A stretch of DNA of 64,000 nt from a virus. The stretch lies in IMG/VR virus record IMGVR_UViG_3300025276_000033, positions 1-64,000 of that record. One strand, written 5' to 3'. Positions 1-64,000 of the stretch are shown piece after piece (the first letter of the stretch is position 1; the number at the start of each line of letters is the position of its first letter). The notes beneath the pieces are model-generated. The model made no database searches, was not told where the DNA came from, and was given only the letters and a program-made list of their open reading frames with translations. The translations under genes and the position numbers were made by a program.

Positions 1-743
1 TACATGCTTTAGATGATAGGATATTTTGGAACAATGTTATAGACAATAAAAAAACAAAAGTAGATGTGCCTGCATATTTTACTGTTGCTGGTTCTGAAAG
101 ATTTTTAAGTGATATATTTTTGAACTCTGATGAATTAAAAAAGAATGGTAAAGCAACAGGATTGTATGAAAAATTTCCAAGAGCTGTAATGAATTTAACG
201 GGAATATCTTTACAAGAAGAATATTTAACTAATAAATTTAAAAGAGCAAATTTCATTAAACAAACAGATGATGGGGAGGTTAAACAATTCAATTCTGAAT
301 TTATGGAAGCTCCTTTTAAAATGGACTTTGAAATTACAATATTTGTAGATTCGGTAGTTGATATATTCAAATGTATAAATGGAATATTTTCAAATATGTA
401 TAAAAACGTTTATTATTACGTTGATGTGTTTAGTGTTAAAGTTCCTTGTTACTTTTCGATTCCTTCTGATATAAATAAAGAAAGAATGGTAAATTTTGGA
501 TTGTCGGATAAAAAAGAAATTCAAATCACATTTCCAATAGAAGTTCAGGCAAGCTATCCTATATTTAAAGATAATGCACTATTTGCCGGAGATATAATGG
601 ATACTATTACAAATAACATATACATCGTATCAGATAAAAAAGATAATACAGATTCTGCTGGACGAAAAATTGAAGTAGAAAAAGATATATGGCCGACTGG
701 AAATAATAAAGGAAGTTTTTACAAAAAGGATGTGATTAAATAA
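1..743 (+). CDS. gp15-like tail sheath stabiliser/terminator (5' partial)
   Basis: The frame is open to the left edge of the window, so the true start lies upstream; the GTG at 66 is only an internal valine. The visible part is about 247 residues. The segment APFKMDFEITIFVDSVVDIF around position 325-385 resembles the APFK...YELSIFTR region of T4 gp15, the protein that caps the sheath and joins the tail to the neck. A position next to other head and neck genes fits. Similarity is judged by eye on one region, so another neck protein (gp13/gp14 type) is possible. The stop is at 741-743 and the next gene follows after 36 nt. Confidence 0.5.
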   Translation, partial: HALDDRIFWNNVIDNKKTKVDVPAYFTVAGSERFLSDIFLNSDELKKNGKATGLYEKFPRAVMNLTGISLQEEYLTNKFKRANFIKQTDDGEVKQFNSEFMEAPFKMDFEITIFVDSVVDIFKCINGIFSNMYKNVYYYVDVFSVKVPCYFSIPSDINKERMVNFGLSDKKEIQITFPIEVQASYPIFKDNALFAGDIMDTITNNIYIVSDKKDNTDSAGRKIEVEKDIWPTGNNKGSFYKKDVIK

Positions 744-779
744 GTAAATAAGTAAATAATAAAAATAAAGAACAATAAA

Positions 780-2348
780 ATGAGAATTAACGTTATTGAA
801 AAATTCGGATTATACAAAAGACTTGCTGACTTAGCAAATGGTCTTAATGAACATGAGGAGTCTCAAAATATTTGCAACAAAGCAATTCACGATTTAAAGA
901 GTGGTTTTACTACTAGTAAATTTGAATTGTATTTAGAACAATTGAAGCAATATGACTGGGTATCTGTAGTTGAAAATTTCCTAGAAGATGTAGAAACATT
1001 TTTAAATGAAAATACATACGGTTTAGAACTAGAAAGAATAATGAACAAACTAGATGGTGTATCTACTTACGTTCCTATTGTAGAATCTATAAAGGAAATT
1101 GTTGCATTAGAAGAATCAGAAATTAAAGGAAGTATCTCTTCATTAGCAAAGTTCAAATATGAACCGAATGTTAGAAGAATGGTTGAATCTTTTGAAAGTG
1201 CTGAATTCAATGTACAAAAAAACGAAAAAGCATCTATCGGAAGTTCTATAATTTCTCCTATTATGCAAGTTGCAGAAGGATTTGTTTTTTCATCTAACAG
1301 TGGAAATCACATCGTAACAAGTGATATTACTAAAGTTGAAAGATTCAATGGTAAAGTATCAAGTGAATTTGCAGCTGGACAAAGAGCATTAAGTATCTTT
1401 AATTATAAAGGTAATAATGTTTTTGAAGCAAACATAAAAAATGCAAACATTCAAATAGTTGCAAGTGAAAAAGGAAACGAAATCACTATCAACGAAAGTA
1501 AAATAGAAAACAAACAACAGTTGACTAGAGTATTGAAAAATTCAGGATTCATAAACTACACAGATACTAAAACAAGGTCTATCGTAGAATTTATGTTTGA
1601 AAATGCAAATACATTTGTAGAATTAGATTTTGTTAAAAGTGTAAAAACTATAAACGAAAACTTTGAAATATTCAAAATGTCAAACAACGAAGTTTCAATT
1701 TCTAAGTTCGATAGAAAAACAAGAGGATTTGTTTTAGAATCTTTAGATATCGAAGATGTTCAAGAATTGTCTGAATCTTTGAATAAGAAATATGACTTAG
1801 ATTTCAATAACATTCTTGAAGGTTTACATATCAATGTTGATTCTTTAGAATTTAAAAGTTTAGTTGAAAACCTTGATATTTCAAGAGTAGTTGATATGAC
1901 TAAAACTGATGAAATTTATTCTAAAATAGATGAAGCTGTTACTAAGTACAACGAATTGAATGTTGAAAACAGAGCAAATGTTGAAAGTGAATTCATCAAG
2001 TTACAAGAAATGGAAAGCATCTTGAAAAGTGATGAGGTTACATTCTTAGTTGAAACTAAAAAAGCATTAGTTGAAAAACTTGATGAAGGGGAAGAATTAG
2101 AAAAATCATTTGAAATGTTGAACGAAGAATTAGGTCATTTAGTAAATGAATCTAAGGAATCTAAAATAGGAAACTATATCGCATCAAGAATGAAACAAGC
2201 TAATGATGCAGAAAAGAAAGGACAAGGATTATTTGGTCCTGATATTATCAAAAAGGTAGAAAAAATGGATTTAATTTCTGCTGAAGAATTAGATAATATG
2301 TTACCTGACTTTATTCCAGGACCTACTATCTACGCATTATTCAAATAA
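780..2348 (+). CDS. conserved-looking 522 aa protein of unknown function in head gene cluster
   Basis: Not recognised. The protein is acidic, rich in Glu, Lys, Asn and Ser, and without membrane segments; the last ~200 residues look helical or coiled-coil. It contains several (L/I/V)NE tripeptides (for example GLNE near residue 24, FLNE, INES, MLNE and VNES), the same junction proposed here as the prohead protease site. A head-core or virion protein is therefore possible, but this is inference. It lies between the gp15-like gene and the late sigma gene and ends in a strong terminator at 2384-2410. The ATG follows an A-rich leader typical of this phage. Confidence 0.6.
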   Translation: MRINVIEKFGLYKRLADLANGLNEHEESQNICNKAIHDLKSGFTTSKFELYLEQLKQYDWVSVVENFLEDVETFLNENTYGLELERIMNKLDGVSTYVPIVESIKEIVALEESEIKGSISSLAKFKYEPNVRRMVESFESAEFNVQKNEKASIGSSIISPIMQVAEGFVFSSNSGNHIVTSDITKVERFNGKVSSEFAAGQRALSIFNYKGNNVFEANIKNANIQIVASEKGNEITINESKIENKQQLTRVLKNSGFINYTDTKTRSIVEFMFENANTFVELDFVKSVKTINENFEIFKMSNNEVSISKFDRKTRGFVLESLDIEDVQELSESLNKKYDLDFNNILEGLHINVDSLEFKSLVENLDISRVVDMTKTDEIYSKIDEAVTKYNELNVENRANVESEFIKLQEMESILKSDEVTFLVETKKALVEKLDEGEELEKSFEMLNEELGHLVNESKESKIGNYIASRMKQANDAEKKGQGLFGPDIIKKVEKMDLISAEELDNMLPDFIPGPTIYALFK

Positions 2349-2383
2349 TAAAATAAATTGTATAAAAAATACATTTAACTAAT

Positions 2384-2410
2384 AAGGGAAACATTCAGTT
2401 TCCCTTTTTT
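2384..2410 (+). terminator. rho-independent terminator
   Basis: Inverted repeat AAGGGAAAC / GTTTCCCTT with a 5 nt loop followed by a T run, placed 36 nt after the 522 aa gene. Confidence 0.85.
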
Positions 2411-2422
2411 AAATTTAGAAAG

Positions 2423-3163
2423 ATGGCAAAAAGTAAAAATTACCTAAATAAGAAAGACTTATTAGAAGAAATTTACAAATCTAGAGAACAGGATGAATTG
2501 ACTAATAGATGTACTAAAATGTTAATGTTGCTTGCCCAAAAAACAATTAGAAAACTTTATTACAAATGTGAAGATGATAAGCAACATGCGTTATCGGAAG
2601 CATATTTTGACCTTGCTAAAAATTGGAGAAAATTTGATCCAGACTTTGCTCGTTTTCATGGCTATGCTGATTTAAAACGGGGAGATGAAATAAGAGTTAA
2701 TCCAGAAAAAGGTTCTCCTAGAACTGCAGCCGCAACCGTAGTAGAAAACTATCCGATTGACTTATTGATTGCAGAGGTAGAACAGGATTTGAAATCTAAT
2801 AAATTAAAGTTGATTGAAACCGAATACATACTCGAAACTAAACAACTAAGAGTTCTAAGAAAATCAACTAAAGATGAAATATCAAAAGGAGATTCCGAAC
2901 AACACGAATACTTTTTAGATGCATCAAAATATAATGTAATTAAATTAGATTTCATTGTTAAAAAGAATCTAAGAGATGTTGCAATGTTTGACAAAGAACA
3001 AATAATAATTAAAGACCCAAATCCATTTTCATTTTTTACTTCATCTTGTATAAACGGATATGCAAAAGGATGGAAAAGATTATATCCTAAAAAATCAAAA
3101 GGATTGTTACTTAGTATAGATTCTGGATACAACACAGACGGTGATGGAATGCATTCATTATAA
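2423..3163 (+). CDS. gp55-like late-transcription sigma factor with central insertion
   Basis: The N-terminal part (NYLNKKDLLEEI, then AYFDLAKNWRKFDPD at about residues 54-70) and the C-terminal part (NPFSFFTSSCINGYAKGWK, about residues 206-224) match the two halves of region 2 in gp55, the small T4 sigma factor that recognises the late promoter TATAAATA. In T4-like relatives the FDP motif is followed almost directly by NPFAYFT; here about 130 residues are inserted between them. The insertion begins at FARFHGYADLKRGDEIRV and looks like a beta-rich or SH3-like segment. The protein presumably directs host RNA polymerase to the GATTAAATA elements described below. No sigma region 4 is seen, as in gp55. 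Confidence 0.7.
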   Translation: MAKSKNYLNKKDLLEEIYKSREQDELTNRCTKMLMLLAQKTIRKLYYKCEDDKQHALSEAYFDLAKNWRKFDPDFARFHGYADLKRGDEIRVNPEKGSPRTAAATVVENYPIDLLIAEVEQDLKSNKLKLIETEYILETKQLRVLRKSTKDEISKGDSEQHEYFLDASKYNVIKLDFIVKKNLRDVAMFDKEQIIIKDPNPFSFFTSSCINGYAKGWKRLYPKKSKGLLLSIDSGYNTDGDGMHSL

Positions 3164-3188
3164 GTTACAGGACTTATAAACAATCATT

Positions 3189-3239
3189 ATAAGGTCTGAA
3201 CCTTATTAACCACTATTATTAATTTAATAGTGGTTTTTT
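3189..3239 (+). terminator. double-hairpin terminator
   Basis: A small hairpin ATAAGG / CCTTAT (3189-3206) is followed by AACCACTATT / AATAGTGGTT (3208-3235) and a T run. It ends the gp55-like transcript. Confidence 0.8.
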
Positions 3240-3258
3240 GTGTCTATTAAATAACTAT

Positions 3259-3735
3259 ATGAGTATAAAGAACTTAAAACCAACAAGAAACGCTAGAACA
3301 AAACAGGGATATTTTAACATATCTGAATCCGTTAAGTATATTGGTGCTGTTAAAAAAGTTATTTATCGTTCATCTTGGGAACAAAGATTTTGCATTTGGT
3401 GTGAAAGAAGTCCACAAGTTGAAAAATGGGCATCGGAATCTGTTGCAATAAAATATCATTGTCCTATTGAAAATAGAATAAAAAATTACTATCCAGACTT
3501 TTTAGTAAAATTATCTAGTGGTAAAACTTGGTTAGTAGAAGTAAAACCGGCACAAGAATATAAGCAACCACCGGCAAAACCAAAAAGAAAAACAAAGAAA
3601 GCTTTGACTAGTTATGAGTATTTGATGAAACACTACTTAGTAAATAAGTCAAAGTTTAAATCAGCAATTGCTTTTTGTAAAACAAAAGACTGGGTGTTTT
3701 TTGTTGCGGATGAAAATTGGTTCAAGAATAAATGA
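3259..3735 (+). CDS. gp4-like head completion protein (putative nuclease)
   Basis: 158 residues from the ATG at 3259; a longer reading from a TTG at 3238 is possible but unlikely. The protein matches the T4 gp4 (gp50) head-completion family: IYRSSWEQRFCIWCERSP, then YYPDFLVKLSSGKTWLVEVKP and KTKKALTSYEYLMKHYLVN. The PDF...EVKP arrangement is the acidic, PD-(D/E)XK-like centre typical of the family, thought to trim packaged DNA ends and finish the portal before neck attachment. An ATTAAATA lies only 5 nt before the ATG. The end overlaps the next gene by 4 nt. Confidence 0.85.
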   Translation: MSIKNLKPTRNARTKQGYFNISESVKYIGAVKKVIYRSSWEQRFCIWCERSPQVEKWASESVAIKYHCPIENRIKNYYPDFLVKLSSGKTWLVEVKPAQEYKQPPAKPKRKTKKALTSYEYLMKHYLVNKSKFKSAIAFCKTKDWVFFVADENWFKNK

Positions 3736-4340
3736 TAATAGAAGATATAAAGAATATAAAAGCAAAAAAAGGTTTAAAGGTTGCAGAAGATGAATCGTAT
3801 GATTGGTTTAAAAAAGCAAAAGGTAATCCTATGGACCCGACTGTTGTTTTTTGTGAAAATCAAATGATGCAAGTTGGTAAAATAAATCAATTCAAGTATA
3901 ATCCTAAAGGAAAAAAAACCTTAGACTATTACGATAAAAGTCCCTTGGTCCTGAGTTTAGGAATTATACAAAGAAAAAAAATGAAATATGAATTAGGATT
4001 AAATTTAAACTTTATTCCTGCACCATATAAATGGTATATTTTAGAAACTATTCAAAAAACATACAGTGGATTTTTTCAAAGACAAAAGGATGGTAGAGCA
4101 TCAAACAACGCACTAAAGCAACCACAAATAATGTACAGATATGCAGTAGTAAAGGCTTTACTTTCTAAGTACGGATTTGAATTTGCAATAAGAACTTACA
4201 TACCCAGTAGAAAATCGAAAGTATTTTGTATAAATTATAACAGTTGGGTAGACTGTGCTTTTTTATCAATCGAAAAGTTCGAAGGTATATCATATAGTCA
4301 AATGATTAAAGAATATATAAAATCAAAGAATTCTAAGTAA
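3732..4340 (+). CDS. conserved T4-like myovirus virion/assembly protein
   Basis: 202 residues, overlapping the gp4 gene by 4 nt. The core TLDYYDKSPLVLSLG ... LGLNLNFIPAPYKW (about residues 60-100) is a pattern I recall from a protein conserved in cyanophage-type T4-like genomes, where it has been labelled variously as a DNA-end or baseplate protein. The annotation is not settled in my memory, so no function is assigned. It sits directly between gp4 and the portal, which points to a role in head completion or neck/baseplate assembly. Confidence 0.55.
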   Translation: MIIEDIKNIKAKKGLKVAEDESYDWFKKAKGNPMDPTVVFCENQMMQVGKINQFKYNPKGKKTLDYYDKSPLVLSLGIIQRKKMKYELGLNLNFIPAPYKWYILETIQKTYSGFFQRQKDGRASNNALKQPQIMYRYAVVKALLSKYGFEFAIRTYIPSRKSKVFCINYNSWVDCAFLSIEKFEGISYSQMIKEYIKSKNSK

Positions 4341-4347
4341 TTAAATA
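4339..4347 (+). promoter_or_regulatory. putative late promoter, portal gene
   Basis: AATTAAATA, 20 nt before the portal ATG; matches the late-element consensus described in the findings. Confidence 0.5.
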
Positions 4348-4367
4348 ATATAACAAAAGAAAACGAT

Positions 4368-5984
4368 ATGGCATCTATATTTAATAGAAATGAAGTGAAT
4401 AGTACTAATCCAAATGTTAATAATAAAACATTTAGAAATACTACACTTAGAAAATTATCAGGAAGAGGTTACGATTTTAAGGATAGTGTTATATCTAATT
4501 CCGAAGCAATAGGTTCTATTGAAAACGAAATCGGTTGGCAAGATAACAACAATATGTTACGTTATGGTTATGATAACAACAACATGGATCAGTTGTATGA
4601 TTTTTCTTATTCAGACATTTATTCTAAAAAGAATATTCCATTTTTTGACGAAAGTTATCCGGGAAGAATAGAGCAACTTAGAAAGTATGCAATGCAAGAT
4701 GAAATCGAAATGGTTCTTGATACATTAACGGATGAAATTGTTGTTTATAATACTGATAGATATTTTGCACAAGTTGATTTTGAATCTGATCCAAATATGA
4801 AAGAAGAATTTTCTGAAATCATAAAAGAAAACCTAAATGATAATTTCAAGAAAATTTATAATCTATTCGGTTTCAAGAATGAAAATACAGCTTGGCATTT
4901 TGTTAAGAAATTTTTAATTGATGGATACCTAGCATACGAAATTATTTGGGATAATTCAAATACTAATATTATAGGATTTAAAGAATTAGATCCAATATCA
5001 TTAACACCTAAAATTTACGAAGATGGTACTAGGGGATGGGTTCAATATCCACTAGATGCTGTAAAGAAAAGAGAATTGACTGACGCACAAGTTATATTTT
5101 TATCTTATTCTGCAATTAACAACGAAAATAGAGTTTCTTATACTGAAAGATTGATACGTTCTTTTAACTTATTAAGAATTATGGAACAATCTAGAATTAT
5201 TTGGGCTGTTGTAAATTCATCATATAAAACTAAGTTCGTTATACCGGTTGGTGGAAAATCTAAACAAATGGCAAAACAAACTCTTGGTTCTTTGATGCAA
5301 TCATATAGAGAAAATGTAGATTTTGATAATGAATCCGGAGAACTAAAAATAAACGGTAAATCAATGATGCCGTTTTCAAAAGAATATTGGATTCCCGAAG
5401 GTGACCAGGGAACACCTCAAATTGAAAGTATAGGAAATGAAGGTCCTGATTTATCAGATACTGAATCTTTAAAATATTTCGTTGATAAATTGATTCAAGT
5501 TTCAAAAGTTCCTAGAAATAGATTTATAAAAGACGAATCGCCTACATTCGAATCTTCGGCAGAAGGATATACAAGAGAAGAAATTTATTTCAGTAGATTT
5601 GTTGATAGATTAAGAGGTAAAATACAAGAAATACTTATTAGACCCGTAGTTTTACAAACTAAAAGAGATATCAAAGAATTGGCAGATGACCCATTGTTCG
5701 AATCTAAAGTAAATTTATCATGGTCAAGATATGATATATTTGAAAAATTAAAAGAAACTGAATTGCTACAAAGTGAATTAGACTTAATTAGTACAGCAAA
5801 AGATTCTTTAATTGATTTTGATGCTGAAGGAAACGAAGTCAGATTTTTTAGTTCTGAATTCTTAGTTAGAAAATTCCTTACAACATTATCTGAATCTGAC
5901 TTAAAACTTAATAGAAAGTTAAAAGCTAAAGAAGATAAACAAATGGAAGAAGGGCAAGAAGATGCCGAAGATGTAGATTTTTAA
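4368..5984 (+). CDS. portal vertex protein (gp20-like)
   Basis: 538 residues, close to the 524 of T4 gp20. Family hallmarks are FFDESYPGRIEQLRKYAMQDEIE (about 90-112) with VLDTLTDEIVVY, then the KKFLIDGYLAYEIIWD segment, and IQVSKVPRNRFIKDE (about 375-390) before the SAEGYTREEIYFSRFVDRLR helix. The dodecameric portal is the DNA entry pore and initiates prohead assembly. The acidic tail ends EGQEDAEDVDF. It is followed by the protease-scaffold and capsid genes in the canonical T4 order 20-21-22-23. Confidence 0.95.
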   Translation: MASIFNRNEVNSTNPNVNNKTFRNTTLRKLSGRGYDFKDSVISNSEAIGSIENEIGWQDNNNMLRYGYDNNNMDQLYDFSYSDIYSKKNIPFFDESYPGRIEQLRKYAMQDEIEMVLDTLTDEIVVYNTDRYFAQVDFESDPNMKEEFSEIIKENLNDNFKKIYNLFGFKNENTAWHFVKKFLIDGYLAYEIIWDNSNTNIIGFKELDPISLTPKIYEDGTRGWVQYPLDAVKKRELTDAQVIFLSYSAINNENRVSYTERLIRSFNLLRIMEQSRIIWAVVNSSYKTKFVIPVGGKSKQMAKQTLGSLMQSYRENVDFDNESGELKINGKSMMPFSKEYWIPEGDQGTPQIESIGNEGPDLSDTESLKYFVDKLIQVSKVPRNRFIKDESPTFESSAEGYTREEIYFSRFVDRLRGKIQEILIRPVVLQTKRDIKELADDPLFESKVNLSWSRYDIFEKLKETELLQSELDLISTAKDSLIDFDAEGNEVRFFSSEFLVRKFLTTLSESDLKLNRKLKAKEDKQMEEGQEDAEDVDF

Positions 5985-6002
5985 AAAGTTAAAAATAAAT
6001 TT

Positions 6003-6011
6003 GATTAAATA
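6003..6011 (+). promoter_or_regulatory. putative late promoter, protease-scaffold gene
   Basis: GATTAAATA, 31 nt before the ATG at 6043; slightly farther than the usual 18-21 nt. Confidence 0.4.
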
Positions 6012-6042
6012 ATATAAATTATAACAAAATTAATTAAAGAAA

Positions 6043-7674
6043 ATGAAAGATTACTTATTAATAGAAAAATCAAAATTTTCAGTAAAACCTATCGCCAATG
6101 CCTCCGATAACGACAAATATGTTTTAGAAGGTGTATTTACAGAATTCGATTCTGAAAATAGAAATGGTAGAGTTTATACTAGAAAAGAATTTCAACCACA
6201 TTTTGACGCATTAAAAAAAGTTGTAGAAAGTGGAACAGCTGTTGGAGAATTAGACCATCCAAAACAATTTGAAACTACATTGAGAAATGTATCTCATAAA
6301 ATTGAAGAAATTTGGATGGATGAAGAAAACAATAGAGTAATGGGAAAAATCAAATTATTAGATACCGATGCTGGTAAACAAGCAAAGGCAATCGTTGATG
6401 CTGGAATTCCTTTACACATATCATCAAGAGCTGCCGGAACTGTTACAGAAGATAAATCTGTAAAGATTCATAAACTATTTACATATGATTTAGTTGATAC
6501 ACCAGGTTTTGCAAATGCAAGATTGAGTAGTGTAAATGAATCATTCGGAATGCTAAATGAAAATACAGAATTAGATGTATTTAGTGATTTTGCAATCTAT
6601 GAAATAGGTAAACAAATAAAGCAAGATATTAAAGAGTTAAATAATAAAAATAAGAACGTAGAAACAATGGATTATCTAAAAGAAAGCGAATTCAACAAAT
6701 ACACAGATTTCACAAAAGAAGCAATAGAAGGTGTTAAATCCGAAATTGCAGACATGAAAGAAATTCAAGAAAGTATTATTGAACAAAACGATGGTATCGT
6801 AGAAGAATACAGCAATGCTGAATTCAAACAAAAATTTGAATCTGTAAATCAAAAATTATCAGCAATCGAAAAATGGGCTGACCACGTAAAAGAAGAATTT
6901 GATTCTGTTAAAGAAAGTTCGGATTCATCTTTACAAGAAAAGTATGATAAATTAGAAGCAAAATTTGAATCAATGGTTAATTGGTCTGAACATGTAACTG
7001 AAACTGTTAGTGCAATAGAAGATTGGTCACAACATACAACAGACACTGTTAATGGTGTAGAATCTTGGTCAAAGCATGTAACTGAAACTGTAAGTGCGTT
7101 AGAAGATTGGTCAGACCATGCAACGGATACTGTTTCTGGTGTAGAATCTTGGTCTAATCACGTAACTGAATCTGTTAGTTCAATCGAAAATTGGACTGAA
7201 CATGTAACTGAGTCTGTATCAATGTTAGAAAATTCTGATACGAAAGAATTAAGTAAAGGAAATGAAAAAATCAACGAATCAAAAATCGAAGATTTTAAAG
7301 AAAGTATATATAATAAACTAGAGAATATCTTAGAAGCTAAGGAGCAAAGAGCAACTGACAACAACTCTCTAAACGAATCACAAACCGTAGATTTAAACGA
7401 AGGTAAAGAAGAAGCGCCATTATGGATGCAACTTATACCTACAAAGTATAAAGAAACTTATAGTGATTTACAAGAAGGCGAAAAGTTAAGAATTAAAAAA
7501 AGAGCTTCACTTTTCAATTTCGTTAATGAATCGGCAATCAAGTCATTTTGGAACAATGAGTTCACAAAAGAAAATTTGATTAAAGAGGAAAAAAAGGAAA
7601 ATGTTGAAAACCCATCTCAAAGTCAACTTACGGAAGCAAGACTTGCTAAGTTAAGAGGATTTAGAATGATTTAA
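6043..7674 (+). CDS. prohead core protease fused to scaffold (gp21 + gp22-like)
   Basis: 543 residues. Residues ~25-165 are a gp21/U9-type prohead serine protease: GRVYTRKEFQ, GELDHP (catalytic His72), IPLHISSRAAG (Ser127/128) and DLVDTPGFANARL (Asp152). T4 gp21 is only 212 residues. Here the frame continues into about 370 residues of charged, coiled-coil scaffold, including six 14-residue repeats with a regular Trp (residues ~314-397). Putative self-cleavage sites VNE|S (166) and LNE|N (173) lie exactly at the junction, and INE|S, LNE|S and LNE|G follow near the C-terminus, consistent with scaffold being degraded to peptides as gp22 is in T4. An in-frame ATG at 6667 (residue 209) after an A-rich stretch could also start a separate scaffold. 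Confidence 0.9.
   Translation: MKDYLLIEKSKFSVKPIANASDNDKYVLEGVFTEFDSENRNGRVYTRKEFQPHFDALKKVVESGTAVGELDHPKQFETTLRNVSHKIEEIWMDEENNRVMGKIKLLDTDAGKQAKAIVDAGIPLHISSRAAGTVTEDKSVKIHKLFTYDLVDTPGFANARLSSVNESFGMLNENTELDVFSDFAIYEIGKQIKQDIKELNNKNKNVETMDYLKESEFNKYTDFTKEAIEGVKSEIADMKEIQESIIEQNDGIVEEYSNAEFKQKFESVNQKLSAIEKWADHVKEEFDSVKESSDSSLQEKYDKLEAKFESMVNWSEHVTETVSAIEDWSQHTTDTVNGVESWSKHVTETVSALEDWSDHATDTVSGVESWSNHVTESVSSIENWTEHVTESVSMLENSDTKELSKGNEKINESKIEDFKESIYNKLENILEAKEQRATDNNSLNESQTVDLNEGKEEAPLWMQLIPTKYKETYSDLQEGEKLRIKKRASLFNFVNESAIKSFWNNEFTKENLIKEEKKENVENPSQSQLTEARLAKLRGFRMI
6982..7233 (+). repeat. six tandem 42 bp (14 aa) repeats in scaffold
   Basis: Protein repeat WSxHVTETVSxxED/S, six copies spaced exactly 14 residues, with alternating VTETVSAIED and TTDTVNGVES types. 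A more diverged copy begins near residue 277 (WADHVKEEF). Fourteen residues equal two heptads, suiting a long coiled-coil core rod. Confidence 0.85.
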
Positions 7675-7711
7675 AATATTTGAATTTAAAAACAAAAAAA
7701 ATGTTGTTAAA

Positions 7712-9415
7712 ATGAACAAACATCAATTATTAGAAAACTGGAGTCCAGTTATCGAACAAACAATTGGAACGGGTGTAGACAAATCTAAAAAAGAATTAGT
7801 TGCTACAATCTGTCAATTACAAGAAAACTACGAAGCAAGACTTGGTGGTGGATTAAATGAAAATAACTTTTACGCACAACCTGGTTCTGTAAATGGTATG
7901 GGAGCGGTATCTTTACCGAATGTATCAACTGGAGCTCAAGGTTCTGGAGATGTACCTTATTCTCTATTACCATTAGCAATTCAAGTTGCTGCACAAACAA
8001 TTGGATTGGAATTAGTTCCAACTATTCCAATGAATTCACCAGTAGGAATGTTATCTTATATGGATTTCGTTTACGGTGGAGGTAAGAATGGATATGCTGC
8101 AATAGCTGACCCATATGCTACTGGAACTGATGGTAAATCACCTAATTCTCCACTTTACGTTAAATTTAAAGCTGTAGATGTTACTGCGGGTGCTATTGTT
8201 GATGGTGCTACGTTTACTTTTGTAAATGCAAATGGAAATGGAGTTGTTGAAGCATTGTTATTTACGGTTCTTGGAAAATCAAGAATTGATGGATATGTAA
8301 TTGCTAAAGTGCCGGAAAAATTAACCGGAACTAATACAATTGCAGCTATAATTCCTGCAGTTACGGCAACGGGAGCGGGAACAGTAATTGTTGGTACAAA
8401 CCCTGGAACAGTAGGAGCTGCTGGAACTTTTAACATTGAATCTAAAGCAGAATTAGTTAAAGGTTTAGAAGACCACATCGTTGATTTCTCATCTAACCAA
8501 GGTGTTTCTGAATATGGTGAAGTTACTAAAATGACTAGACAACAAGGTGAAGCTATTCAATCTAATACTGGAAACCTTCAATTATTCTCTAAAGCTATTG
8601 AAGCAAAAACGGTTCAAGCCGCTGCTGCAGTAACAAGAGAGCAATTAATGGATTTAAAACAATTCGGTATTGATGCGGTTGCACAAGCAAACCAATTCTT
8701 AGCTAACGAAATGACACAAGTTATCAATAAAGATATTCTTAGTAACATTTTCACACTAGGAAAAACAAACCACGTAAACATTGAAGCTGTTTCTGGTAGA
8801 AACTATCACTTGTCTTTAACAAGTAACGTTGGAACTGATACTATTGCTGTATTAGGTGCTGTTACTGGAAATTCTTGGTGGAATTATTTCGCAGGAATGG
8901 GTGTTGTAAATCGCGTTGATGTATCTAATTTAGGTGCTGAAAACTTAGGAACAAGACAAAGACGTTTAATGTCTAGAATGCTTGCATCTTCTAACATTAT
9001 CTCTGTAAGAGGTAGAAGAGGACCCGCTACATTTGCAGTTTGTTCTGGAGGTGTTGCAACTGGATTCCAAGATTGTGCTGGATTCGTTCCTTACCCAATC
9101 GCTAACACTATCAATCAAGTTCCTGGAGCATTGTATCCATTAGGAACATTAGCTGGTATTGCAATTTATGTTGACCCGAATATGACTTGGGAAGATGGTA
9201 GAATTGCATTAGGTAGAAAAGGAGACGGTAATACACCTGGTCTTGTATTCATGCCTTATGTTATGGCTGATACTGTTGAAACAATTGCAGAAGGAACTAT
9301 GGCTCCTAAAATGCAAATGAAGTCTAGATATGCTATTGTTCAAGCTGGACATCACCCAGAAACAATGTACCTTACAATAGGGTGTGTTAATTCTGTTGAT
9401 GGTGGATGGTCTTAA
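7712..9415 (+). CDS. major capsid protein (gp23-like)
   Basis: 567 residues; T4 gp23 has 521. It has the family N-terminus (LLENWSPVIEQ), the VPYSLLPLAIQVAAQTIGLELVPTIPM segment, YGEVTKMTRQQGEAIQ, AKTVQAAAAVTREQLMDLKQFGIDA, and LGTRQRRLMSRMLASSNIISVRGRRGPA. A Gly/Thr/Ala-rich insert of roughly 90 residues (about 155-245) probably forms a surface insertion domain. The likely prohead-protease site is GLNE|NN after Glu50, comparable to the Glu65 cleavage in T4 gp23. No exact late element is seen; TTTAAAATA lies near 7670. The gene ends in a terminator, as expected for a highly expressed gene. Confidence 0.95.
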   Translation: MNKHQLLENWSPVIEQTIGTGVDKSKKELVATICQLQENYEARLGGGLNENNFYAQPGSVNGMGAVSLPNVSTGAQGSGDVPYSLLPLAIQVAAQTIGLELVPTIPMNSPVGMLSYMDFVYGGGKNGYAAIADPYATGTDGKSPNSPLYVKFKAVDVTAGAIVDGATFTFVNANGNGVVEALLFTVLGKSRIDGYVIAKVPEKLTGTNTIAAIIPAVTATGAGTVIVGTNPGTVGAAGTFNIESKAELVKGLEDHIVDFSSNQGVSEYGEVTKMTRQQGEAIQSNTGNLQLFSKAIEAKTVQAAAAVTREQLMDLKQFGIDAVAQANQFLANEMTQVINKDILSNIFTLGKTNHVNIEAVSGRNYHLSLTSNVGTDTIAVLGAVTGNSWWNYFAGMGVVNRVDVSNLGAENLGTRQRRLMSRMLASSNIISVRGRRGPATFAVCSGGVATGFQDCAGFVPYPIANTINQVPGALYPLGTLAGIAIYVDPNMTWEDGRIALGRKGDGNTPGLVFMPYVMADTVETIAEGTMAPKMQMKSRYAIVQAGHHPETMYLTIGCVNSVDGGWS

Positions 9416-9435
9416 TAGTCTAACTATATTAATAT

Positions 9436-9468
9436 TAAAAAGGGAATCAGAAATGGTTCCCTTTTTTT
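9436..9468 (+). terminator. terminator after capsid gene
   Basis: AAAAGGGAA / TTCCC inverted repeat with a 10 nt loop and seven T. Confidence 0.85.
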
Positions 9469-9470
9469 AT

Positions 9471-9479
9471 GATTAAATA
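9471..9479 (+). promoter_or_regulatory. putative late promoter
   Basis: GATTAAATA, 20 nt before the ATG at 9500, immediately after the capsid terminator. Confidence 0.5.
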
Positions 9480-9499
9480 TTAAAAGAAATAACATTAAA

Positions 9500-10849
9500 A
9501 TGGAAATAATGCAAAATGCTAATTTAACAAATCAAGATACTAATTTTTTACAAGCATACTTAAATCATTTATCAGAAGAACAAAGAAAAGCATTTGTTGC
9601 TACTTATATGTACATCTTGAATGTAGGAAATGGTGATGCTCAATTTGAATCACAAAACTTTGAATCATTATTAGAAGCAGAAGAATTATCTACATATGCA
9701 TTAAATGAAGAACTTGTAACTAATGTTATTAATTTTCTAAAGGGTAAAAAGAACATAAGAAAATACTACAAAGGTCTTGAGAAAGCCGCAAAGAGTTTTG
9801 TTGCTGCATCCAATAAAATTGAAAATTTAGATAGAGATAAAAGGGCTCAATTCAGAAAATCCGAATTAGCTAAGTATGATGCTCAAATAAAAGCACTAGA
9901 CCAAATTAAAAAACAATTAGAAGATTTTAAAAAAGATTCACCTATTCTACAAAAAGTAGATTCCTTTGCTAATAATTCATACAAAATAAAACTTTTTTTG
10001 ATGGGCAAAAAAGCCGATGTTAGTTTATCAAAACTTAAAGGATATGAAGATGATATTGAGAAAATAAAAAGAGACCAAAGTACTTTAGAGGCTGATGTAA
10101 AGAAAGCAAATAAAGAGGCTGAGGAAAAGGAGAAAAAAAGATTAGAAGCAGAAAAAGCCGGCAATGAAGCGACAGGACCATCCGATGCTACGAAAAATGC
10201 AACTGAAAAGGTAAAAGAACTAAAAGTTGTTCCTGAAAACGAAACCCCAGAGCAAAAAACTGCAAGAGAAGAAAAATTGAAAACAGCAGAAACAGCAGAA
10301 AAAGAAGCAATAGAAAAAGATAAAGCAGACGCAAAAGAAAAGAAAGAAAAAGAAGAAAAAGAAAAGGAAGAAAAAGAGGGTGCAGGAGCAACTGCTGGAA
10401 CCGGAGCAACTGCTGGAACCGAAGAAAAAACCCCAGAAAAAACTGAAACAGAAACCCCTCCAGAAAAAACGGAAGTCGAAAAAACGGAAACCGAAACTGC
10501 AACCGTAAAGGCCGAAACTGAAAAAACGGAAGCTGAAACTAAACAGATTGAAGCAGATGTCGATAAAGCAAAAGCAGAAGCTGATGCAAAAGAAGCCAAA
10601 AACGCAAATGTCCAAAAACAGATAGATGATTTAAAATCAAAAAAGAATAAGATAAAATTAGAATCTATAAAAGACCGAAAGGAAGGTAAAGATTATGAAA
10701 AAATGATTGATGACCTTTCTAATCAAATAGCCGGTCTTGAAAAGAAACTTAAAGAAAATAATACATTACCACTATCGTTTTTCTATGATTTAGAAAACAT
10801 TAACGAACAACTAACATGCTTAGAAAACTCAATAGGAGAAAGACTGTAA
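9500..10849 (+). CDS. coiled-coil, Lys/Glu/Thr-rich low-complexity protein
   Basis: 449 residues; not recognised by family. Residues 1-85 are helical with YALNEELVTNVINFLKGKK; about 100-150 and 380-430 are coiled coils (ALDQIKKQLEDFKK, MIDDLSNQIAGLEKKL). Between them lies an extremely charged E/K/A/T region with GATAGTGATAGT and repeated EKTE units. Placement directly after the capsid gene with its own late-type element suggests a head or core component. An ALNE|E near residue 74 and an INE|Q near the C-terminus could be protease sites. Long open frames on the opposite strand here are artefacts of the low complexity. Confidence 0.75.
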   Translation: MEIMQNANLTNQDTNFLQAYLNHLSEEQRKAFVATYMYILNVGNGDAQFESQNFESLLEAEELSTYALNEELVTNVINFLKGKKNIRKYYKGLEKAAKSFVAASNKIENLDRDKRAQFRKSELAKYDAQIKALDQIKKQLEDFKKDSPILQKVDSFANNSYKIKLFLMGKKADVSLSKLKGYEDDIEKIKRDQSTLEADVKKANKEAEEKEKKRLEAEKAGNEATGPSDATKNATEKVKELKVVPENETPEQKTAREEKLKTAETAEKEAIEKDKADAKEKKEKEEKEKEEKEGAGATAGTGATAGTEEKTPEKTETETPPEKTEVEKTETETATVKAETEKTEAETKQIEADVDKAKAEADAKEAKNANVQKQIDDLKSKKNKIKLESIKDRKEGKDYEKMIDDLSNQIAGLEKKLKENNTLPLSFFYDLENINEQLTCLENSIGERL

Positions 10850-11457
10850 GAAAAGGATTTAGTTCTGATGAACTATATCAAAGAATATTACTAGATAAGG
10901 CAAGTTTTCAAGAAAAAAAGGTATTTGTAAACAATAAATTTGCAAGAAAATATTTTGATGACGATTTACTCTGTAATATGTTAATTCAAAAGGATAAATT
11001 TTTAATGAACAAACTAACAGGGTATCAAACTAAAAGATTGATGCCCTTTTATCCTAGTTATATCCCACTAATAGATGCAAATATAGTATTATCTAAAGAT
11101 GAGTACTATTGGACTGCAAATACTATCAAATATAATTGCATAAGATGTAATGAACCTACCATTTCTTTTTTAGGAGATTTTAAATTAAAAAATGTTCTTT
11201 GTGGAAAATGTGTTGAGGACCACTATATCAATAAGAAAGGTGCATTTGATAAAAGATTGCACGACCACGAATTTTCTAAATTTAAACAAGATTTCTATAT
11301 TATAAACAAAGAACATCAAAAAAAGTTATTTTCTAAACTAATCAAAAGAGAAAAATCTTTGTATAAAAATGACAAAACTATTGATAGTGGATTGAAAGCC
11401 AGCTATACAGCAAAATTAAGAAATATAGAAAATGTTTTCAATTCTATTGTAACATAA
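10816..11457 (+). CDS. zinc-ribbon-like protein of unknown function
   Basis: 213 residues; the ATG lies 34 nt inside the preceding gene in another frame. Basic N-terminus (MLRKLNRRKTVRKGF). A CIRC ... CGKC pair about 25 residues apart (centre of the protein) would bind one zinc. The C-terminus is basic and helical. No family recognised. Its end overlaps the convergent minus-strand gene by 14 nt. Confidence 0.7.
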   Translation: MLRKLNRRKTVRKGFSSDELYQRILLDKASFQEKKVFVNNKFARKYFDDDLLCNMLIQKDKFLMNKLTGYQTKRLMPFYPSYIPLIDANIVLSKDEYYWTANTIKYNCIRCNEPTISFLGDFKLKNVLCGKCVEDHYINKKGAFDKRLHDHEFSKFKQDFYIINKEHQKKLFSKLIKREKSLYKNDKTIDSGLKASYTAKLRNIENVFNSIVT

Positions 11458-12106
11458 GTTTAAGTACGTAGGGTATCGTAATGCCTTTAGAATTCAATGC
11501 CATATCTGTTTTAATTTCTATAAGATTATTTACATTATCATCTACATATTTCAATTCAGAATGAAAAGAACCATTGTATTGCACTTTCCCTTTTTTTGAT
11601 ACAACGTAGTGTTCAATGATAGAACAATTACACATTTCTATGTATATATGCAAACTCTTTCTTCCGTCTCTTATTTCTTTGCGAACAATTTTTATGTAAT
11701 CTTTAAGAAATGTTATTGCTGTTTGTAATTCAAAATACTTAGTTCTAAGTTTTTTTACACTTCTTTCTACAATAGTATCTAATTCTTTTAATTCTATGAC
11801 AGTTCCGTGTAGTTCATAGATGTAATCAAAAAGTTTTTCACTTTCTTTGTCTTTGTTTACAATTTCGTAAGTAGATATAAAAGATTCTAAATCCTTGTAT
11901 CTTTTTTCTAATGTTTCGTATTCTTGAAACAAAAACCCTTTTTTTACGTTAATATCAATTCTTTTTAGATATGCAAGTAATTTCCAATGTTTATGTTCTA
12001 TATCAATAGGTTCTTGTACAAACCAAGTATTAGGAAATACATTAGGTACGTAGTTATTATCTTTTATTGTAATTTTTTGTGTATCTATAAAATATTCTGA
12101 TGCCAT
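11444..12106 (-). CDS. unknown protein, minus strand
   Basis: 220 residues when started at the ATG complementary to 12104-12106 (MASEYFIDTQKITIK); a longer frame reaching 12172 would overlap the divergent clamp-loader start and is not preferred. Residues ~65-160 are predicted coiled coil (EYETLEKRYKDLES, IVERSVKKLRTKYFEL). No family is recognised. It lies alone on the minus strand, divergent from the clamp loader. An ATTAAATA on the minus strand at 12145-12152 could drive it. Confidence 0.65.
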   Translation of the reverse strand: MASEYFIDTQKITIKDNNYVPNVFPNTWFVQEPIDIEHKHWKLLAYLKRIDINVKKGFLFQEYETLEKRYKDLESFISTYEIVNKDKESEKLFDYIYELHGTVIELKELDTIVERSVKKLRTKYFELQTAITFLKDYIKIVRKEIRDGRKSLHIYIEMCNCSIIEHYVVSKKGKVQYNGSFHSELKYVDDNVNNLIEIKTDMALNSKGITIPYVLKLMLQ

Positions 12107-12152
12107 TTTGTTTTTAATTAGTGTATAATCTTTATGATATAAAATATTTAAT

Positions 12153-13106
12153 ATGAGTATAAAAAACAACATTTGGGTAGAAAAGTATAGACCATCTACA
12201 TTAGAGGAATTAATTATTCCTGAAAGAGTTTATAAAAAGTTTGAAGGGGGTAAATTAAACAATCATGTACTATTGCACGGTAGTCCAGGATTAGGTAAAA
12301 CTAGTTTAGGTAAAATTATTTCTAAGGATGCTGTTAGTTTAGAGATCAACTGTTCACTTGATACAAGTGTAGATAGTGTTAGAACTAAAATAACAGAATT
12401 CTGTTCTAATATTTCAATATTGCACGGAAAGAAAGCACAAAAGGTTGTTTTGTTAGATGAGTTCGATGGTGTGTCTGAGCAGTATATGAAAGCGATGCGA
12501 GCTGTAATTGAAACTTTCGCAGGAACAACTAGATTTATTGCAACGTGTAATTACATTCAAAAAATACCTGACAATATTCAATCAAGGTTTGATGTAATAA
12601 ACTTTGACTTTCCAAAAGAAGAAGAACGCGATTTGATGAAAAAATATCTAATGCGTTTCAATCATATATGCAAACAGGAAGGAATGTCTGTTGAACCTAA
12701 AGTTATGGGTGCAATCGTTAAAAAACATTTTCCAGATTTAAGGAGTACGATTACTTTCTTACAGGGAATGTACGAAGAAGGTAAGAAAACTATTACCTTA
12801 GAAGATTTAAAATCATTTACTGGCGAAAACAAAGAACTATTCGAGCATTTAATCAACTCTGGTGAATCTTTTATAGACCTTTATACATTTGCATATAAGA
12901 ACTACGTTAACAACGAAGACAACGTATTTGCATCACTGGGAAAAGATTTCATTGATTTTTTGATTGGCAAAGGTGCTGAATCAAATAAAATAGGTAATAT
13001 AATTGTAGAGGTTGCCGACTACACTTATAAATCAAATTTTGTAATTGATAAATTTGTTACGTTATCGGCTTGTTTACAAAAAATTAAAAAAATAGTCAAT
13101 GAATAA
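12153..13106 (+). CDS. sliding-clamp loader large subunit (gp44-like AAA+ ATPase)
   Basis: 317 residues against 319 for T4 gp44. WVEKYRPSTLEELI is the classic clamp-loader N-terminus. Walker A is GSPGLGKT (43-50), Walker B VVLLDEFD, and sensor 1 IATCNY; IQSRFDVINF occupies the SRC-motif position (SRF). Together with gp62 it loads the processivity clamp at primer-templates. The 3' end overlaps the FEN nuclease gene by 8 nt, and gp62 follows, so the three form one replication operon. Confidence 0.93.
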   Translation: MSIKNNIWVEKYRPSTLEELIIPERVYKKFEGGKLNNHVLLHGSPGLGKTSLGKIISKDAVSLEINCSLDTSVDSVRTKITEFCSNISILHGKKAQKVVLLDEFDGVSEQYMKAMRAVIETFAGTTRFIATCNYIQKIPDNIQSRFDVINFDFPKEEERDLMKKYLMRFNHICKQEGMSVEPKVMGAIVKKHFPDLRSTITFLQGMYEEGKKTITLEDLKSFTGENKELFEHLINSGESFIDLYTFAYKNYVNNEDNVFASLGKDFIDFLIGKGAESNKIGNIIVEVADYTYKSNFVIDKFVTLSACLQKIKKIVNE

Positions 13107-14292
13107 ATTTACTCTAGTAATTGATGGAAATTACCTATTATATTCTACACTAAGTGTTATGAAGTTATTTTCTAAGAATAATGAAATGTTCTTGAAAGGT
13201 AACAACGAAGAAACTCTTAGAAAAGATACTAACTTTTTATTAGAAAAGTTAACGCAAATTTATGCAAAGGATATTAGAAGTCTAGGTCCAATCATAGATG
13301 ATGTTATATTTACAATAGATGATTCTAATTCTTGGCGAAAAGACTTGTATCTTACTAAAGATTACAAAGGAATTGAAAAAGGTTTAGAATACAAAGGTAA
13401 CAGAAAAAAAGATAAAAGTATTGATTTTTCTAATATCTTTACCGTATTTGATTCCTTTGTTAAAGGATTAGCAATTAGTTGTAATCTAAACTTTAAAGCT
13501 ATTCCAGGATGCGAAGCTGATGATTTAATTTTTGTGCATTGTAGTTACTTGAATAGTCAAGGTAAAAGTACTATAATCTATTCTGGTGATGGTGATCTAA
13601 AACAATGCGTAGGATTCGACAAAAGTAAAAATACGTTCACTATTCAATATCAAAAACAAAACAGAAAAATTTGGATTGATAGGGCTACAGCGTTATACTT
13701 AAAAGAAAATCAAAAAACTTATGCTGTTGATTGCTTACGTTCAGTTGTTAACAATACAAGTTCTAAGTTATCAGTAGTTGATCCGTTTGAAATAGTTATT
13801 GAAAAAGTTTTAGGTGGTGATATATCTGATAATATAGTTCCTATCATAAGCGAATCTAGACAATATGGCCCTAAAGCCAAAAAAGCTGGTCAATGGTTCA
13901 ACACAGGGATTGCCGATGCAACTATAAAAAACATAAAGAAAGAAATTGATTTTTCTAAATTCAATGTAGAAGATTTGTTTCGTACAGATTTCAAAAGAAA
14001 ACTAGCAAGTTCTGCTATTAGGAATTTCAAATCTCAAAACAAGTATTCTATCGAAGATGTTCAAAATAATGTAGATGTTAATATAAATCTTGTACTATTA
14101 CACAAAGATACGATTCCATCTTATTTATACGATGATATCTTTAATTGGTCAGAAGAAACTTACAAAAAGAAAAAATGCGAAGTACAAAAACAATTTAACT
14201 ATAAACAGCTTTTAATGTCTATGAAACTATATGACAAGAAAGCACATGACAATTCAAGTAGTGCAAGCATCTTTAAAGAATTAGGATTATGA
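13099..14292 (+). CDS. 5'-3' exonuclease / RNase H, FEN-like (T4 rnh-type)
   Basis: 397 residues, longer than T4 RNase H (305). Motifs of the FEN/5' nuclease fold are LVIDGNYLLY near the N-terminus (metal Asp9), PGCEADDLIF, YSGDGDLKQCV, and the helix-3-turn-helix GGDISDNIVPII. It would remove RNA primers from Okazaki fragments. It sits between the two clamp-loader subunit genes with short overlaps on both sides. Confidence 0.9.
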   Translation: MNKFTLVIDGNYLLYSTLSVMKLFSKNNEMFLKGNNEETLRKDTNFLLEKLTQIYAKDIRSLGPIIDDVIFTIDDSNSWRKDLYLTKDYKGIEKGLEYKGNRKKDKSIDFSNIFTVFDSFVKGLAISCNLNFKAIPGCEADDLIFVHCSYLNSQGKSTIIYSGDGDLKQCVGFDKSKNTFTIQYQKQNRKIWIDRATALYLKENQKTYAVDCLRSVVNNTSSKLSVVDPFEIVIEKVLGGDISDNIVPIISESRQYGPKAKKAGQWFNTGIADATIKNIKKEIDFSKFNVEDLFRTDFKRKLASSAIRNFKSQNKYSIEDVQNNVDVNINLVLLHKDTIPSYLYDDIFNWSEETYKKKKCEVQKQFNYKQLLMSMKLYDKKAHDNSSSASIFKELGL

Positions 14293-14732
14293 TAGTAAAA
14301 TCACCGTTTGATATAATAGGACAATTAGGAAAAAAACAATTTGATGACATTTCTAATATGGATAAGAAAAGACATGCTTTCATTGTCAATAGAATGTTAT
14401 CAAGAGCATTACCAGAAGTTTCTTTCAATATGACGCATATGAAAGTGTGTCCTGAAAGCACTGTTGATTTTTGGAATCAAGCATTTCTTGATATGAATAA
14501 GTCCGGACAAGGTATGAGAATGTTAGGTTATATCAGGAGAGTTCTAAGAGTTTCAATGGCCGGAGCAAAGAAAAAAACAAAAAGTAAAGTTGATAAAGAA
14601 GTTTCAAAAAGTTTTATGCAAATAAGTAAAATAGGAACAAAAGAATTCGATGTTTTGGTTCATTACTATGAAAAAGATTTGATTAAATATCTAAAGAAGT
14701 TTTCTAAAATGTTGGAAACTACGAAAGTATAG
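14289..14732 (+). CDS. clamp loader small subunit (gp62-like)
   Basis: 147 residues. KSPFDIIGQL at the N-terminus and KKRHAFIVNRMLSRALPEV (about 27-45) followed by a helical region resemble the short gp62 versions of marine T4-like phages, and the gene directly follows gp44 and FEN genes with a 4 nt overlap. Sequence similarity to T4 gp62 itself is weak, so the assignment rests largely on position and the FIVNR...LPE pattern. Confidence 0.65.
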   Translation: MIVKSPFDIIGQLGKKQFDDISNMDKKRHAFIVNRMLSRALPEVSFNMTHMKVCPESTVDFWNQAFLDMNKSGQGMRMLGYIRRVLRVSMAGAKKKTKSKVDKEVSKSFMQISKIGTKEFDVLVHYYEKDLIKYLKKFSKMLETTKV

Positions 14733-14734
14733 AT

Positions 14735-15373
14735 ATGAATATTAAAGAAAAATTTTGGGTAGGAACTTTTATTAGTTTATGGGTACTTGTTAGTACAGTA
14801 AGTACAATTCATAGTATAGAATTCTTTGAATTGTCAAATAACTTATTCCTGTCTTGGTGTCTAGCAATTGGATTCGAAATAGGTGCAATGGCTTCATTAG
14901 GTGGGATTATAGTTTCTAAAGGAAATAAAACTCTTATATGGGCATTGTTTATATTACTAACAACATTTCAAATACATGGTAATATGTATTGGGCATGGTC
15001 GCATAGTAATGATATAACTGAATGGACAAAACTTTTCGATATGGTTGATGAAGACCCGAATTTTACAAGAAGGGTTTTTGCATTTGTTAGTGGTGGAATA
15101 TTACCTTTGGTTTCGTTAGGTTTCATTAAATCGTTAATGGACTACCTTGCGCCTAAAGAAGAAGTTCCGGTAACAGAAGAAACAGAAATTCATATGAATA
15201 ATGTAACAGAAGATACAAAAATTCCTACGAATGATGAAAAAGCAGATGCTATACTTCAATCCTTTAGAAAAAAGAGAAACCCCAATGAATTAAATAATAA
15301 GAAGAATCCTAGCAAATTAGAAGATGTTATTGATAGCGCTGAAAAAGTTGTTAATTCAATAGGAGAAAAATAA
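14735..15373 (+). CDS. four-helix membrane protein, unknown role
   Basis: 212 residues. Four hydrophobic segments at about residues 8-28, 38-62, 66-84 and 112-132 (FWVGTFISLWVLVSTV, FLSWCLAIGFEIGAMASLGG, TLIWALFILLTTFQIHG, FAFVSGGILPLVSLGF), then a charged cytoplasmic tail rich in E, T and K. No family is recognised. It starts 2 nt after the gp62-like gene and so is probably co-transcribed with it. Confidence 0.7.
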   Translation: MNIKEKFWVGTFISLWVLVSTVSTIHSIEFFELSNNLFLSWCLAIGFEIGAMASLGGIIVSKGNKTLIWALFILLTTFQIHGNMYWAWSHSNDITEWTKLFDMVDEDPNFTRRVFAFVSGGILPLVSLGFIKSLMDYLAPKEEVPVTEETEIHMNNVTEDTKIPTNDEKADAILQSFRKKRNPNELNNKKNPSKLEDVIDSAEKVVNSIGEK

Positions 15374-15383
15374 TATAAGTTAA

Positions 15384-16448
15384 ATGTCAAGTACTAAAAA
15401 ATGCATAATTAAAATAGATGAAAATGGACCTAGTATAGTATCCAATGGTGATACTGTGGCAAGTGATTTAAGATTAACACTAAAAGATTATTTACCTAGT
15501 GTTACTAATTGGACAACTTGGAATGGTTCTATGAAAAAAGGTGATGAAATAACAATAACTACCCCTTATAAATTTATTGCTGTTAGAGCAAGAAATAGCA
15601 ATACAAGTACTGGTAGTACAATTAAAGCAACTAATGGATCTATTGATTTAACAAGTGCTTGTTTACCAGCAAATAATTCATTAGCAAGTAATTGTGGATG
15701 CAGTGCGGGTTCAACTGGAGCAACCGGAGTGTTATTAGATTTTGAAATGAATCAATTTACATCTTATACTCTTGATACTAAAACAATTTATTCCGACAAT
15801 GCACTTTTATTCGATTGTTCACATGGACCAACGGCAACTGGTGTTACGGGATGGGCTGGTTGTACTTGTGTAGATGTTGCTAGTTGTGGTGGAACAGGAG
15901 CAACTTCAGCTGCAATAGGAATAACAGGAGCAACTGGAACTTGTACCGTTGGTGGTGCAACAGCAGTAGCAAAAGGAGTTTATGAATATTCTTTTACTGG
16001 ATATCTTGAAAACAACAACTTGATAATTAAGTCAAGTGCTGCAGACAATGAATACAAATGTAAGTTAGATTATTACGCATATACAAAAGTAGATAATGAA
16101 TACGTATTGTTTATTTTTAATAATACACTCGGAAAATGGGTTATTGCTAAATTAGATAAGAAAATAAGTGAGATTGTAAAAAATAAAACTGCGTATAATA
16201 TCATTGAACTAATAGAGTGGTCTGAAACAAATTATATTTATAAGAATAGTAATGTTTCAATGCCCTCCGCAAAAGGATATACGAGCACTAACATAAATTC
16301 TTTTACTGGAACGGTATCAGAATTAGATAGTAATATGCCCGTTACCTTTAAGATGAATAGTTTATTTATAATGGAATCAGCTAACTTTAAAGGTAAGATT
16401 ACAGCAAAAGTAAATAATCTAGATGTCAACATAATGTTAGCAATTTAA
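15384..16448 (+). CDS. collagen-like/Gly-Thr-rich virion surface protein candidate
   Basis: 354 residues. Two short collagen-like stretches (GSTGATGV and GITGATGTC) with many cysteines (CGCSAGS, GCTCVDVASCGG) lie within residues ~105-195, flanked by beta-rich sequence. Such G-x-T runs are common in phage fibre, decoration or whisker proteins. No enzymatic motif. A neighbouring 78 aa gene and glycosyltransferase suggest a structural or surface module. Confidence 0.55.
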   Translation: MSSTKKCIIKIDENGPSIVSNGDTVASDLRLTLKDYLPSVTNWTTWNGSMKKGDEITITTPYKFIAVRARNSNTSTGSTIKATNGSIDLTSACLPANNSLASNCGCSAGSTGATGVLLDFEMNQFTSYTLDTKTIYSDNALLFDCSHGPTATGVTGWAGCTCVDVASCGGTGATSAAIGITGATGTCTVGGATAVAKGVYEYSFTGYLENNNLIIKSSAADNEYKCKLDYYAYTKVDNEYVLFIFNNTLGKWVIAKLDKKISEIVKNKTAYNIIELIEWSETNYIYKNSNVSMPSAKGYTSTNINSFTGTVSELDSNMPVTFKMNSLFIMESANFKGKITAKVNNLDVNIMLAI

Positions 16449-16473
16449 TTTTTAATTTTTAATACATATACAA

Positions 16474-16710
16474 ATGAGTGAAGCAAAACAAGAAACAGGA
16501 GTTTCAAATTTAAACCAAGCAATTTCTGTGCTTATGCAAGCAGCAGAACAAGGTAGAAGAGCTGGGATTTTCGAATGGGAAGATTTAGATTACATTTCTC
16601 AATCTCTAAAACTCTTAAATGCTTATGCAAAAGAGCAAGAGGGACCAACTCAGGGTTCCGAACCAGCAACAGAATCAAATGATGTTATTTTAGAACCTAC
16701 TAAAGACTAG
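16474..16710 (+). CDS. small conserved-looking protein, unknown
   Basis: 78 residues (MSEAKQETGVSNLNQAISVL...). It is predicted helical from residues 10 to 56, with an acidic disordered tail. It ends 3 nt before the glycosyltransferase start. No function recognised. Confidence 0.6.
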   Translation: MSEAKQETGVSNLNQAISVLMQAAEQGRRAGIFEWEDLDYISQSLKLLNAYAKEQEGPTQGSEPATESNDVILEPTKD

Positions 16711-16713
16711 TAG

Positions 16714-17940
16714 ATGACTGAAACTAAAATAGTATTAACTATGATAGTAAAAGATGAGGAGCACGTAATTGAACGTGCTCTGAATTCTTGCTATAAAATG
16801 ATTGATTCTTATTGCATAGTAGATACTGGTTCAACCGACAAAACAAAAGAAATCATAAAGACATTTTTCGATTCTAAAGGAATTGATGGGAAAATAGTTG
16901 ACTTTGAGTTTACTAACTTTGAGGAATGTAGAAATAAAAGTATTGAACAGGCAAAGGATTTAGGTAACTATGGATTTTGGATGGATGCTGATGAAGAACT
17001 TAAATTAGATAAAACTTTCAATAAGCAAATTCTAAATGTATTCATAAATACTAACAAACCTGACCAGATGCTTATACAATGCGAATATGGTGGTATGAAA
17101 TATCAACGTGCTCAATTTTATAGGTTCGATAATGATTATTATTGGTATGGTCCTGTACATGAAGTTTTACAATCTAACAATCATTCTAAAAATGTCAAAT
17201 TCGATTTAGGGCATATGTTCATTACGCCAGATGGAAATTCTTGGCAAGCAGAAGATATTGCTGTAAAATATGAAGACCATGCAAAAATTCTTTTAAAGTA
17301 TCAAGAAGATAACGATTGGAAAGACCCAAGATGGACTTTTTACTTGGCACAATCTTATAGAGATGCTGCAAATATCGTTCTTTCAAAAAATGATAAAGAT
17401 GAACGAGGTTTAAAGTTGTGTAGAAAATCAATTCAATATTATACTGAAAGAACTAAAATAAATACACATTTTATAGAAGAAATATATTATTCGCAATTAA
17501 TGATTGCTCGTTTGAGTTATCATATAAACACACAAGAATTTATATTTCAACATTTACTTAAATGCGAAGAACTTAATGTATCAAATCGAGTAGAACATAT
17601 ATTCAACATGTCATCTTTCTTACAATCAAGCAATCTACACAAAAATGCATTGGTGTATTTAAAATTGGCATTAAAGTATTTAAAAGAAGGTTTAAAAGGA
17701 GAATTGTTTATAGAACCCTTTGCTTATGATTGGGGAATTTATGATATGTACGGAGTTTCTTTGTACTATACTGGAGATAAAGAAAACGCATTAAAATATT
17801 TTAAACACGCATTAAAAAAAGCAAAAAATGGAAACACAGGAGCTACTGACCTTAAAAGAATGTCAAATAACGTTGAATCCACTGAACATGAATTACAACG
17901 ACTTAACAGTAAAAATGGAAAAGGAAGTATCACAATCTGA
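16714..17940 (+). CDS. family 2 glycosyltransferase with C-terminal TPR-like region
   Basis: 408 residues. The N-terminal GT-A fold has VLTMIVKDEEHVIERAL, YCIVDTGSTDKTKEII and the DxD-type WMDADEELKLD (about 92-100); the PVHEVLQ segment fits family 2 enzymes related to SunS/TPR glycosyltransferases. Residues ~215-390 carry helical repeats including LYYTGDKENALKYFKHALKKA. It could glycosylate virion proteins or DNA; the substrate cannot be read from sequence. A perfect inverted repeat GAGCACGT/ACGTGCTC (16759-16780) lies inside the start of the gene. Confidence 0.85.
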   Translation: MTETKIVLTMIVKDEEHVIERALNSCYKMIDSYCIVDTGSTDKTKEIIKTFFDSKGIDGKIVDFEFTNFEECRNKSIEQAKDLGNYGFWMDADEELKLDKTFNKQILNVFINTNKPDQMLIQCEYGGMKYQRAQFYRFDNDYYWYGPVHEVLQSNNHSKNVKFDLGHMFITPDGNSWQAEDIAVKYEDHAKILLKYQEDNDWKDPRWTFYLAQSYRDAANIVLSKNDKDERGLKLCRKSIQYYTERTKINTHFIEEIYYSQLMIARLSYHINTQEFIFQHLLKCEELNVSNRVEHIFNMSSFLQSSNLHKNALVYLKLALKYLKEGLKGELFIEPFAYDWGIYDMYGVSLYYTGDKENALKYFKHALKKAKNGNTGATDLKRMSNNVESTEHELQRLNSKNGKGSITI

Positions 17941-18115
17941 TGACATCTTAGTTTTTACTTTTGATGGCAATACAATAGAATTAATTAAAAGTAAATTTCC
18001 TATTTATGGTAGAAATAGTGGTGTCAAAGACCTGGACGTAAAGATAAACGGGTTTGAGAAATTATTAAATACATTAACAATAGAAGACAATCGTCTTAGT
18101 ATGACATTTTACTAA
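17915..18115 (+). CDS. small unknown protein
   Basis: 66 residues from the ATG at 17915 (MEKEVSQSDDILVFTF); in-frame alternatives are 17888 and 17828. It overlaps the end of the glycosyltransferase by 26 nt and its stop overlaps the next ATG. Predicted alpha/beta; no family. Confidence 0.5.
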   Translation: MEKEVSQSDDILVFTFDGNTIELIKSKFPIYGRNSGVKDLDVKINGFEKLLNTLTIEDNRLSMTFY

Positions 18116-18465
18116 TGGATAAGAAAAAAATAACATATTTTGATACAACTAAAAAGTTACTGAAAAACTTAGAAAATTGTACGAATAAAGATATTGATAG
18201 TGAATTTGTAAAAGAATCCTTAAAAACACTAATAAATATAATTCAAACACAAAATTCTTTTTTAGAATACTTAGTAGAACTTGATGAAAATATGGAATTA
18301 GTTTCTGACGATACTCAAATAATAAAAGGTATGGTTTGTTACATAAGGGGCCGAAAGAAATTCGGTAAAATTATAAACATAGATACTGACCGTAATATAT
18401 ATTCATTGAGAGTTTTAGGTACAGAAGAAATGTTAAATGTAACTAAAACAGACTTTAATACATAG
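18115..18465 (+). CDS. unknown protein with KOW/SH3-like C-terminus
   Basis: 116 residues; the start overlaps the previous stop by one base. The N-terminal half is helical. The C-terminal GMVCYIRGRKKFGKIINIDTDRN followed by YSLRVLG looks like a small beta-barrel (KOW/SH3 type) that binds RNA or protein, but this is pattern reading only. Confidence 0.55.
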   Translation: MDKKKITYFDTTKKLLKNLENCTNKDIDSEFVKESLKTLINIIQTQNSFLEYLVELDENMELVSDDTQIIKGMVCYIRGRKKFGKIINIDTDRNIYSLRVLGTEEMLNVTKTDFNT

Positions 18466-18473
18466 ATTAAATA
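18465..18473 (+). promoter_or_regulatory. putative late promoter, baseplate hub gene
   Basis: GATTAAATA, 21 nt before the ATG at 18495. Confidence 0.5.
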
Positions 18474-18494
18474 AAATATATTAATTTTTATAAC

Positions 18495-19508
18495 ATGAGC
18501 GATAACAACGATTTAACACCAGAAGAAAAAGCTTTGCGTGGATTAGATAATGAACCTAAACAAAGTTCAGAAAATGAACAAGGTATGGCAGATTTAGAAA
18601 ATGCCGTAAAAGAAGAACCTAAAATAAAATCATTAGGTAAAGTAGAAAGGGTAGATTATACTAAAGAATCTGTTGAACAAACGGATTTAAAACACGGATT
18701 CTTTTCAGTAGATATCACTGAGTTCCCATCTAAAGGTAGATTTTATCCTAGAGGAACTAAAGTAAGAATCAAGTCTGCGACAGTCAAAGACATCAGAACA
18801 TTTTCAGCACTTGATGAAGAAAACCCATATGAAGTTGATGAAGCATTAGTAGATTTACTTAGTAATTGTGTGCGTGTTTCATTTCCTACTAAAGTTGCAT
18901 CTTGGAAAGATATCTTAGAAGAAGATAGATTAAATCTTATTTTAAGTATTAGACAACTTACCTTTGCAGAAGGAGAAAATAAAATATCCTTCAAAGTTAA
19001 ATGTGAATCTTGCAATACAGAAAATGATATGGAAATTATCAACGAAAACTTTCAAAAGAGAGCGCTCAATGAAAAGATTGCTAAATACTATTCAGACGAA
19101 ACTAGGCGCTTTGATGTTGAAACTAAAACCTATGGTATCATTAATATGAAACCACCGACAATCGGTATTATGAGAGTAATAAACAAATACATCAAATCTT
19201 TGCAAGAAAAGAAAGAAAATCTTAAATCTTACTTACCTTTCTTAAAGACTGTTCCGTATATGGTAGAAGAATGGAGAGGGTTTTCGATTGATGATATGAG
19301 TAATTATAGAATGGAATTCATACGATGGGATGAAAAGAAATTTTTAACTTTTACCAAGTTAGTCGAATTAGCTGCAGTTTCAGTAAAAGAAAAAATGCTG
19401 AAACCTTGTACTAAATGCGGTGACCCAATAGAAGCCAATATAGAATTACCTACTGGAATCAAAGGTTTATTCATAGAAGAAGGTATCTTAGATGATGAAT
19501 TAATATAA
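18495..19508 (+). CDS. T4 gp26-like baseplate hub protein
   Basis: 337 residues. After a disordered N-terminus, HGFFSVDITEFPSKGRFYPRG leads into the family core VRIKSATVKDIRTFSALDEEN. Two CxxC pairs (CESCNTE near residue 172, CTKCGDP near 304) suggest a zinc site, as in other members of the T4 baseplate hub family (gp26/gp51 type). The protein probably acts in assembly of the central baseplate hub near the tape measure. It is followed by a terminator and the first MKxLNEFLNE cluster. Confidence 0.7.
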   Translation: MSDNNDLTPEEKALRGLDNEPKQSSENEQGMADLENAVKEEPKIKSLGKVERVDYTKESVEQTDLKHGFFSVDITEFPSKGRFYPRGTKVRIKSATVKDIRTFSALDEENPYEVDEALVDLLSNCVRVSFPTKVASWKDILEEDRLNLILSIRQLTFAEGENKISFKVKCESCNTENDMEIINENFQKRALNEKIAKYYSDETRRFDVETKTYGIINMKPPTIGIMRVINKYIKSLQEKKENLKSYLPFLKTVPYMVEEWRGFSIDDMSNYRMEFIRWDEKKFLTFTKLVELAAVSVKEKMLKPCTKCGDPIEANIELPTGIKGLFIEEGILDDELI

Positions 19509-19524
19509 AATAAAAGAATACTAC

Positions 19525-19553
19525 AAAGGCAACCGTTTGGTTGCCTTTTTTTT
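19525..19553 (+). terminator. rho-independent terminator
   Basis: AAAGGCAACC / GGTTGCCTTT with loop GTTT and a run of T; it abuts the next late element directly. Confidence 0.9.
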
Positions 19554-19562
19554 GGTTAAATA
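19554..19562 (+). promoter_or_regulatory. putative late promoter
   Basis: GGTTAAATA, 19 nt before the ATG at 19582. The following ~20 bases up to the ATG are the same as those before the gene at 20051. Confidence 0.5.
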
Positions 19563-19581
19563 AGAAAAGAAACAGTACAAT

Positions 19582-20028
19582 ATGAAATCATTAAACGAAT
19601 TCTTAAACGAAAGTTATTCGGGTCCTGAATCAATTAACTTTAAAAAAGAACTTGAATTAGGTTCTGACAATGTTTATGTAACATACAAATATAAAGGAAA
19701 AGTAGAAACGATTTCAGTTCAAAGTAAACCATTAAAGTCATACCCAGAATGGGCAATAAAAAATGACAAAAAAATGTATAAAATTATAAATAAAAACGTA
19801 AAGGGAGTAACTTTTAAAGAATCGGAAACATCTGGAATTGTAAGTCTTTTTTTAAAAGGAGAATTTGATATAACATTTGATGATTCATTATTGCATGGTA
19901 GTGGTAAAAATAATAATTTGATGCTCTTAAGCGGTTTAGACGATTTTAATTCAGATTTAGTAATTAGATGTTCAACAGATTACTTAAAGTATGGTGATGT
20001 TACTTATCACGATGATCCAGCAAATTAA
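19582..20028 (+). CDS. CTS protein: putative internal head protein, unknown cargo (148 aa)
   Basis: Begins MKSLNEFLNE|S, the shared leader that aligns with the T4 capsid-targeting sequence; the bar marks the predicted prohead-protease cut. The mature part (138 residues) is beta-rich, with YVTYKYKGKVETISVQ and GIVSLFLKGEFDITFD, and without a recognised family. First of four consecutive leader-bearing genes between the hub gene and the tape-measure genes. Confidence 0.75.
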   Translation: MKSLNEFLNESYSGPESINFKKELELGSDNVYVTYKYKGKVETISVQSKPLKSYPEWAIKNDKKMYKIINKNVKGVTFKESETSGIVSLFLKGEFDITFDDSLLHGSGKNNNLMLLSGLDDFNSDLVIRCSTDYLKYGDVTYHDDPAN

Positions 20029-20031
20029 ATA
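20023..20031 (+). promoter_or_regulatory. putative late promoter
   Basis: AATTAAATA, 19 nt before the ATG at 20051, overlapping the stop of the preceding gene. Confidence 0.5.
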
Positions 20032-20050
20032 AGAAAAGAAACAGTACAAT

Positions 20051-20908
20051 ATGAAACACTTAAATGAATTTTTAAACGAAGCAAAGGATGTAGGACACTA
20101 CGAAAGGATAGGAAATCAAACTATTGTTGATAGCAATTTTGTAAATTACAGTAAAGGATGCCTTCCGGATTCTGAATTAGTACATTTAGGTATGGGAGAT
20201 TTTCAATTAAAAACACCTAAAGGTAATATAACTTTTAATCGTTCTGGTAAAATAGTAGGAATCGGTCAAGACTTTGTAGGTAGACCACATAGAGCAACTG
20301 ATGACAAAGGTGGTAAAGTTCTTGAAGAATTAATAAAGGTGATGACTAAAAAGAAAAAAGCTGTATTAAGTATGGCCGGATTGGATGAATCTAAAAAACC
20401 AGTTACTGATAAATATGGTTGGCACATAAAACCTTTTTTCAAAGAAGGAGAAAAAGTATTGTATTATGGTGAACCAGCAGAAATATCGCGAGTACGTGAT
20501 GATGGTAACAAAGTTACTTATGATGTGAAATATACTAATCAAAGAGGGTTTCAATCATTTGTTAACAATAAATCGGGCGAAATAAAAAAATTGAATGAAA
20601 TAAATCAATACACAGGAGAAGCTGAAAAATCAGAAAAGTATTGGGATACTAAATTCAAGAAAGCAATTAAATTGTTTCCTACCTGGGCTGATGAAAAGGT
20701 TGATATAACAAACGAAATTAGACAAGTTTATAACGAAAGAATATTAGATGTTACTAAAGGAGACAAAGGATATGTTGAACCGATTAGTAGATATGAGGGA
20801 GATGTTGAAATTTATATTGAAATGTCAACTGACCTTTGGAATAAAATGAAAGGTGATGTTATTGCAAAAGAATATGCACTTGAAGATTATGTTCGTTGGC
20901 TTAAATAA
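20051..20908 (+). CDS. CTS protein with SH3-like domain (285 aa)
   Basis: Begins MKHLNEFLNE|A. After the leader there are at least two regions: residues ~15-110 unknown, and FKEGEKVLYYGEPAEISRVRD with TYDVKYTN (about 132-165), which looks like a small SH3/KOW-type barrel. KKLNE|IN near residue 180 is another possible protease cut and would split off a C-terminal ~105-residue piece. No enzyme motif. Likely a packaged head protein by its leader and its late-type promoter. Confidence 0.75.
   Translation: MKHLNEFLNEAKDVGHYERIGNQTIVDSNFVNYSKGCLPDSELVHLGMGDFQLKTPKGNITFNRSGKIVGIGQDFVGRPHRATDDKGGKVLEELIKVMTKKKKAVLSMAGLDESKKPVTDKYGWHIKPFFKEGEKVLYYGEPAEISRVRDDGNKVTYDVKYTNQRGFQSFVNNKSGEIKKLNEINQYTGEAEKSEKYWDTKFKKAIKLFPTWADEKVDITNEIRQVYNERILDVTKGDKGYVEPISRYEGDVEIYIEMSTDLWNKMKGDVIAKEYALEDYVRWLK
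20900..20907 (+). promoter_or_regulatory. possible late promoter
   Basis: CTTAAATA, 15 nt before the ATG at 20923, inside the end of the preceding gene. Weaker match. Confidence 0.3.
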
Positions 20909-20922
20909 AATTAGATAAAATT

Positions 20923-21438
20923 ATGAAATCATTAAACGAATTTTTAAACGAAGCAAAGAACTATGGTACTAAAGTTGGTAATCTTAGTAAAAAAGACTTG
21001 GAATCTACTGAGGCACTTAGGGATGCACTACAAAGTAAAACCAAAAAAGGCATTGTAGATGATTACGAAGAAGGAAAAACTATGTTCGGTCAAGTATATC
21101 CATCTAGAGTTTCTATCTTTACTTATGGTTCATCACCTGATGATAGGGATGGTAGCAAAAAACTAGTAGAACTATTTGCAAAAGATGGTAAACTTTATCT
21201 ATATGGATTCAGAGCAATAAGAGGTAATAAAATTAATGATGAAGCATTTAATGGTAGACTAAGAAACGAAACACCAGGTGGACTTTCTGGTACTGCTGAT
21301 TACTTTGGAACAGATAATAAAGGAATACAAATTACAACAAAACAATTAAATCAACTTTTAGGTATGATTGAAGCACAAGCAAGTGCCGAAGGACAAGCAT
21401 TTGCAGACTTCTATAAAGATTGGAAAAATCCAGATTAA
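20923..21438 (+). CDS. CTS protein, unknown cargo (171 aa)
   Basis: Begins MKSLNEFLNE|A. The mature domain (KVGNLSKKDLESTEAL ... LYLYGFRAIRGNKINDEAF ... DYFGTDNKGIQITTKQLNQ) is mixed alpha/beta and not recognised. The next leader-bearing gene starts 3 nt after the stop. Confidence 0.75.
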   Translation: MKSLNEFLNEAKNYGTKVGNLSKKDLESTEALRDALQSKTKKGIVDDYEEGKTMFGQVYPSRVSIFTYGSSPDDRDGSKKLVELFAKDGKLYLYGFRAIRGNKINDEAFNGRLRNETPGGLSGTADYFGTDNKGIQITTKQLNQLLGMIEAQASAEGQAFADFYKDWKNPD

Positions 21439-21441
21439 GAT

Positions 21442-21714
21442 ATGAAACATTTAAACGAATTTTTAAACGAAGGTAAAGGTAACCACGATGAAATAGAATC
21501 TTTTCTAAAAACAATCTTTAAGAAAGTTAGTAAAACTACAAATAGTGGAGTTACAGATTTTTATGGAGATGTTCCAATAAATAAAATGCCAAATTGGTCA
21601 GGTCCTCTAAAAGTTGTTGTTGGTCGTGATGGACTTTCTTCAATTGAAGGTATGGAAGATGAGGTATTTGATAAGGATGCTCTATTCAAAGAACTTACAC
21701 AAATTACTAAGTAA
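21442..21714 (+). CDS. CTS protein, unknown cargo (90 aa)
   Basis: Begins MKHLNEFLNE|G. The mature part is 80 residues (ESFLKTIFKKVSKTTNSGV ... DGLSSIEGMEDEVFDKDAL), not recognised. No promoter element of its own; read through from 20923. Ends in a terminator. Confidence 0.7.
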   Translation: MKHLNEFLNEGKGNHDEIESFLKTIFKKVSKTTNSGVTDFYGDVPINKMPNWSGPLKVVVGRDGLSSIEGMEDEVFDKDALFKELTQITK

Positions 21715-21736
21715 AATAAAATACATACAATATTAA

Positions 21737-21767
21737 GAAAGACTATCATTTTTGATAGTCTTTTTTT
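21737..21767 (+). terminator. rho-independent terminator
   Basis: AGAAAGACTATCA / TGATAGTCTTT with a T-rich loop and T tail. Confidence 0.9.
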
Positions 21768-21769
21768 AT

Positions 21770-21778
21770 GATTAAATA
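21770..21778 (+). promoter_or_regulatory. putative late promoter
   Basis: GATTAAATA, 18 nt before the ATG at 21797. Confidence 0.5.
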
Positions 21779-21796
21779 TAGTACTAAACTTAGTAT

Positions 21797-22129
21797 ATGT
21801 CAAGAACACCAACTGTTAGATTAAAGATGAAAGATATCTTTAAGTCAATGAAAGTTGATTTGCGGTCTTTTTATAAAAATAGAGTATATGTTCAACATCA
21901 CTTACATATACAACCATCTGAAATAGATGTTCTTTGTTATTACGAATATCAATGGATGTTAAAAGACCTTGTTGATATGTTAAAAGAACAAAATGGTGAC
22001 AAATCTGGTGGTCAAGACCAAGCAAATGACCAAATGGAGAAAATGAAATCCCAAGCAAGTAAATACAGTAAAGGGTTTGGTGGCAGTAGTACGCCTAAAA
22101 TGGGCAATTTCAAAATGCCTAAGTTGTAA
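21797..22129 (+). CDS. probable tape-measure chaperone / hub assembly protein
   Basis: 110 residues directly upstream of the tape-measure candidate. The segment IDVLCYYEYQWMLKDLVDMLKEQ is helical, and the C-terminus is a Gly/Ser/Lys/Met-rich disordered tail. Small helical proteins placed just before the tape measure commonly act as its assembly chaperones; that is the reason for the call, not a domain match. Confidence 0.45.
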   Translation: MSRTPTVRLKMKDIFKSMKVDLRSFYKNRVYVQHHLHIQPSEIDVLCYYEYQWMLKDLVDMLKEQNGDKSGGQDQANDQMEKMKSQASKYSKGFGGSSTPKMGNFKMPKL

Positions 22130-22146
22130 AATATATTAATTTAGAA

Positions 22147-24660
22147 ATGGGTGAAAACTTAGTTGCTGGAATATTAAAGAATATAGAAACATTGGCTAAT
22201 GTCAATGCAAATCAAAACGTAGCAATCCTTACGGGCATTAAGAAAACCAATACCCTTTTATCTGACCAAATAGGTAAAGAATTATCAAAACAAACTAAAT
22301 TATTAGAATCTATACTAGGAGCTTTTGCTAAAGGTAATACTAGTAATTCATTTTCAGTATTCGGTTCTTCGGGAACTGCCTCGTTTTCTAAAATGTTTAA
22401 GAAAAAGGGAGGAAAGGCATTACAAAAAATGGCACTTGGAATGGACAAGTTTGCAGATGCTACTAAGAAATTTGTAGAAGCTGTAAATCAATTAGACGAA
22501 AAGAAGTTTAAAGCATTTACTTCGCTTTTCGATATGGGTAAGAAAATAATATTATTTTCATTAGCAATATTACTAGCTGGCCCATTATTGGCAATAGGTA
22601 TGGTTACAACATTACCTTTTTTAATTGCATGGGTTTTCTTTTTTAGATGGCTTGGAACAATGACAAAAGATTTGAAAAAAGGTGCAAAATCATTAATGTT
22701 TCTTTCAATAGCAATATTAGTAACGGTTTTGGCTATTGCACTTGCGTCATTACTTTTAAGTAAAATCGGGTTTTCATCGGTCTTGCTGGTAATAGGGGTT
22801 ATTTTAGTTGTTGCATTTGTTTTTAGTATGATATCATCAGTTGACAAAAGTGCAAAATCGGGTGCAAAAAGTATGATATTTTTAGCATTAACGGTAGGAA
22901 TCGTAATTGGATTAATTGTTCTTTCTAAATTTATTATGGACCAAATTACAATGGGGGCAGTTTTATTAGTCTTTGGGATATTAGTAGGTGTTGCATTAGT
23001 ATTTATGTTAATAGGATTAGTTGAATCAAAAACCAGCAAAGGTGCAAAGAGTATGATATTTTTAGCAATAGCAACTGCAATAATAGTAGGTATTTTATTT
23101 TTCATAACAACTATTTCTTTAAAAAGATTTGCAGCGGCAGCTTTTATGTTAGGAATTGTTCTGATAGGATTATCAATTGTATTTGTAATTGCTGGTGTAC
23201 TTAAAAATGAAATAATGAAAGGTGCCTTAGCAATGTTTTTAGTTTCTATTGTTGTTGCCATAATAACATTTTCTTTAGTTAAATTGCAAGAATCAAACAT
23301 TACTTGGAAAACCATAGGAATATTATCAGCATTTATTGTTGGGATGGGTGTTGCTTTCGGGGCTGCTGGTTTAATTGCCCCATTTATACTTGCAGGTGCT
23401 GCCGCCTTACTATTGGTTGGTGGTGCTGTATGGGTATTTACGGATTCATTAGTTAAATTTGCTGGAATTGATTGGACACAAGAAAAATCTGACCTTTTGG
23501 GTCAAGCCATTGTAACATTGGTAACTGCCGTAAAAGATGCATTTAGTGATTTCGGGTTTTCTGATTTTATAAAAGTTGCTGCTGGTATAGCACTACTTAC
23601 CGGTTTAGGTAACGCACTTTCAGCATTTGCAGAAGGTATAGGTTCTTTTGCAAATTTGGAACTAAGTGAAGTCGTAAAAGAAGGAGAAGGTGCCGATGCA
23701 ACATATACAGTAAAAACTAAAGGTGCGATAAATCCAGCACAAATTAGTTCTAATATAGCATTATTGTTGCAAGAAGTAACTAAACCTCTAAAAGATTTTG
23801 GAGCGGCAAATGGGGCAGGCGATTGGTTTGCTGATAACTCATTGGGAATTGGTATTGGATTATTAGGTAAACTTGGAAATGCACTAGGTTCTTTTGCATT
23901 AGGTATGTCGTTTTTCGGTATGATGAAAACTGTCGAATTTGACGAAAAAGGAAAAATCATACCGGGAACAGAAAAAGGAATTAATGTTGCAGCTATTGGA
24001 ACAGGAATATCATCAATGCTTAATGCATTAACGGGACCACTTACAACATTAGGAGATAATGATGATATTGAAGATGGTATAGAATATTTAGGAACATTAG
24101 CTTCTCCTATGGAAAGTTTTGCAAATGCAATATCTACCTTTAGTAAAGTAAAAATAGATGGTGCAAAACTTAAAGCTTCTTTTACGACACCATTGACTAC
24201 GATTATTGAAACATTAACAAGCGCCAATTTTAAATCAATGGATGAAGATAGGGTAGAAACTCTTTTTGAAGGAATTGAATCTTTTGCTGAATCGGCTGCC
24301 GAAATGAAAAATCCTAAAGGTATTGGCGAGATGTTTGTTGATATAAAAGAATCTATTAATGGAATGAACTTAAAGAAATTGACTAAGTTAAATTCTTTAG
24401 CAGAAAACCTAGCTAAATTTGCAGATTCTATGGATGGCAATTTTAGTGACTTAGAAAATGTTTTAGAAAAACTAAAAGAAGCAATTGCAGAAATGAACGG
24501 AATCGAAGTAGGTTCTACAAGCACACCAGCCGCACAATCAACCACACAAGTTCAAGAAAAAATGGACTTAGGTCCACTATTGTCAGAATTAGAAGAAGTT
24601 ACAAATACATTGCGTGGAGGAATAGATGTTAATGTTAATAACAATAGTATTTTCAATTAG
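22147..24660 (+). CDS. tape measure protein candidate (gp29-like position) with repeated membrane hairpins
   Basis: 837 residues. The N-terminus is a coiled coil (LKNIETLANVNANQNVAIL). Residues ~125-450 hold about ten hydrophobic segments, organised as a repeating unit with KGAKSMIFLALTVGIV and GAVLLVFGILVGVALVFM; KxGAKSMIFL occurs at least three times. The C-terminal 350 residues are amphipathic helices. Long proteins with central hydrophobic segments after hub/chaperone genes are typical tape measures, which set tail length and may form a pore in the host membrane. Large minus-strand frames here are shadows of the repetitive hydrophobic code. Confidence 0.65.
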   Translation: MGENLVAGILKNIETLANVNANQNVAILTGIKKTNTLLSDQIGKELSKQTKLLESILGAFAKGNTSNSFSVFGSSGTASFSKMFKKKGGKALQKMALGMDKFADATKKFVEAVNQLDEKKFKAFTSLFDMGKKIILFSLAILLAGPLLAIGMVTTLPFLIAWVFFFRWLGTMTKDLKKGAKSLMFLSIAILVTVLAIALASLLLSKIGFSSVLLVIGVILVVAFVFSMISSVDKSAKSGAKSMIFLALTVGIVIGLIVLSKFIMDQITMGAVLLVFGILVGVALVFMLIGLVESKTSKGAKSMIFLAIATAIIVGILFFITTISLKRFAAAAFMLGIVLIGLSIVFVIAGVLKNEIMKGALAMFLVSIVVAIITFSLVKLQESNITWKTIGILSAFIVGMGVAFGAAGLIAPFILAGAAALLLVGGAVWVFTDSLVKFAGIDWTQEKSDLLGQAIVTLVTAVKDAFSDFGFSDFIKVAAGIALLTGLGNALSAFAEGIGSFANLELSEVVKEGEGADATYTVKTKGAINPAQISSNIALLLQEVTKPLKDFGAANGAGDWFADNSLGIGIGLLGKLGNALGSFALGMSFFGMMKTVEFDEKGKIIPGTEKGINVAAIGTGISSMLNALTGPLTTLGDNDDIEDGIEYLGTLASPMESFANAISTFSKVKIDGAKLKASFTTPLTTIIETLTSANFKSMDEDRVETLFEGIESFAESAAEMKNPKGIGEMFVDIKESINGMNLKKLTKLNSLAENLAKFADSMDGNFSDLENVLEKLKEAIAEMNGIEVGSTSTPAAQSTTQVQEKMDLGPLLSELEEVTNTLRGGIDVNVNNNSIFN

Positions 24661-24668
24661 GTTAAATA
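24660..24668 (+). promoter_or_regulatory. putative late promoter
   Basis: GGTTAAATA, 24 nt before the ATG at 24693. Confidence 0.4.
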
Positions 24669-24692
24669 TCATAGAAGATAATTTTTTATGTT

Positions 24693-25493
24693 ATGAAAAC
24701 AAAGAATTTCAGCGAAGAAGATACAGAAATTCTCTTAGAATATTCTGATGCAAAGACTAAATCAAAACCTATGGAAAAAGAAAATAAAGATAGTGGTATC
24801 AAAACCTTTAAAAACAATATTGCAGTATCTAAGTTTAAATGTAAAACTAAAAATCAAAGTGAAATAGTAAAATCTATTAGTAACAAAAATACTACTATTA
24901 CTATTGTACATGGTAAACCTGGAACAGGAAAAACATATTCGGCTATTCAAGGAGCTCTAAAAGCATTTAAGACCGGTTCATACGATAAAATATACTTATG
25001 TAAATCTGTAAAGACATTAGATAACAAATCGGAAGATATTGGATTTCTAAAAGGTACAATGGAAGATAAGATTGCACCCTTTTTGTTTTCGTTTGATTTC
25101 AACTTTAAACAAATAATTAATCCTGGAACTTATGAAATGGCAAGACAATCTCAAGTCATTGAATTTTTACCACTTGCTTACATACGAGGTATAGGATTGA
25201 ATAATTGTGTTATAATCTTAGATGAAGCACAAAACATAAATAATGCAATATTAAGAACTGTATTATCTAGGATAGGACAAAATTGTAAATTAATTATCTT
25301 GGGAGATACACAACAAAAAGATAGTTCATCAGGACAAACTTCTGGATTAGAATTTTTAATTGAAAATTTTCAAGACATAGATGGTTTTCACGTAGTTAAA
25401 ATGACTAAAGAAGATCAAAGTAGAGCAGACATCATAAATAAAATAGAAGACCGTTACGATGAATTAGAATCGAACGGTAAAAGAGTTGCATAG
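24693..25493 (+). CDS. phoH: PhoH-like ATPase
   Basis: 266 residues. Walker A HGKPGTGKTYSA (about 73-84), then FLKGTMEDKIAPF, the PLAYIRG motif (IEFLPLAYIRGIGL), Walker B VIILDEAQN, and IILGDTQQKD as sensor. These are all hallmarks of the PhoH family found in many phages; the exact phage role (RNA metabolism or phosphate stress) is unresolved. It converges with the tail tube gene on the opposite strand over a bidirectional terminator. Confidence 0.92.
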   Translation: MKTKNFSEEDTEILLEYSDAKTKSKPMEKENKDSGIKTFKNNIAVSKFKCKTKNQSEIVKSISNKNTTITIVHGKPGTGKTYSAIQGALKAFKTGSYDKIYLCKSVKTLDNKSEDIGFLKGTMEDKIAPFLFSFDFNFKQIINPGTYEMARQSQVIEFLPLAYIRGIGLNNCVIILDEAQNINNAILRTVLSRIGQNCKLIILGDTQQKDSSSGQTSGLEFLIENFQDIDGFHVVKMTKEDQSRADIINKIEDRYDELESNGKRVA

Positions 25494-25514
25494 AAATAAT
25501 TCATATACGTTAAA

Positions 25515-25560
25515 CAAAAAAAGGGAACTAAATTAATAGTTCCCTTTTCTTTTTACTTTA
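25515..25560. terminator. bidirectional terminator
   Basis: AAGGGAACTA / TAGTTCCCTT (arms 25521-25530 and 25537-25546) with A run upstream and T run downstream, so it serves both the PhoH (+) and tail tube (-) transcripts. Confidence 0.85.
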
Positions 25561-25565
25561 TTTTA

Positions 25566-26120
25566 CTATACTTGACTTTCTGTGAAATAATCACTTCTAA
25601 AAGTAACTTCCATTTCTAATGGGTCACCAGATGAATAATCTAATGCCAACTCAGGAATATCTCCATTTACAAAACAATCATGGAAAGTTCTTTGCCAATG
25701 AATATCACCTACTCTATTGTACATAGTAACTATAATTTTTGCATCGGAATAGTCCTTTTTAAGACCCATTTCTCCGGTCAAAGGATTATAACCTAATCTT
25801 TTCCAATCTCTAAGAGTTTTATAAACATACATTTCATTGTCATCATTTAAGTTCAATGAAAATGCAATTGCTAAATCAACAATTGTATTTGTCGGAGCTG
25901 TACTTAAAAATGAACGCTTTGCTGTTTTAAATTCTTGTTCAACAGCTTCTTGTCCCATTTCTGTTGTAAGACCTCCAATAGTTCTAACATGTTCTAATAA
26001 CAATTCACCGCCACCTACACCTGGTGGTGGTAATATAGTAACTTCAAATAAGTTACCGGCAACAAATTCCCATTTGTTTACGGATGCCTTTGAATTTTTA
26101 TAGTGTGGTAAACTTGCCAT
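25566..26120 (-). CDS. tail tube protein (gp19-like)
   Basis: 184 residues; T4 gp19 has 163. Starts MASLPHYKNSKASVNKWEF; contains the hydrophobic N-terminal beta strand region (NLFEVTILPPPG), IGGLTTEMG, and the C-terminal DGDIPELALDYSS-like strand (GDIPELALDYSSGDPLEMEV) typical of phage tube proteins. It lies downstream of the sheath gene on the same strand, the T4 order 18-19. A late element and a long hairpin precede it. Confidence 0.92.
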   Translation of the reverse strand: MASLPHYKNSKASVNKWEFVAGNLFEVTILPPPGVGGGELLLEHVRTIGGLTTEMGQEAVEQEFKTAKRSFLSTAPTNTIVDLAIAFSLNLNDDNEMYVYKTLRDWKRLGYNPLTGEMGLKKDYSDAKIIVTMYNRVGDIHWQRTFHDCFVNGDIPELALDYSSGDPLEMEVTFRSDYFTESQV

Positions 26121-26148
26121 ATTATATAATTTTTTTTATCTTTTTTTA

Positions 26149-26184
26149 AAGATATAGAGAACAATTTTAAGTTCTCTATATCTT
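26149..26184 (-). other. 14 bp hairpin in the tail tube leader
   Basis: AAGATATAGAGAAC / GTTCTCTATATCTT with an 8 nt loop. Read on the minus strand it is followed by A-rich, not T-rich, sequence, so it does not look like a terminator of the sheath gene. It starts right at the late element, so it would be the 5' end of a tube transcript and may stabilise it. Confidence 0.6.
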
Positions 26185-26192
26185 ATTTAATC
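26184..26192 (-). promoter_or_regulatory. putative late promoter, tail tube
   Basis: GATTAAATA on the minus strand, 63 nt before the tube ATG. Confidence 0.45.
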
Positions 26193-26196
26193 ATTT

Positions 26197-29100
26197 TTAT
26201 TGTACTGAAAATTCTCCCAATGCAATTGCTCCTGTTTTAAGGATAGTAACTCTTTGTACAAGTTTACCTAAACCTCTAACTGGTTCCAATGCAATATCAA
26301 TAATACCCATATCGTTATCAATAACTTCACTAGTATTATTTACTGTGTTCATAACCGTTTGATAATCGAAAAGACCACCATCGTTTAATATTTGACTTAG
26401 GAAACCATCAACTAAAGTTTTGATTTCTAGTCTATTTTGAACGGTATTGAATTCCCATCTATAACTTTTAAGAATTTGCTCAACAGTTTCTTCTATGTAT
26501 ATCAACAATTCTCTTACGTGAATGCTTGATAGTGCAGATTTTATGTTTTGTTGTGCCGTTTGGTTAGCATTGATTACGTTTCCGAAACCTCTGTTTGGTA
26601 CAATAACATTCAATCCGAAAGGTTCTACTGAATCTAATCCGGTTCTATCATAAATGTATTCTACACCTACAACATTATTTCCAGATACTACACCTCTTCT
26701 TGGTCCTGCAATTATAGAGTAAGGTTTATCACTTCTATATTTTGCCATAAAGTTATTAGAAATATACGCAGCTGGCGGAACCAATTTAGTACTTGGCCCT
26801 TCTCTCAATACTAAGTACGGATGATAGAAACCACAGTAGTTAGAACCTTGATTTAAACTTGGTAACGAAAATGTGTTACTTGGGTTCAATGCTTGGTTAC
26901 CACCGGTACCAACAAATCTTGGGTCATAATCAGCTCTACTATCAAATTTGAACAATGGATTCGTTGAATCATCAAGTTCTTTAACAGAAGGTGCATTTAA
27001 AATTGCAAATGCAAATTGTCTGTTTTTACACAATGACGATAAAATGTTTTTAGAATTAGGTTCAATCACACCATCAAAAGTATCAACAATATATCTAAAG
27101 GTAATTGCTTCTTTATCTGACAATGCTCCATATAATCCTGTGCTAGTCAAAGTTGATAAAATTGCATTTTGTGTGGCAGTAGTTCCATCAGGAATTTGCG
27201 CTGCTCTCATTGTAAATCCGTCTAATCCTTGAACATTATAATTTGTAACAAAGTTTGCAACTGATTTATATCTTTCAACTGTTACATTATTTGTACCGAA
27301 ATAAACCGGGTCAAGTGTTTTAACCGTTACAACATTAGTAGTTGTATTTTCTTTTACAGACAATATTCTAGTATATCTAGTGTTTCCGGTTCTAGCATCA
27401 ACTTTAGTTTTAGTTGAACCAACTGTAAATCCTCTTACTAAGAAATCTTCCGGTGTAATTTGGCCAAGTGCATAAGTAGTACTTAGGTAAGTAAACTCAT
27501 AATCGTTAACTTTAGTTACCGTAAAAGATGCATTAATGGCTCCCGCTTTTGACTTAATCTTCATTGGGGTTGCTATTGTAGCTGCATTGGTCGTTGGGGT
27601 CAATTTATAGTAAGTTATATTATGTGAAAGTATATTTGAACCTAATAAAGTACTTAAATCTACACTACCATTATCAACTTTCGATACTATACTAAATGTA
27701 TCATATACATCAGTATCGTATTCAACATCATCACCACTTGAAAGAGTACCAGAATCATAATCTTCTCCAGCATCTGTAGTTTTTGTAAAGATGTATGTAC
27801 CACCTAATATACTTTGAATTCCAACATCTGGATTACCTTTTACAGATTCATCAGCACCAGCGGAAACTTCGAAATACATAGAATTTGCGGCTTCGTCTTT
27901 TGCATATATTTGAATCTCTACTCTATCAAATAATATATTAACGGTTTTTACAAGTGCGTAAGTTGTTGTTGTTCCTGTACAACTCATAAACGAAACATTC
28001 GCTTTAATAGAATTTGCATAAGCCAACCAAGCTGCCGATTTTGCTGCTGCATCAGCACCAGTAAATGGACTTGTTCCAACAGGAGCTTCTGATGCTGTTG
28101 CACCAGGATTATAAATTACTATTGTATCGTATTGATTTGCAGCTAAACCAGCATCAGCATCTGTTACTTTAAATAGTGCTGTTGTAGCCGAACCATCAGT
28201 TGCTTCTACGTTTCCTAAAAATGTTTTTTCTCCTACCGAATATAATTCAGTAGCATAGCTTAAACTTTCTGTAACACCTCCCAAGTATGAAAGATAATCA
28301 ATTTTGTTTAAGTTAGATGTACCTTCAATTGTACCACCTAGTAAATCAATGACATTACCGGATAACATAGTTGAACCATCAAACAAGTCCTCATCAACAG
28401 AACAGAAAAGTCCAGTAAATGATGTTTCTAAGTTAACTAAATCTTGAATGAATAAATCATTTCCTTCAGCATCTTGGAAATTAGGAATTAATACACCTAT
28501 GTATTCCCCTAAAGAAACTACACTAGGACTATCTAAAAATGCTACAAGACCATCGCTCGTATTTCCAGCAGTATCTTTATATACCTTTTTAATTCCGTTA
28601 GAATCGAAATAATCTCCCAATATTGGGTCTACTGACAATTTTTCGAAATCAGTATAATCTCCTTTTATAATATTAACTCTAATACAATAATCATTAATGT
28701 AATCAGAACCATCTATAAATTCAGGAACATCAGCTTCACCGTACCAATCGTTTGCTGTTGTATCAAGACCTTGAATTCTATCTTGAGTTACAATAACAGA
28801 AAATGTCTTTCTTCCAACATTCGAAAAGTTCAATAATTCTTTTGTATACCCTTCTTGTGCTTCAATATTTTTTAATGCCTTTTCAGTATCTAACTTAAAG
28901 AACTTAGATGTATTGAAATTTCCAGAAAGAGGAGCATATCCCGTTTTTTGGTTTTTGTCTTTTGCTGATGTAGAAAAACTAATAAATTCAGTCTTATCTA
29001 AAGTATCATTTAATTTTAACAAGTTCAATGCTATAATTGGTGAATCCAATAACATTTCTTGAGCACTTAGGTGAAAGTAAGAACCTTTCTTTTCTAATTG

Positions 29101-29298
29101 CTTATCTCTTTTACCGTACACATCCTGAAAGAATGAAAAATCCTGGCAAAATACAGGAGTATTGAACGGTCCAACTTTACTAAATCCAATAATCATTCTT
29201 ATTGTAGAAGTAGTAGTTGTTACTATTTGTGATTTGTCGAATTCAAATGTGTATATTCCACTTGATTTGATATTCGATAAATAAACTGGTAAACTCAT
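26197..29298 (-). CDS. tail sheath protein (gp18-like), enlarged
   Basis: 1033 residues against 659 in T4. The N-terminus (VYLSNIKSSGIYTFEFDKS) and the C-terminal block (SLCKNRQFAFAILNAP, KYRSDKPYSIIAGPRRGVV, IHVRELLIYIEETVEQIL, then LDGFLSQ-like GFLSQILNDGGLFDYQTVM and DIALEPVRGLGKLVQRV) are the conserved sheath core. The middle (about 240-660) is rich in Thr, Ser, Gly, Asp and Ala and appears to be inserted beta-sandwich surface domains. A late element lies 20 nt before its ATG on the minus strand. Confidence 0.92.
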   Translation of the reverse strand: MSLPVYLSNIKSSGIYTFEFDKSQIVTTTTSTIRMIIGFSKVGPFNTPVFCQDFSFFQDVYGKRDKQLEKKGSYFHLSAQEMLLDSPIIALNLLKLNDTLDKTEFISFSTSAKDKNQKTGYAPLSGNFNTSKFFKLDTEKALKNIEAQEGYTKELLNFSNVGRKTFSVIVTQDRIQGLDTTANDWYGEADVPEFIDGSDYINDYCIRVNIIKGDYTDFEKLSVDPILGDYFDSNGIKKVYKDTAGNTSDGLVAFLDSPSVVSLGEYIGVLIPNFQDAEGNDLFIQDLVNLETSFTGLFCSVDEDLFDGSTMLSGNVIDLLGGTIEGTSNLNKIDYLSYLGGVTESLSYATELYSVGEKTFLGNVEATDGSATTALFKVTDADAGLAANQYDTIVIYNPGATASEAPVGTSPFTGADAAAKSAAWLAYANSIKANVSFMSCTGTTTTYALVKTVNILFDRVEIQIYAKDEAANSMYFEVSAGADESVKGNPDVGIQSILGGTYIFTKTTDAGEDYDSGTLSSGDDVEYDTDVYDTFSIVSKVDNGSVDLSTLLGSNILSHNITYYKLTPTTNAATIATPMKIKSKAGAINASFTVTKVNDYEFTYLSTTYALGQITPEDFLVRGFTVGSTKTKVDARTGNTRYTRILSVKENTTTNVVTVKTLDPVYFGTNNVTVERYKSVANFVTNYNVQGLDGFTMRAAQIPDGTTATQNAILSTLTSTGLYGALSDKEAITFRYIVDTFDGVIEPNSKNILSSLCKNRQFAFAILNAPSVKELDDSTNPLFKFDSRADYDPRFVGTGGNQALNPSNTFSLPSLNQGSNYCGFYHPYLVLREGPSTKLVPPAAYISNNFMAKYRSDKPYSIIAGPRRGVVSGNNVVGVEYIYDRTGLDSVEPFGLNVIVPNRGFGNVINANQTAQQNIKSALSSIHVRELLIYIEETVEQILKSYRWEFNTVQNRLEIKTLVDGFLSQILNDGGLFDYQTVMNTVNNTSEVIDNDMGIIDIALEPVRGLGKLVQRVTILKTGAIALGEFSVQ

Positions 29299-29318
29299 AA
29301 TTTATACTTATTTTACTA

Positions 29319-29327
29319 TATTTAATC
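29319..29327 (-). promoter_or_regulatory. putative late promoter, tail sheath
   Basis: GATTAAATA read on the minus strand, 20 nt before the sheath ATG; an independent occurrence on the other strand. Confidence 0.55.
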
Positions 29328-29370
29328 AACGAAAATTATTAAAAGAAAAATAAAGTTTTTTTAATTTTAC

Positions 29371-29400
29371 TTGCAATTGTCATTTTTTATGCGTATCTTA
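29371..29400 (+). promoter_or_regulatory. host-type (early) promoter for sigma-like gene
   Basis: TTGCAATTGTC, then TATCTTA, with TTG-to-TAT spacing of 23 nt, the same as the other members of this promoter class. It lies ~175 nt before the gene at 29576; I see no gene in the 29299-29575 gap. Confidence 0.7.
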
Positions 29401-29575
29401 GATGAAGGTCTGGTACATGTTTAAAAAAAATTAAAAAAAGATTGATTTTAATAAAATAAAACTGACTAGTACTGCATTTAATAATTAGTAGATTTCTGAG
29501 GGGTAATATATACTATTAAGGAACTATGAATAGTAAAAACAAAAAAGTAAAAACCAAGTAAAAAAAGTAGAAAGT

Positions 29576-30181
29576 ATGGCAAGAGTTAACATCAAACAAT
29601 TAGGGATTCAATTTAAAGAAACGAGATCAGAAAAGAAATTCAAATTACTTTTTGATACATTGAAACCATCGGTAATAAACTATTACAAAAAATTCGACAA
29701 TCCTGTTCAAGTATTAGAAGATGCTTTTAATGAAGCAATGATTTCTATATGGAATGATATCCATAAAATAGATGTAGAAAAGTACAGTATAAGTACTATG
29801 ATTTATTTGAAAGTAAAACAGAATATCATCAGATACTATAAAAGCGTAGGAGGTCAATTTAGCAAATATGATATTGACGACCCAATTGTAAGTAATATGG
29901 TAATTTCAGATAAGAACATTTCTGAAGATTCTTATACATATGACCTACAAGAAGAATTCATAAAAAATGAAAGTATAAATACACTTTGGGATAGTATAAA
30001 AACCTTATTAGATAATGAAACTAGCTACAATATGCTACACGATAAATATTGTAATCAAATGAAAACAAAAGAAATTGCAAAAAAGTATGATACTAAATTG
30101 CAAAATGTTTTAAATAGAATTTTTAACGCAAAGAAAAAGTTACAACTTAACGAAAACTTATACCATGAATTTATCAAATAA
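29576..30181 (+). CDS. ECF-like RNA polymerase sigma factor
   Basis: 201 residues. The region-2-like segment (LEDAFNEAMISIWNDIHKID, then STMIYLKVKQNIIRYYKS, about 44-90) and the region-4-like helix-turn-helix (MKTKEIAKKYDTKLQNVLNR, about 160-180) have the sigma-70 family layout of an ECF factor. It is separate from the gp55-like gene at 2423. It is preceded by a host-type promoter, so it is probably made early and may direct a middle class. Identity is based on pattern only. Confidence 0.65.
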   Translation: MARVNIKQLGIQFKETRSEKKFKLLFDTLKPSVINYYKKFDNPVQVLEDAFNEAMISIWNDIHKIDVEKYSISTMIYLKVKQNIIRYYKSVGGQFSKYDIDDPIVSNMVISDKNISEDSYTYDLQEEFIKNESINTLWDSIKTLLDNETSYNMLHDKYCNQMKTKEIAKKYDTKLQNVLNRIFNAKKKLQLNENLYHEFIK

Positions 30182-30668
30182 AATTTCTAATTTTATCTTT
30201 AATATTGACTATTGGCAAGAATACAAAGAACATTCTAAAATAAAAGAAGTTCTTTCAGAATTCTTTGTTAAAGAAGATGCTGAATTACAAAAAGCATTTA
30301 CAAACAATTTCGATTATCCTGATAATATGATACAAGCTCCAGTCAGACTTGAAAGTAAAACGGGAGATGTGTATTATACATTAAATTTCAAATCCAAAGA
30401 ATTGTTTCAAAACGATGGCACAAAAGAAAAAGCACTTTCTAATAGTTTAGCTCTGTTAGATAAACATCTACCATTAGGTATTACTTCATTTGTAGAACCG
30501 CAAGCACCTATTCACATACCGGATACATTTACCTTATTGTGTTACATAAAAATTCAAAATGAAGATGTAACAACTAATAGAACGGTTTGGAATGTAGTAG
30601 GTACAATCTGTAAACCTTTGGTACTTGCATCAATTATTTTATCTGTAATAAAATATTTGTGTTTCTAA
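30165..30668 (+). CDS. unknown protein with C-terminal membrane anchor
   Basis: 167 residues, overlapping the sigma-like gene by 17 nt. Soluble first ~140 residues; the end (ICKPLVLASIILSVIKYLCF) is a single hydrophobic helix. No family recognised. Confidence 0.6.
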   Translation: MNLSNKISNFIFNIDYWQEYKEHSKIKEVLSEFFVKEDAELQKAFTNNFDYPDNMIQAPVRLESKTGDVYYTLNFKSKELFQNDGTKEKALSNSLALLDKHLPLGITSFVEPQAPIHIPDTFTLLCYIKIQNEDVTTNRTVWNVVGTICKPLVLASIILSVIKYLCF

Positions 30669-30698
30669 TTACCTTTAATAGTAAAGATATATTAAATT

Positions 30699-31205
30699 AT
30701 GAAAGAAGTAAAACTTAATCCTATTAATGAGGATGATTTAGAAGACAAAAGAAATGTTGTTTCTGAAAATTGCTTTACCGAATTAGACATAGCTGCGAAA
30801 GCTTGGTTGATGTGTTTTGGTGAAGATGCTGTTTATGAAGAAATTTCATTGTTGCGTTCTACGTTTGCTTATATGTTAGGCAATCACGAAAACGAACATT
30901 CTCTATCTAATGTAGATATTGATAATTTTAGTATTCCAGAATCTCCGTTTAAAAATGAAGACGATGTTTGGGTTGACAAACTTTATGATTTGAAAACCGA
31001 AGATTCGTTACATTACATAATGAATATTTTAATGAATTCTAGAGAAGGATTTAATGAATTAATTAAAAGTGAATATTTCAAAGAACTGAAAGAAAATTTG
31101 ATATTAGATTCAAACGCATTACTTTACAACATTAGTATCACATTTGATAGATGTGTGTTATTGATAAACAATAAATATAGTATATTAATTTTAAATTTAA
31201 AATAA
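30699..31205 (+). CDS. unknown 168 aa protein
   Basis: Acidic, helical (KAWLMCFGEDAVYEEISLLRS near residues 35-55); no recognised motif. It lies between the membrane-anchored protein and the 174 aa gene in the same direction with short gaps, so is probably in the same transcript. Confidence 0.6.
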   Translation: MKEVKLNPINEDDLEDKRNVVSENCFTELDIAAKAWLMCFGEDAVYEEISLLRSTFAYMLGNHENEHSLSNVDIDNFSIPESPFKNEDDVWVDKLYDLKTEDSLHYIMNILMNSREGFNELIKSEYFKELKENLILDSNALLYNISITFDRCVLLINNKYSILILNLK

Positions 31206-31211
31206 ACAATT

Positions 31212-31736
31212 ATGGGAAAAGTTAAAACCTTAGAAGCACCAGTTGCTGAAGAAAAAGTACAAAGAGTATTAGGTGCAGATATCGAAACTTCTACTTTTGA
31301 AAAACTTGGTGAAACATTTGAAGCAATTCAAAAAGAGTATGATGAAAAGACATATGAACTTTCGTTGTCGCAAGGTTCTATTGCATTATTAACAATGGAA
31401 ATTTTACCTAAAGTAGAATGGGTAGGACAACAAGCTTGGGACATTTCTGCAGCTCAAAAATTAGTTTCTGAATTAAAACCAGAGTCTGTTGCTAATGTTA
31501 CTAAAGAATCAATCAGAGCATTGTTTCAATTTGTTGCAACCAATAAATATGTTGGGGTTGACCAAGTATCTCAAGTTTCTGACTTGTTAACATCGCTTGC
31601 TGAAATTATTCAAAATCAAATTGGAAAAGACGAGCAAACATTAAGAGATGCTGGTTTCGAATTGCAAGCAGCAGAAATGGGTATTACTCCAGAAACTGCT
31701 ATGCAAGAAGCAATGGCAGCTGAGCAAGCTAAATAA
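31212..31736 (+). CDS. unknown helical 174 aa protein
   Basis: Helical, Ala/Glu/Gln-rich protein without Cys or membrane segments. PETAMQEAMAAEQAK at the C-terminus. It lies just upstream of the lysis genes. No family recognised. Confidence 0.6.
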   Translation: MGKVKTLEAPVAEEKVQRVLGADIETSTFEKLGETFEAIQKEYDEKTYELSLSQGSIALLTMEILPKVEWVGQQAWDISAAQKLVSELKPESVANVTKESIRALFQFVATNKYVGVDQVSQVSDLLTSLAEIIQNQIGKDEQTLRDAGFELQAAEMGITPETAMQEAMAAEQAK

Positions 31737-31744
31737 TTAAAATT

Positions 31745-32083
31745 ATGAAAAGGTTTTTAGAAAAACTACCTTTAATAACTTTTATCCTTTTGAGTTGTAC
31801 GTTTTTATATACGTGCAACTCAAATAGGAATTCTAGTAAAGCTATTAAAGAAAATAAGAAATTGACTTTAGAAGTTGATTCCTTAAAGACTGAAATTAAA
31901 GTTTTAGCTGACAGTACTATTATGTTAAGTGAATTTCAATTACTGTTAGAACTAGAAGGTTATAAAATTTCAAAAAGAAATCTGTATTATAATAATGCGA
32001 TCATTAGAACTAAAGAAAGACCTGATGATATAATGCACGAATATGATATAGAAATTGAAAAACTAACAAAAAAACTAAAGTAA
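31745..32083 (+). CDS. small lipoprotein, spanin-like candidate
   Basis: 112 residues. N-terminal KRFLEKLPLITFILLSC TF with Cys at residues 18 and 24 suits a signal peptide with lipobox. Then comes a coiled coil (ENKKLTLEVDSLKTEIKVL) and a second helix. It lies next to an amidase, and its size and coiled-coil pattern fit an outer- or inner-membrane spanin acting in lysis, but spanins cannot be identified by motif, so this is positional inference. Confidence 0.5.
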   Translation: MKRFLEKLPLITFILLSCTFLYTCNSNRNSSKAIKENKKLTLEVDSLKTEIKVLADSTIMLSEFQLLLELEGYKISKRNLYYNNAIIRTKERPDDIMHEYDIEIEKLTKKLK

Positions 32084-32752
32084 ATGTCGCAAATTACATT
32101 TTTATTAGATGCAGGTCATGGTGGAATAGTTGATGGGAAATATACAACAGCACCAAATTTTGATAAAAACAATAAGTCAACTTGGAAAAAAAGTTGGTAT
32201 CATCCAGAAGAAGATATATCATTCTACGAAGGAGTTTTTAACAGAGAGGTAATTAAATTAGTAAAAAATATAATGTCTATAAGAGGTATGTCTTATTTAG
32301 ATATTGTTAATTCAGAAAACGATGTGTCTTTAAAAGAAAGAGTTGCAATGGCAAATGCATATCACAAAAAAGACAAAGATTGTGTATATTTTTCAATGCA
32401 CGGAAATGCATCTGGTGTTGGAAAAGCACATGGTATAGAAATCTTTACTAGCAAAGGTCAAACTAAAAGTGATGAACTTGCAACAATGGTTTTCAATTCT
32501 ATTGTAGATTTCTTTCCTGATGAAAAGTACAGAATGGACAAATGGTCTGATGGTGATGTTGATAAAGAAGCAAACTATTACGTATTGAAAAATACATCTA
32601 TGCCGGCAATGTTATTAGAAATGTGGTTCTTTGATAATTTATCTGACTGTAAAAAAATGATAGACATTGGAACTCAACATCAAGTTGCAAAAGCAATAGT
32701 CAATGGGTTTGCTAGGATTCAAGAATCGGCAGACAAAAACAATATTACATGA
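32084..32752 (+). CDS. N-acetylmuramoyl-L-alanine amidase (Amidase_3), endolysin
   Basis: 222 residues, a full Amidase_3 domain without an obvious cell-wall-binding tail. Zinc and catalytic positions are DAGHGG (His12), YEGVFNRE (Glu), FSMHGNAS (His) and MLLEMWFFDN (Glu). It cleaves the stem peptide from muramic acid. No signal peptide is seen, so release would need a holin. Neighbouring small lipoprotein supports a lysis cassette. The stop overlaps the next ATG. Confidence 0.9.
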   Translation: MSQITFLLDAGHGGIVDGKYTTAPNFDKNNKSTWKKSWYHPEEDISFYEGVFNREVIKLVKNIMSIRGMSYLDIVNSENDVSLKERVAMANAYHKKDKDCVYFSMHGNASGVGKAHGIEIFTSKGQTKSDELATMVFNSIVDFFPDEKYRMDKWSDGDVDKEANYYVLKNTSMPAMLLEMWFFDNLSDCKKMIDIGTQHQVAKAIVNGFARIQESADKNNIT

Positions 32753-33072
32753 TATCCTTTGCAGACGAAATTCTAAGTACTATAAAATTGTCTTGTTTAG
32801 ATGACATCGAAAAAACAGAACATAGAATAAAAAACTATGCGATGTCATTTAACGGATTATTAAAAACTTTCAGTGCTTATAAAGAACACGATGAACTTTT
32901 CGAATTCTTATATGAAATATCAAAAGAATTTGACATGTCAGAGGATGCTGTATATTATTTATATATGATAAGTAAGTATGAACCGGATGGCGAAATATCA
33001 AAAGACTTTAACGAAAAATTTGCGATACACATTATATTATATGACGAAGAAAACCTAAACGATTGGGGATAG
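32749..33072 (+). CDS. unknown 107 aa protein
   Basis: Acidic helical protein (MISFADEILSTIKLSCL); overlaps the amidase stop by 4 nt, so translationally coupled. No family. Confidence 0.6.
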   Translation: MISFADEILSTIKLSCLDDIEKTEHRIKNYAMSFNGLLKTFSAYKEHDELFEFLYEISKEFDMSEDAVYYLYMISKYEPDGEISKDFNEKFAIHIILYDEENLNDWG

Positions 33073-33108
33073 TTAAAAATTAATACGAATATTTAAAAAT
33101 AGAACAAA

Positions 33109-33366
33109 ATGAGTGATACTTGGAATATAGTACAAAAAGGAGACACTAAGTTAGTGTGGAAAGATTTCGATGAAACTAACATAAACGAAATCAAAGAAAT
33201 GGAAAACGAGGTAAACTGTGAACCTTATTTTTGTAAAATAACAAATTCTGTTGTTTTCAAAACAACTTCAAAAACCATTAGAATGTTAAAGGGTCCTGAG
33301 TATTCCCAATTGGAATTGATCTCTAGATACCTAACAACCGAAACCAAACTATATGACTTAGTATAG
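33109..33366 (+). CDS. unknown 85 aa protein
   Basis: MSDTWNIVQKGDTKLVWKDF...; small mixed alpha/beta protein, last gene before a terminator. No family. Confidence 0.6.
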   Translation: MSDTWNIVQKGDTKLVWKDFDETNINEIKEMENEVNCEPYFCKITNSVVFKTTSKTIRMLKGPEYSQLELISRYLTTETKLYDLV

Positions 33367-33372
33367 TTATTT

Positions 33373-33402
33373 AAAGAGCAACATCCAGTTGCTCTTTTTT
33401 TG
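33373..33402 (+). terminator. rho-independent terminator
   Basis: AAAGAGCAAC / GTTGCTCTTT with a 5 nt loop and T run. Confidence 0.9.
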
Positions 33403-33480
33403 CTTTAACATTAAAATATTTTTACAATAAAAGAACTTTAATATATAGAAAGTTATTAATAATATTACACATCTAAAAAA

Positions 33481-34293
33481 ATGAAAAAAGACGTAAGAGA
33501 AATACTTGTTAAGTTGTACGAAACAACAAAAGCACCTATAACATTTTTTGATATCGAATCAACAGGGATTGATAAAATAACTGATGAAGTTATAGAATTG
33601 TACATATGCAAATATGATGGTAAAGAATTTATAGAAAATGATTCGTACTATAATAGTAATGTTCCAGTAAGAGAAGAGGCATTAGAAAAACACGGAATCA
33701 CAAATGAATCATTAGTAGGATATCCTTACTTTAGTGAAAAAGCAAAGTCTATTTATGAGAACTATTTTTCTAAAGGTACTATTCTTTGTGGGTACTGTTC
33801 TAATAGATTTGACATTCCTTTTATTATCGAAAAATTTCTACAAGCAAAGATACCTAGTTCTGTAAATATTTTACAAAACAAAAGGATTGATGTGTACGAT
33901 ATATACAGACAATTATATCCTAATACCTTAGAGGGTGTTCATTCCAGAGTTGTTGGTGGTGATATGGGCAAAGCACACGAAGCAAAAAGTGATGTTACTG
34001 CAACTATTGAAATACTAGACAAGTTGATAGAAACTAAAGGTGATTATGAATTGATATCATCTTCGGATACTATTGATACAGATAATTTTTTCAGAAGAGA
34101 AGATAAAGATGTATTTTTTGCAAAAGGTAAATTGAAAGATGAAAACATATTGAAAATGGATTCTAAAGAATCGCTAGGATTTTTAAAGTGGATGACCAGG
34201 ACTAAATCAATTTCTATTCATAGCAGAACTATTGCAAATAGATTAATCGAAAAAATAGAAGAAAGTCTTATCGAGAAATCTATAACTTTTTAA
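33481..34293 (+). CDS. DnaQ-like 3'-5' exonuclease (DEDDh)
   Basis: 270 residues. Exo I TFFDIESTG (Asp24, Glu26), Exo II GYCSNRFDIPFI, and Exo III HEAKSDVTAT (His and Asp about residue 165-170) define the DEDDh fold related to the epsilon proofreading subunit. The last ~70 residues include an FAKGKLKDENI ... FLKWM tail seen in bacterial exonuclease-like proteins of this class. It could process DNA or RNA ends. Preceded by a terminator and a ~100 nt AT-rich leader; overlaps the next gene by 1 nt. Confidence 0.88.
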   Translation: MKKDVREILVKLYETTKAPITFFDIESTGIDKITDEVIELYICKYDGKEFIENDSYYNSNVPVREEALEKHGITNESLVGYPYFSEKAKSIYENYFSKGTILCGYCSNRFDIPFIIEKFLQAKIPSSVNILQNKRIDVYDIYRQLYPNTLEGVHSRVVGGDMGKAHEAKSDVTATIEILDKLIETKGDYELISSSDTIDTDNFFRREDKDVFFAKGKLKDENILKMDSKESLGFLKWMTRTKSISIHSRTIANRLIEKIEESLIEKSITF

Positions 34294-34631
34294 TGAAATA
34301 TCTTTTATATTTTTTATTACTGATATTGACTGATGTCATTATCTGGTTTCAAGGAGTTTCTCCGATTAGATTTGCATCTTTTTTATCTAAGTACACTTTC
34401 GTAGTTTATCTTGTAGGATTAGGTGCCAGTATTTTTTTCGTAGAAGCAACAAAAGCCGGAGCAATTATTTTTGATAGTGCCTGGACCTTGCGTTTCATTG
34501 GATTTAGTGTTAACACTATTGTTTTTGGAATACTTACACATTTTTTCATAGGTGCAGATTTTAGCCCCAAGACATTAGTTTGTCTGGGGCTAAGTTTAGT
34601 TATAGTTTTAGTGCAATGTTTCTGGAAATAG
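34293..34631 (+). CDS. small four-helix membrane protein (DMT-like)
   Basis: 112 residues with four hydrophobic helices (LLYFLLLILTDVIIWFQG; YTFVVYLVGLGASIFFV; LRFIGFSVNTIVFGILT; LVCLGLSLVIVLVQCF). Similar small membrane proteins accompany T4-like genomes, but I cannot name a function. A GC-rich hairpin lies inside the coding region at 34561-34593. Confidence 0.7.
   Translation: MKYLLYFLLLILTDVIIWFQGVSPIRFASFLSKYTFVVYLVGLGASIFFVEATKAGAIIFDSAWTLRFIGFSVNTIVFGILTHFFIGADFSPKTLVCLGLSLVIVLVQCFWK
34561..34593 (+). other. GC-rich hairpin inside coding sequence
   Basis: TTAGCCCC A AGACA / TGTCT GGGGCTAA: 13 pairs with one bulge and a 6 nt loop, the strongest GC-rich fold in this AT-rich neighbourhood. 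There is no T run after it. Confidence 0.7.
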
Positions 34632-34634
34632 ATG

Positions 34635-34643
34635 AGTTAAATA
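34635..34643 (+). promoter_or_regulatory. putative late promoter
   Basis: AGTTAAATA, 19 nt before the ATG at 34663. Confidence 0.5.
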
Positions 34644-34662
34644 AGGAAACAAATAGTAAATT

Positions 34663-36057
34663 ATGAAAGGATTAGATATTTTTAGAAAAGAACTAAAAGG
34701 AATAAATGAAAGTGCGTCTGTCAAAGATTTAGCATTAGTAATGCCAGGTGATATTGCAATTGATAAAAAAGGTAACGGATTCAAAGTTATTGATTCCGGT
34801 GTTTTGGATTGGTCGGACCCGGAACTTGTTGAAATATTTACAAATCATGACAAGAATATCAAAAAGAAATTTAGTAAATTCAGTGACATAGGAGTTATTG
34901 TTATCAACAAAAATGGAAAATCATCGGTTGAAGATTCTGACGATTACAAAGTTTATGAAAGTGAACTAAACGAAAAAATATCTGAAAAGGATTTTGAAAA
35001 TATTAGAACTGGAGATATAGCAATTTCTAAAAAAGGAGAAATTTTAAAAGTACTTGCAGCAGGACCACTTTGGCACGAAGACCCAAACGATGGTATCAAT
35101 TATACAGACATGGCAAAATATGACAAGAATGTTAACAATAAAATTGTTGATGGTGAACTTGTTATTGCTGTTGAAGATATGAAAGGTAGAACTTCTGTTG
35201 TAGTTTATGATGCTGATGCTGGCGCGATAATTTACGAAAATGAAGTTTTTGAATTAAACGAAAAACTTATCACATTCGGAGGTAAAGCATATCCTAAATT
35301 TGGAAATGCAGTTTTACTTGCTGGTGGTGCTGGTTCTGGTAAAGGTTTCGTAAAAGATAACCTTATGGGAATCGAAGGTCAAGTTTATGATGTTGATGAA
35401 GTTAAAGCATTGGCATTAAAATCTGATATGATTAAGAAAATGGCAATGAAAGCAACAGGAAAAGATATTTCAAAATTCAATTTGAAAAATCCTAATGATG
35501 TTAGTGCTTTACATACAATCTTAGATGAAGAATTAAATGTAATTGATAAAAGAAAACTTGCAAGATATGCTGGTATTTTAATGGCACCGGCAGATAGAAA
35601 ACCAAATCTTATTTTTGATGTTACATTAAAGAACTTAAACAAATTAAGAAGTATTTCAGCTGACATAGAATCTTTAGGATACAAAAAAATAAATACACAT
35701 CTTGTTTGGGTTATCAATTCTTACAATGTTGCAATAAATCAAAATAAAGAAAGAAGTAGACAAGTTCCAGAAGAAATTTTAATGGATACTCATAGAGGCG
35801 CTGCACAAACAGCAAAAGATATTCTTGATATGGGTAAAGACATTAAAAAATATTTAGATGGTGATGTTTGGTATGCATTCAACAAAAGAGGTGTTGATTC
35901 TACAATAGCTAAATCTGGTAAAGGAGGGTCTTATATTAAAGATGCTAATTACATTAAAGTAAAAGAAGCTGGAAAAGGTATTGATGCTAAAAAAGTAACT
36001 GCCGATGTTAAGAAGAAAATTGCTGGATATGTTCCACCAAGTAATTATTGGGGATAA
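34663..36057 (+). CDS. polyprotein-like CTS protein with zeta-toxin-like kinase domain
   Basis: 464 residues. Leader MKGLDIFRKELKGINE|S (cut after Glu16). Residues ~17-104 and ~105-200 are two copies of one domain (PGDIAIDKKGNGFKVIDSG versus TGDIAISKKGEILKVLAAG). The copies end in ELNE|KISE (Glu104) and ELNE|KLIT (Glu200), so predicted protease sites fall at each domain border. From 205 comes a P-loop kinase: NAVLLAGGAGSGKGFV (Walker A 221-228), YDVDEVKALAL, and LIFDVTLKN, resembling zeta-toxin/AAA-type small-molecule or peptide kinases. Three separate packaged products are therefore plausible. Confidence 0.75.
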   Translation: MKGLDIFRKELKGINESASVKDLALVMPGDIAIDKKGNGFKVIDSGVLDWSDPELVEIFTNHDKNIKKKFSKFSDIGVIVINKNGKSSVEDSDDYKVYESELNEKISEKDFENIRTGDIAISKKGEILKVLAAGPLWHEDPNDGINYTDMAKYDKNVNNKIVDGELVIAVEDMKGRTSVVVYDADAGAIIYENEVFELNEKLITFGGKAYPKFGNAVLLAGGAGSGKGFVKDNLMGIEGQVYDVDEVKALALKSDMIKKMAMKATGKDISKFNLKNPNDVSALHTILDEELNVIDKRKLARYAGILMAPADRKPNLIFDVTLKNLNKLRSISADIESLGYKKINTHLVWVINSYNVAINQNKERSRQVPEEILMDTHRGAAQTAKDILDMGKDIKKYLDGDVWYAFNKRGVDSTIAKSGKGGSYIKDANYIKVKEAGKGIDAKKVTADVKKKIAGYVPPSNYWG

Positions 36058-36072
36058 AAATAAACACATGAT

Positions 36073-36351
36073 TTGAAAAGTCTTAAAGAACACAGTGAAG
36101 AACATAATCTTCTTAAACAAAAGTCGATACAAAATATAATAAATGCCTTAGGTGATAAACATAAATCTATTTTAGAAAATGTTACAAGGGATGAAACTTA
36201 TTTTTGGGCAGTCCATGCAGATTTATATGATATGTTAAATAAAGCATCGAATCCTGTAAAGTTTGCAAAAGATTTGTATAAAAAGATAACAGACAAAAGA
36301 AGAATATCAGCATTAGAATATTTTTTAGATATGTTTAAAAATAAAAAATAA
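36073..36351 (+). CDS. CTS-like small protein with TTG start (92 aa)
   Basis: Starts at TTG (36073); the ATG at 36068 is out of frame and hits a stop at once. N-terminus MKSLKEHSEE is a diverged leader of the MKxLNEFLNE family. The rest is helical (IQNIINALGDKHKSILE ... RRISALEYFLDMFKNK). Function unknown. Confidence 0.6.
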   Translation: MKSLKEHSEEHNLLKQKSIQNIINALGDKHKSILENVTRDETYFWAVHADLYDMLNKASNPVKFAKDLYKKITDKRRISALEYFLDMFKNKK

Positions 36352-36358
36352 AAAAGAT

Positions 36359-36670
36359 ATGAAACCTTTAAATGAATTTTTTAATAGGAAAAAGGAAGGC
36401 GAAATGATAACCAATTTCAAGGATTTGAAAAAAGGTATGTCTGTGCAATTAGATTATCCTAAATTTCCTCTTTATAGTTCACAGTATAGTGTAAAAGATA
36501 AAGGTACTTTGAAATCACTTTTTGATAAATACGACCCTATTAATATACGAATAGAATTAGATAATGGTGAAAAAGTAGATTGGAAAGCAAATGCATTTGC
36601 AACTAATAATATTACTGGTGAAACATTTGTGTTTGTATTTGATGAATGTGAAAATATAGAAATATTTTAA
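36359..36670 (+). CDS. CTS-like protein with degenerate leader (103 aa)
   Basis: Begins MKPLNEFFNRKKEGE; the Glu of the LNE junction is Arg, so cleavage at residue 10 is not expected, although GE|M at 15-16 could substitute. The remainder (FKDLKKGMSVQLDYPKFPLY ... RIELDNGEKVDWKANAF) looks like a small beta-barrel. Second of four adjacent leader-bearing genes. Confidence 0.65.
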   Translation: MKPLNEFFNRKKEGEMITNFKDLKKGMSVQLDYPKFPLYSSQYSVKDKGTLKSLFDKYDPINIRIELDNGEKVDWKANAFATNNITGETFVFVFDECENIEIF

Positions 36671-36691
36671 AAAAATAAAAATAAAAAAGAT

Positions 36692-36970
36692 ATGAAACCA
36701 TTAAACGAATTTCTTAACGAAGGAAAATACCAAAAAGTTTGGCAAACAGAAAAATATATAAATGCTGATGGTATTGAATTAGTAGGTGATAAACACGCTA
36801 GTCCAGCTGACCAAGTATATCAAATTAATAAAAATAAAAAACAAGTAGGTTCATTTAGTTTTGATAGAGAAACTGATGGTTATTGGTTGTCAGCACCGTC
36901 TTTAGGATTTGAACAAGAATCTTTTGATACTATTGATGGCATAATCAAATTTGTAAAAAAGAATCTGTAA
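36692..36970 (+). CDS. CTS protein, unknown cargo (92 aa)
   Basis: Begins MKPLNEFLNE|G. The mature part is 82 residues, mixed alpha/beta (VGSFSFDRETDGYWLSAP). The upstream spacer AAAAATAAAAAAGATATG is nearly the same as that before 36359. Confidence 0.7.
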   Translation: MKPLNEFLNEGKYQKVWQTEKYINADGIELVGDKHASPADQVYQINKNKKQVGSFSFDRETDGYWLSAPSLGFEQESFDTIDGIIKFVKKNL

Positions 36971-36975
36971 CAAGT

Positions 36976-37302
36976 ATGAAAGCTTTAAATGAATTTCTTA
37001 ACGAAGGAAAAAAACTGTCGATAGATTATAATATAGACCCAGAAAAGAATTGGTCAGCTATTTCTGATATACTTATGGGTATTAAAGATAAAAAATCAGC
37101 TAAAGAATTTATTGATGAATATGAAAATTATGTAAAGAACATTTACAAAGATGAAAAAATGGTGCAATATGGTAATTTAGTTTATGCTGCAATTGAATCT
37201 ATTTGGCACAATATTGACGAATGGGAAGGTACAGAAGATGCATATCCATTATCAAGTGATGTTTGGCAAAAGATTGTATCCAAAAAAACAGATAATTTAT
37301 AA
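36976..37302 (+). CDS. CTS protein, unknown cargo (108 aa)
   Basis: Begins MKALNEFLNE|G, 5 nt after the preceding stop. The mature part is acidic and helical (SAISDILMGIKDKKSAKEF). No recognised family. Confidence 0.7.
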   Translation: MKALNEFLNEGKKLSIDYNIDPEKNWSAISDILMGIKDKKSAKEFIDEYENYVKNIYKDEKMVQYGNLVYAAIESIWHNIDEWEGTEDAYPLSSDVWQKIVSKKTDNL

Positions 37303-37307
37303 GTATT

Positions 37308-37412
37308 TTGATAGTAAAAATTTCACTGGTAATTATAGCTTTAATTATTGTTACCTGTACAACTCGTAAATCTGAAAGAGAACGAAAGAAAAAAGAAAAC
37401 TTAAACAAATAA
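37308..37412 (+). CDS. tiny lipoprotein/membrane peptide (34 aa, TTG start)
   Basis: TTG at 37308 gives MIVKISLVIIALIIVTC TT followed by a highly charged Arg/Lys/Glu tail. Hydrophobic stretch ending in Cys fits a lipoprotein signal or single membrane helix. It lies 5 nt after the preceding stop and just before a terminator. Too short to be certain. Confidence 0.4.
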   Translation: MIVKISLVIIALIIVTCTTRKSERERKKKENLNK

Positions 37413-37416
37413 ATTT

Positions 37417-37449
37417 AAAGGGAACTAAAATATTAGTTCCCTTTTTTTG
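37417..37449 (+). terminator. rho-independent terminator
   Basis: AAAGGGAACTA / TAGTTCCCTTT with a 6 nt loop and seven T. Confidence 0.9.
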
Positions 37450-37480
37450 TTTTAATATGTATAACTAAAAAAGATAAAAC

Positions 37481-38047
37481 ATGAGTACAGAAGGATTACC
37501 GTTACCTATGGAAAGAACACTAATGTTTAATAAACAAGTTGACCAACTTACAATAGGAAATATTACTAAAAAGATTTTAGATATTAATGCTGACGATGCA
37601 TACCTAAAGAAATTATACAAAATCAATGGTTTGAAATATAATAAACCACCTATTGAAATTTTTATAGATTCTTACGGTGGATATGTTTATCAAATCCTCG
37701 GATTGGTTTCAGTAATGCAAAATTCAAAAACCCCTATTCATACAATATGTACAGGAGCCGCAATGAGTTGTGGATTTATTATGCTTATTTGTGGTCACAA
37801 AAGATTTGCACATAAACATTCAACACCTTTGTATCATCAAGTTTCTGGTGGGACTGTTGGAACAGTTAAAGAAATGAAAGAAAAGGTTGAGCAATCTTCT
37901 AAACTACAAGATAAATTAGAACAACTAACTTTAGAAAATACTAACATTACTAAGAAACAACTAAAGAAAGTTTACAAAAGAAAATTAGATTGGTATTTAG
38001 AATCTAATGAGGCATTAGAGTTAGGAGTAGTTGATGAAATAATCTAA
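37481..38047 (+). CDS. clpP: ClpP-like serine protease
   Basis: 188 residues. Fold and catalytic triad are visible: PIEIFIDSYGGYVYQILGL, CTGAAMSCGFIML (nucleophile Ser), PLYHQVSGG (His), and KRKLDWYLESNEALELGVVDEI (Asp and C-terminus). Phage ClpP homologues are known in several myoviruses, but no ClpX/ClpA partner is visible in the window, so it would have to use the host ATPase or act alone. It precedes thymidylate synthase by 6 nt. Confidence 0.9.
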   Translation: MSTEGLPLPMERTLMFNKQVDQLTIGNITKKILDINADDAYLKKLYKINGLKYNKPPIEIFIDSYGGYVYQILGLVSVMQNSKTPIHTICTGAAMSCGFIMLICGHKRFAHKHSTPLYHQVSGGTVGTVKEMKEKVEQSSKLQDKLEQLTLENTNITKKQLKKVYKRKLDWYLESNEALELGVVDEII

Positions 38048-38053
38048 GAGCAT

Positions 38054-39076
38054 ATGAGTTTAAATAAAACAGATAAAGTATATCATGACCTTTTAAAAGA
38101 TATCCTAAAAAATGGTCACGATAAAGGAGATCGAACCGGCACAGGAACAAAGTCTGTATTCGGTAGGCAAATTCGTTTTGATATGAAAGATGGATTTCCA
38201 CTATTAACGACCAAGAAACTACATACAAAATCTATCATCCACGAATTGATATGGTTTTTAAGTGGCGATACTAATATAGAATACTTGCAAGAAAATAGGG
38301 TTTCTATTTGGGATGAATGGGCAGACCCGATGGGTGACCTCGGTCCTGTGTATGGAAAACAATGGGTTGATTGGTCAGGAAAAACTCAAATGGGATTGAG
38401 TGCAAAAAAGAATGCTGAAGGATATTATGAATACGTTAAAAGTAAAACAACCGGCATCAATCAAATTAAAAATTTAATTAATTCGTTGGTATGTTCTCCA
38501 GATTCTCGTAGAATTATGGTAAGTGCTTGGAATGTTGGAGAAATCGGACAAATGGCATTACCACCTTGTCATTATGGATTTCAAGTTTGGACTAGAGAGT
38601 TGAGTGAAATTGAAAGATTTGAAATTTCTCTTAAAAGTGGGGACACACCAAAGGGTTGGGGGACAATATCTTGGGTACGAGATAAAGAATGGAATCCTAA
38701 TAATGAAACTGTGATAGAGGTTATGAATAGGTTAAACATACCTAGAAGAGAAATCTCTCTAATGTGGAATCAAAGAAGTGTTGATACTGGATTAGGATTA
38801 CCTTTTAATATTGCAAGTTACGGTTTATTACTTGAAATGATTGCACAACAAACTAATATGATTGCTGGTGAATTGATTGGTAACTTAGGAGATGTTCATA
38901 TATATGACAATCATATAGAACAAATTCAAGAACAATTGACCAGAGAATCTAAAACAGATGTTTTACCTAAATTAAAGTTAAACAAAGTTGATACTATATT
39001 CGATTATAAATTTGAAGATTTTGAAATAGTAGATTACGATGCACACTCAACAATCAAAATGCCAATAGCAGTTTAA
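38054..39076 (+). CDS. thyA: thymidylate synthase (ThyA type)
   Basis: 340 residues. GDRTGTGTKSVFGRQIRFDM, FPLLTTKKLHTKSIIHELIWFL, nucleophile Cys in ALPPCHYGFQVW, and the C-terminal DTGLGLPFNIASYGLLLEMIA and LGDVHIYDNHIEQI. It converts dUMP to dTMP with methylene-tetrahydrofolate. Slightly longer than the E. coli enzyme through an insertion between the N-terminal part and the active-site block. The absence of intervening sequence makes an intron unlikely here. Confidence 0.96.
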   Translation: MSLNKTDKVYHDLLKDILKNGHDKGDRTGTGTKSVFGRQIRFDMKDGFPLLTTKKLHTKSIIHELIWFLSGDTNIEYLQENRVSIWDEWADPMGDLGPVYGKQWVDWSGKTQMGLSAKKNAEGYYEYVKSKTTGINQIKNLINSLVCSPDSRRIMVSAWNVGEIGQMALPPCHYGFQVWTRELSEIERFEISLKSGDTPKGWGTISWVRDKEWNPNNETVIEVMNRLNIPRREISLMWNQRSVDTGLGLPFNIASYGLLLEMIAQQTNMIAGELIGNLGDVHIYDNHIEQIQEQLTRESKTDVLPKLKLNKVDTIFDYKFEDFEIVDYDAHSTIKMPIAV

Positions 39077-39077
39077 T

Positions 39078-39347
39078 ATGAAAAAATTTCAAGATTGCAA
39101 TAGAATAGTAAAGATATGGAGGTACAGATGGTACCTCTATATTCCTTTTAAATTTATAAGACAATATGCATTACTAAAGTTCGAAGACATTGTTTCAAAC
39201 GAACAGGAATTCAAAATAAATGCAAAAACTCTGTGGTCTCTTTTGGTGGGTTGTGCTCAATATGATATGAAATGGTACTATACATCGGATGAAGTTGAAG
39301 ATGTTTTTAAATCAAGAATAAAAACCAAGTTAGATAAAAGAAAATGA
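39078..39347 (+). CDS. conserved small T4-like hypothetical protein
   Basis: 89 residues (WRYRWYLYIPFKFIRQYALL; LWSLLVGCAQYDMKWYYT). The pattern of a basic aromatic N-terminus and the LW..LVG.AQ.DMKWYYT block resembles a small protein I associate with marine T4-like phages; function unknown. It overlaps the next gene by 4 nt. A hairpin GAGGTAC/GTACCTC lies at 39119-39136 inside it. Confidence 0.65.
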   Translation: MKKFQDCNRIVKIWRYRWYLYIPFKFIRQYALLKFEDIVSNEQEFKINAKTLWSLLVGCAQYDMKWYYTSDEVEDVFKSRIKTKLDKRK

Positions 39348-39850
39348 GAATAAATACCCTTATTGATAAGTTGTGCGTAAAAGACGAATTAGACAAAGAG
39401 GATTTAGTAATAATAAATTCCTTACTGAAAGAAAAATATTCGGAATCTAAAAAATATAATTCAAAAGTATTAATAGATTCTATTTCTTTGATCCATCAGT
39501 CGATCACTAAAAAAAGTAATATTGTTTATATTTCTGCAGACTATAAAGATTGTATTGAGGTTAAAAACAAAATACTAGAATTGATAACAAATTCTAAGAT
39601 ACCCAAGAAAAAAACTTTAATTTCTAAAAAAAGAATTTCTGTACCTTTGTGTAAAGATAAAATAGTATTTTCTAATGGTAGTAAAATAATGTTTATTCCT
39701 GTCAGAGTTACATTACCAGGAGTTGAAATGGATTGGTTGCTTATAAATGATATTAAAATGATAGACCCGGATAAATATACAAAATTATTTATGAATGGAT
39801 ATTCTACCCTAAAATCTTCTAGTAATGTCAAATTAACACTTTCTCCTTAA
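39344..39850 (+). CDS. unknown 168 aa protein with terminase-like strand pattern
   Basis: IVYISADYKDCIEVKNKILEL, then KIVFSNGSKIMFIPVRV and PGVEMDWLLINDIKMID, resemble in order the stretch between Walker A and Walker B in large terminase/helicase ATPases (FxNGSxI, then rG...D.lliDE). The Walker B acidic pair appears as ND rather than DE and no Walker A is present, so an active ATPase is unlikely. It may be a degenerate or regulatory derivative; low confidence in any function. Confidence 0.55.
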   Translation: MRINTLIDKLCVKDELDKEDLVIINSLLKEKYSESKKYNSKVLIDSISLIHQSITKKSNIVYISADYKDCIEVKNKILELITNSKIPKKKTLISKKRISVPLCKDKIVFSNGSKIMFIPVRVTLPGVEMDWLLINDIKMIDPDKYTKLFMNGYSTLKSSSNVKLTLSP

Positions 39851-39857
39851 TTAAATA
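39849..39857 (+). promoter_or_regulatory. putative late promoter
   Basis: AATTAAATA, 18 nt before the ATG at 39876. Confidence 0.5.
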
Positions 39858-39875
39858 TTAAAACTAACATTACAA

Positions 39876-40862
39876 ATGAAAGATTATAGACAATTCTTAT
39901 TCGAATCAGCATCAAAAAATAAAAAAATTCAATGGATTAAGAATGCTCCGGTATCATCTTCTGTTGAAAGTAAAGTTCTTAAAGGATTGATTGAAGATTC
40001 TACTGACAATTTCTATGAAACATATTTTACTGCCGATAACGATGTTCCGGTTCTATCAAATGAAAAACCTATACTGTTATATTATGCCGACAAAGAAAGA
40101 GAAATAGGAGATAAATATCTTTCTGAAAATGACATAACACAAGATGATGTTTACAACAGGACTGAGGAAATGGTCAAGAGTATGCAAAAGAAAGATTGGC
40201 ACGAACTTCTTGGTGATAAGGATTGGTTACCGAAAACTTTGACATCTACTAAAGGAATTGATACTTTAGAATTTCCTATAATTGCAAAACCGAGCGAAGG
40301 GCATTCTGGAATAGGAATTATGAAATTCGACAATATAGAAGATTGTCAAAAAGAATTGAACAAGAAAGATTGTAAACTCGATGTGTTCAGTGAAATGATA
40401 AAAGACATTGATACTGAATATAGATTTATTTTTGTAAAAGATAAATTATTCTTAGTACATGAAAGAATCCCAATAGAATCTGAAAACAAAACAATATTAA
40501 CTAAAGACCCAGACGAAAGTTTAAAGTTTTTGTATGTTGAGCAAGATTTAGAAAACGAAAACTACGATGTTGCAAAAATAGTTAAAGAATTTAGAAAAGA
40601 TATTGACTTAGATTTTTATGCATTGGATATTATGTTGGATAAGAACGGAAAATACTGGATTATAGAATCAAATAGTGCAATTGGTATGGGTGGAAACACT
40701 CTTGCAAGAACATACGAAGCAATTTGTAAAGATTACTATGGTAGTATTCCTGACGATAAAAAAGAATTGATTGAAAGAATTTGTGGGGACTACTATACTG
40801 AAATAAACAAGATGTATCCAAAAGAAATAAAAAAGTCAAAAAATCCTAAAATATATAAATAA
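39876..40862 (+). CDS. ATP-grasp enzyme with capsid-targeting-like leader
   Basis: 328 residues. Leader MKDYRQFLFE|S is the closest of all to T4 MKTYQEFIAE. ATP-grasp elements are FPIIAKPSEGHSGIGIMKF (about 134-152), LDVFSEMIKDIDTEYRFIFVKD, DLDFYALDIMLDKNGKYWIIESNSAIGMGG (metal and nucleotide-binding Asp/Glu/Asn). RimK-type enzymes join an amino acid or peptide to a carboxylate; the substrate here is unknown. A late-type element precedes it. If packaged, it would be an enzyme delivered with the DNA. Confidence 0.75.
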   Translation: MKDYRQFLFESASKNKKIQWIKNAPVSSSVESKVLKGLIEDSTDNFYETYFTADNDVPVLSNEKPILLYYADKEREIGDKYLSENDITQDDVYNRTEEMVKSMQKKDWHELLGDKDWLPKTLTSTKGIDTLEFPIIAKPSEGHSGIGIMKFDNIEDCQKELNKKDCKLDVFSEMIKDIDTEYRFIFVKDKLFLVHERIPIESENKTILTKDPDESLKFLYVEQDLENENYDVAKIVKEFRKDIDLDFYALDIMLDKNGKYWIIESNSAIGMGGNTLARTYEAICKDYYGSIPDDKKELIERICGDYYTEINKMYPKEIKKSKNPKIYK

Positions 40863-40865
40863 AAG

Positions 40866-40895
40866 TTGCAAAAGTCATTTGAATTTTGTATATTA
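40866..40895 (+). promoter_or_regulatory. host-type promoter
   Basis: GTTGCAAAAGTC and TATATTA with 23 nt TTG-to-TAT spacing. It begins right after the ATP-grasp stop and drives the gene at 40907 (or a near-leaderless transcript). Confidence 0.6.
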
Positions 40896-40906
40896 AATAA
40901 TGAACT

Positions 40907-41101
40907 ATGAAAGAAAAAGAAATAGTTGAAAAACTGAATGAAAAATATAAAGGAAAATTTATATTTGAAGTTACCGATGACGGTAGTGATATCGTAGGAT
41001 TTGTTGATGACAACACATTTAATAATGTGATTGCAGTTATCGAACCTACCGTATCAGAAATGAATAAATTAATATCACATATATCAAGTTCTAAAACATA
41101 A
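40907..41101 (+). CDS. small unknown protein (64 aa)
   Basis: MKEKEIVEKLNEKYKGKFIFEV...; small alpha/beta protein immediately downstream of a host-type promoter, so probably an early gene. No family. Confidence 0.55.
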   Translation: MKEKEIVEKLNEKYKGKFIFEVTDDGSDIVGFVDDNTFNNVIAVIEPTVSEMNKLISHISSSKT

Positions 41102-41110
41102 ATTTAAAAT

Positions 41111-41704
41111 ATGATAAGACATAAAAGTTTATTCAAAACAAGTTTTTTTATCCTTTTAAATACAATCATAATTTTAACAATGTGTTCATCTAGTTGTGAA
41201 CAACCAAGAAAAACAAAAAGTGTATGTTTCGACAATTGCATTGAAGATTCTGTTACAACCGAAAAAAACTTAGATGCATTTTTACATCTATTGGCATTTA
41301 GAGAATCTACTAATAACTGGAAAGTTATAAATAGGTTCGGTTATATGGGAAAATATCAATTAGGAAAACTTGCACTTACTGATGTAGGTATGGATTCTAT
41401 TACAGTAAAAAAGTTTAGAAAAAATAGAAATTCTTTTCCAGAACACTTACAAGATATTGCAATAAAAAAATACATAAAAAAGAACAAGTGGTATCTTAGA
41501 AGATACATCAAGAAATATAACAACAAAACAATCAAAGGAATAAAGGTAACAGAAAGTGGTATAATTGGTGCAGCGCATTTAGTAGGACAAAGAAGTGTCA
41601 AACAATGGTTAAGAAAAAACGGTAAAATTAAAAAAGTAGATGGGAACGGTGTTAATTTAGAATCCTACCTTATATTATTTTCTGGTTATAATTTATCAAA
41701 ATAG
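41111..41704 (+). CDS. lytic-transglycosylase-like lipoprotein
   Basis: 197 residues. Signal sequence with FFILLNTIIILTMC and Cys residues at ~26 and 30 suits a lipoprotein. FRESTNNWKVINRFGYMGKY followed by QLG is the catalytic Glu plus GY-x-GKYQ core of lysozyme-like transglycosylases; the C-terminal YLILFSGYNLSK is also typical. It probably cleaves peptidoglycan glycan strands at the cell envelope, complementing the amidase at 32084. Confidence 0.65.
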   Translation: MIRHKSLFKTSFFILLNTIIILTMCSSSCEQPRKTKSVCFDNCIEDSVTTEKNLDAFLHLLAFRESTNNWKVINRFGYMGKYQLGKLALTDVGMDSITVKKFRKNRNSFPEHLQDIAIKKYIKKNKWYLRRYIKKYNNKTIKGIKVTESGIIGAAHLVGQRSVKQWLRKNGKIKKVDGNGVNLESYLILFSGYNLSK

Positions 41705-41706
41705 AA

Positions 41707-41988
41707 ATGTCTGAAAACAAAACCCCAGCTGAAATATTAAAAGATACAAAAACGGTTATAGTTGAATATGAAAAACGCATACTATCAAGAAAACCTTTTG
41801 CTGCATCAGTAGAATTTTTCAATGGCAATGATGAACCAATTATTGGCATTAGAATAAGTGCATTAGAAGTTGATATCATATTAAACTACATCATAAAAAA
41901 TCACGATGAAATTATGGTATACGATACAAACCTATCTAATATATTAATACCATCTACACAAAAACTATATGAATTAATATTAGATTAA
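41707..41988 (+). CDS. small unknown protein (93 aa)
   Basis: MSENKTPAEILKDTKTVIVEY...; alpha/beta, no motif. Starts 2 nt after the transglycosylase stop. Its 3' end contains the late element of the next gene. Confidence 0.6.
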   Translation: MSENKTPAEILKDTKTVIVEYEKRILSRKPFAASVEFFNGNDEPIIGIRISALEVDIILNYIIKNHDEIMVYDTNLSNILIPSTQKLYELILD

Positions 41989-41991
41989 ATA
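41983..41991 (+). promoter_or_regulatory. putative late promoter
   Basis: GATTAAATA, 19 nt before the ATG at 42011. Confidence 0.5.
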
Positions 41992-42010
41992 AACAAATAA
42001 AGATTAAGAA

Positions 42011-42889
42011 ATGAAGAACGTAAAAGACTATAACAATTTACTAAACGAAGGAAAAAACGACAAGAAAATTAAAGAACTTGAAAAGGAAATCAAGTCTTTA
42101 AAAGATGAAAACGAAGAAGGGTTTGAAACTGAGATCAAAGAATTAGAATTTGAGTTAGGTGAATTGAAAGAATCAGAGAATTTTGCTGATAATCCTTCGA
42201 TGAACGAATCTAAAGTATTAACTGGTGAAGAAGTTGCAAAAGCACTAAGAAAACTTGACCAGAAATATGATGGTGTTGTGAGTAAAGACTTCATTATAAA
42301 AGTAAAAAGATTAAAAAGGGTTACTAAAGAGACTCTAGAAAAAATGGGAGCTAAAGGAAAAATTCTGGATGATATATTTGATTTATTAAAAGAAGGAAAA
42401 GAGGATTTTGCTGGATGGGTTGCAATCTACAATAACAATAGAATTGAAATTGATAAATCAGAAGCAGACGGTATATATCAAGCAAAACAAATTGCAATTA
42501 AAAAATTAAAAGTTCCTAAATCAAAAGTAGGTTTACTTGCAATTGCTCCAGGTTATAATGAATCAATGCACGAAGGTAAAAATGATAAAATGCAGAAATC
42601 TATTGATGCATTAGAAAAAGATGCTCGTAAATTACTTGCTCCGATAGAGGTTGCTGATTTTATTTCTCGTCTTGACAAACTAAGACAATTCATAAAAGGT
42701 AATCTTGTTTTAGAAGATGAAGTTAATGAAGGTAAAAATGATTACAGTGCTAGATTTGGCAAAACCGATATTACTATCAAAAATGGTCACAAGTTAACAG
42801 ACGAAGATTCTTTGTATGATATGTATGAAAAAATAGGTAAAGTTATCAAAGATTCTGGATTAGACTTAGGTTCAGTAATTATAAAATAA
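42011..42889 (+). CDS. polyprotein-like CTS protein with repeated NE/HE|GKND junctions
   Basis: 292 residues. Leader MKNVKDYNNLLNE|GKND (Glu13). Further junctions of the same type are MNE|SKV (66), LKE|GKED (128), MHE|GKND (188) and VNE|GKND (240), dividing the chain into five pieces of about 52-62 residues: a charged coiled coil, a KxLDQKYDGVVSKDFI domain, an AGWVAIYNNNRIEIDKSEAD domain, a helical piece, and SARFGKTDITIKNGHKL. The third resembles a small domain seen in head proteins of marine T4-like phages. Processing by the prohead protease into separate internal peptides is the simplest reading. Confidence 0.75.
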   Translation: MKNVKDYNNLLNEGKNDKKIKELEKEIKSLKDENEEGFETEIKELEFELGELKESENFADNPSMNESKVLTGEEVAKALRKLDQKYDGVVSKDFIIKVKRLKRVTKETLEKMGAKGKILDDIFDLLKEGKEDFAGWVAIYNNNRIEIDKSEADGIYQAKQIAIKKLKVPKSKVGLLAIAPGYNESMHEGKNDKMQKSIDALEKDARKLLAPIEVADFISRLDKLRQFIKGNLVLEDEVNEGKNDYSARFGKTDITIKNGHKLTDEDSLYDMYEKIGKVIKDSGLDLGSVIIK

Positions 42890-42912
42890 TAACAAATAAA
42901 TCATATTAATTA

Positions 42913-42943
42913 AAAAGGACTAAAATATTTTGGTCCTTTTTTT
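42913..42943 (+). terminator. rho-independent terminator
   Basis: AAAAGGACTAAAAT / ATTTTGGTCCTTTT, followed by T run. Confidence 0.88.
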
Positions 42944-42966
42944 GTTTTAATAGTAAAGATTACTAT

Positions 42967-43350
42967 ATGAAAAAATACACAGACGCTGTTAGCGAATTTC
43001 ACAAAACATTTAAAGTAGAACAAAACGAATCACCTACTTTAATCTCAGAAGAGGATTGGATTCTTAGACATAAATTAATGAAAGAAGAAAATCAAGAATA
43101 TATTGATGCCTGTGCAACAAATGATTTAGTAGAAGTTGCCGATGCATTAGGAGATCAACTTTATATTCTTTGTGGTACAATTCTAAAACACGGAATGCAA
43201 CATAAGATTGAAGAAATTTTCGATGAAATACAAAAAAGTAATTTATCAAAATTAGACGATAAAGGAAATCCTATATATCGTGGTGATGGTAAAATATTAA
43301 AAGGAGTAAACTATTTCGAACCAAACATTAAAAATATTTTAGATGTATAA
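42967..43350 (+). CDS. MazG-like nucleotide pyrophosphohydrolase
   Basis: 127 residues. The alpha-helical all-Glu site is present: KEENQEYIDA (EExxE) and DLVEVADALGDQLYILCGTI (ExxD), followed by FDEIQKSNLSKLDDKGNPIYRGDGKILKG, the tail typical of phage HisE/MazG-like proteins. It hydrolyses (d)NTPs or ppGpp-like nucleotides to monophosphates. Overlaps the next gene by 8 nt (ATGTATAA). Confidence 0.88.
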   Translation: MKKYTDAVSEFHKTFKVEQNESPTLISEEDWILRHKLMKEENQEYIDACATNDLVEVADALGDQLYILCGTILKHGMQHKIEEIFDEIQKSNLSKLDDKGNPIYRGDGKILKGVNYFEPNIKNILDV

Positions 43351-44383
43351 AGAACTATTAAAATTTTCAGAAGAAAATCCTATCAGAGTAACTATGTGTG
43401 AAAAGACTTCATTAAGTTATGCATACACGTTTAACGACAATTCAGTTATATATTATGAATTAGATGGTAATGTAGATGTTTACAATGATTTAATTTTACC
43501 TAACGCAAATGAGTACAATAATATTGATGATGCAATTCATTCAGAATCTGCAGTACACGATGAGAATCCGTATGTCTTTTCTAATATTGATAATTCAGTA
43601 TCTAAGGAAGTGTCGGCAAATAAGTTTATAAAAGCTGTTTCTGCATTTAACAAATTCTACGATGAAAATAATATTCATAAAGAATATAGAGGTATTCACA
43701 TAAAGGAGGGAAAAATGTTTGCTACAAATGCATTCGTTATGCGAATCGTAGAAACAACTGTATTTGATAAAGATATTAATATGGTCATAGATTTCAAACC
43801 AGTTGTAGAGTATATGGACATTGATACTAATAAAATAAAAACAACAGGAAAATCTCTTTGGGATACTAAGAAAACTAAAAATGAAAATGTTAAACTATCT
43901 ACTTACACTAAAGATGGTGATGATGTTTTACATATAGAATATAAAGGACTTACTTTTATTAATCATAGTTTGTGTAAATCAGAATTAGACTTTTCGTTTA
44001 TTGAAAACGCATCTAAAAATTTAGATTCTAGTATCAAAGTTCACAAGAAACAATTATACAAAGCTGTTAATAATATACTCGGAACTTCAATCAAAAATTC
44101 TAACAAGGTTAAAAATGCATTAGTCTTTGAACAAGCTGATGGAAAAACATTATCAATTTATCCTTACATTAAATTTACAGAAGGAGTAGGTGACCACGTT
44201 GAATATGTAAATGCACAATCTAATGTAAAAAATAAGATGATAACAAACGGAGAAAATCTATTGAACATCTTGAAAAGTATTCCTGACGAAGTTGTAGAAA
44301 TGAAATACAATAAAGAAAGTAGTATTTCAAAAATTTCATCAACCAAGTCTAAAGAAGATTACTATGCTATTTTCAATGTATAG
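43343..44383 (+). CDS. possible DnaN-like sliding clamp
   Basis: 346 residues, about the length of bacterial beta clamps (T4 gp45 is 228). VSANKFIKAVSAFNKFYDEN followed by EYRGIHIKEGKMFATNAFVM resembles the beta-clamp middle domain (helix then GI.l..g.l.atD), and ENLLNILKSIPDEVVEMKY resembles the C-terminal domain. A clamp is expected because the phage encodes a gp44/gp62 loader and no gp45 is otherwise visible here. The match is weak; an unrelated protein is possible. Confidence 0.45.
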   Translation: MYKELLKFSEENPIRVTMCEKTSLSYAYTFNDNSVIYYELDGNVDVYNDLILPNANEYNNIDDAIHSESAVHDENPYVFSNIDNSVSKEVSANKFIKAVSAFNKFYDENNIHKEYRGIHIKEGKMFATNAFVMRIVETTVFDKDINMVIDFKPVVEYMDIDTNKIKTTGKSLWDTKKTKNENVKLSTYTKDGDDVLHIEYKGLTFINHSLCKSELDFSFIENASKNLDSSIKVHKKQLYKAVNNILGTSIKNSNKVKNALVFEQADGKTLSIYPYIKFTEGVGDHVEYVNAQSNVKNKMITNGENLLNILKSIPDEVVEMKYNKESSISKISSTKSKEDYYAIFNV

Positions 44384-44385
44384 AG

Positions 44386-44394
44386 TATTAAATA
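44386..44394 (+). promoter_or_regulatory. putative late promoter
   Basis: TATTAAATA, 22 nt before the ATG at 44417. Confidence 0.45.
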
Positions 44395-44416
44395 GTTTAT
44401 AAAATAACATACATAT

Positions 44417-44725
44417 ATGAAAGCATTAAGTGAATTTCTAAACGAATCAAAATCATTTACTTCAAATCCTAATATTAAAGAACTTGAAAAGGGATTGACT
44501 GTGCGTATCACAAACAACAAGAAAAACATTAGTGGTCCTGGAACGTTTACCTTTGGTAGTGCTTCTAAAATCGGTAAGATTGTAAGTATAGATAAAAACG
44601 AAGTTACTGTTGAAATTAACAAAAAAACAATAACCGTAACAGCTGTTGGTAGTAATGGTAATATGGGTGGTGATTTTGAAATAGTTAATGAATCAATGTA
44701 TAATTATATGTATCCTTTTTTATAA
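44417..44725 (+). CDS. CTS protein, beta-rich cargo (102 aa)
   Basis: Begins MKALSEFLNE|S. The remainder (IKELEKGLTVRITNNKKNISGPGTFTFGSASKIGKIVSIDKNEV) looks like a small SH3/KOW-like barrel, similar in style to the cargo of 36359. IVNE|SMYN near the C-terminus could be a second cut. Confidence 0.72.
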   Translation: MKALSEFLNESKSFTSNPNIKELEKGLTVRITNNKKNISGPGTFTFGSASKIGKIVSIDKNEVTVEINKKTITVTAVGSNGNMGGDFEIVNESMYNYMYPFL

Positions 44726-44763
44726 TAAAGAATATTTATTGATATTATTTTTACAATTTAATT

Positions 44764-45252
44764 ATGAACATTTATATTATACACCATTCAAGTGATTTTT
44801 ATAAAATAGGTAAAGCTAATAATATTAACTCTAGATTAAGACACTTACAAACATCTTGTCCTATTCCATTAAAGGTTATAGCTTTTCTACCTTGTTGCGA
44901 TTCTGGTATTTTATCAGCTGAAGATATATCTTATATATCAGAAAGTAAATTACACAAAGAATATCAAAAATTTAATACTACTAATGAATGGTTCAAATTA
45001 GATAAAGAATTAGTTGAAGAAATTATAAACAAATATGGATTTATAAAAGGAAAAGGTAATAAATTAGATATTGAACTTCCTAAAAAGAAAGGTAGAAAGA
45101 AAGGTTCGATTAAGTCAGATGAAAAATTCTTAGATGAAAATAAATATATTATTGATTGTCTTAAAAAAGGTTTGAGTGTTAGAGATACTATGTCATTAAC
45201 AAATAAGTCATCACACTCTGTTCAAAAAGTAAGAAAGATGATACTTTCGTAG
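44764..45252 (+). CDS. T5orf172/GIY-YIG-superfamily endonuclease
   Basis: 162 residues. IYIIHHSSDFYKIGKANNINSRLRHLQTSCPIPLKVIAF is the GIY-YIG-like start (YIxxxxDFYKIGKA) of the T5orf172/Mug113 family, with SKLHKEY (Arg/His region) and NEWFKLD as the later conserved block. The C-terminal basic KKKGRKKGSIKS and helix-turn-helix-like tail (KGLSVRDTMSLTNKSSHSVQKV) would bind DNA. A probable free-standing mobile endonuclease. Confidence 0.8.
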   Translation: MNIYIIHHSSDFYKIGKANNINSRLRHLQTSCPIPLKVIAFLPCCDSGILSAEDISYISESKLHKEYQKFNTTNEWFKLDKELVEEIINKYGFIKGKGNKLDIELPKKKGRKKGSIKSDEKFLDENKYIIDCLKKGLSVRDTMSLTNKSSHSVQKVRKMILS

Positions 45253-45266
45253 TGATTAAATAGTAT

Positions 45267-46031
45267 ATGATAATATACAAAACTACTAATTTACTTAATG
45301 ATAAGTTCTATATAGGACAAGACAAAAACGACAATCCTAATTATCTTGGTTCTGGAAAATGCCTAAAGAGAGCAATCGAAAAATATGGTATTGATAACTT
45401 TAAAAAAGAAACTTTAGAATCTGTTCAAACAAAAGATGAACTAAATGAAAGAGAAATTTTTTGGATTGAAAAAACAAATGCAATGAAATTAGGATACAAT
45501 ATAGCAAGTGGTGGTCAAGGTGGAAATCTTGGTCCTGCTGTTGCTGAAAGAAAATCTAAATCACTTAAAGAATTTCATAACAAAAACCCTAATGCATACG
45601 CCGGAAAGAATAATAGTCGATATGATGATACAAAATATGAATTCTACAATATAGAAACCGAAGAGGTTTTAATATCAAGTAAATTTGAATTGGCTCAAAA
45701 ATTGAATAGTAAAAGTAAGAGTTCTCCTATTAACAGCGTAATAGTTGGTAGAAGAAAACGATATAAGAATTGGATTTTATTAGAAAATAAAGAAAAATAT
45801 ACACTTGAATATTTTAAAATTCAAAATTTTAAAAATAATACAAATTACATTAGTGATTATATTGAAATTATTAACATAAAAACTGGTATAGTATTTAAAG
45901 GTGAAATGTCTGCAGCAAGATTAAGTCATCCAGAAATACAAACTAATGGATTGCAAAAATTATTAAATAAAAAAATCAAGAAACATTTCAATTGGTCTTT
46001 ATTAAATAGAGAAGATGAAAAAGATAAGTAG
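45267..46031 (+). CDS. GIY-YIG homing endonuclease
   Basis: 254 residues. MIIYKTTNLLNDKFYIGQDK (GIY as IYK, YIG), then YLGSGKCLKRAIEKYGIDNFKKE, NEREIFWIEK (catalytic Glu) and GYNIASGGQGG. The C-terminal half carries helix-turn-helix/NUMOD-like repeats (SAARLSHPEIQ, LLNKKIKKHFNW). It directly follows another GIY-YIG gene and overlaps the HAD gene by 17 nt, so it is probably a mobile free-standing nuclease inserted between resident genes. A late-type element lies 4 nt before its ATG. Confidence 0.85.
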   Translation: MIIYKTTNLLNDKFYIGQDKNDNPNYLGSGKCLKRAIEKYGIDNFKKETLESVQTKDELNEREIFWIEKTNAMKLGYNIASGGQGGNLGPAVAERKSKSLKEFHNKNPNAYAGKNNSRYDDTKYEFYNIETEEVLISSKFELAQKLNSKSKSSPINSVIVGRRKRYKNWILLENKEKYTLEYFKIQNFKNNTNYISDYIEIINIKTGIVFKGEMSAARLSHPEIQTNGLQKLLNKKIKKHFNWSLLNREDEKDK

Positions 46032-46626
46032 TTATATTACAGAAATAAAAAATTATCCTTTCTTAGACCCTAAGAAAAGAAACTCTATGAACGTATTTGA
46101 TATTGATGAGACCCTGGTCGTAAGCAAAGCAGTAATTAAAGTTCACGATACTAAGACAGGAGAAACTTTTGAACTTACACCACAAGAATTTAACGAATAC
46201 AATTCGAAACCGCATCACAAACAAGATTACAGTGATTTTGCATCCTTAGATATTTTAAAAGCTGGTAAGTTGATAGATTGGGTAGTCGATATTCTTAAAG
46301 GAACTTTGAAAAAAAGAAAAGCAGTTGGAATCATTACAGCAAGAGGAGATCAACAGTTAATAAAAGATTTCCTCTTGCATCATGGTATTAATATAAATAA
46401 AGATTTCATCTTTGCAATCAATGATCCAAAACACGGATTGAAAGGAACTATACCAGAAAAGAAAAAAGAAGCATTTACAAGGTTGATTGATTTAGGATTT
46501 AATGACTTTAGATTTTTTGATGATTCAAAAGAAAACATAGACTTTGCAAAAGAATTGGCAAAGGAAAATCCGAATATAAAAATGGACGCAAAATATATCA
46601 AGCAGAAGTGGATTCCAAAATTATAA
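46015..46626 (+). CDS. HAD-superfamily phosphatase with leader-like N-terminus
   Basis: 203 residues. VFDIDETLV (Asp29, Asp31) is HAD motif I, IITARGDQQLIKDFLLHHG motif II, and FRFFDDSKENIDFA motif IV. It may act on nucleic-acid 3' ends or nucleotides, like T4 PseT's phosphatase half; no kinase is fused. The first ten residues MKKISSYITE|I fit the capsid-targeting pattern, though weakly. Confidence 0.75.
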   Translation: MKKISSYITEIKNYPFLDPKKRNSMNVFDIDETLVVSKAVIKVHDTKTGETFELTPQEFNEYNSKPHHKQDYSDFASLDILKAGKLIDWVVDILKGTLKKRKAVGIITARGDQQLIKDFLLHHGININKDFIFAINDPKHGLKGTIPEKKKEAFTRLIDLGFNDFRFFDDSKENIDFAKELAKENPNIKMDAKYIKQKWIPKL

Positions 46627-46719
46627 TTTTTTTTAATAAAATAAAAATCCCTAAAAATCCCTTTAACATAAGAATATAGAAATTAATTTCATTTATTTTA
46701 AAAATAAGTGCGCTAAAAG

Positions 46720-46749
46720 TTGCAATTGTCATTCTTTATGCGTATCTTG
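46720..46749 (+). promoter_or_regulatory. host-type promoter P1 for DUF932-like gene
   Basis: TTGCAATTGTC and TATCTTG with 23 nt TTG-to-TAT spacing. Confidence 0.75.
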
Positions 46750-46825
46750 TATTTGTTGGTGAGGGTGTAATAATCCTAACAACAGTTGTTCTTTAAAAAT
46801 AATTTAAAAATAAGTGCCTTAAAAG

Positions 46826-46855
46826 TTGCAATTGTCAATTTAATTCGGTATCTTG
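46826..46855 (+). promoter_or_regulatory. host-type promoter P2 for DUF932-like gene
   Basis: TTGCAATTGTC and TATCTTG with 23 nt spacing, 106 nt downstream of P1. Confidence 0.75.
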
Positions 46856-46860
46856 TATTT

Positions 46861-46878
46861 GTTGGTGAGGGCATCAAC
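46861..46878 (+). promoter_or_regulatory. 5' leader hairpin of P2 transcript
   Basis: GTTGGTG / CATCAAC with loop AGGG, beginning about 5 nt after the TATCTTG element. Confidence 0.6.
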
Positions 46879-46921
46879 ATTTAATCTTAATTCATTTATA
46901 ACCTAAAAAAAGGAAAAAATT

Positions 46922-47986
46922 ATGAGCGAAAAATTTAACAATTTCAAAGAAGAAGTACTTTCAAAGAGAATTGGAAGGAAGCAAGTTTCACTTTCTGAAA
47001 TCAGATTACTTACTGATTCGGCAATTGAAATCAATGGTTTAACATTGGCATTAGCGCCAGCAGGATTTACATCACTGTTGAAAATTGTAGGAATTTCTAA
47101 ACAACTTAGAAAGAACCTTATTAAGCAATATGGTGACTCTTTTGCCGACAATTTAGTATCTACATTAGGAAGAGCAATGGGTTCTTCTAAAGGTAACGTA
47201 ACGTTGTTAATCGACATGCGTAAAAAAAGAGTTGTGAATATTGTTTCAAGTTCTGAAACGATGATTGCAAACGAAAGTTACTTGAACCAAGTCGAAAAAA
47301 TAATTGACAAGTCTAACTTGGAAATTGATTCGATGGTCGTAAGAGATAACGGTGGTTTTACAGTTTCAACAGTAGGAGACAATTCAGAATGGGGACTTAC
47401 TGGCAAAATATCTTCTGAAAGTTTCAAGTTCGGTTTGAACTTTGATAACGACCCCGTAAAAGGAACAAGATTGATGCCTTACAACCAACGATTGGTTTGT
47501 ACAAACGGAATGATTGGTCAAGGATTTGTTGGAGTTCATCAACTTGTTAACACTAAAGATTCTTGGGATACTTTTTATAGCAAAATCGGCGTTCTTGAAA
47601 AAGACAACTTTAGACCGATAGAATTTAGTTCAACTTTGAGTTCTGTTATGAGTGCCGATGCTTCACTTTCTGAACTAACTCAAGCAAGAAACTTGATGAG
47701 AGCAAACTCTAAAGTAGGTGATTTAGAAATCGAAAGATTTGCACCGATTGATTCAACTCAAGATGCATACAAAAAGAAAGGTGTTTTAGTCGATGAACTT
47801 AACAAAGACCAAAAACAAAATGCCAGAACTGATGTTTCGTATTGGGAATTGATTAACGGAATTACTGACTTTGCAAGTCATAACTACGGACACGAAGTTT
47901 CTAATCCAGATACACTTCAAAGATTCGCTGGTAAGTTATTCGTTAAGAAACCCGACCTTTCTAACTTAGTTCTTAGTCCTTTCTAA
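46922..47986 (+). CDS. DUF932-like phage protein
   Basis: 354 residues. The block FGLNFDNDPVKGTRLMPYNQ then RLVCTNGMIGQGFVG is the recognisable centre of DUF932-type proteins, found in many phages and plasmids and of unknown biochemical function (some are linked to recombination or anti-restriction neighbourhoods). Two strong tandem host-type promoters suggest abundant early expression. Ends at a terminator. Confidence 0.7.
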   Translation: MSEKFNNFKEEVLSKRIGRKQVSLSEIRLLTDSAIEINGLTLALAPAGFTSLLKIVGISKQLRKNLIKQYGDSFADNLVSTLGRAMGSSKGNVTLLIDMRKKRVVNIVSSSETMIANESYLNQVEKIIDKSNLEIDSMVVRDNGGFTVSTVGDNSEWGLTGKISSESFKFGLNFDNDPVKGTRLMPYNQRLVCTNGMIGQGFVGVHQLVNTKDSWDTFYSKIGVLEKDNFRPIEFSSTLSSVMSADASLSELTQARNLMRANSKVGDLEIERFAPIDSTQDAYKKKGVLVDELNKDQKQNARTDVSYWELINGITDFASHNYGHEVSNPDTLQRFAGKLFVKKPDLSNLVLSPF

Positions 47987-48008
47987 TCTAAGTAGTGTGA
48001 ATATTAAG

Positions 48009-48037
48009 ATAAGGGGATTTTCCCCTTATTTTTTTCT
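48009..48037 (+). terminator. rho-independent terminator
   Basis: ATAAGGGGA / TCCCCTTAT with a short TTT-containing loop and T run. Confidence 0.88.
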
Positions 48038-48065
48038 TAAAATCAAGTCATTTTTCAATTAACTA

Positions 48066-48074
48066 AGTTAAATA
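48066..48074 (+). promoter_or_regulatory. putative late promoter
   Basis: AGTTAAATA, 18 nt before the ATG at 48093. Confidence 0.45.
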
Positions 48075-48092
48075 ACAAAACAAATATACCCT

Positions 48093-48515
48093 ATGGCAAA
48101 TAAAAAGATTTTACACGTAGATATGGATGGCGTAGTTGCCGATTACCTAAACGCAGAATACAATAAACTATTCAAAGACTACAAAGACAAAGGATTCTTT
48201 CGTGGCCTACCAGAAATGGAAGGAATGCGAGATGCATTGACAAAGTTAGAACAAAAATACGATATTTTTTTCTTGACAACTGCACCTTGGTCTTCTCCAA
48301 GAGCTTGGAGAGAAAAACGAGAATGGGTAGAAGATAAATTTGGAGATCAATTCAAAAAGAAAATTATAATGACGCATCGAAAAGACATGATTTACGGTGA
48401 TTATTTAATTGATGATAGAACAGCAAACGGAGCTGCTCAATTTAAAGGTGAGCATATTCATTTTGGAACTAATAAGTTTCCAGATTGGGCAAGTGTAGTA
48501 AAATATCTACTGTAA
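48093..48515 (+). CDS. 5'(3')-deoxyribonucleotidase (HAD, NT5C family)
   Basis: 140 residues. HVDMDGVVADY (Asp10 nucleophile, Asp12), FFRGLPEMEGMRDAL, FLTTAPWSSPRAWREKREWV and YLIDDRTANGA are the NT5C motifs I, cap, II and IV. It dephosphorylates deoxynucleoside monophosphates and so balances the dNTP pool together with ThyA and the MazG-like enzyme. Confidence 0.88.
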   Translation: MANKKILHVDMDGVVADYLNAEYNKLFKDYKDKGFFRGLPEMEGMRDALTKLEQKYDIFFLTTAPWSSPRAWREKREWVEDKFGDQFKKKIIMTHRKDMIYGDYLIDDRTANGAAQFKGEHIHFGTNKFPDWASVVKYLL

Positions 48516-48521
48516 GCTATC

Positions 48522-48530
48522 AATTAAATA
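48522..48530 (+). promoter_or_regulatory. possible late promoter
   Basis: AATTAAATA, 28 nt before the ATG at 48559; spacing longer than the main group. Confidence 0.35.
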
Positions 48531-48558
48531 CACTACAACCAAAATCATCTACCTAGAC

Positions 48559-48774
48559 ATGCAAAACTTAGAAAATCTAACAAAAGAAAAACTAAAGTTA
48601 GAAGAAGTAATCGAAATCCTAACAATAGAAGGAACAACTAGAAAATATATTGAAAGATACGAAAATCAATTGTATCAAGTCAAAAATGCAATTCAAATAT
48701 ATTCTATTGCTAAACAAGAAAAAATAGAAAAATCTTGCGGCAAAGAGAATTGTGATTGTAGATGTAAAAAATAA
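48559..48774 (+). CDS. small Cys-tailed protein (71 aa)
   Basis: Helical N-terminal 50 residues, then a C-terminal CGKENCDCRCKK cluster of four Cys that may bind metal. No family recognised. Followed by a terminator. Confidence 0.6.
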   Translation: MQNLENLTKEKLKLEEVIEILTIEGTTRKYIERYENQLYQVKNAIQIYSIAKQEKIEKSCGKENCDCRCKK

Positions 48775-48813
48775 ATTTTAGTTTCACTTTAACAAAAAAT
48801 AATACTTAAAATT

Positions 48814-48848
48814 AAACCTATCTGATGAAATATTTGGATAGGTTTTTT
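48814..48848 (+). terminator. rho-independent terminator
   Basis: AAACCTATC / GATAGGTTT with a 14 nt loop and T run, directly before the methyltransferase array. Confidence 0.8.
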
Positions 48849-48873
48849 CATTTAATAATAAAGAGAATACTAC

Positions 48874-49869
48874 ATGAATGAATACAAATTTCCGTATGAA
48901 TGGACACTAAAAGATGCAGTCTTTACAAAAGATAAAGGTAAAGTTTTCAGTTGTTTTGCTTGTGGTGGTGGTTCTACTATGGGATATAAGTTAGCAGGAT
49001 TTGATGTTTTAGGATGCAATGAGATTGATCCGAAAATGATTGAAGCTTACAGAACAAACCATAAACCTAAATATAGTTTTTTAGAACCTATCCAGGATTT
49101 CAAAAGTAAAAAGGATTTACCAAAAGAACTTTTCAATTTAGATATCTTAGATGGTAGTCCACCTTGTAGTAGTTTTTCTATGGCCGGACTGAGAGAAAAA
49201 GCGTGGGGTAAACAGAAAAAATTTAGAGAAGGACAAGCTCTTCAAATATTAGATACTTTATTTTTCGATTTTATTGACCTTGCAGAAAGATTACAACCTA
49301 AAGTAGTTATCGGAGAAAACGTAAAAGGATTGTTACTAGGTAATGCAAAGAGTTATGTTGAAAAGATTTATAAGGCATTTGATAAGGCCGGTTTTATCTG
49401 TCAACACTTTTTACTAAAGGGGTCTGATATGGGCGTTCCGCAAGGAAGAGAGCGAGTTTTCTTTGTATGTCTTAGAAAAGATTTAGCAAAAAGATTTATT
49501 AAAATAAATAATCTATTTGAAGAAAAACCTTATCTAAATTTAGATTTCAACGAAAAACCTATTCTTTCTAAGGAAGTTGTTACTAGAGGAAAACCAATAA
49601 GTAATAAAACAAGTTACCTTGAATCTAGATATGGTGACATTCTGTTTAATCCGGATAAAGTTTTCAATACTATATGTACAAGAAATAGATATTTCTATGA
49701 TTTAAAACATTATGTATCTGATGAAACATATTTGAAAGCTGGAACTTATCCTATGGATTATGACTTTGTAAAAACACAACCTTTATACTTAACAGGAATG
49801 TCTGTACCACCAGTAATGACTGCACAAGTTGTTAGTAGAGTTTATGAACAATGGTTATCAAAAATATAA
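48874..49869 (+). CDS. cytosine-5 DNA methyltransferase A1
   Basis: 331 residues; first of six consecutive C5 methyltransferases. Motif I FSCFACGGGSTMGYKLAGF (SAM binding), motif IV DGSPPCSSFSMAG (nucleophile Cys98), motif VI GENVKG, motif VIII PQGRERVFFVC, motif X GMSVPPVMTAQVVSRVYEQW. The recognition region (about 215-295) is short and unlike those of A2-A4, while residues ~15-210 are nearly the same as theirs. ENV is present, so activity is plausible. One base separates it from A2. Confidence 0.9.
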   Translation: MNEYKFPYEWTLKDAVFTKDKGKVFSCFACGGGSTMGYKLAGFDVLGCNEIDPKMIEAYRTNHKPKYSFLEPIQDFKSKKDLPKELFNLDILDGSPPCSSFSMAGLREKAWGKQKKFREGQALQILDTLFFDFIDLAERLQPKVVIGENVKGLLLGNAKSYVEKIYKAFDKAGFICQHFLLKGSDMGVPQGRERVFFVCLRKDLAKRFIKINNLFEEKPYLNLDFNEKPILSKEVVTRGKPISNKTSYLESRYGDILFNPDKVFNTICTRNRYFYDLKHYVSDETYLKAGTYPMDYDFVKTQPLYLTGMSVPPVMTAQVVSRVYEQWLSKI

Positions 49870-49870
49870 T

Positions 49871-50932
49871 ATGAAAGAACCTAAGTACAATTACGAATGG
49901 ACCATAAAAGATGCAACATTTACAAAAGATAAAGGAAAAGTATTTTCTTGCTTTGCTTGTGGAGGTGGTTCTACTATGGGTTACAAGTTGTCCGGATTTG
50001 ATGTTTTGGGTTGTAACGAAATAGACCCCAAAATGATTGAAGCTTACAGAGCAAATCATAAACCTAAATATAGTTTTTTAGAACCTATTCAAGATTTTAA
50101 AAATAGAAAAGATTTACCTGAGGACCTATACAATTTAGATATCTTAGATGGGTCACCACCTTGTAGTAGTTTTTCTATGTCAGGATTGAGAGAAAAAGCA
50201 TGGGGAAAGCAAAAGAAATTTAGAGAAGGTCAATCCTTGCAAGTTCTTGATACCCTATTTTTTGATTTTATTGACCTTGCAGAAAGATTACAACCTAAAG
50301 TTGTAGTTGCTGAAAATGTCAAAGGATTATTAATGGGTAATGCAAAAGAATATGTTGAAAAGATTTACAAGGCATTTGATAAGGCAGGTTTCGTTTGTCA
50401 ACATTTCCTTTTGAATAGTGCTAGGATGGAAGTTCCACAAAGAAGAGAACGAGTTTTCTTTATTTGTCTTAGAAAAGATTTAGCAAAATCCTTTGCACAT
50501 CAAAAAGATATGTTTACAATTATCCCAAAACTTTCTTTGAACTTTAATTGTAAAACAATACCTTTCAAACTTATTGAAGACAATTCTGATTTGAATATAA
50601 AAGACGATACTAAAATTTCTACGTTTTGGGATTTAGTAGATGTCGGACAACAGTTTTCTAGGGCACATCCAAAAGGTAGTTTTTTTAATGATAATAAAAC
50701 ACACCCAGATAAACCAATAACAACAATCACTGCCGATACAGGACACGGAAGTTGGCATTATTCTATCAAAAGAAGATTGAATGATTTAGAAATAATACGA
50801 GCTGGTACATATCCTTTAGATTATAATTTTTGTAGGAATAGACCAAAATACTTAATAGGTATGAGTGTTCCACCTATTATGACAGCACAAATTGCAGATA
50901 AAATTTACGACCAATGGTTATCAAAGATATGA
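49871..50932 (+). CDS. cytosine-5 DNA methyltransferase A2
   Basis: 353 residues from the ATG at 49871 (MKEPKYNYEWTIKD); a start at 49829 would overlap A1. It has the same catalytic motifs as A1: FACGGGSTMGYKLSGF, SPPCSSFSMSG, AENVKG, QRRERVFFIC, and GMSVPPIMTAQIADKIYDQW. The region between motifs VIII and IX-X (KISTFWDLVDVGQQFSRAHP ... ITADTGHGSWHYSI) is unrelated to the other three A-type genes. Its stop overlaps the A3 start as ATGA. Confidence 0.9.
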   Translation: MKEPKYNYEWTIKDATFTKDKGKVFSCFACGGGSTMGYKLSGFDVLGCNEIDPKMIEAYRANHKPKYSFLEPIQDFKNRKDLPEDLYNLDILDGSPPCSSFSMSGLREKAWGKQKKFREGQSLQVLDTLFFDFIDLAERLQPKVVVAENVKGLLMGNAKEYVEKIYKAFDKAGFVCQHFLLNSARMEVPQRRERVFFICLRKDLAKSFAHQKDMFTIIPKLSLNFNCKTIPFKLIEDNSDLNIKDDTKISTFWDLVDVGQQFSRAHPKGSFFNDNKTHPDKPITTITADTGHGSWHYSIKRRLNDLEIIRAGTYPLDYNFCRNRPKYLIGMSVPPIMTAQIADKIYDQWLSKI

Positions 50933-51996
50933 AAGAACATAAATATAATTACGAATGGACTTTAAAAGATGCCGTCTTTACAAAAGATAGAGGTAAAGTA
51001 TTTTCTTGTTTTGCTTGTGGGGGTGGTTCTACTATGGGATATAAACTTTCTGGTTTCGATGTTTTAGGATGCAATGAAATTGATCCAAGAATGATTGAAG
51101 CTTACAGAACAAACCACAAACCGAAATATAGTTTTTTAGAATCAATAACAACTTTCAAAGACCGCAAAGATTTACCTGAGGACTTGTACAATTTAGATAT
51201 CTTAGATGGTAGTCCACCTTGTAGTAGTTTTAGTATGGCAGGTGTTCGTGAAAAAGCATGGGGAAAGCAAAAGAAATTTAGAGAAGGACAATCTTTACAA
51301 GTCTTAGATACTCTATTTTTCGATTTCATTGATTTAGCAAAAGAACTCAAACCTAAAGTTGTGATTGCTGAAAATGTCAAAGGATTATTAATGGGTAATG
51401 CAAAAGAATATGTTGAAAAGATTTATAAAGCATTCGATGAAGCCGGATATTATTGTCAACATTTTCTTTTGAACAGTTCTAAGATGTCTGTTCCACAAAG
51501 AAGAGAACGAGTTTTCTTTATTTGTCTTAGAAAAGATTTATCAAAACCTTTTATGGATCAAAAGGATTTGTTCAATAACAAACCTAAGATTAATTTAGAT
51601 TTCAACGAACCTGGAATTCTTTTTGAAGAAATATATGATGGATTAGGAAAACCTATTACTGAATATAAAATGAAAGCATTTGAATGTAGGCAACCTAATG
51701 ATAATGGTATTGCTGATAGTAAACGACACGCTGGAATGAAAGTTTCTGATTACAATTGTGTCTATGTTAAACACGATAAAGTAATGCCAACAATCACAGG
51801 AAAAGCTGAACACGCAATGTTGTTGTATAACGAACCTATAAAACCAAGTAATACCGAATTGAGAAAAGGTGGAACTTATCCTATGGATTATGAATTTAGT
51901 AATATCGGATATTTGATTGGAATGAGTGTACCTCCTGTTATGACGGCACAAGTTGCAGATAGAATTTACGACCAATGGTTATCAAAAATAAAATAG
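50929..51996 (+). CDS. cytosine-5 DNA methyltransferase A3
   Basis: 355 residues from the ATG at 50929 (MKEHKYNYEWTLKD), overlapping A2 by 4 nt. Motifs are as in A1/A2 (SPPCSSFSMAG, AENVKG, QRRERVFFIC, GMSVPPVMTAQVADRIYDQW). The recognition region (AFECRQPNDNGIADSKRHAG ... MPTITGKAEHAMLLYNEP) differs from A1, A2 and A4. Confidence 0.9.
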   Translation: MKEHKYNYEWTLKDAVFTKDRGKVFSCFACGGGSTMGYKLSGFDVLGCNEIDPRMIEAYRTNHKPKYSFLESITTFKDRKDLPEDLYNLDILDGSPPCSSFSMAGVREKAWGKQKKFREGQSLQVLDTLFFDFIDLAKELKPKVVIAENVKGLLMGNAKEYVEKIYKAFDEAGYYCQHFLLNSSKMSVPQRRERVFFICLRKDLSKPFMDQKDLFNNKPKINLDFNEPGILFEEIYDGLGKPITEYKMKAFECRQPNDNGIADSKRHAGMKVSDYNCVYVKHDKVMPTITGKAEHAMLLYNEPIKPSNTELRKGGTYPMDYEFSNIGYLIGMSVPPVMTAQVADRIYDQWLSKIK

Positions 51997-52004
51997 AATA
52001 AAAT

Positions 52005-52823
52005 ATGAATGTACTAAGTTTATTTGATGGTATGAGTTGTGGGCAAATTGCTCTAAACAAATTAGAAATAAAATATGATAGATATTTTGCTTGTGAGATA
52101 GATAAGTTTGCAATACAAGTTGCACAACACAATTATCCATTGACTGAGCAATTAGGAAGTGTTACAGATTTAGATACTTCTGAATTACCTAAGATTGATT
52201 TATTGATAGGTGGAAGTCCTTGTCAAAGTTTTAGTAATTTAGGAAACGGAAAAGGATTTGATGGTAAGAGTGGTTTGTTTTGGGAATATGTTAGGATACT
52301 AAAAGAAACTAAACCAAAATATTTTCTTCTTGAAAATGTTGTAATGAAGAAGGAATGGCAAGCAATTATTACAGAAGCAATGGGAGTTGAACCTATAAAA
52401 ATGAATAGTAGAAATGTTTCTGCACAAAACAGACCCCGTTTATTTTGGACTAATATTCCAATTACACAACCTAAAGATTTAGAAATATTTGTAAAAGATA
52501 TTGTAGATACGGAAGTTGAAGATAAATATTACTTGTCTGATTTAGCAATTGCAAAAGTTCAAAGAAGTAAATTCGGTAGAGAATATGCAACATTAGATAC
52601 CGAAAAGGTAAGAACATTAACGGCTGGATATTATAAGATTCCTGGAGATGGTGTTTATTTTCAAGACCATAAAGGTAAACGAAGATATACACCAACAGAA
52701 TGTGAAAGACTACAAACTGTTCCAGAAGGATATACAGAAATTTGTAGCAATTCTCAAAGATGGAAAATGTTAGGTAATGGTTGGACTGTTGATTTGATTG
52801 CCCATATATTTAAAGGAATATAA
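52005..52823 (+). CDS. cytosine-5 DNA methyltransferase B1
   Basis: 272 residues, a different branch from the A group. MNVLSLFDGMSCGQIALNK (motif I), GGSPCQSFSNLG (Cys73), LLENV, NRPRLFWTNIP (motif VIII), TPTECERLQTVPEGYTE and LGNGWTVDLIAHIF (motif X). It resembles the compact phage/Dnmt3-like C5 enzymes that use PCQ. It lies 8 nt after A3 and 2 nt before its paralogue B2, with which it shares a nearly identical first 50 bp. Confidence 0.9.
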   Translation: MNVLSLFDGMSCGQIALNKLEIKYDRYFACEIDKFAIQVAQHNYPLTEQLGSVTDLDTSELPKIDLLIGGSPCQSFSNLGNGKGFDGKSGLFWEYVRILKETKPKYFLLENVVMKKEWQAIITEAMGVEPIKMNSRNVSAQNRPRLFWTNIPITQPKDLEIFVKDIVDTEVEDKYYLSDLAIAKVQRSKFGREYATLDTEKVRTLTAGYYKIPGDGVYFQDHKGKRRYTPTECERLQTVPEGYTEICSNSQRWKMLGNGWTVDLIAHIFKGI

Positions 52824-52825
52824 TT

Positions 52826-53755
52826 ATGAATGTACTAAGTTTATTTGATGGTATGAGTTGTGGACAAATTGCCCTAAACAAAGTCGGAATAAAGTACGAT
52901 AAATATTTTGCAAGTGAAATAGATAAGTATCCTATTCAAGTAACGCAAAGTAATTATCCTGATACTATTCAATTAGGTGATGTAAAAAATATTAAAGGAA
53001 TTGATTTACCTAAAATTGATTTGTTGTTTGGTGGAAGTCCTTGTCAGGGATTTAGTAAAGAAGGTAAACGATTAAATTTTGAGGACCCAAGAAGTAAGTT
53101 GTTTTTTGAATTTGTTAGAATACTTAAAGAAGTAAAACCTAAATATTTTCTTCTTGAAAATGTTAAGATGAATAAAGAAAGTCAAAATATAATATCTAAA
53201 TATTTAGGAGTTGATCCGGTGCCGATAAATTCTAATACGCATTCTGCACAAAATCGACCAAGATTATATTGGACCAATATTCCTTTTGACTTAAATGTAG
53301 AAACGAAAGATTCTTTTAAATTTAGAAATATAGTTCAAAAAGATGTTGATAAAAAATACAACCTGGACTTAAATAAATTGACCGAAAAATTCATTAAAGA
53401 TAATATAGGGTTAAGGAACGTAACATTTACTGAAAAAAGAACTGAAGAAGCAAAAAGATTAAGAAAGGAATATTTTTTGAAATATGGAAAAGACTATACC
53501 CCTCGAAGATCAAAAGAACTTTTTCCAAGAACTGATGATAAATCTAATTGTTTAACAGCAACATTTTCAAATAAAGAACATTTAGTTATTGATAGTAACG
53601 GAACATTTAGAAAACTAACACCGATAGAATTTGAAAGATTGCAAACGATTCCTGACAATTATACTAATTTTGTTTCGGACAATCAAAGATATAGAATGAT
53701 AGGTAATGGTTGGACTGTTGATGTTATTGCAAACATATTTAAAAATATAAAGTAG
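52826..53755 (+). CDS. cytosine-5 DNA methyltransferase B2
   Basis: 309 residues. Same first 18 residues as B1; GGSPCQGFSKEG, LLENVKMNKES, NRPRLYWTNIP, TPIEFERLQTIPDNYT and IGNGWTVDVIANIF. The middle (residues ~155-250, including ERT..AKRLRKEYFLKYGKDYTP) is longer than and different from B1, again in the recognition position. One base separates it from A4. Confidence 0.9.
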   Translation: MNVLSLFDGMSCGQIALNKVGIKYDKYFASEIDKYPIQVTQSNYPDTIQLGDVKNIKGIDLPKIDLLFGGSPCQGFSKEGKRLNFEDPRSKLFFEFVRILKEVKPKYFLLENVKMNKESQNIISKYLGVDPVPINSNTHSAQNRPRLYWTNIPFDLNVETKDSFKFRNIVQKDVDKKYNLDLNKLTEKFIKDNIGLRNVTFTEKRTEEAKRLRKEYFLKYGKDYTPRRSKELFPRTDDKSNCLTATFSNKEHLVIDSNGTFRKLTPIEFERLQTIPDNYTNFVSDNQRYRMIGNGWTVDVIANIFKNIK

Positions 53756-53756
53756 A

Positions 53757-54824
53757 ATGCATAGATATAATTACGATTGGAATTTAGAAAATATAAACTT
53801 TACAAAAGACCAAGGCAATGTTTTCAGTTGCTTTGCTTGTGGAGGTGGTTCTACTATGGGATACAAGTTAGCAGGATTTAATGTTTTAGGGTGTAACGAA
53901 ATAGATCCAAAAATGATTAGTGCATATCGCAAGAATCATAAACCTAAATATAGTTTTTTAGAACCTATCCAGGATTTTAAAAATCGAAAAGATTTGCCAG
54001 AAGAATTGTACAATCTTGATATCTTAGACGGTTCACCACCTTGTAGTAGTTTTAGTATTTCTGGCAACAGGGGAAAGGACTGGGGAAAGCAAAAGAAATT
54101 TAGAGAAGGACAAGCTCTTCAAGTTCTTGATACCTTGTTTTTCGATTTCATTGATCTCGCTGAAGAATTGCAACCTAAAGTAGTAGTATCCGAAAATGTC
54201 AAAGGACTGTTATTAGGTGATGCAAAAGATTATGTCGAAAAGATTTACAAGGCATTTGATAAGGCCGGATATTATTGTCAACATAAATTATTAAATGCAA
54301 AAACAATGGGTGTTCCTCAGAATAGAGAACGAGTATTTTTTGTATGTCTTAGAAAAGACCTTGCTAATAAATTACTAAATCAAAAAGATTTATTCAATGT
54401 TAAACCATATATCAATTTAGATTTTAACGAAACAAATATTCTTTGGGAAAATATAATTGATGAAGACGATAACAATATGGATTTATCGCCATTAGATGCT
54501 GACCTTTGGGACAAAAAAAGACCTGGAGATACAGACCTATCTGATATAAGTATAAGAGAAAGAAATATCTTATCAAGATTCAATGCAAAGTTTTTATACA
54601 AACATAAATGTGCGAACACTATTACTGGTGGAGAGCAATGCGTTTTGTATGACAAAAAAAGAAAACGAAATCACAAAGAACTTATTCAATGTTCAAGTTT
54701 TCCAAGTGATTATGACTTTGAAAAAAACAAACCAAGTTATATGATGGGAATGTCTGTACCTCCAATAATGATTGCACAAATAGTTGATAGAATTAACACA
54801 TTTTGGCTAAGAAAGTTGCTCTAA
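53757..54824 (+). CDS. cytosine-5 DNA methyltransferase A4
   Basis: 355 residues. FSCFACGGGSTMGYKLAGF, DGSPPCSSFSISG, SENVKG, PQNRERVFFVC and GMSVPPIMIAQIVDRINTFW. The recognition region (DNNMDLSPLDADLWDKKRPG ... CANTITGGEQCVLYDKKRK) is again unique. An early promoter begins 4 nt after its stop, so the array ends here. Confidence 0.9.
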   Translation: MHRYNYDWNLENINFTKDQGNVFSCFACGGGSTMGYKLAGFNVLGCNEIDPKMISAYRKNHKPKYSFLEPIQDFKNRKDLPEELYNLDILDGSPPCSSFSISGNRGKDWGKQKKFREGQALQVLDTLFFDFIDLAEELQPKVVVSENVKGLLLGDAKDYVEKIYKAFDKAGYYCQHKLLNAKTMGVPQNRERVFFVCLRKDLANKLLNQKDLFNVKPYINLDFNETNILWENIIDEDDNNMDLSPLDADLWDKKRPGDTDLSDISIRERNILSRFNAKFLYKHKCANTITGGEQCVLYDKKRKRNHKELIQCSSFPSDYDFEKNKPSYMMGMSVPPIMIAQIVDRINTFWLRKLL

Positions 54825-54827
54825 AAG

Positions 54828-54857
54828 TTGCAATTGTCAAATTTTTTTCGTATATTA
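54828..54857 (+). promoter_or_regulatory. host-type promoter
   Basis: TTGCAATTGTC and TATATTA with 23 nt spacing, 61 nt before the ATG at 54918. Confidence 0.7.
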
Positions 54858-54917
54858 TAGAAGTCAGTTAAGGTGTGTTATCGAGATTGACACTAATTAT
54901 TAACTAAAAATAAAACG

Positions 54918-55163
54918 ATGAAAGATTTAAAACTAGAAAGGTATTTGCGAGAATACAGCGACCCTGATGTGGTCGCAACACTTGAAATTGAACTGTATGT
55001 TAAAAAAGATGCTGGTGAAAACAAGGTGATTAAATTACCTTTAAGTGCTGAAAGTTCTGATATTACATTCAAAGAATTAGAAGATAGTGTGTCAGAATAC
55101 TACAAAGAAAAATACGATACTGAAGAAGTATACGGATATGATTACAAAATTATAGAAAAATAA
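54918..55163 (+). CDS. small unknown early protein (81 aa)
   Basis: MKDLKLERYLREYSDPDVVATLEIELYV...; acidic alpha/beta. First gene of a small early operon (54918-55629). No family. Confidence 0.6.
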   Translation: MKDLKLERYLREYSDPDVVATLEIELYVKKDAGENKVIKLPLSAESSDITFKELEDSVSEYYKEKYDTEEVYGYDYKIIEK

Positions 55164-55175
55164 AAAACAAAAGTT

Positions 55176-55403
55176 ATGAAAAGTGATAATAAAATTACAT
55201 CGAAAGTCCCCAAAGAATTGATTCCAGCTAATAGAACTTTTTTAATTGAAGAAGATGACATGTGTGTTCATATCATAAAAACCGGATTCAGTCAAAGAAA
55301 AAATTATCTAGTTGTTTTTGAAGATGCGTATCAACAGAGATTAGGAGAAACTGAAATGATGTCAGAATTAGATATCAAAAATAAATTCGGAATAATACTG
55401 TAA
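55176..55403 (+). CDS. small unknown early protein (75 aa)
   Basis: Contains NRTFLIEEDDMCVHIIKTG and YLVVFEDAYQQRLGE; beta-rich. Second gene of the early operon. No family. Confidence 0.6.
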   Translation: MKSDNKITSKVPKELIPANRTFLIEEDDMCVHIIKTGFSQRKNYLVVFEDAYQQRLGETEMMSELDIKNKFGIIL

Positions 55404-55416
55404 ACTTCATAGAGCA

Positions 55417-55629
55417 ATGGAAGACAAGGAAAATATAAAAGAACTATTAATTAAGTTTTGTATAGTAACAAACTTTGGTGCTTGTGATGTAGAAAAATGG
55501 GTCAAAGAAAATGGCGTAAAAAGAAAACATAGAGATACTGTAATTGATATTGAATATTTAGTAGAAATGTTTTTATTGCAACACGAAATTGATTTATTGA
55601 ATGGTAAATTAAAACAATACCTAAAATAA
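55417..55629 (+). CDS. small unknown early protein (70 aa)
   Basis: Helical protein with a short charged middle (NGVKRKHRDTVIDIEYLV), last gene before the next early promoter. No family. Confidence 0.6.
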   Translation: MEDKENIKELLIKFCIVTNFGACDVEKWVKENGVKRKHRDTVIDIEYLVEMFLLQHEIDLLNGKLKQYLK

Positions 55630-55641
55630 GTAACTCAAAAG

Positions 55642-55671
55642 TTGCAATTGTCAATTTAATTCGGTATCTTA
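55642..55671 (+). promoter_or_regulatory. host-type promoter
   Basis: TTGCAATTGTC and TATCTTA with 23 nt spacing. Confidence 0.72.
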
Positions 55672-55676
55672 TATTT

Positions 55677-55694
55677 GTTGATGAAGTCATCGAC
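55677..55694 (+). promoter_or_regulatory. 5' leader hairpin
   Basis: GTTGATG / CATCGAC with loop AAGT. Compared with the hairpin at 46861 two positions differ but pairing is kept. Confidence 0.6.
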
Positions 55695-55721
55695 ATATTG
55701 TTTAACCTTTAAAATACTAAA

Positions 55722-55925
55722 ATGAATACAAAAGAAAAATTATTATTAGAAAAACTTATTGATTTGGCTTTTTCTGGTTCAACTTCTGTTCTTGCTGAAT
55801 GTCTTCGAGAGATCGAAATTTGGGAAGGAGGTTGGGTTTCAAAAAATCCTTTAGATGGTTACTTTGAAGTAAGTGCTGATAATGGAATCTTAGAATTGTC
55901 ACCAGATTTAGAACCTATAAAATAA
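55722..55925 (+). CDS. small unknown early protein (67 aa)
   Basis: MNTKEKLLLEKLIDLAFSGS... with GGWVSKNPLDGYFEV; helical then beta. Starts 6 nt before the next gene's leader; probably co-transcribed with the membrane protein at 55932. No family. Confidence 0.55.
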   Translation: MNTKEKLLLEKLIDLAFSGSTSVLAECLREIEIWEGGWVSKNPLDGYFEVSADNGILELSPDLEPIK

Positions 55926-55931
55926 AAAGAT

Positions 55932-56147
55932 ATGACCGAAACTAAAATAATAAAAAACAATATGGAATTAGGAACAATACTTTTTTTAATATTTTTAGTG
56001 CTAAAATTAACTGACAATATTGATTGGTCTTGGTGGTGGGTCACTTCTCCATTATGGATACCGATTCTGTTTGTGTTAGCATTAGGTGGCATAGGAATTG
56101 TAATTGTAATTTTAAGTGTAATCCTATCAGCAATATTTGATAGGTAA
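55932..56147 (+). CDS. small two-helix membrane protein (71 aa)
   Basis: Two hydrophobic segments (LGTILFLIFLVLKLT; IPILFVLALGGIGIVIVILSV) joined by a Trp-rich loop (DWSWWWVTSPLW). Such small early phage membrane proteins often modulate host functions; no family is recognised and a holin role is possible but unsupported. Confidence 0.6.
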   Translation: MTETKIIKNNMELGTILFLIFLVLKLTDNIDWSWWWVTSPLWIPILFVLALGGIGIVIVILSVILSAIFDR

Positions 56148-56159
56148 CAAACGGATGTT

Positions 56160-56315
56160 ATGAAAAAGGAATCTCGCATTAAGAAAATGTTAAAGAACTC
56201 TCAAAGAGAACAAAGAAAAGAACAAGGGTTTTTTGATGGTAGGTTTATGCCAAGAGTTGAAGTCCCTAAAAAACGATATTCCAGAAAGAAAAAACATTTG
56301 AAATTAATTGAATAA
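56160..56315 (+). CDS. very basic 51 aa protein
   Basis: MKKESRIKKMLKNSQREQ ... KKRYSRKKKHLKLIE. More than one third Lys/Arg, suggesting nucleic acid binding. The ATG lies 12 nt after the membrane protein stop. Too short for a family call. Confidence 0.5.
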   Translation: MKKESRIKKMLKNSQREQRKEQGFFDGRFMPRVEVPKKRYSRKKKHLKLIE

Positions 56316-56328
56316 TATGGCGGTTCTG

Positions 56329-56360
56329 TGGCAAAACTATGGAACTAATTGCGTATATTG
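56329..56360 (+). promoter_or_regulatory. diverged host-type promoter
   Basis: GTGGCAAAACT replaces TTGCAATTGTC; TATATTG follows after about 22 nt. The downstream leader GGTGAGGGTAGTACC and CACGTTTAACT is nearly the same as after the promoter at 58216. Confidence 0.5.
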
Positions 56361-56368
56361 TAATAGAT

Positions 56369-56389
56369 GGTGAGGGTAGTACCTTTATC
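56369..56389 (+). promoter_or_regulatory. 5' leader hairpin
   Basis: GGTGAGGG / CCTTTATC with loop TAGTA: eight pairs including three G-U. Confidence 0.5.
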
Positions 56390-56412
56390 ACGTTTAACTA
56401 AAAACTTTTAAA

Positions 56413-56703
56413 ATGAGAAAGATAACACGAGAATCAATTGATGCGTTTAATTCAAACGTAACCTTTTCAAAAGCAAATACTACGGTTACGGTTTCTGATA
56501 CTACAACGGTCTTACTACTGCACGGAAACTCTATTGCATACAAAGATATAGCAACAGGAAAAGTCGAAATCACAAATTGTGGTTGGGATACAACTACAAC
56601 AAAAGAAAGATTGAACGGTCTTGATGAAGTAGAAATACGACAAAGACAAGGACAATGGTATCTTAATGGTAACATTTGGGATGGGAATTTAATTCAAATC
56701 TAA
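56413..56703 (+). CDS. small phage protein with NCGWDTTTTKERLNG motif
   Basis: 96 residues. VTFSKANTTVTVSDTTTVLLLHGNSIAY then TNCGWDTTTTKERLNGL is a pattern I recall from small conserved phage proteins of unknown function in which a TxTTxxRLN segment is invariant. Preceded by a promoter and leader, and followed by a terminator, so a single-gene early transcript. Confidence 0.65.
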   Translation: MRKITRESIDAFNSNVTFSKANTTVTVSDTTTVLLLHGNSIAYKDIATGKVEITNCGWDTTTTKERLNGLDEVEIRQRQGQWYLNGNIWDGNLIQI

Positions 56704-56726
56704 AAGTTCTATAAAAATTAAAATTT

Positions 56727-56753
56727 AAAGGCAATCATTTGATTGTCTTTTTT
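56727..56753 (+). terminator. rho-independent terminator
   Basis: AAAGGCAATCA / TGATTGTCTTT and T run, abutting a late element. Confidence 0.87.
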
Positions 56754-56762
56754 GATTAAATA
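56754..56762 (+). promoter_or_regulatory. putative late promoter
   Basis: GATTAAATA, 18 nt before the ATG at 56781. Confidence 0.5.
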
Positions 56763-56780
56763 CTAAAAGAAAATACTAGG

Positions 56781-57122
56781 ATGAGATCATTAAACGAATT
56801 TTTAAACGAATCAGAATTAACAGAATCTAAAAGAGAAATAGGAAAATATTATAATGCTGCCAGAAAAGCAAGAGCTACAGATTTAACACAAGTAGATTCT
56901 GATTATGGTGACTTAGTAAAATTAAGTGGTACTAAACAAAACCATACTAGAAAGAATGCTGGTGCATCATTTAACTTTATAGGTGCAGATGGAGATTGGG
57001 TAGAAATATACTATGACGAAAAACAAGAAAAGGTTTTGATGGCGAAAAATACTGGCATCGTTAATCCAGATTTTCATACTAAAGGTAGCATTTCTATTGA
57101 AGATATGTTAAAATTAATATAA
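56781..57122 (+). CDS. CTS protein, unknown cargo (113 aa)
   Basis: Begins MRSLNEFLNE|SELTE|S, giving two closely spaced candidate cuts. The mature part (KYYNAARKARATDLTQVDSDYG ... FIGADGDWVEIYYDEKQEK) is alpha then beta; not recognised. It stands among early-type genes but has its own late element and follows a terminator. Confidence 0.75.
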   Translation: MRSLNEFLNESELTESKREIGKYYNAARKARATDLTQVDSDYGDLVKLSGTKQNHTRKNAGASFNFIGADGDWVEIYYDEKQEKVLMAKNTGIVNPDFHTKGSISIEDMLKLI

Positions 57123-57156
57123 TCATTTTACGATAAAATATATTCCATTATTACGG

Positions 57157-57165
57157 TATTAAATA
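57157..57165 (+). promoter_or_regulatory. possible late promoter
   Basis: TATTAAATA, 16 nt before the ATG at 57182. Confidence 0.35.
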
Positions 57166-57181
57166 AGAGAAACCCCATACA

Positions 57182-57358
57182 ATGACCGATTATGCACACT
57201 ACGATGATTTTTTAGAATCAGTATTAGAAATTGCAAAAATAGAATACGAAATTTCAAAAGAAGAAATAGATTACAACGATGAACACTTTTTACAATGCTA
57301 TCAAGAAGGAACAAGCGCAGGACATGCTGTTTTTCTTTTGTCAAGTACTTGTTTATAA
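57182..57358 (+). CDS. small acidic protein (58 aa)
   Basis: MTDYAHYDDFLESVLEIAKI ... QEGTSAGHAVFLLSSTCL. It is strongly acidic and helical, with no motif. Start chosen at the only ATG; it lies 17 nt before the next ATG. Coding is plausible from codon usage and spacing. Confidence 0.45.
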   Translation: MTDYAHYDDFLESVLEIAKIEYEISKEEIDYNDEHFLQCYQEGTSAGHAVFLLSSTCL

Positions 57359-57375
57359 AATATAAATAAATTACT

Positions 57376-57600
57376 ATGAATCATTGGACCGCACAATATT
57401 TGATAGACGAAAAAATGTTCTACTTAGTTGAACATAGAATAGAAGGAGTAGAAGGAGAACACTTTTTTGAAAATCTTGATGATTACAAAGAAGGTGTTAT
57501 TGCATTAGCATTGCTTAGTAAAGAAAAGAATTTACCTTTCGATATTACATTTAGAGATACCTTTTGTTTAGTATCTGATATTAATATAACCCCCTTATAA
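57376..57600 (+). CDS. small unknown protein (74 aa)
   Basis: MNHWTAQYLIDEKMFYLVEHR...; acidic alpha/beta protein, no family. In a run of short genes of the same direction. Confidence 0.55.
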   Translation: MNHWTAQYLIDEKMFYLVEHRIEGVEGEHFFENLDDYKEGVIALALLSKEKNLPFDITFRDTFCLVSDINITPL

Positions 57601-57610
57601 AAAATAGATT

Positions 57611-57865
57611 ATGAAAAATGCAAGTATTACCATATTCAAAGATGGTGAAAATATTTTTAATTATGTTTCTGATGCAATTCCTAATGTAGGCGATTTCATA
57701 GAAATTCCAATCACCTATGATGTTGTTTTAGGACAGGACAGATTCGAAAGTAAAAAATCTAAATTTCCTGGAAAGTTTTATGTTATTGAAAGAACATTTA
57801 TTTGTAACAAAAATCAAGTTGCACTATCTGTGGTTTATGACGAACCAAAAGAATTTTTACTTTAG
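57611..57865 (+). CDS. small unknown protein (84 aa)
   Basis: Beta-rich (ASITIFKDGENIFNYV, VGDFIEIPITYDVV, FYVIERTFICNKNQVALSVV); resembles small barrel-forming hypothetical proteins common in Bacteroidetes genomes. Function unknown. Confidence 0.55.
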   Translation: MKNASITIFKDGENIFNYVSDAIPNVGDFIEIPITYDVVLGQDRFESKKSKFPGKFYVIERTFICNKNQVALSVVYDEPKEFLL

Positions 57866-57867
57866 TC

Positions 57868-58188
57868 ATGAAACAAATTACATTTGAAAAGGATTTAAAA
57901 TCCGAATGGTACGTAGTTTTACCTAATTGGCCTTTTGATAAAGATAGATTAAAGGTAGATGATGCTGCAAGTGTTTTTTGTGATATTCTGGCAAAGGATA
58001 AAAACAAGGTAACTGTAAACATTGATGAAAAACCATTTAAAGGATATCAATATAATTTAACTTTTGTGCATCACGAAGGTGGGGGTGGAGATTACCATTT
58101 CAATTGTGGTTGTTATGATTATCCGGTTTGGTTAGGAAACAAATTCGAATTTATTTTTGGTCATTTACCTGACAATGTTTATTTATAA
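57868..58188 (+). CDS. DUF6717-like protein (106 aa)
   Basis: SEWYVVLPNWPFDKDRLKVDDAASVFCDIL, then VNIDEKPFKGYQYNLTF, GGGGDYHF. This spacing (W.v.lP, DAA..fcDIL, GGg.Y) resembles a family of small Bacteroidetes proteins that I associate with DUF6717; no function is known. Two nt after the previous gene, same operon. Confidence 0.5.
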   Translation: MKQITFEKDLKSEWYVVLPNWPFDKDRLKVDDAASVFCDILAKDKNKVTVNIDEKPFKGYQYNLTFVHHEGGGGDYHFNCGCYDYPVWLGNKFEFIFGHLPDNVYL

Positions 58189-58215
58189 ATAATTTAAAAA
58201 TAAGTAGTCTAAAAG

Positions 58216-58245
58216 TTGCAATTGTCACTGGGATTGCGTATCTTG
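58216..58245 (+). promoter_or_regulatory. host-type promoter
   Basis: TTGCAATTGTC and TATCTTG with 23 nt spacing, 54 nt before the ATG at 58300. Confidence 0.75.
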
Positions 58246-58253
58246 TCTTTGTT

Positions 58254-58274
58254 GGTGAGGGTAGTACCCCTATC
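58254..58274 (+). promoter_or_regulatory. 5' leader hairpin
   Basis: GGTGAGGG / CCCCTATC with loop TAGTA; seven of eight positions pair. Confidence 0.55.
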
Positions 58275-58299
58275 GCGTTTAACTTTTAAAACTACAAAA

Positions 58300-58800
58300 A
58301 TGAATTACGAAGAAGAAAAACAAATTACTGAGGAATACAAAGAGTTGTATTCTGAACCATTAAAAAAATTAAAAGAAAGAGTACAAGGCATTTTTCCAAA
58401 TGCAAAGTTTTCTGCTGAAGTCTATGTCGGTTTCGGAAATCCAACTTTATCGACAAGTTTTTATCTGATATCGGAAAAAGAAGATCAGTCTCATAACATT
58501 GTAGATAACGATCCAGTTGCTACAAAGTTTATTGCACATTTACCGAAAATTCATCCTACTAAAGATACTAAGTTCAAATTAGAATTGCTGCGAGGTGGAT
58601 TATACTTAGAACCATCAGAAGGTTCTTACCTTGCAATGGAAAGATTGAAATTACCTTTCAGAAAAAGTACTGACGTTATTGAAAAACAAGTTGATAAGTT
58701 AGTTAAGTACTTTGAAGGTGTAGGAAAAGCTATCATTGAAAACAAAGATGTTATTTACAAAAAAGACATCAAAGATAAGTATTTAGAAATTTCAATTTAA
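58300..58800 (+). CDS. unknown early protein (166 aa)
   Basis: Start at the ATG at 58300 (MNYEEEKQITEEYKELYSE); an in-frame TTG at 58216 falls in the promoter and is rejected. Mixed alpha/beta protein with FSAEVYVGFGNPTLSTSFYL and LRGGLYLEPSEGSYLAMERLK. No family recognised. Single-gene transcript with its own promoter and terminator. Confidence 0.65.
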   Translation: MNYEEEKQITEEYKELYSEPLKKLKERVQGIFPNAKFSAEVYVGFGNPTLSTSFYLISEKEDQSHNIVDNDPVATKFIAHLPKIHPTKDTKFKLELLRGGLYLEPSEGSYLAMERLKLPFRKSTDVIEKQVDKLVKYFEGVGKAIIENKDVIYKKDIKDKYLEISI

Positions 58801-58803
58801 TTT

Positions 58804-58842
58804 AAAAAAATTCACTTTAATAAAATATTTTAGTGAATTTTT
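58804..58842 (+). terminator. rho-independent terminator
   Basis: AAAAATTCACT / AGTGAATTTTT arms (about 58806-58816 and 58832-58842) with a 15 nt AT loop. Confidence 0.75.
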
Positions 58843-58871
58843 GTATTATATATATAAGAAAAACAAAATAC

Positions 58872-59505
58872 GTTCTTAGAAATATTGAAAAAATAAGAAC
58901 CCAAGTTGCCGGGTTCTTTCTCAAAAGTATAGTTTTTTAAACGAGTTGAACTATACATCTCATTCGAGATATAGGCAAAACATTGGTAATTCAGTACCCT
59001 ATGTAGTTAGGGGAGCAGGTTACACTATAATGGATAGGACATTGCTTTGACAGAAGTTTAAAACTATCAGTGTTGAAAACAAAGAGGTATTGCTGTTCGG
59101 AATATCGTAGTTGTTTTTAAAATTAGGGATTTGAGTGATTATCCTAACAAAACGAAAATGTTACAAAACCCATCAAAAGGTTCTGGACAAACAATTTAAT
59201 TCATTTTAATTTGTAAACACTTATGGTATGCATTGAAGTGCCTAATCATTTGTTAGAAATAACAAGTGGTCCCGAAAGGGGTAGATGAATAGCAATTCCA
59301 GTTGTTTGAAATTTACACTTAAAGATTTAGTACAGGCATGTATGTAAATTTGAGAGTAGAAAATGTATATCTTATTCTGTTACGGTACAGTCCAAAATCG
59401 TAGGGTAAATTGATTGAAGGTTCTTAACAAACCGTGTGCTAACTATTTTAAAAAAACGAATAGGTCAATCAAATTCAATAATCGAGTAGTGCTAGAGATT
59501 ATTTT
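58872..59505 (+). ncRNA. gene-free, strongly structured stretch: candidate non-coding RNA
   Basis: About 700 bp (58801-59510) hold no plausible ORF but many stems: GTTCTTA/TAAGAAC (58872/58894), which competes with GAACCC/GGGTTC (58897/58911); then three stems in immediate succession, GTATAGTT/AACTATAC (58927-58956), ATCTC/GAGAT with a 4 nt loop (58957-58970), and ATAGG/CCTAT (58971-59002); CCC-GAAA-GGG tetraloop (59271-59280); AAATTTACA/TGTAAATTT (59309/59343); TTGATTGA/TCAATCAA (59410/59465). GC content is visibly higher than in ordinary spacers. I do not recognise tmRNA, RNase P or group I intron signatures. Exact ends are unknown; it leads directly into tRNA-Thr. Confidence 0.55.
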
Positions 59506-59510
59506 TATTT

Positions 59511-59587
59511 GCCGATGTAGCTCAGTTGGCTAGAGCAGCTGATTTGTAATCAGCAGGTCGTGGGTTCGAGTCCCTCCATCGGCTCCA
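59511..59587 (+). tRNA. tRNA-Thr(UGU) with encoded CCA
   Basis: Acceptor GCCGATG/CATCGGC, D arm with AGCTCAGTTGGCTAGAGC, anticodon stem GCTGA/TCAGC with loop TTTGTAA (anticodon TGT), T arm with GGTTCGAGTCC, discriminator T and CCA in the DNA. ACA is a frequent Thr codon in this AT-rich phage, so the tRNA may supplement the host. Confidence 0.95.
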
Positions 59588-59607
59588 TATAATGTAAATT
59601 TTTATAG

Positions 59608-59808
59608 ATGAATATAACACAAGAAGCTACAGATCAATCTTCAAAATCTGCAATATTAAAACTAACAAACTTTTCAAACTTTCAACTTCCAAAACCTTCA
59701 ATCGGTTCTTATGACATAGGTGGTACTAGAATTAGCCTTACAAAAAAACCTAATAAGTTTCATAGATTGATGGTAAAAATATTTTTAGGTTGGACCTGGA
59801 AAGATTAA
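59608..59808 (+). CDS. small unknown protein (66 aa)
   Basis: MNITQEATDQSSKSAIL ... FHRLMVKIFLGWTWKD. Starts 20 nt after the tRNA. Basic, slightly hydrophobic C-terminus; no family. The late element of the next gene lies across its stop. Confidence 0.5.
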   Translation: MNITQEATDQSSKSAILKLTNFSNFQLPKPSIGSYDIGGTRISLTKKPNKFHRLMVKIFLGWTWKD

Positions 59809-59811
59809 ATA
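59803..59811 (+). promoter_or_regulatory. putative late promoter
   Basis: GATTAAATA, 19 nt before the ATG at 59831. Confidence 0.5.
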
Positions 59812-59830
59812 ACAAAACAAATAACTAAAA

Positions 59831-60232
59831 ATGAAATCAATAAACGAATTTATAAACGAAGGACTTAAAGATAAATTTTTAAATCTTTTCAAGAAAAAAG
59901 ATAAAGATGAAAGAATAGTAAATCGTTCAGTAGTGGGAACCTATGAAGTAACTAAATCATTTCATAATGGATTTAAAGATTACTTTGATGTTGGAGATAA
60001 AATTTCTATTGATTATGAGGTTAAATATCCAAATAGAAAGGATAAAAAATATGAACACTATGTTATTTATCATATGCCAATAAAGGGAGAGGACTTAAAT
60101 ATGGAAATTTTCAATGCAAATAACCAAGAAAACTACGACAGTGTATTATCAAATCTAAAAAAGATTTCAAATAAACCAGACACATCATTGACGAATAGAC
60201 ATTTTGGATTATCACAAAATTACTATACATGA
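59831..60232 (+). CDS. CTS protein, unknown cargo (133 aa)
   Basis: Begins MKSINEFINE|G (Ile for Leu in both key positions, as in T4 FIAE). Then a basic LKDKFLNLFKKKDKDERIV segment and a beta-rich domain (VGTYEVTKSFHNGFKDYFDVGDKISIDYEV). Not recognised. Followed by a terminator. Confidence 0.75.
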   Translation: MKSINEFINEGLKDKFLNLFKKKDKDERIVNRSVVGTYEVTKSFHNGFKDYFDVGDKISIDYEVKYPNRKDKKYEHYVIYHMPIKGEDLNMEIFNANNQENYDSVLSNLKKISNKPDTSLTNRHFGLSQNYYT

Positions 60233-60256
60233 TACAAATTAATTGAAATTATATTA

Positions 60257-60288
60257 AAGGAATACTTGCAAAAGTGTTCCTTTTTTCG
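60257..60288 (+). terminator. terminator overlapping a promoter
   Basis: AAGGAATACT / AGTGTTCCTT with a 6 nt loop and T run; the promoter TTG of the next gene falls in its loop. Confidence 0.8.
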
Positions 60289-60295
60289 TATATTA
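60266..60295 (+). promoter_or_regulatory. host-type promoter for uvdE
   Basis: TTGCAAAAGTG and TATATTA with 23 nt spacing, 25 nt before the ATG at 60320. Confidence 0.6.
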
Positions 60296-60319
60296 CTAAT
60301 CTAATCTAAAAGAGATACT

Positions 60320-61237
60320 ATGAATTTAGGATACGCATGTATAAATCAAACACTTTCAAAAGATAAGATTACATCTAACAGGGGCATGATTAAAAGAACC
60401 TTTATTGCAAAAGGAATGCCTTACTGTTCTGAACTTGCTTTGCAAAATGTCAGAGACCTTTTCAAAATAGTTCAATGGAACACAAGAAACAAAATCAAAG
60501 TTTTCAGAATGTCTTCGAATATATTTCCGTGGATGTCCGAATACGAATTGACCGATTTACAAGATTGGCCAAAGATTGAAAACATTCTAAAAGCAATAGG
60601 TAAACACGCAAACGAAAATGATGTTCGTTTATCTTTTCATCCAGGACCGTTCAATATTCTTTGTTCACCAAAAATAGAAGTTGTTGAAAAGACTATCAAA
60701 GAACTTGACCAACATTGTTTCATTCTCGATACTATGGGATTAGAAATTTCAAGAAAGCACAAAGTCAATATTCATATCGGAGGTGCATATGGCGACAAAG
60801 ATTCTGCAATGAATAGATGGATCGACAATTTCAAAAGACTATCCGACAGTGCTAAAAAAAGATTGACTATTGAAAATGATGACAAACTTTCAATGTATGC
60901 AGTAGAAGATTTACTTTATGTTTCTAAAAAAACAAATGTTCCTATTGTGTTCGATTTTCATCATCACGATTGTCATCCTGGAATATTGACAAAAGAACAA
61001 GCATTGAAAAGTGCATTAGAAACTTGGCCAAAAGATATTATTCCAATGACACATTACAGTTCATCAAGAAAGATATACGAAGATTCTACTGTAAAGAATG
61101 TTGCACATGCAGATTACTTGTATGAGCCAATTCCTTTTACAGACAAATATGTTTTTGATGTAGTCTTAGAAACTAAAGCAAAGGAACTTGCAAGAATTAA
61201 ATACCTTAAAGAATTTACATTATATGAAACCACTTAA
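60320..61237 (+). CDS. uvdE: UV damage endonuclease (UvdE/UvsE family)
   Basis: 305 residues. NLGYACINQTL at the N-terminus, FRMSSNIFPWMS, RLSFHPGPFNIL, NIHIGGAYGDK, LTIENDD, PIVFDFHHHDCHPG and MTHYSSSR are the strand-end metal-ligand motifs of this TIM-barrel family. It nicks DNA 5' to UV photoproducts and starts repair without a separate photolyase or excision system. Transcribed from its own early promoter. Its 3' end overlaps the next leader-bearing gene. Confidence 0.95.
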   Translation: MNLGYACINQTLSKDKITSNRGMIKRTFIAKGMPYCSELALQNVRDLFKIVQWNTRNKIKVFRMSSNIFPWMSEYELTDLQDWPKIENILKAIGKHANENDVRLSFHPGPFNILCSPKIEVVEKTIKELDQHCFILDTMGLEISRKHKVNIHIGGAYGDKDSAMNRWIDNFKRLSDSAKKRLTIENDDKLSMYAVEDLLYVSKKTNVPIVFDFHHHDCHPGILTKEQALKSALETWPKDIIPMTHYSSSRKIYEDSTVKNVAHADYLYEPIPFTDKYVFDVVLETKAKELARIKYLKEFTLYETT

Positions 61238-61697
61238 CGAATTTTTAAATGACGAAAAACAATATACTAAGTTAAACGAAGGTAAGATGCATACTATTGT
61301 AAGTGAATTGGCAACCGAATTTAAAGCTGAAGTTAAAACTAATCAATATGATTGGGCATTAGAACCTTTTATGACAAATAAAGTTTGGACTAAGATGAAT
61401 GGTAGAAAATATAAAGAACCAGGAAAATTTCGTGTTAACATATATAGAAATGATGATAAAGAAACCGTTGATGAGAAACGACAAGTACAAAATAATTTTT
61501 GGCCTTGGTTGATAAAACAATCAGGAGTTAAATCTATGGGCGAAGTTAGTGGAGAATTCGAGGGTGCTGGTTATAGTGAAGCTGTAGAATATAAAGGTGT
61601 TGTATTTATTAAAAGAAAAGACACAGATAAATATACAATAACAGAATACTTTTCTAAAGGTAGATTTAAAAATTCTGGAATGTGGAATCAAAAATAA
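61224..61697 (+). CDS. CTS protein, unknown cargo (157 aa)
   Basis: Start chosen at the ATG at 61224, which begins MKPLNEFLND; the longer frame from 61188 adds 12 residues overlapping uvdE. Asp replaces Glu at position 10, but YTKLNE|G (Glu19) supplies a clean site. The mature domain (HTIVSELATEFKAEVKTNQYDW ... GKFRVNIYRNDDKETVDEKRQ) is alpha/beta, not recognised. Overlaps uvdE by 14 nt. Confidence 0.7.
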   Translation: MKPLNEFLNDEKQYTKLNEGKMHTIVSELATEFKAEVKTNQYDWALEPFMTNKVWTKMNGRKYKEPGKFRVNIYRNDDKETVDEKRQVQNNFWPWLIKQSGVKSMGEVSGEFEGAGYSEAVEYKGVVFIKRKDTDKYTITEYFSKGRFKNSGMWNQK

Positions 61698-61710
61698 AGA
61701 TATAAAAATT

Positions 61711-62358
61711 ATGAGACACCTTAACGAATTTTTGAATGAAAGTGAACTTGATGTTTCAGCATTAGAAAAGGATTTAAAAAATTATACCCAAATGGACGGA
61801 GAGTGGAAATCAGAAAAGAAGCTCGATGATATTTTTAAGGATATTGACATTAATAAAATGAAAAAACAATATCCGGATATATTTGAAATAAATTCTAGTT
61901 TGAATAAACCCAGTGTTTACGCATTTAGAGGAACAACAAAAGACATAAAAGAATTAAAAGCCTTAGGAAATCCAGATGAACTATATACAGATGCCAATTT
62001 AGGAACTTTGTTACTTTGGAATAAACAAAAAATAAAAAACCATAGTGAAATTCAATCGGTTACTATATATCCAAATGTTGCAAAAGGATTTGCAGAAAAT
62101 AGTAGTTCATATAATTTACCAGAATTTGGAGGAGGATACGATTTTAAATCTCCGATACCTACTATTTATTTTATTCCGGTTAAAGAAAACAAAAAACAGC
62201 TGTTTATGAATTATCAATATATGACTGAATTGAGCGGAATAGACGAAGGTGAATTCTTTCATAGTGGAAAACAATTCAAATCTGTTGATGTTGCAATAAT
62301 ATTTGATGAATCACTTTATGAACACTTTGATAAAGAAGAAATAGAAAAACTAAAATAA
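61711..62358 (+). CDS. CTS protein with ADP-ribosyltransferase-like domain
   Basis: 215 residues. Leader MRHLNEFLNE|S. The rest has the R-S-E layout of arginine-type mono-ADP-ribosyltransferases: VYAFRG (Arg73), SVTIYPNVAKGFAE (Ser116, with the phenylalanine-containing helix), and DEGEFFHSGKQFKSVDVAII, where E179-G-E181 is an ExE motif just before the usual G..F.V strand. In T4 the Alt ADP-ribosyltransferase is packaged with the DNA and modifies host RNA polymerase at once on infection; this protein would be an independent equivalent. Motifs read by eye; no structure prediction run. Confidence 0.65.
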   Translation: MRHLNEFLNESELDVSALEKDLKNYTQMDGEWKSEKKLDDIFKDIDINKMKKQYPDIFEINSSLNKPSVYAFRGTTKDIKELKALGNPDELYTDANLGTLLLWNKQKIKNHSEIQSVTIYPNVAKGFAENSSSYNLPEFGGGYDFKSPIPTIYFIPVKENKKQLFMNYQYMTELSGIDEGEFFHSGKQFKSVDVAIIFDESLYEHFDKEEIEKLK

Positions 62359-62364
62359 AATGAT

Positions 62365-62874
62365 ATGAAACCATTATCAACATTTAAAATGTCGCAAGAA
62401 CTTGAATATCATTTGAACAATGGTATTGGAATTTCTGAATGTGTATTTATGTACGGGTCTGAAAAGTTTTGTGATTTGATTATTGAAGTCAGAGAACTTT
62501 ACAATGGTGGTAAACTACTTTTAGAAGGTAGAGATAAAGCAATTGCATCTTTGAAAACTGGAGAGAAAGCAATCTACGATGGCAAAGAAGTTAAACTACA
62601 TTTACCTGACTATGACAAAACTGCTGGAAAGAAACTTAGAGTATATTTAGATTCTGGAAAGAAAGATGAAAAGACCGGATTGCCTAAAGCAAACATTGTT
62701 AGATTCGGAGACCCGAATTTATCAATAAAGAACTACGACAAAAAAGCTGCAGACAGTTTTCAAGCAAGAATGAATTGTGATGCTAAATCAGATATAAAGG
62801 CATCGGGATTTTGGAGTTGCAATGTTCACTTGTTTGCAAAACACTTAGGATTGAAATCAGACTATCCATGGTGA
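62365..62874 (+). CDS. conserved phage head-associated protein (T4-like/marine)
   Basis: 169 residues. ELEYHLNNGIGISECVFMYGSEKFCDLIIEVRELY (about 12-48) and RFGDPNLSIKNYDKKAADSFQARMNCD ... SGFWSCNVHLFAKHLG (about 112-162) are two conserved blocks I recall from small proteins of many phages. The second block has the FGDP..., SF.AR..C and WSC pattern. It starts MKPLSTF but lacks the LNE junction. Probably a virion or prohead protein by association. Confidence 0.65.
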   Translation: MKPLSTFKMSQELEYHLNNGIGISECVFMYGSEKFCDLIIEVRELYNGGKLLLEGRDKAIASLKTGEKAIYDGKEVKLHLPDYDKTAGKKLRVYLDSGKKDEKTGLPKANIVRFGDPNLSIKNYDKKAADSFQARMNCDAKSDIKASGFWSCNVHLFAKHLGLKSDYPW

Positions 62875-62881
62875 TTAAATA
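62873..62881 (+). promoter_or_regulatory. putative late promoter
   Basis: GATTAAATA, 21 nt before the ATG at 62903, across the preceding stop. Confidence 0.5.
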
Positions 62882-62902
62882 TATAAAATAAATTATAACA
62901 AT

Positions 62903-63148
62903 ATGAAAACTATAAAAGAATTAAACGAAGGAAAAAAGTCAAATTTTAAGGAAGATGTAGCTGATATGATTGAGTTACTACAAAAATATGTTGTGGATAA
63001 ATTAGGTGCAGATGAACCTTACATACCAGAAGATGTCATTCCAGCAATTGCTGAAGAAATTGCTTTAATTTTAAATGCATCCTCAGCTACTTTTGCTAAA
63101 CCGGGTAGTCCTGGAAATATAAGAGTAAATAAAAAAAGAAAGTTTTAG
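62903..63148 (+). CDS. CTS-like protein, short leader (81 aa)
   Basis: Begins MKTIKELNE|G. The mature part is helical (EDVADMIELLQKYVVDKLGA, DVIPAIAEEIALILNASSA) with a basic tail (RVNKKRKF). Upstream ~20 bases and the first ~27 coding bases are almost the same as those of the gene at 63235. Confidence 0.7.
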   Translation: MKTIKELNEGKKSNFKEDVADMIELLQKYVVDKLGADEPYIPEDVIPAIAEEIALILNASSATFAKPGSPGNIRVNKKRKF

Positions 63149-63234
63149 AAAACCTAAACCAGGTAATATCTTTCAATAAGAAAAACATAAGAAACCCGAA
63201 CTAATTCAATAATATTAAAATAAATTATAACAAT

Positions 63235-63438
63235 ATGAAAACTATAAAAGAATTAAACGAAGCTAAAAAAGTTGATGCAGAGGATTTACCAAAAGGTTGG
63301 AACGATAAACTAGAGGCAATTTATAAAGAACAGAAAATGGACTATCTTGGAGCTTTTACCAATTACGACCCTACAAGAGAAGAGATATTAAAGAATGCAA
63401 AAGAAGAATTCAATAGATTAAAGAATCTATTAAAATAG
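63235..63438 (+). CDS. CTS-like protein, short leader (67 aa)
   Basis: Begins MKTIKELNE|A. The rest (VDAEDLPKGWNDKLEAIYKEQ ... EEFNRLKNLLK) is helical and unrelated to the preceding gene despite the shared leader. The ~85 bp before it (63149-63234) contain no gene. Confidence 0.7.
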   Translation: MKTIKELNEAKKVDAEDLPKGWNDKLEAIYKEQKMDYLGAFTNYDPTREEILKNAKEEFNRLKNLLK

Positions 63439-63449
63439 ACTATAACAAT

Positions 63450-63515
63450 ATGAAAGATTTAAAGAAGGACTTAAAATATTTTAAGTCTTTTTTTGTTTTA
63501 ATATATAAGAAATAA
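63450..63515 (+). pseudogene. possible leader remnant (21 codons) merged with a terminator
   Basis: TATAACAATATG, the same as before 62903 and 63235, is followed by MKDLKKDLKYFKSFFVLIYK. The leader-like start runs straight into the terminator hairpin. Could be a relic of a lost third copy. Confidence 0.3.
63468..63494 (+). terminator. rho-independent terminator
   Basis: Palindrome GACTTAAAAT / ATTTTAAGTC followed by seven T. Confidence 0.85.
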
Positions 63516-63529
63516 ATAAAACATTTAAG

Positions 63530-63802
63530 TTGAAATTACCATACAAACAAATAAAAATAGGACATCTAATCTTTAGACTTTTTTACAAGAAAGAAGATAG
63601 AAATTTATATTACAAATGGCATACAGATGAAAGTTCTAGACACGTTTGGTTCTTACCTTTTGGCAAATGGCAAATTCAATTTGATGATGACTTGCCAGAG
63701 AAAATAAATCCTAGAGGAATTTATTGGATACCTAAAGGACTGTATCATAGACTGATTAGAAAATCTGGAATGTTGTTATGTGTCATTAATGAAATGGATT
63801 AA
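63530..63802 (+). CDS. cupin-like small protein with TTG start (90 aa)
   Basis: No ATG fits; TTG at 63530 gives MKLPYKQIKIGHLIFRLFYK. WHTDESSRHVWFLPFGKWQIQFDDDLPEKINP and GIYWIPKGLYHRLIRKSGMLLCVINE have the hydrophobic/His pattern of a cupin-type small barrel (P-G-YHR-L). Similar short proteins occur in T4-like phages; function unknown. Confidence 0.55.
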   Translation: MKLPYKQIKIGHLIFRLFYKKEDRNLYYKWHTDESSRHVWFLPFGKWQIQFDDDLPEKINPRGIYWIPKGLYHRLIRKSGMLLCVINEMD

Positions 63803-63814
63803 ATTACATATATT

Positions 63815-64000
63815 ATGAGAAGGATACTCTTAACATTATTAGTACTTGCAACTTCTATAAGTATAGGACAAACAACGAACATCACCAGTAATACTACTTG
63901 GGGGTCATATGTTAATTCTAGTGGTGCAACAATTAACATAGACAATGGTGTTGAATTGACTTTGACCGGTAACTTAATGAACTCGGGGACCATTAATCTT
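63815..64000 (+). CDS. secreted/surface protein, 3' truncated by window end
   Basis: MRRILLTLLVLATSISIGQ is a clear signal peptide (cleavage near SIGQ). Then Thr/Asn/Gly-rich beta-type sequence (NITSNTTWGSYVNSSGATIN). The frame is open to the window edge, so length and function are unknown. A parallel beta-helix adhesin-like or virion fibre protein is possible. Confidence 0.6.
   Translation, partial: MRRILLTLLVLATSISIGQTTNITSNTTWGSYVNSSGATINIDNGVELTLTGNLMNSGTINL

What the first reader, a model, noticed from the sequence alone, without database searches (positions are those of the whole stretch)
61711..62358. Predicted packaged ADP-ribosyltransferase, a functional parallel to T4 Alt
The mature part behind MRHLNEFLNE has an R (YAFRG), S (SVTIYPN...GFA) and ExE (DEGEFF) series in the correct order and spacing for an R-S-E mono-ADP-ribosyltransferase. 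T4 Alt is also packaged through the same head pathway. The combination makes immediate modification of a host target plausible.
Basis: partly seen in the sequence, partly recalled or inferred. Interest (0 to 1): 0.78.

Follow-up and report, generated by a model that had tools for sequence, protein, structure and literature searches.

The report
Possible head-packaged phage ADP-ribosyltransferase
A gene of a large Bacteroidota-type phage makes an orphan protein with a start tag that closely resembles phage T4's "pack me into the head" signal and a residue pattern typical of ADP-ribosyltransferases, so it may be an enzyme injected to modify the host, but its fold could not be confirmed.

Summary
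The ORF is real: 215 aa at 61711-62358, coding-like codon use only in this frame. The leader is the best-supported part. It occurs exactly 9 times in the window (0 in 100 shuffles) and on 95 otherwise dissimilar proteins of fetched viral DNA. It matches the T4 IPII/IPIII capsid-targeting sequence MKTYQEFIAE in length and layout, and the genome has a T4-type head protease and a capsid protein with a conserved LNE site. Predicted: packaged and cut after Glu10. The ART part is plausible but unproven. Loose R..S..ExE is chance-level (40% of ORFs), but the fuller pattern [YWF]RG / SxT.....A..F / ExE is in 0 of 390 other ORFs, 1 of 400,000 shuffles and 13 of 13 ModA/ModB homologues. Against it: no relative in any collection searched, no profile hit, no usable model (pLDDT 33), and R-S spacing 43 against 24-27 in T4 Alt/ModA/ModB. 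A Pfam-certified ART-PolyVal with the same kind of leader exists in three related contigs. Packaged phage ARTs are already documented: at most a new member of a known kind.

The parts
61711..62358 (+). ORF of 215 aa: predicted head-packaged protein, candidate R-S-E ADP-ribosyltransferase
   Evidence: frame-specific codon use
61711..61740 (+). leader MRHLNEFLNE: capsid-targeting-like decapeptide, predicted cleavage after Glu10 (LNE)
   Evidence: 9 exact copies in window, 0 in shuffles; 95 cargo proteins; T4 CTS comparison
61927..61929 (+). Arg73 of YAFRG (candidate NAD-binding Arg strand)
62056..62094 (+). Ser116-Val-Thr....Ala124..Phe127-Ala128 block (candidate S-T-S strand and following helix)
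   Evidence: same register as ModA/ModB family
62245..62253 (+). Glu179-Gly-Glu181 (candidate ExE catalytic motif)
6043..7674 (+). head maturation protease (T4 gp21-type, with long scaffold-like tail): proposed processor of the leader
   Evidence: phrog_207, E=3.6e-40
7712..9415 (+). major capsid protein with LNE50/NN predicted cleavage site conserved in 7 of 8 relatives
   Evidence: phrog_138/28442; alignment
19582..21714 (+). four successive ORFs with the same leader (19582, 20051, 20923, 21442)
36692..37302 (+). two ORFs with the same leader (36692, 36976)
44417..44725 (+). ORF with leader MKALSEFLNE
56781..57122 (+). ORF with leader MRSLNEFLNE
59831..60232 (+). ORF with leader MKSINEFINE
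61224..61697 (+). upstream neighbour with variant leader MKPLNEFLNDE

Best explanation
The gene makes an internal head protein. Its first ten residues act like the T4 capsid-targeting sequence: they bring the protein into the prohead core, the phage's T4-type head protease cuts after Glu10, and the mature 205-residue protein (Ser11-Lys215) is ejected with the DNA. The mature part is most likely an R-S-E-type mono-ADP-ribosyltransferase. Arg73 and Ser116 would hold NAD, and Glu181, with Glu179 making the ExE form, would transfer ADP-ribose to a host protein, probably on arginine, in the first minutes of infection. Shown: the gene, the leader family, the protease and capsid site, the motif constellation. 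Inferred: packaging, cleavage, ejection, ART fold, catalysis. The host target is unknown; RNA polymerase is only an analogy with T4 Alt.
For: Leader: 9 exact matches in the window against 0 in shuffles; 95 distinct leader proteins in fetched viral DNA, positions 5-10 reading N-E-F-L/I-N-E in nearly all, with unrelated downstream sequence; T4 has exactly two matches to MKTYQEFIAE. Codons vary synonymously under a constant peptide. Protease phrog_207; LxE site kept in 7 of 8 capsid relatives. ART: full motif constellation absent from 390 control ORFs, 1 in 400,000 shuffles, present in 13 of 13 Mod homologues. The S block matches Mod in register without gaps. Leader plus Pfam ART-PolyVal (E=4.7e-20) in three related contigs shows that the combination exists. 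Other leader cargo includes a phage protein-kinase family and GNAT.
Against: No homologue found in viral contigs, phages, plasmids, 84,980 species genomes (pattern scan) or about 400 Bacteroidota genomes. No Pfam, PHROG, NCBIfam or PDB sequence match. Models useless. R-S spacing is outside the T4 ART range. MAFFT does not align Arg73 or ExE to the Mod family. Likeness to the L168 protein beyond the preselected residues is marginal (p=0.04).
Confidence: 0.5

Rival explanations
1. It is a head-packaged internal protein of another, unknown kind (for example an inhibitor of a host defence enzyme, like T4 IPI), and the ART-like residues are coincidence.
For: Most leader cargo proteins have no recognisable enzyme domain; bare R-S-ExE is common by chance; no profile, homologue or fold supports ART; spacing differs from T4 ARTs.
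Against: The full constellation is very rare by chance (1 in 400,000 shuffles) and matches Mod residues in register.
Confidence: 0.35
2. It has the ART fold but is not a protein mono-ADP-ribosyltransferase: for example an NAD hydrolase, a nucleic-acid ADP-ribosyltransferase, or an inactive descendant.
For: ART-superfamily members in phages act on several substrates (PMC9503650); ExE alone does not fix the acceptor.
Against: ExE is the form associated with arginine-directed transferases (established knowledge); nothing here tests the acceptor.
Confidence: 0.1
3. The leader is not a capsid-targeting signal but another conserved N-terminal element (for example for assembly on a different structure, or for translation), so the protein is made and acts only inside the infected cell, like ModA/ModB.
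For: No proteomics; some leader cargo (Rad52/Erf-like annealing protein, HAD phosphatase) would also make sense inside the cell; phrog_207 protease found in only 8 of 47 leader contigs, though these are fragments.
Against: Same length and residue layout as the T4 capsid-targeting sequence; LNE is also the conserved capsid cleavage site; selection is on peptide, not DNA.
Confidence: 0.12

Closest known systems
T4 IPII/IPIII capsid-targeting sequence (CTS)
   Same: 10 residues, M-K/R-x-(L/Y)-(N/Q)-E-F-(L/I)-x-E, LxE/IxE end cut by the gp21-type protease
   Different: found in a Bacteroidota-type phage group on dozens of cargo proteins; processing not shown
T4 Alt
   Same: head-packaged, propeptide-bearing ART that acts at once on the host
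   Different: Alt is 682 aa with propeptide MELITE and PF03496 match; this protein is 215 aa, no PF03496 match, R-S spacing 43 versus 25
T4 ModA/ModB family
   Same: size about 200 aa; [YWF]RG, S-x-S/T.....A..FA and ExE in the same order; S block in register
   Different: R-S spacing 24-27 versus 43; no significant profile match; Mods are made in the cell and not packaged
ART-PolyVal (PF18760)
   Same: found with the same kind of leader (MKGLDEYLNE) in three related contigs
   Different: different ART family and motif set (LIVYHGT), no sequence likeness to this protein

Membership tests
R-S-E (arginine-type) mono-ADP-ribosyltransferase | Arg at end of first core strand, usually [YW]RG | tested here: met
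   YAFRG, Arg73, by sequence only
R-S-E (arginine-type) mono-ADP-ribosyltransferase | S-T-S-like motif on a strand followed by a helix | tested here: met
   S116-V-T, then Ala +8 and Phe-Ala +11/+12 as in Mod, by sequence only
R-S-E (arginine-type) mono-ADP-ribosyltransferase | ExE catalytic motif | tested here: met
   E179-G-E181, by sequence only
R-S-E (arginine-type) mono-ADP-ribosyltransferase | ART fold with the three motifs in one NAD pocket | tested here: inconclusive
   AlphaFold2 pLDDT 33
R-S-E (arginine-type) mono-ADP-ribosyltransferase | NAD-dependent transferase activity | not testable with these tools
   needs protein
T4 Alt family (phrog_802, PF03496) | profile match | tested here: not met
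T4 Alt / ModA / ModB | R-S spacing 24-27 | tested here: not met
   43 here
ModA/ModB family (phrog_832) | profile match | tested here: not met
   not above background; the same profile also fails on Alt, so this says little about the fold
capsid-targeting-sequence cargo (T4 internal-protein type) | N-terminal decapeptide with hydrophobic 4, Phe 7, L/I 8, Glu 10 | tested here: met
   T4 residue roles from PMC9026906
capsid-targeting-sequence cargo (T4 internal-protein type) | gp21-type protease in the same phage | tested here: met
   phrog_207 E=3.6e-40
capsid-targeting-sequence cargo (T4 internal-protein type) | present and cleaved in virions | not testable with these tools
   needs virion proteomics

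The most novel reading that the evidence does not exclude
This phage group uses a T4-like ten-residue targeting tag as an interchangeable address label for a large set of head-packaged, host-modifying proteins (at least ten tagged proteins in this window; ARTs, a kinase-like protein and an acetyltransferase among related cargo), and this protein founds a new, so far single-member ART family within that set.
Probability: 0.3. Interest if true: 0.65.

Novelty: new member of a known kind. Interest (0 to 1): 0.4.

Why it matters
Packaged ARTs are a documented theme in myoviruses (PMC9503650), with T4 Alt as the model, so one more candidate is not a surprise. What would matter is the address label: if the decapeptide is a true targeting tag shared between T4 and Bacteroidota phages, simply reading N-termini would list the injected proteins of a poorly studied group of large phages, and this protein would be one testable example.

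Tried and rejected
Pfam, PHROGs, NCBIfam and PDB sequence searches: nothing. T4 ModA and ModB themselves have no significant Pfam match and a Mod profile does not find Alt, so these negatives carry little weight against the fold. Homologue searches in viral contigs, phages, plasmids, species genomes and Bacteroidota genomes: only chance hits, namely a tyrosine recombinase, a secreted 780-aa protein and a prolyl-oligopeptidase-like protein. Single-sequence AlphaFold2: pLDDT 33, discarded. Block-PSSM scan built from Mod and Alt: too family-specific, it preferred a site without Arg73. A gapped DNA pattern with this protein's own spacing gave 7 viral stretches, all open and in frame: an orphan protein in L166/L168 and a giant-protein family in L167/L169-L172. 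They look ART-like, but the L168 match to the Mod profile vanishes when the residues fixed by the pattern are masked, residual likeness to our protein is marginal, and a model of the giant-protein domain was poor (pLDDT 36); so I do not count them as proof. Fold search was not run because no model was reliable.

Full report
What is there. The ORF at 61711-62358 (+) encodes 215 aa and all quoted residues are present: leader MRHLNEFLNE, Arg73 in YAFRG, Ser116 in SVTIYPNVAKGFA, and Glu179/Glu181 in DEGEFF. Codon use trained on the structural genes scores +0.33 bits per codon in this frame and below zero in the other five, so it is a gene. It sits in a run of small co-directional ORFs next to a UvdE-type UV endonuclease.

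Which phage. The window is most of a 66,011-base IMG/VR record. Portal, T4-type head protease, major capsid protein, clamp loader and DNA end protector are T4-like. The capsid protein is closest to large phages: an uncultured 462-kb phage (43.5%), Prevotella Lak phages, Sphingomonas PAU, Tenacibaculum PTm1. The UvdE gene is nearest to Bacteroidota genomes. The window is therefore a fragment of a large Bacteroidota-type T4-like phage; the host is inferred. A published group of large freshwater Bacteroidetes phages has a similar head-gene region (PMC9723584); I did not test membership.

The leader. The exact DNA pattern for M[KR]xxNEFxNE-type starts occurs 9 times in the window and 0 times in 100 shuffles; a slightly looser reading gives 10 in the window and 95 distinct proteins in the fetched viral DNA. 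Across these proteins N5, E6, F7, N9 and E10 are almost fixed, position 4 is L/F/Y/I and position 8 L/I/V, while the rest of the proteins share almost nothing (mean column identity 5%). In the window the codons vary under a constant peptide, so selection acts on the peptide. T4 carries exactly two copies of the pattern for MKTYQEFIAE, the CTS of IPII and IPIII; ten residues suffice for targeting there, residues 4 and 7 act in targeting, 8 and 10 in processing, and gp21 cuts after L/I-X-E (PMC9026906). The leader here has the same length and layout. The phage has the matching protease (phrog_207, E=3.6e-40), and its capsid protein has an LNE/NN site at residue 50 that is kept as L(N/M)E in 7 of 8 relatives. 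Packaging and cleavage after Glu10 are thus well-grounded predictions, not observations. The closer parallel is IPII/IPIII, since Alt has the six-residue propeptide MELITE.

The ART reading. R..S..ExE with loose spacing is found in 40% of unrelated ORFs and in 22% of shuffles of this protein, so the bare series has no weight. The fuller set, [YWF]R[GSA], S-x-[ST] with Ala at +8 and Phe at +11, and ExE, is absent from 390 other ORFs, present in 13 of 13 ModA/ModB homologues, found once in 400,000 shuffles, and found in no other of 5171 ORFs. It was defined from the Mod family after the protein had been seen, so I discount it. The spacing is not that of T4 ARTs: R to S is 43 against 24-27 in 22 Alt/Mod sequences, while S to ExE (63) is in range. 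From general knowledge, other ART families have longer R-S spacing, so this excludes close kinship with Alt/Mod, not the fold. No family library, structure sequence or homologue search gave a match, but ModA/ModB themselves have no significant Pfam match and a Mod profile misses Alt, so such negatives are weak. AlphaFold2 without homologues failed (pLDDT 33).

Attempted bridge. A gapped DNA pattern with this protein's residues and spacing was scanned over 2.9 million viral contigs and gave 7 stretches, all open and in frame, from two families. A 257-aa protein in L166/L168 has FRG, SFS.....A..FA and ESE with R-S 42, and giant tail-type proteins in L167/L169-L172 have FRG, SWS..., SEQEAIF. They look like ARTs, but they were selected on those residues: masking them abolishes the L168 match to the Mod profile, and anchored similarity to our protein beyond them is marginal (p=0.04). 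The model of the giant-protein domain was poor (pLDDT 36). I treat this as suggestive only.

Independent support for the combination. Scanning 94 leader proteins with Pfam found one certified ART, L031:2268-2750, with MKGLDEYLNE in front of an ART-PolyVal domain (E=4.7e-20), and near-identical copies in two further contigs with the same leader. Other cargo includes a protein matching a phage kinase family that inhibits host transcription, a GNAT acetyltransferase, a cytidyltransferase-like and Rad52/Erf-like proteins. So 'this leader in front of an ART' occurs in this phage group, though with a different ART family.

Verdict. Packaged internal protein: likely (about 0.85). ART fold: somewhat more likely than not (about 0.6, combining the first explanation and its ART-fold rival). 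Full proposal, a packaged R-S-E transferase: about 0.5. Packaged ARTs are established in myoviruses (PMC9503650; PMC5512222), so the finding is at most a new member of a known kind. The shared address label is the more interesting part.

Noticed in passing
window 19582, 20051, 20923, 21442, 36692, 36976, 44417, 56781, 59831, 61711; also 36359, 61224, 62903, 63235 (variants): A T4-CTS-like leader (MKxLNEFLNE) recurs on at least ten otherwise unrelated small proteins, suggesting a large set of head-packaged proteins.
   Followed up: partly
L031:2268-2750 (-), L175, L176, L177: ART-PolyVal (PF18760) proteins with leader MKGLDEYLNE in three related contigs: a Pfam-certified ART with the same kind of leader.
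   Followed up: yes
L068:1614-2198 (+): Leader-bearing protein with a protein-kinase-like glycine loop; one leader protein matches phrog_15752, a phage kinase family that inhibits host transcription (assignment to this one is by eye).
   Followed up: partly
L085:1970-2398 (-), L054:3226-3600 (+): Two further leader proteins that look ART-like by eye (VLYRG... / AYHVT...), without a Pfam match.
   Followed up: no
L167, L169, L170, L171, L172: Giant tail-tape-measure-type proteins with a conserved embedded domain carrying FRG, SSWSKS..IASFFA and SEQEAIFGGKF, possibly an ART inside the tail protein; no family match.
   Followed up: partly
window 60320-61237 (+): UvdE-type UV damage endonuclease (PF03851, E=7.7e-63), about 50% identical to Bacteroidota proteins, next to the leader genes.
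   Followed up: no
window 49829-51996 (+): Two adjacent near-duplicate ORFs (49871 and 50929) that begin almost identically, next to a DNA methyltransferase gene at 48874; they look like a tandem duplication.
   Followed up: no
window 26197-29298 (-): Tail sheath gene of 1033 aa on the opposite strand from nearly all other genes of the window.
   Followed up: no
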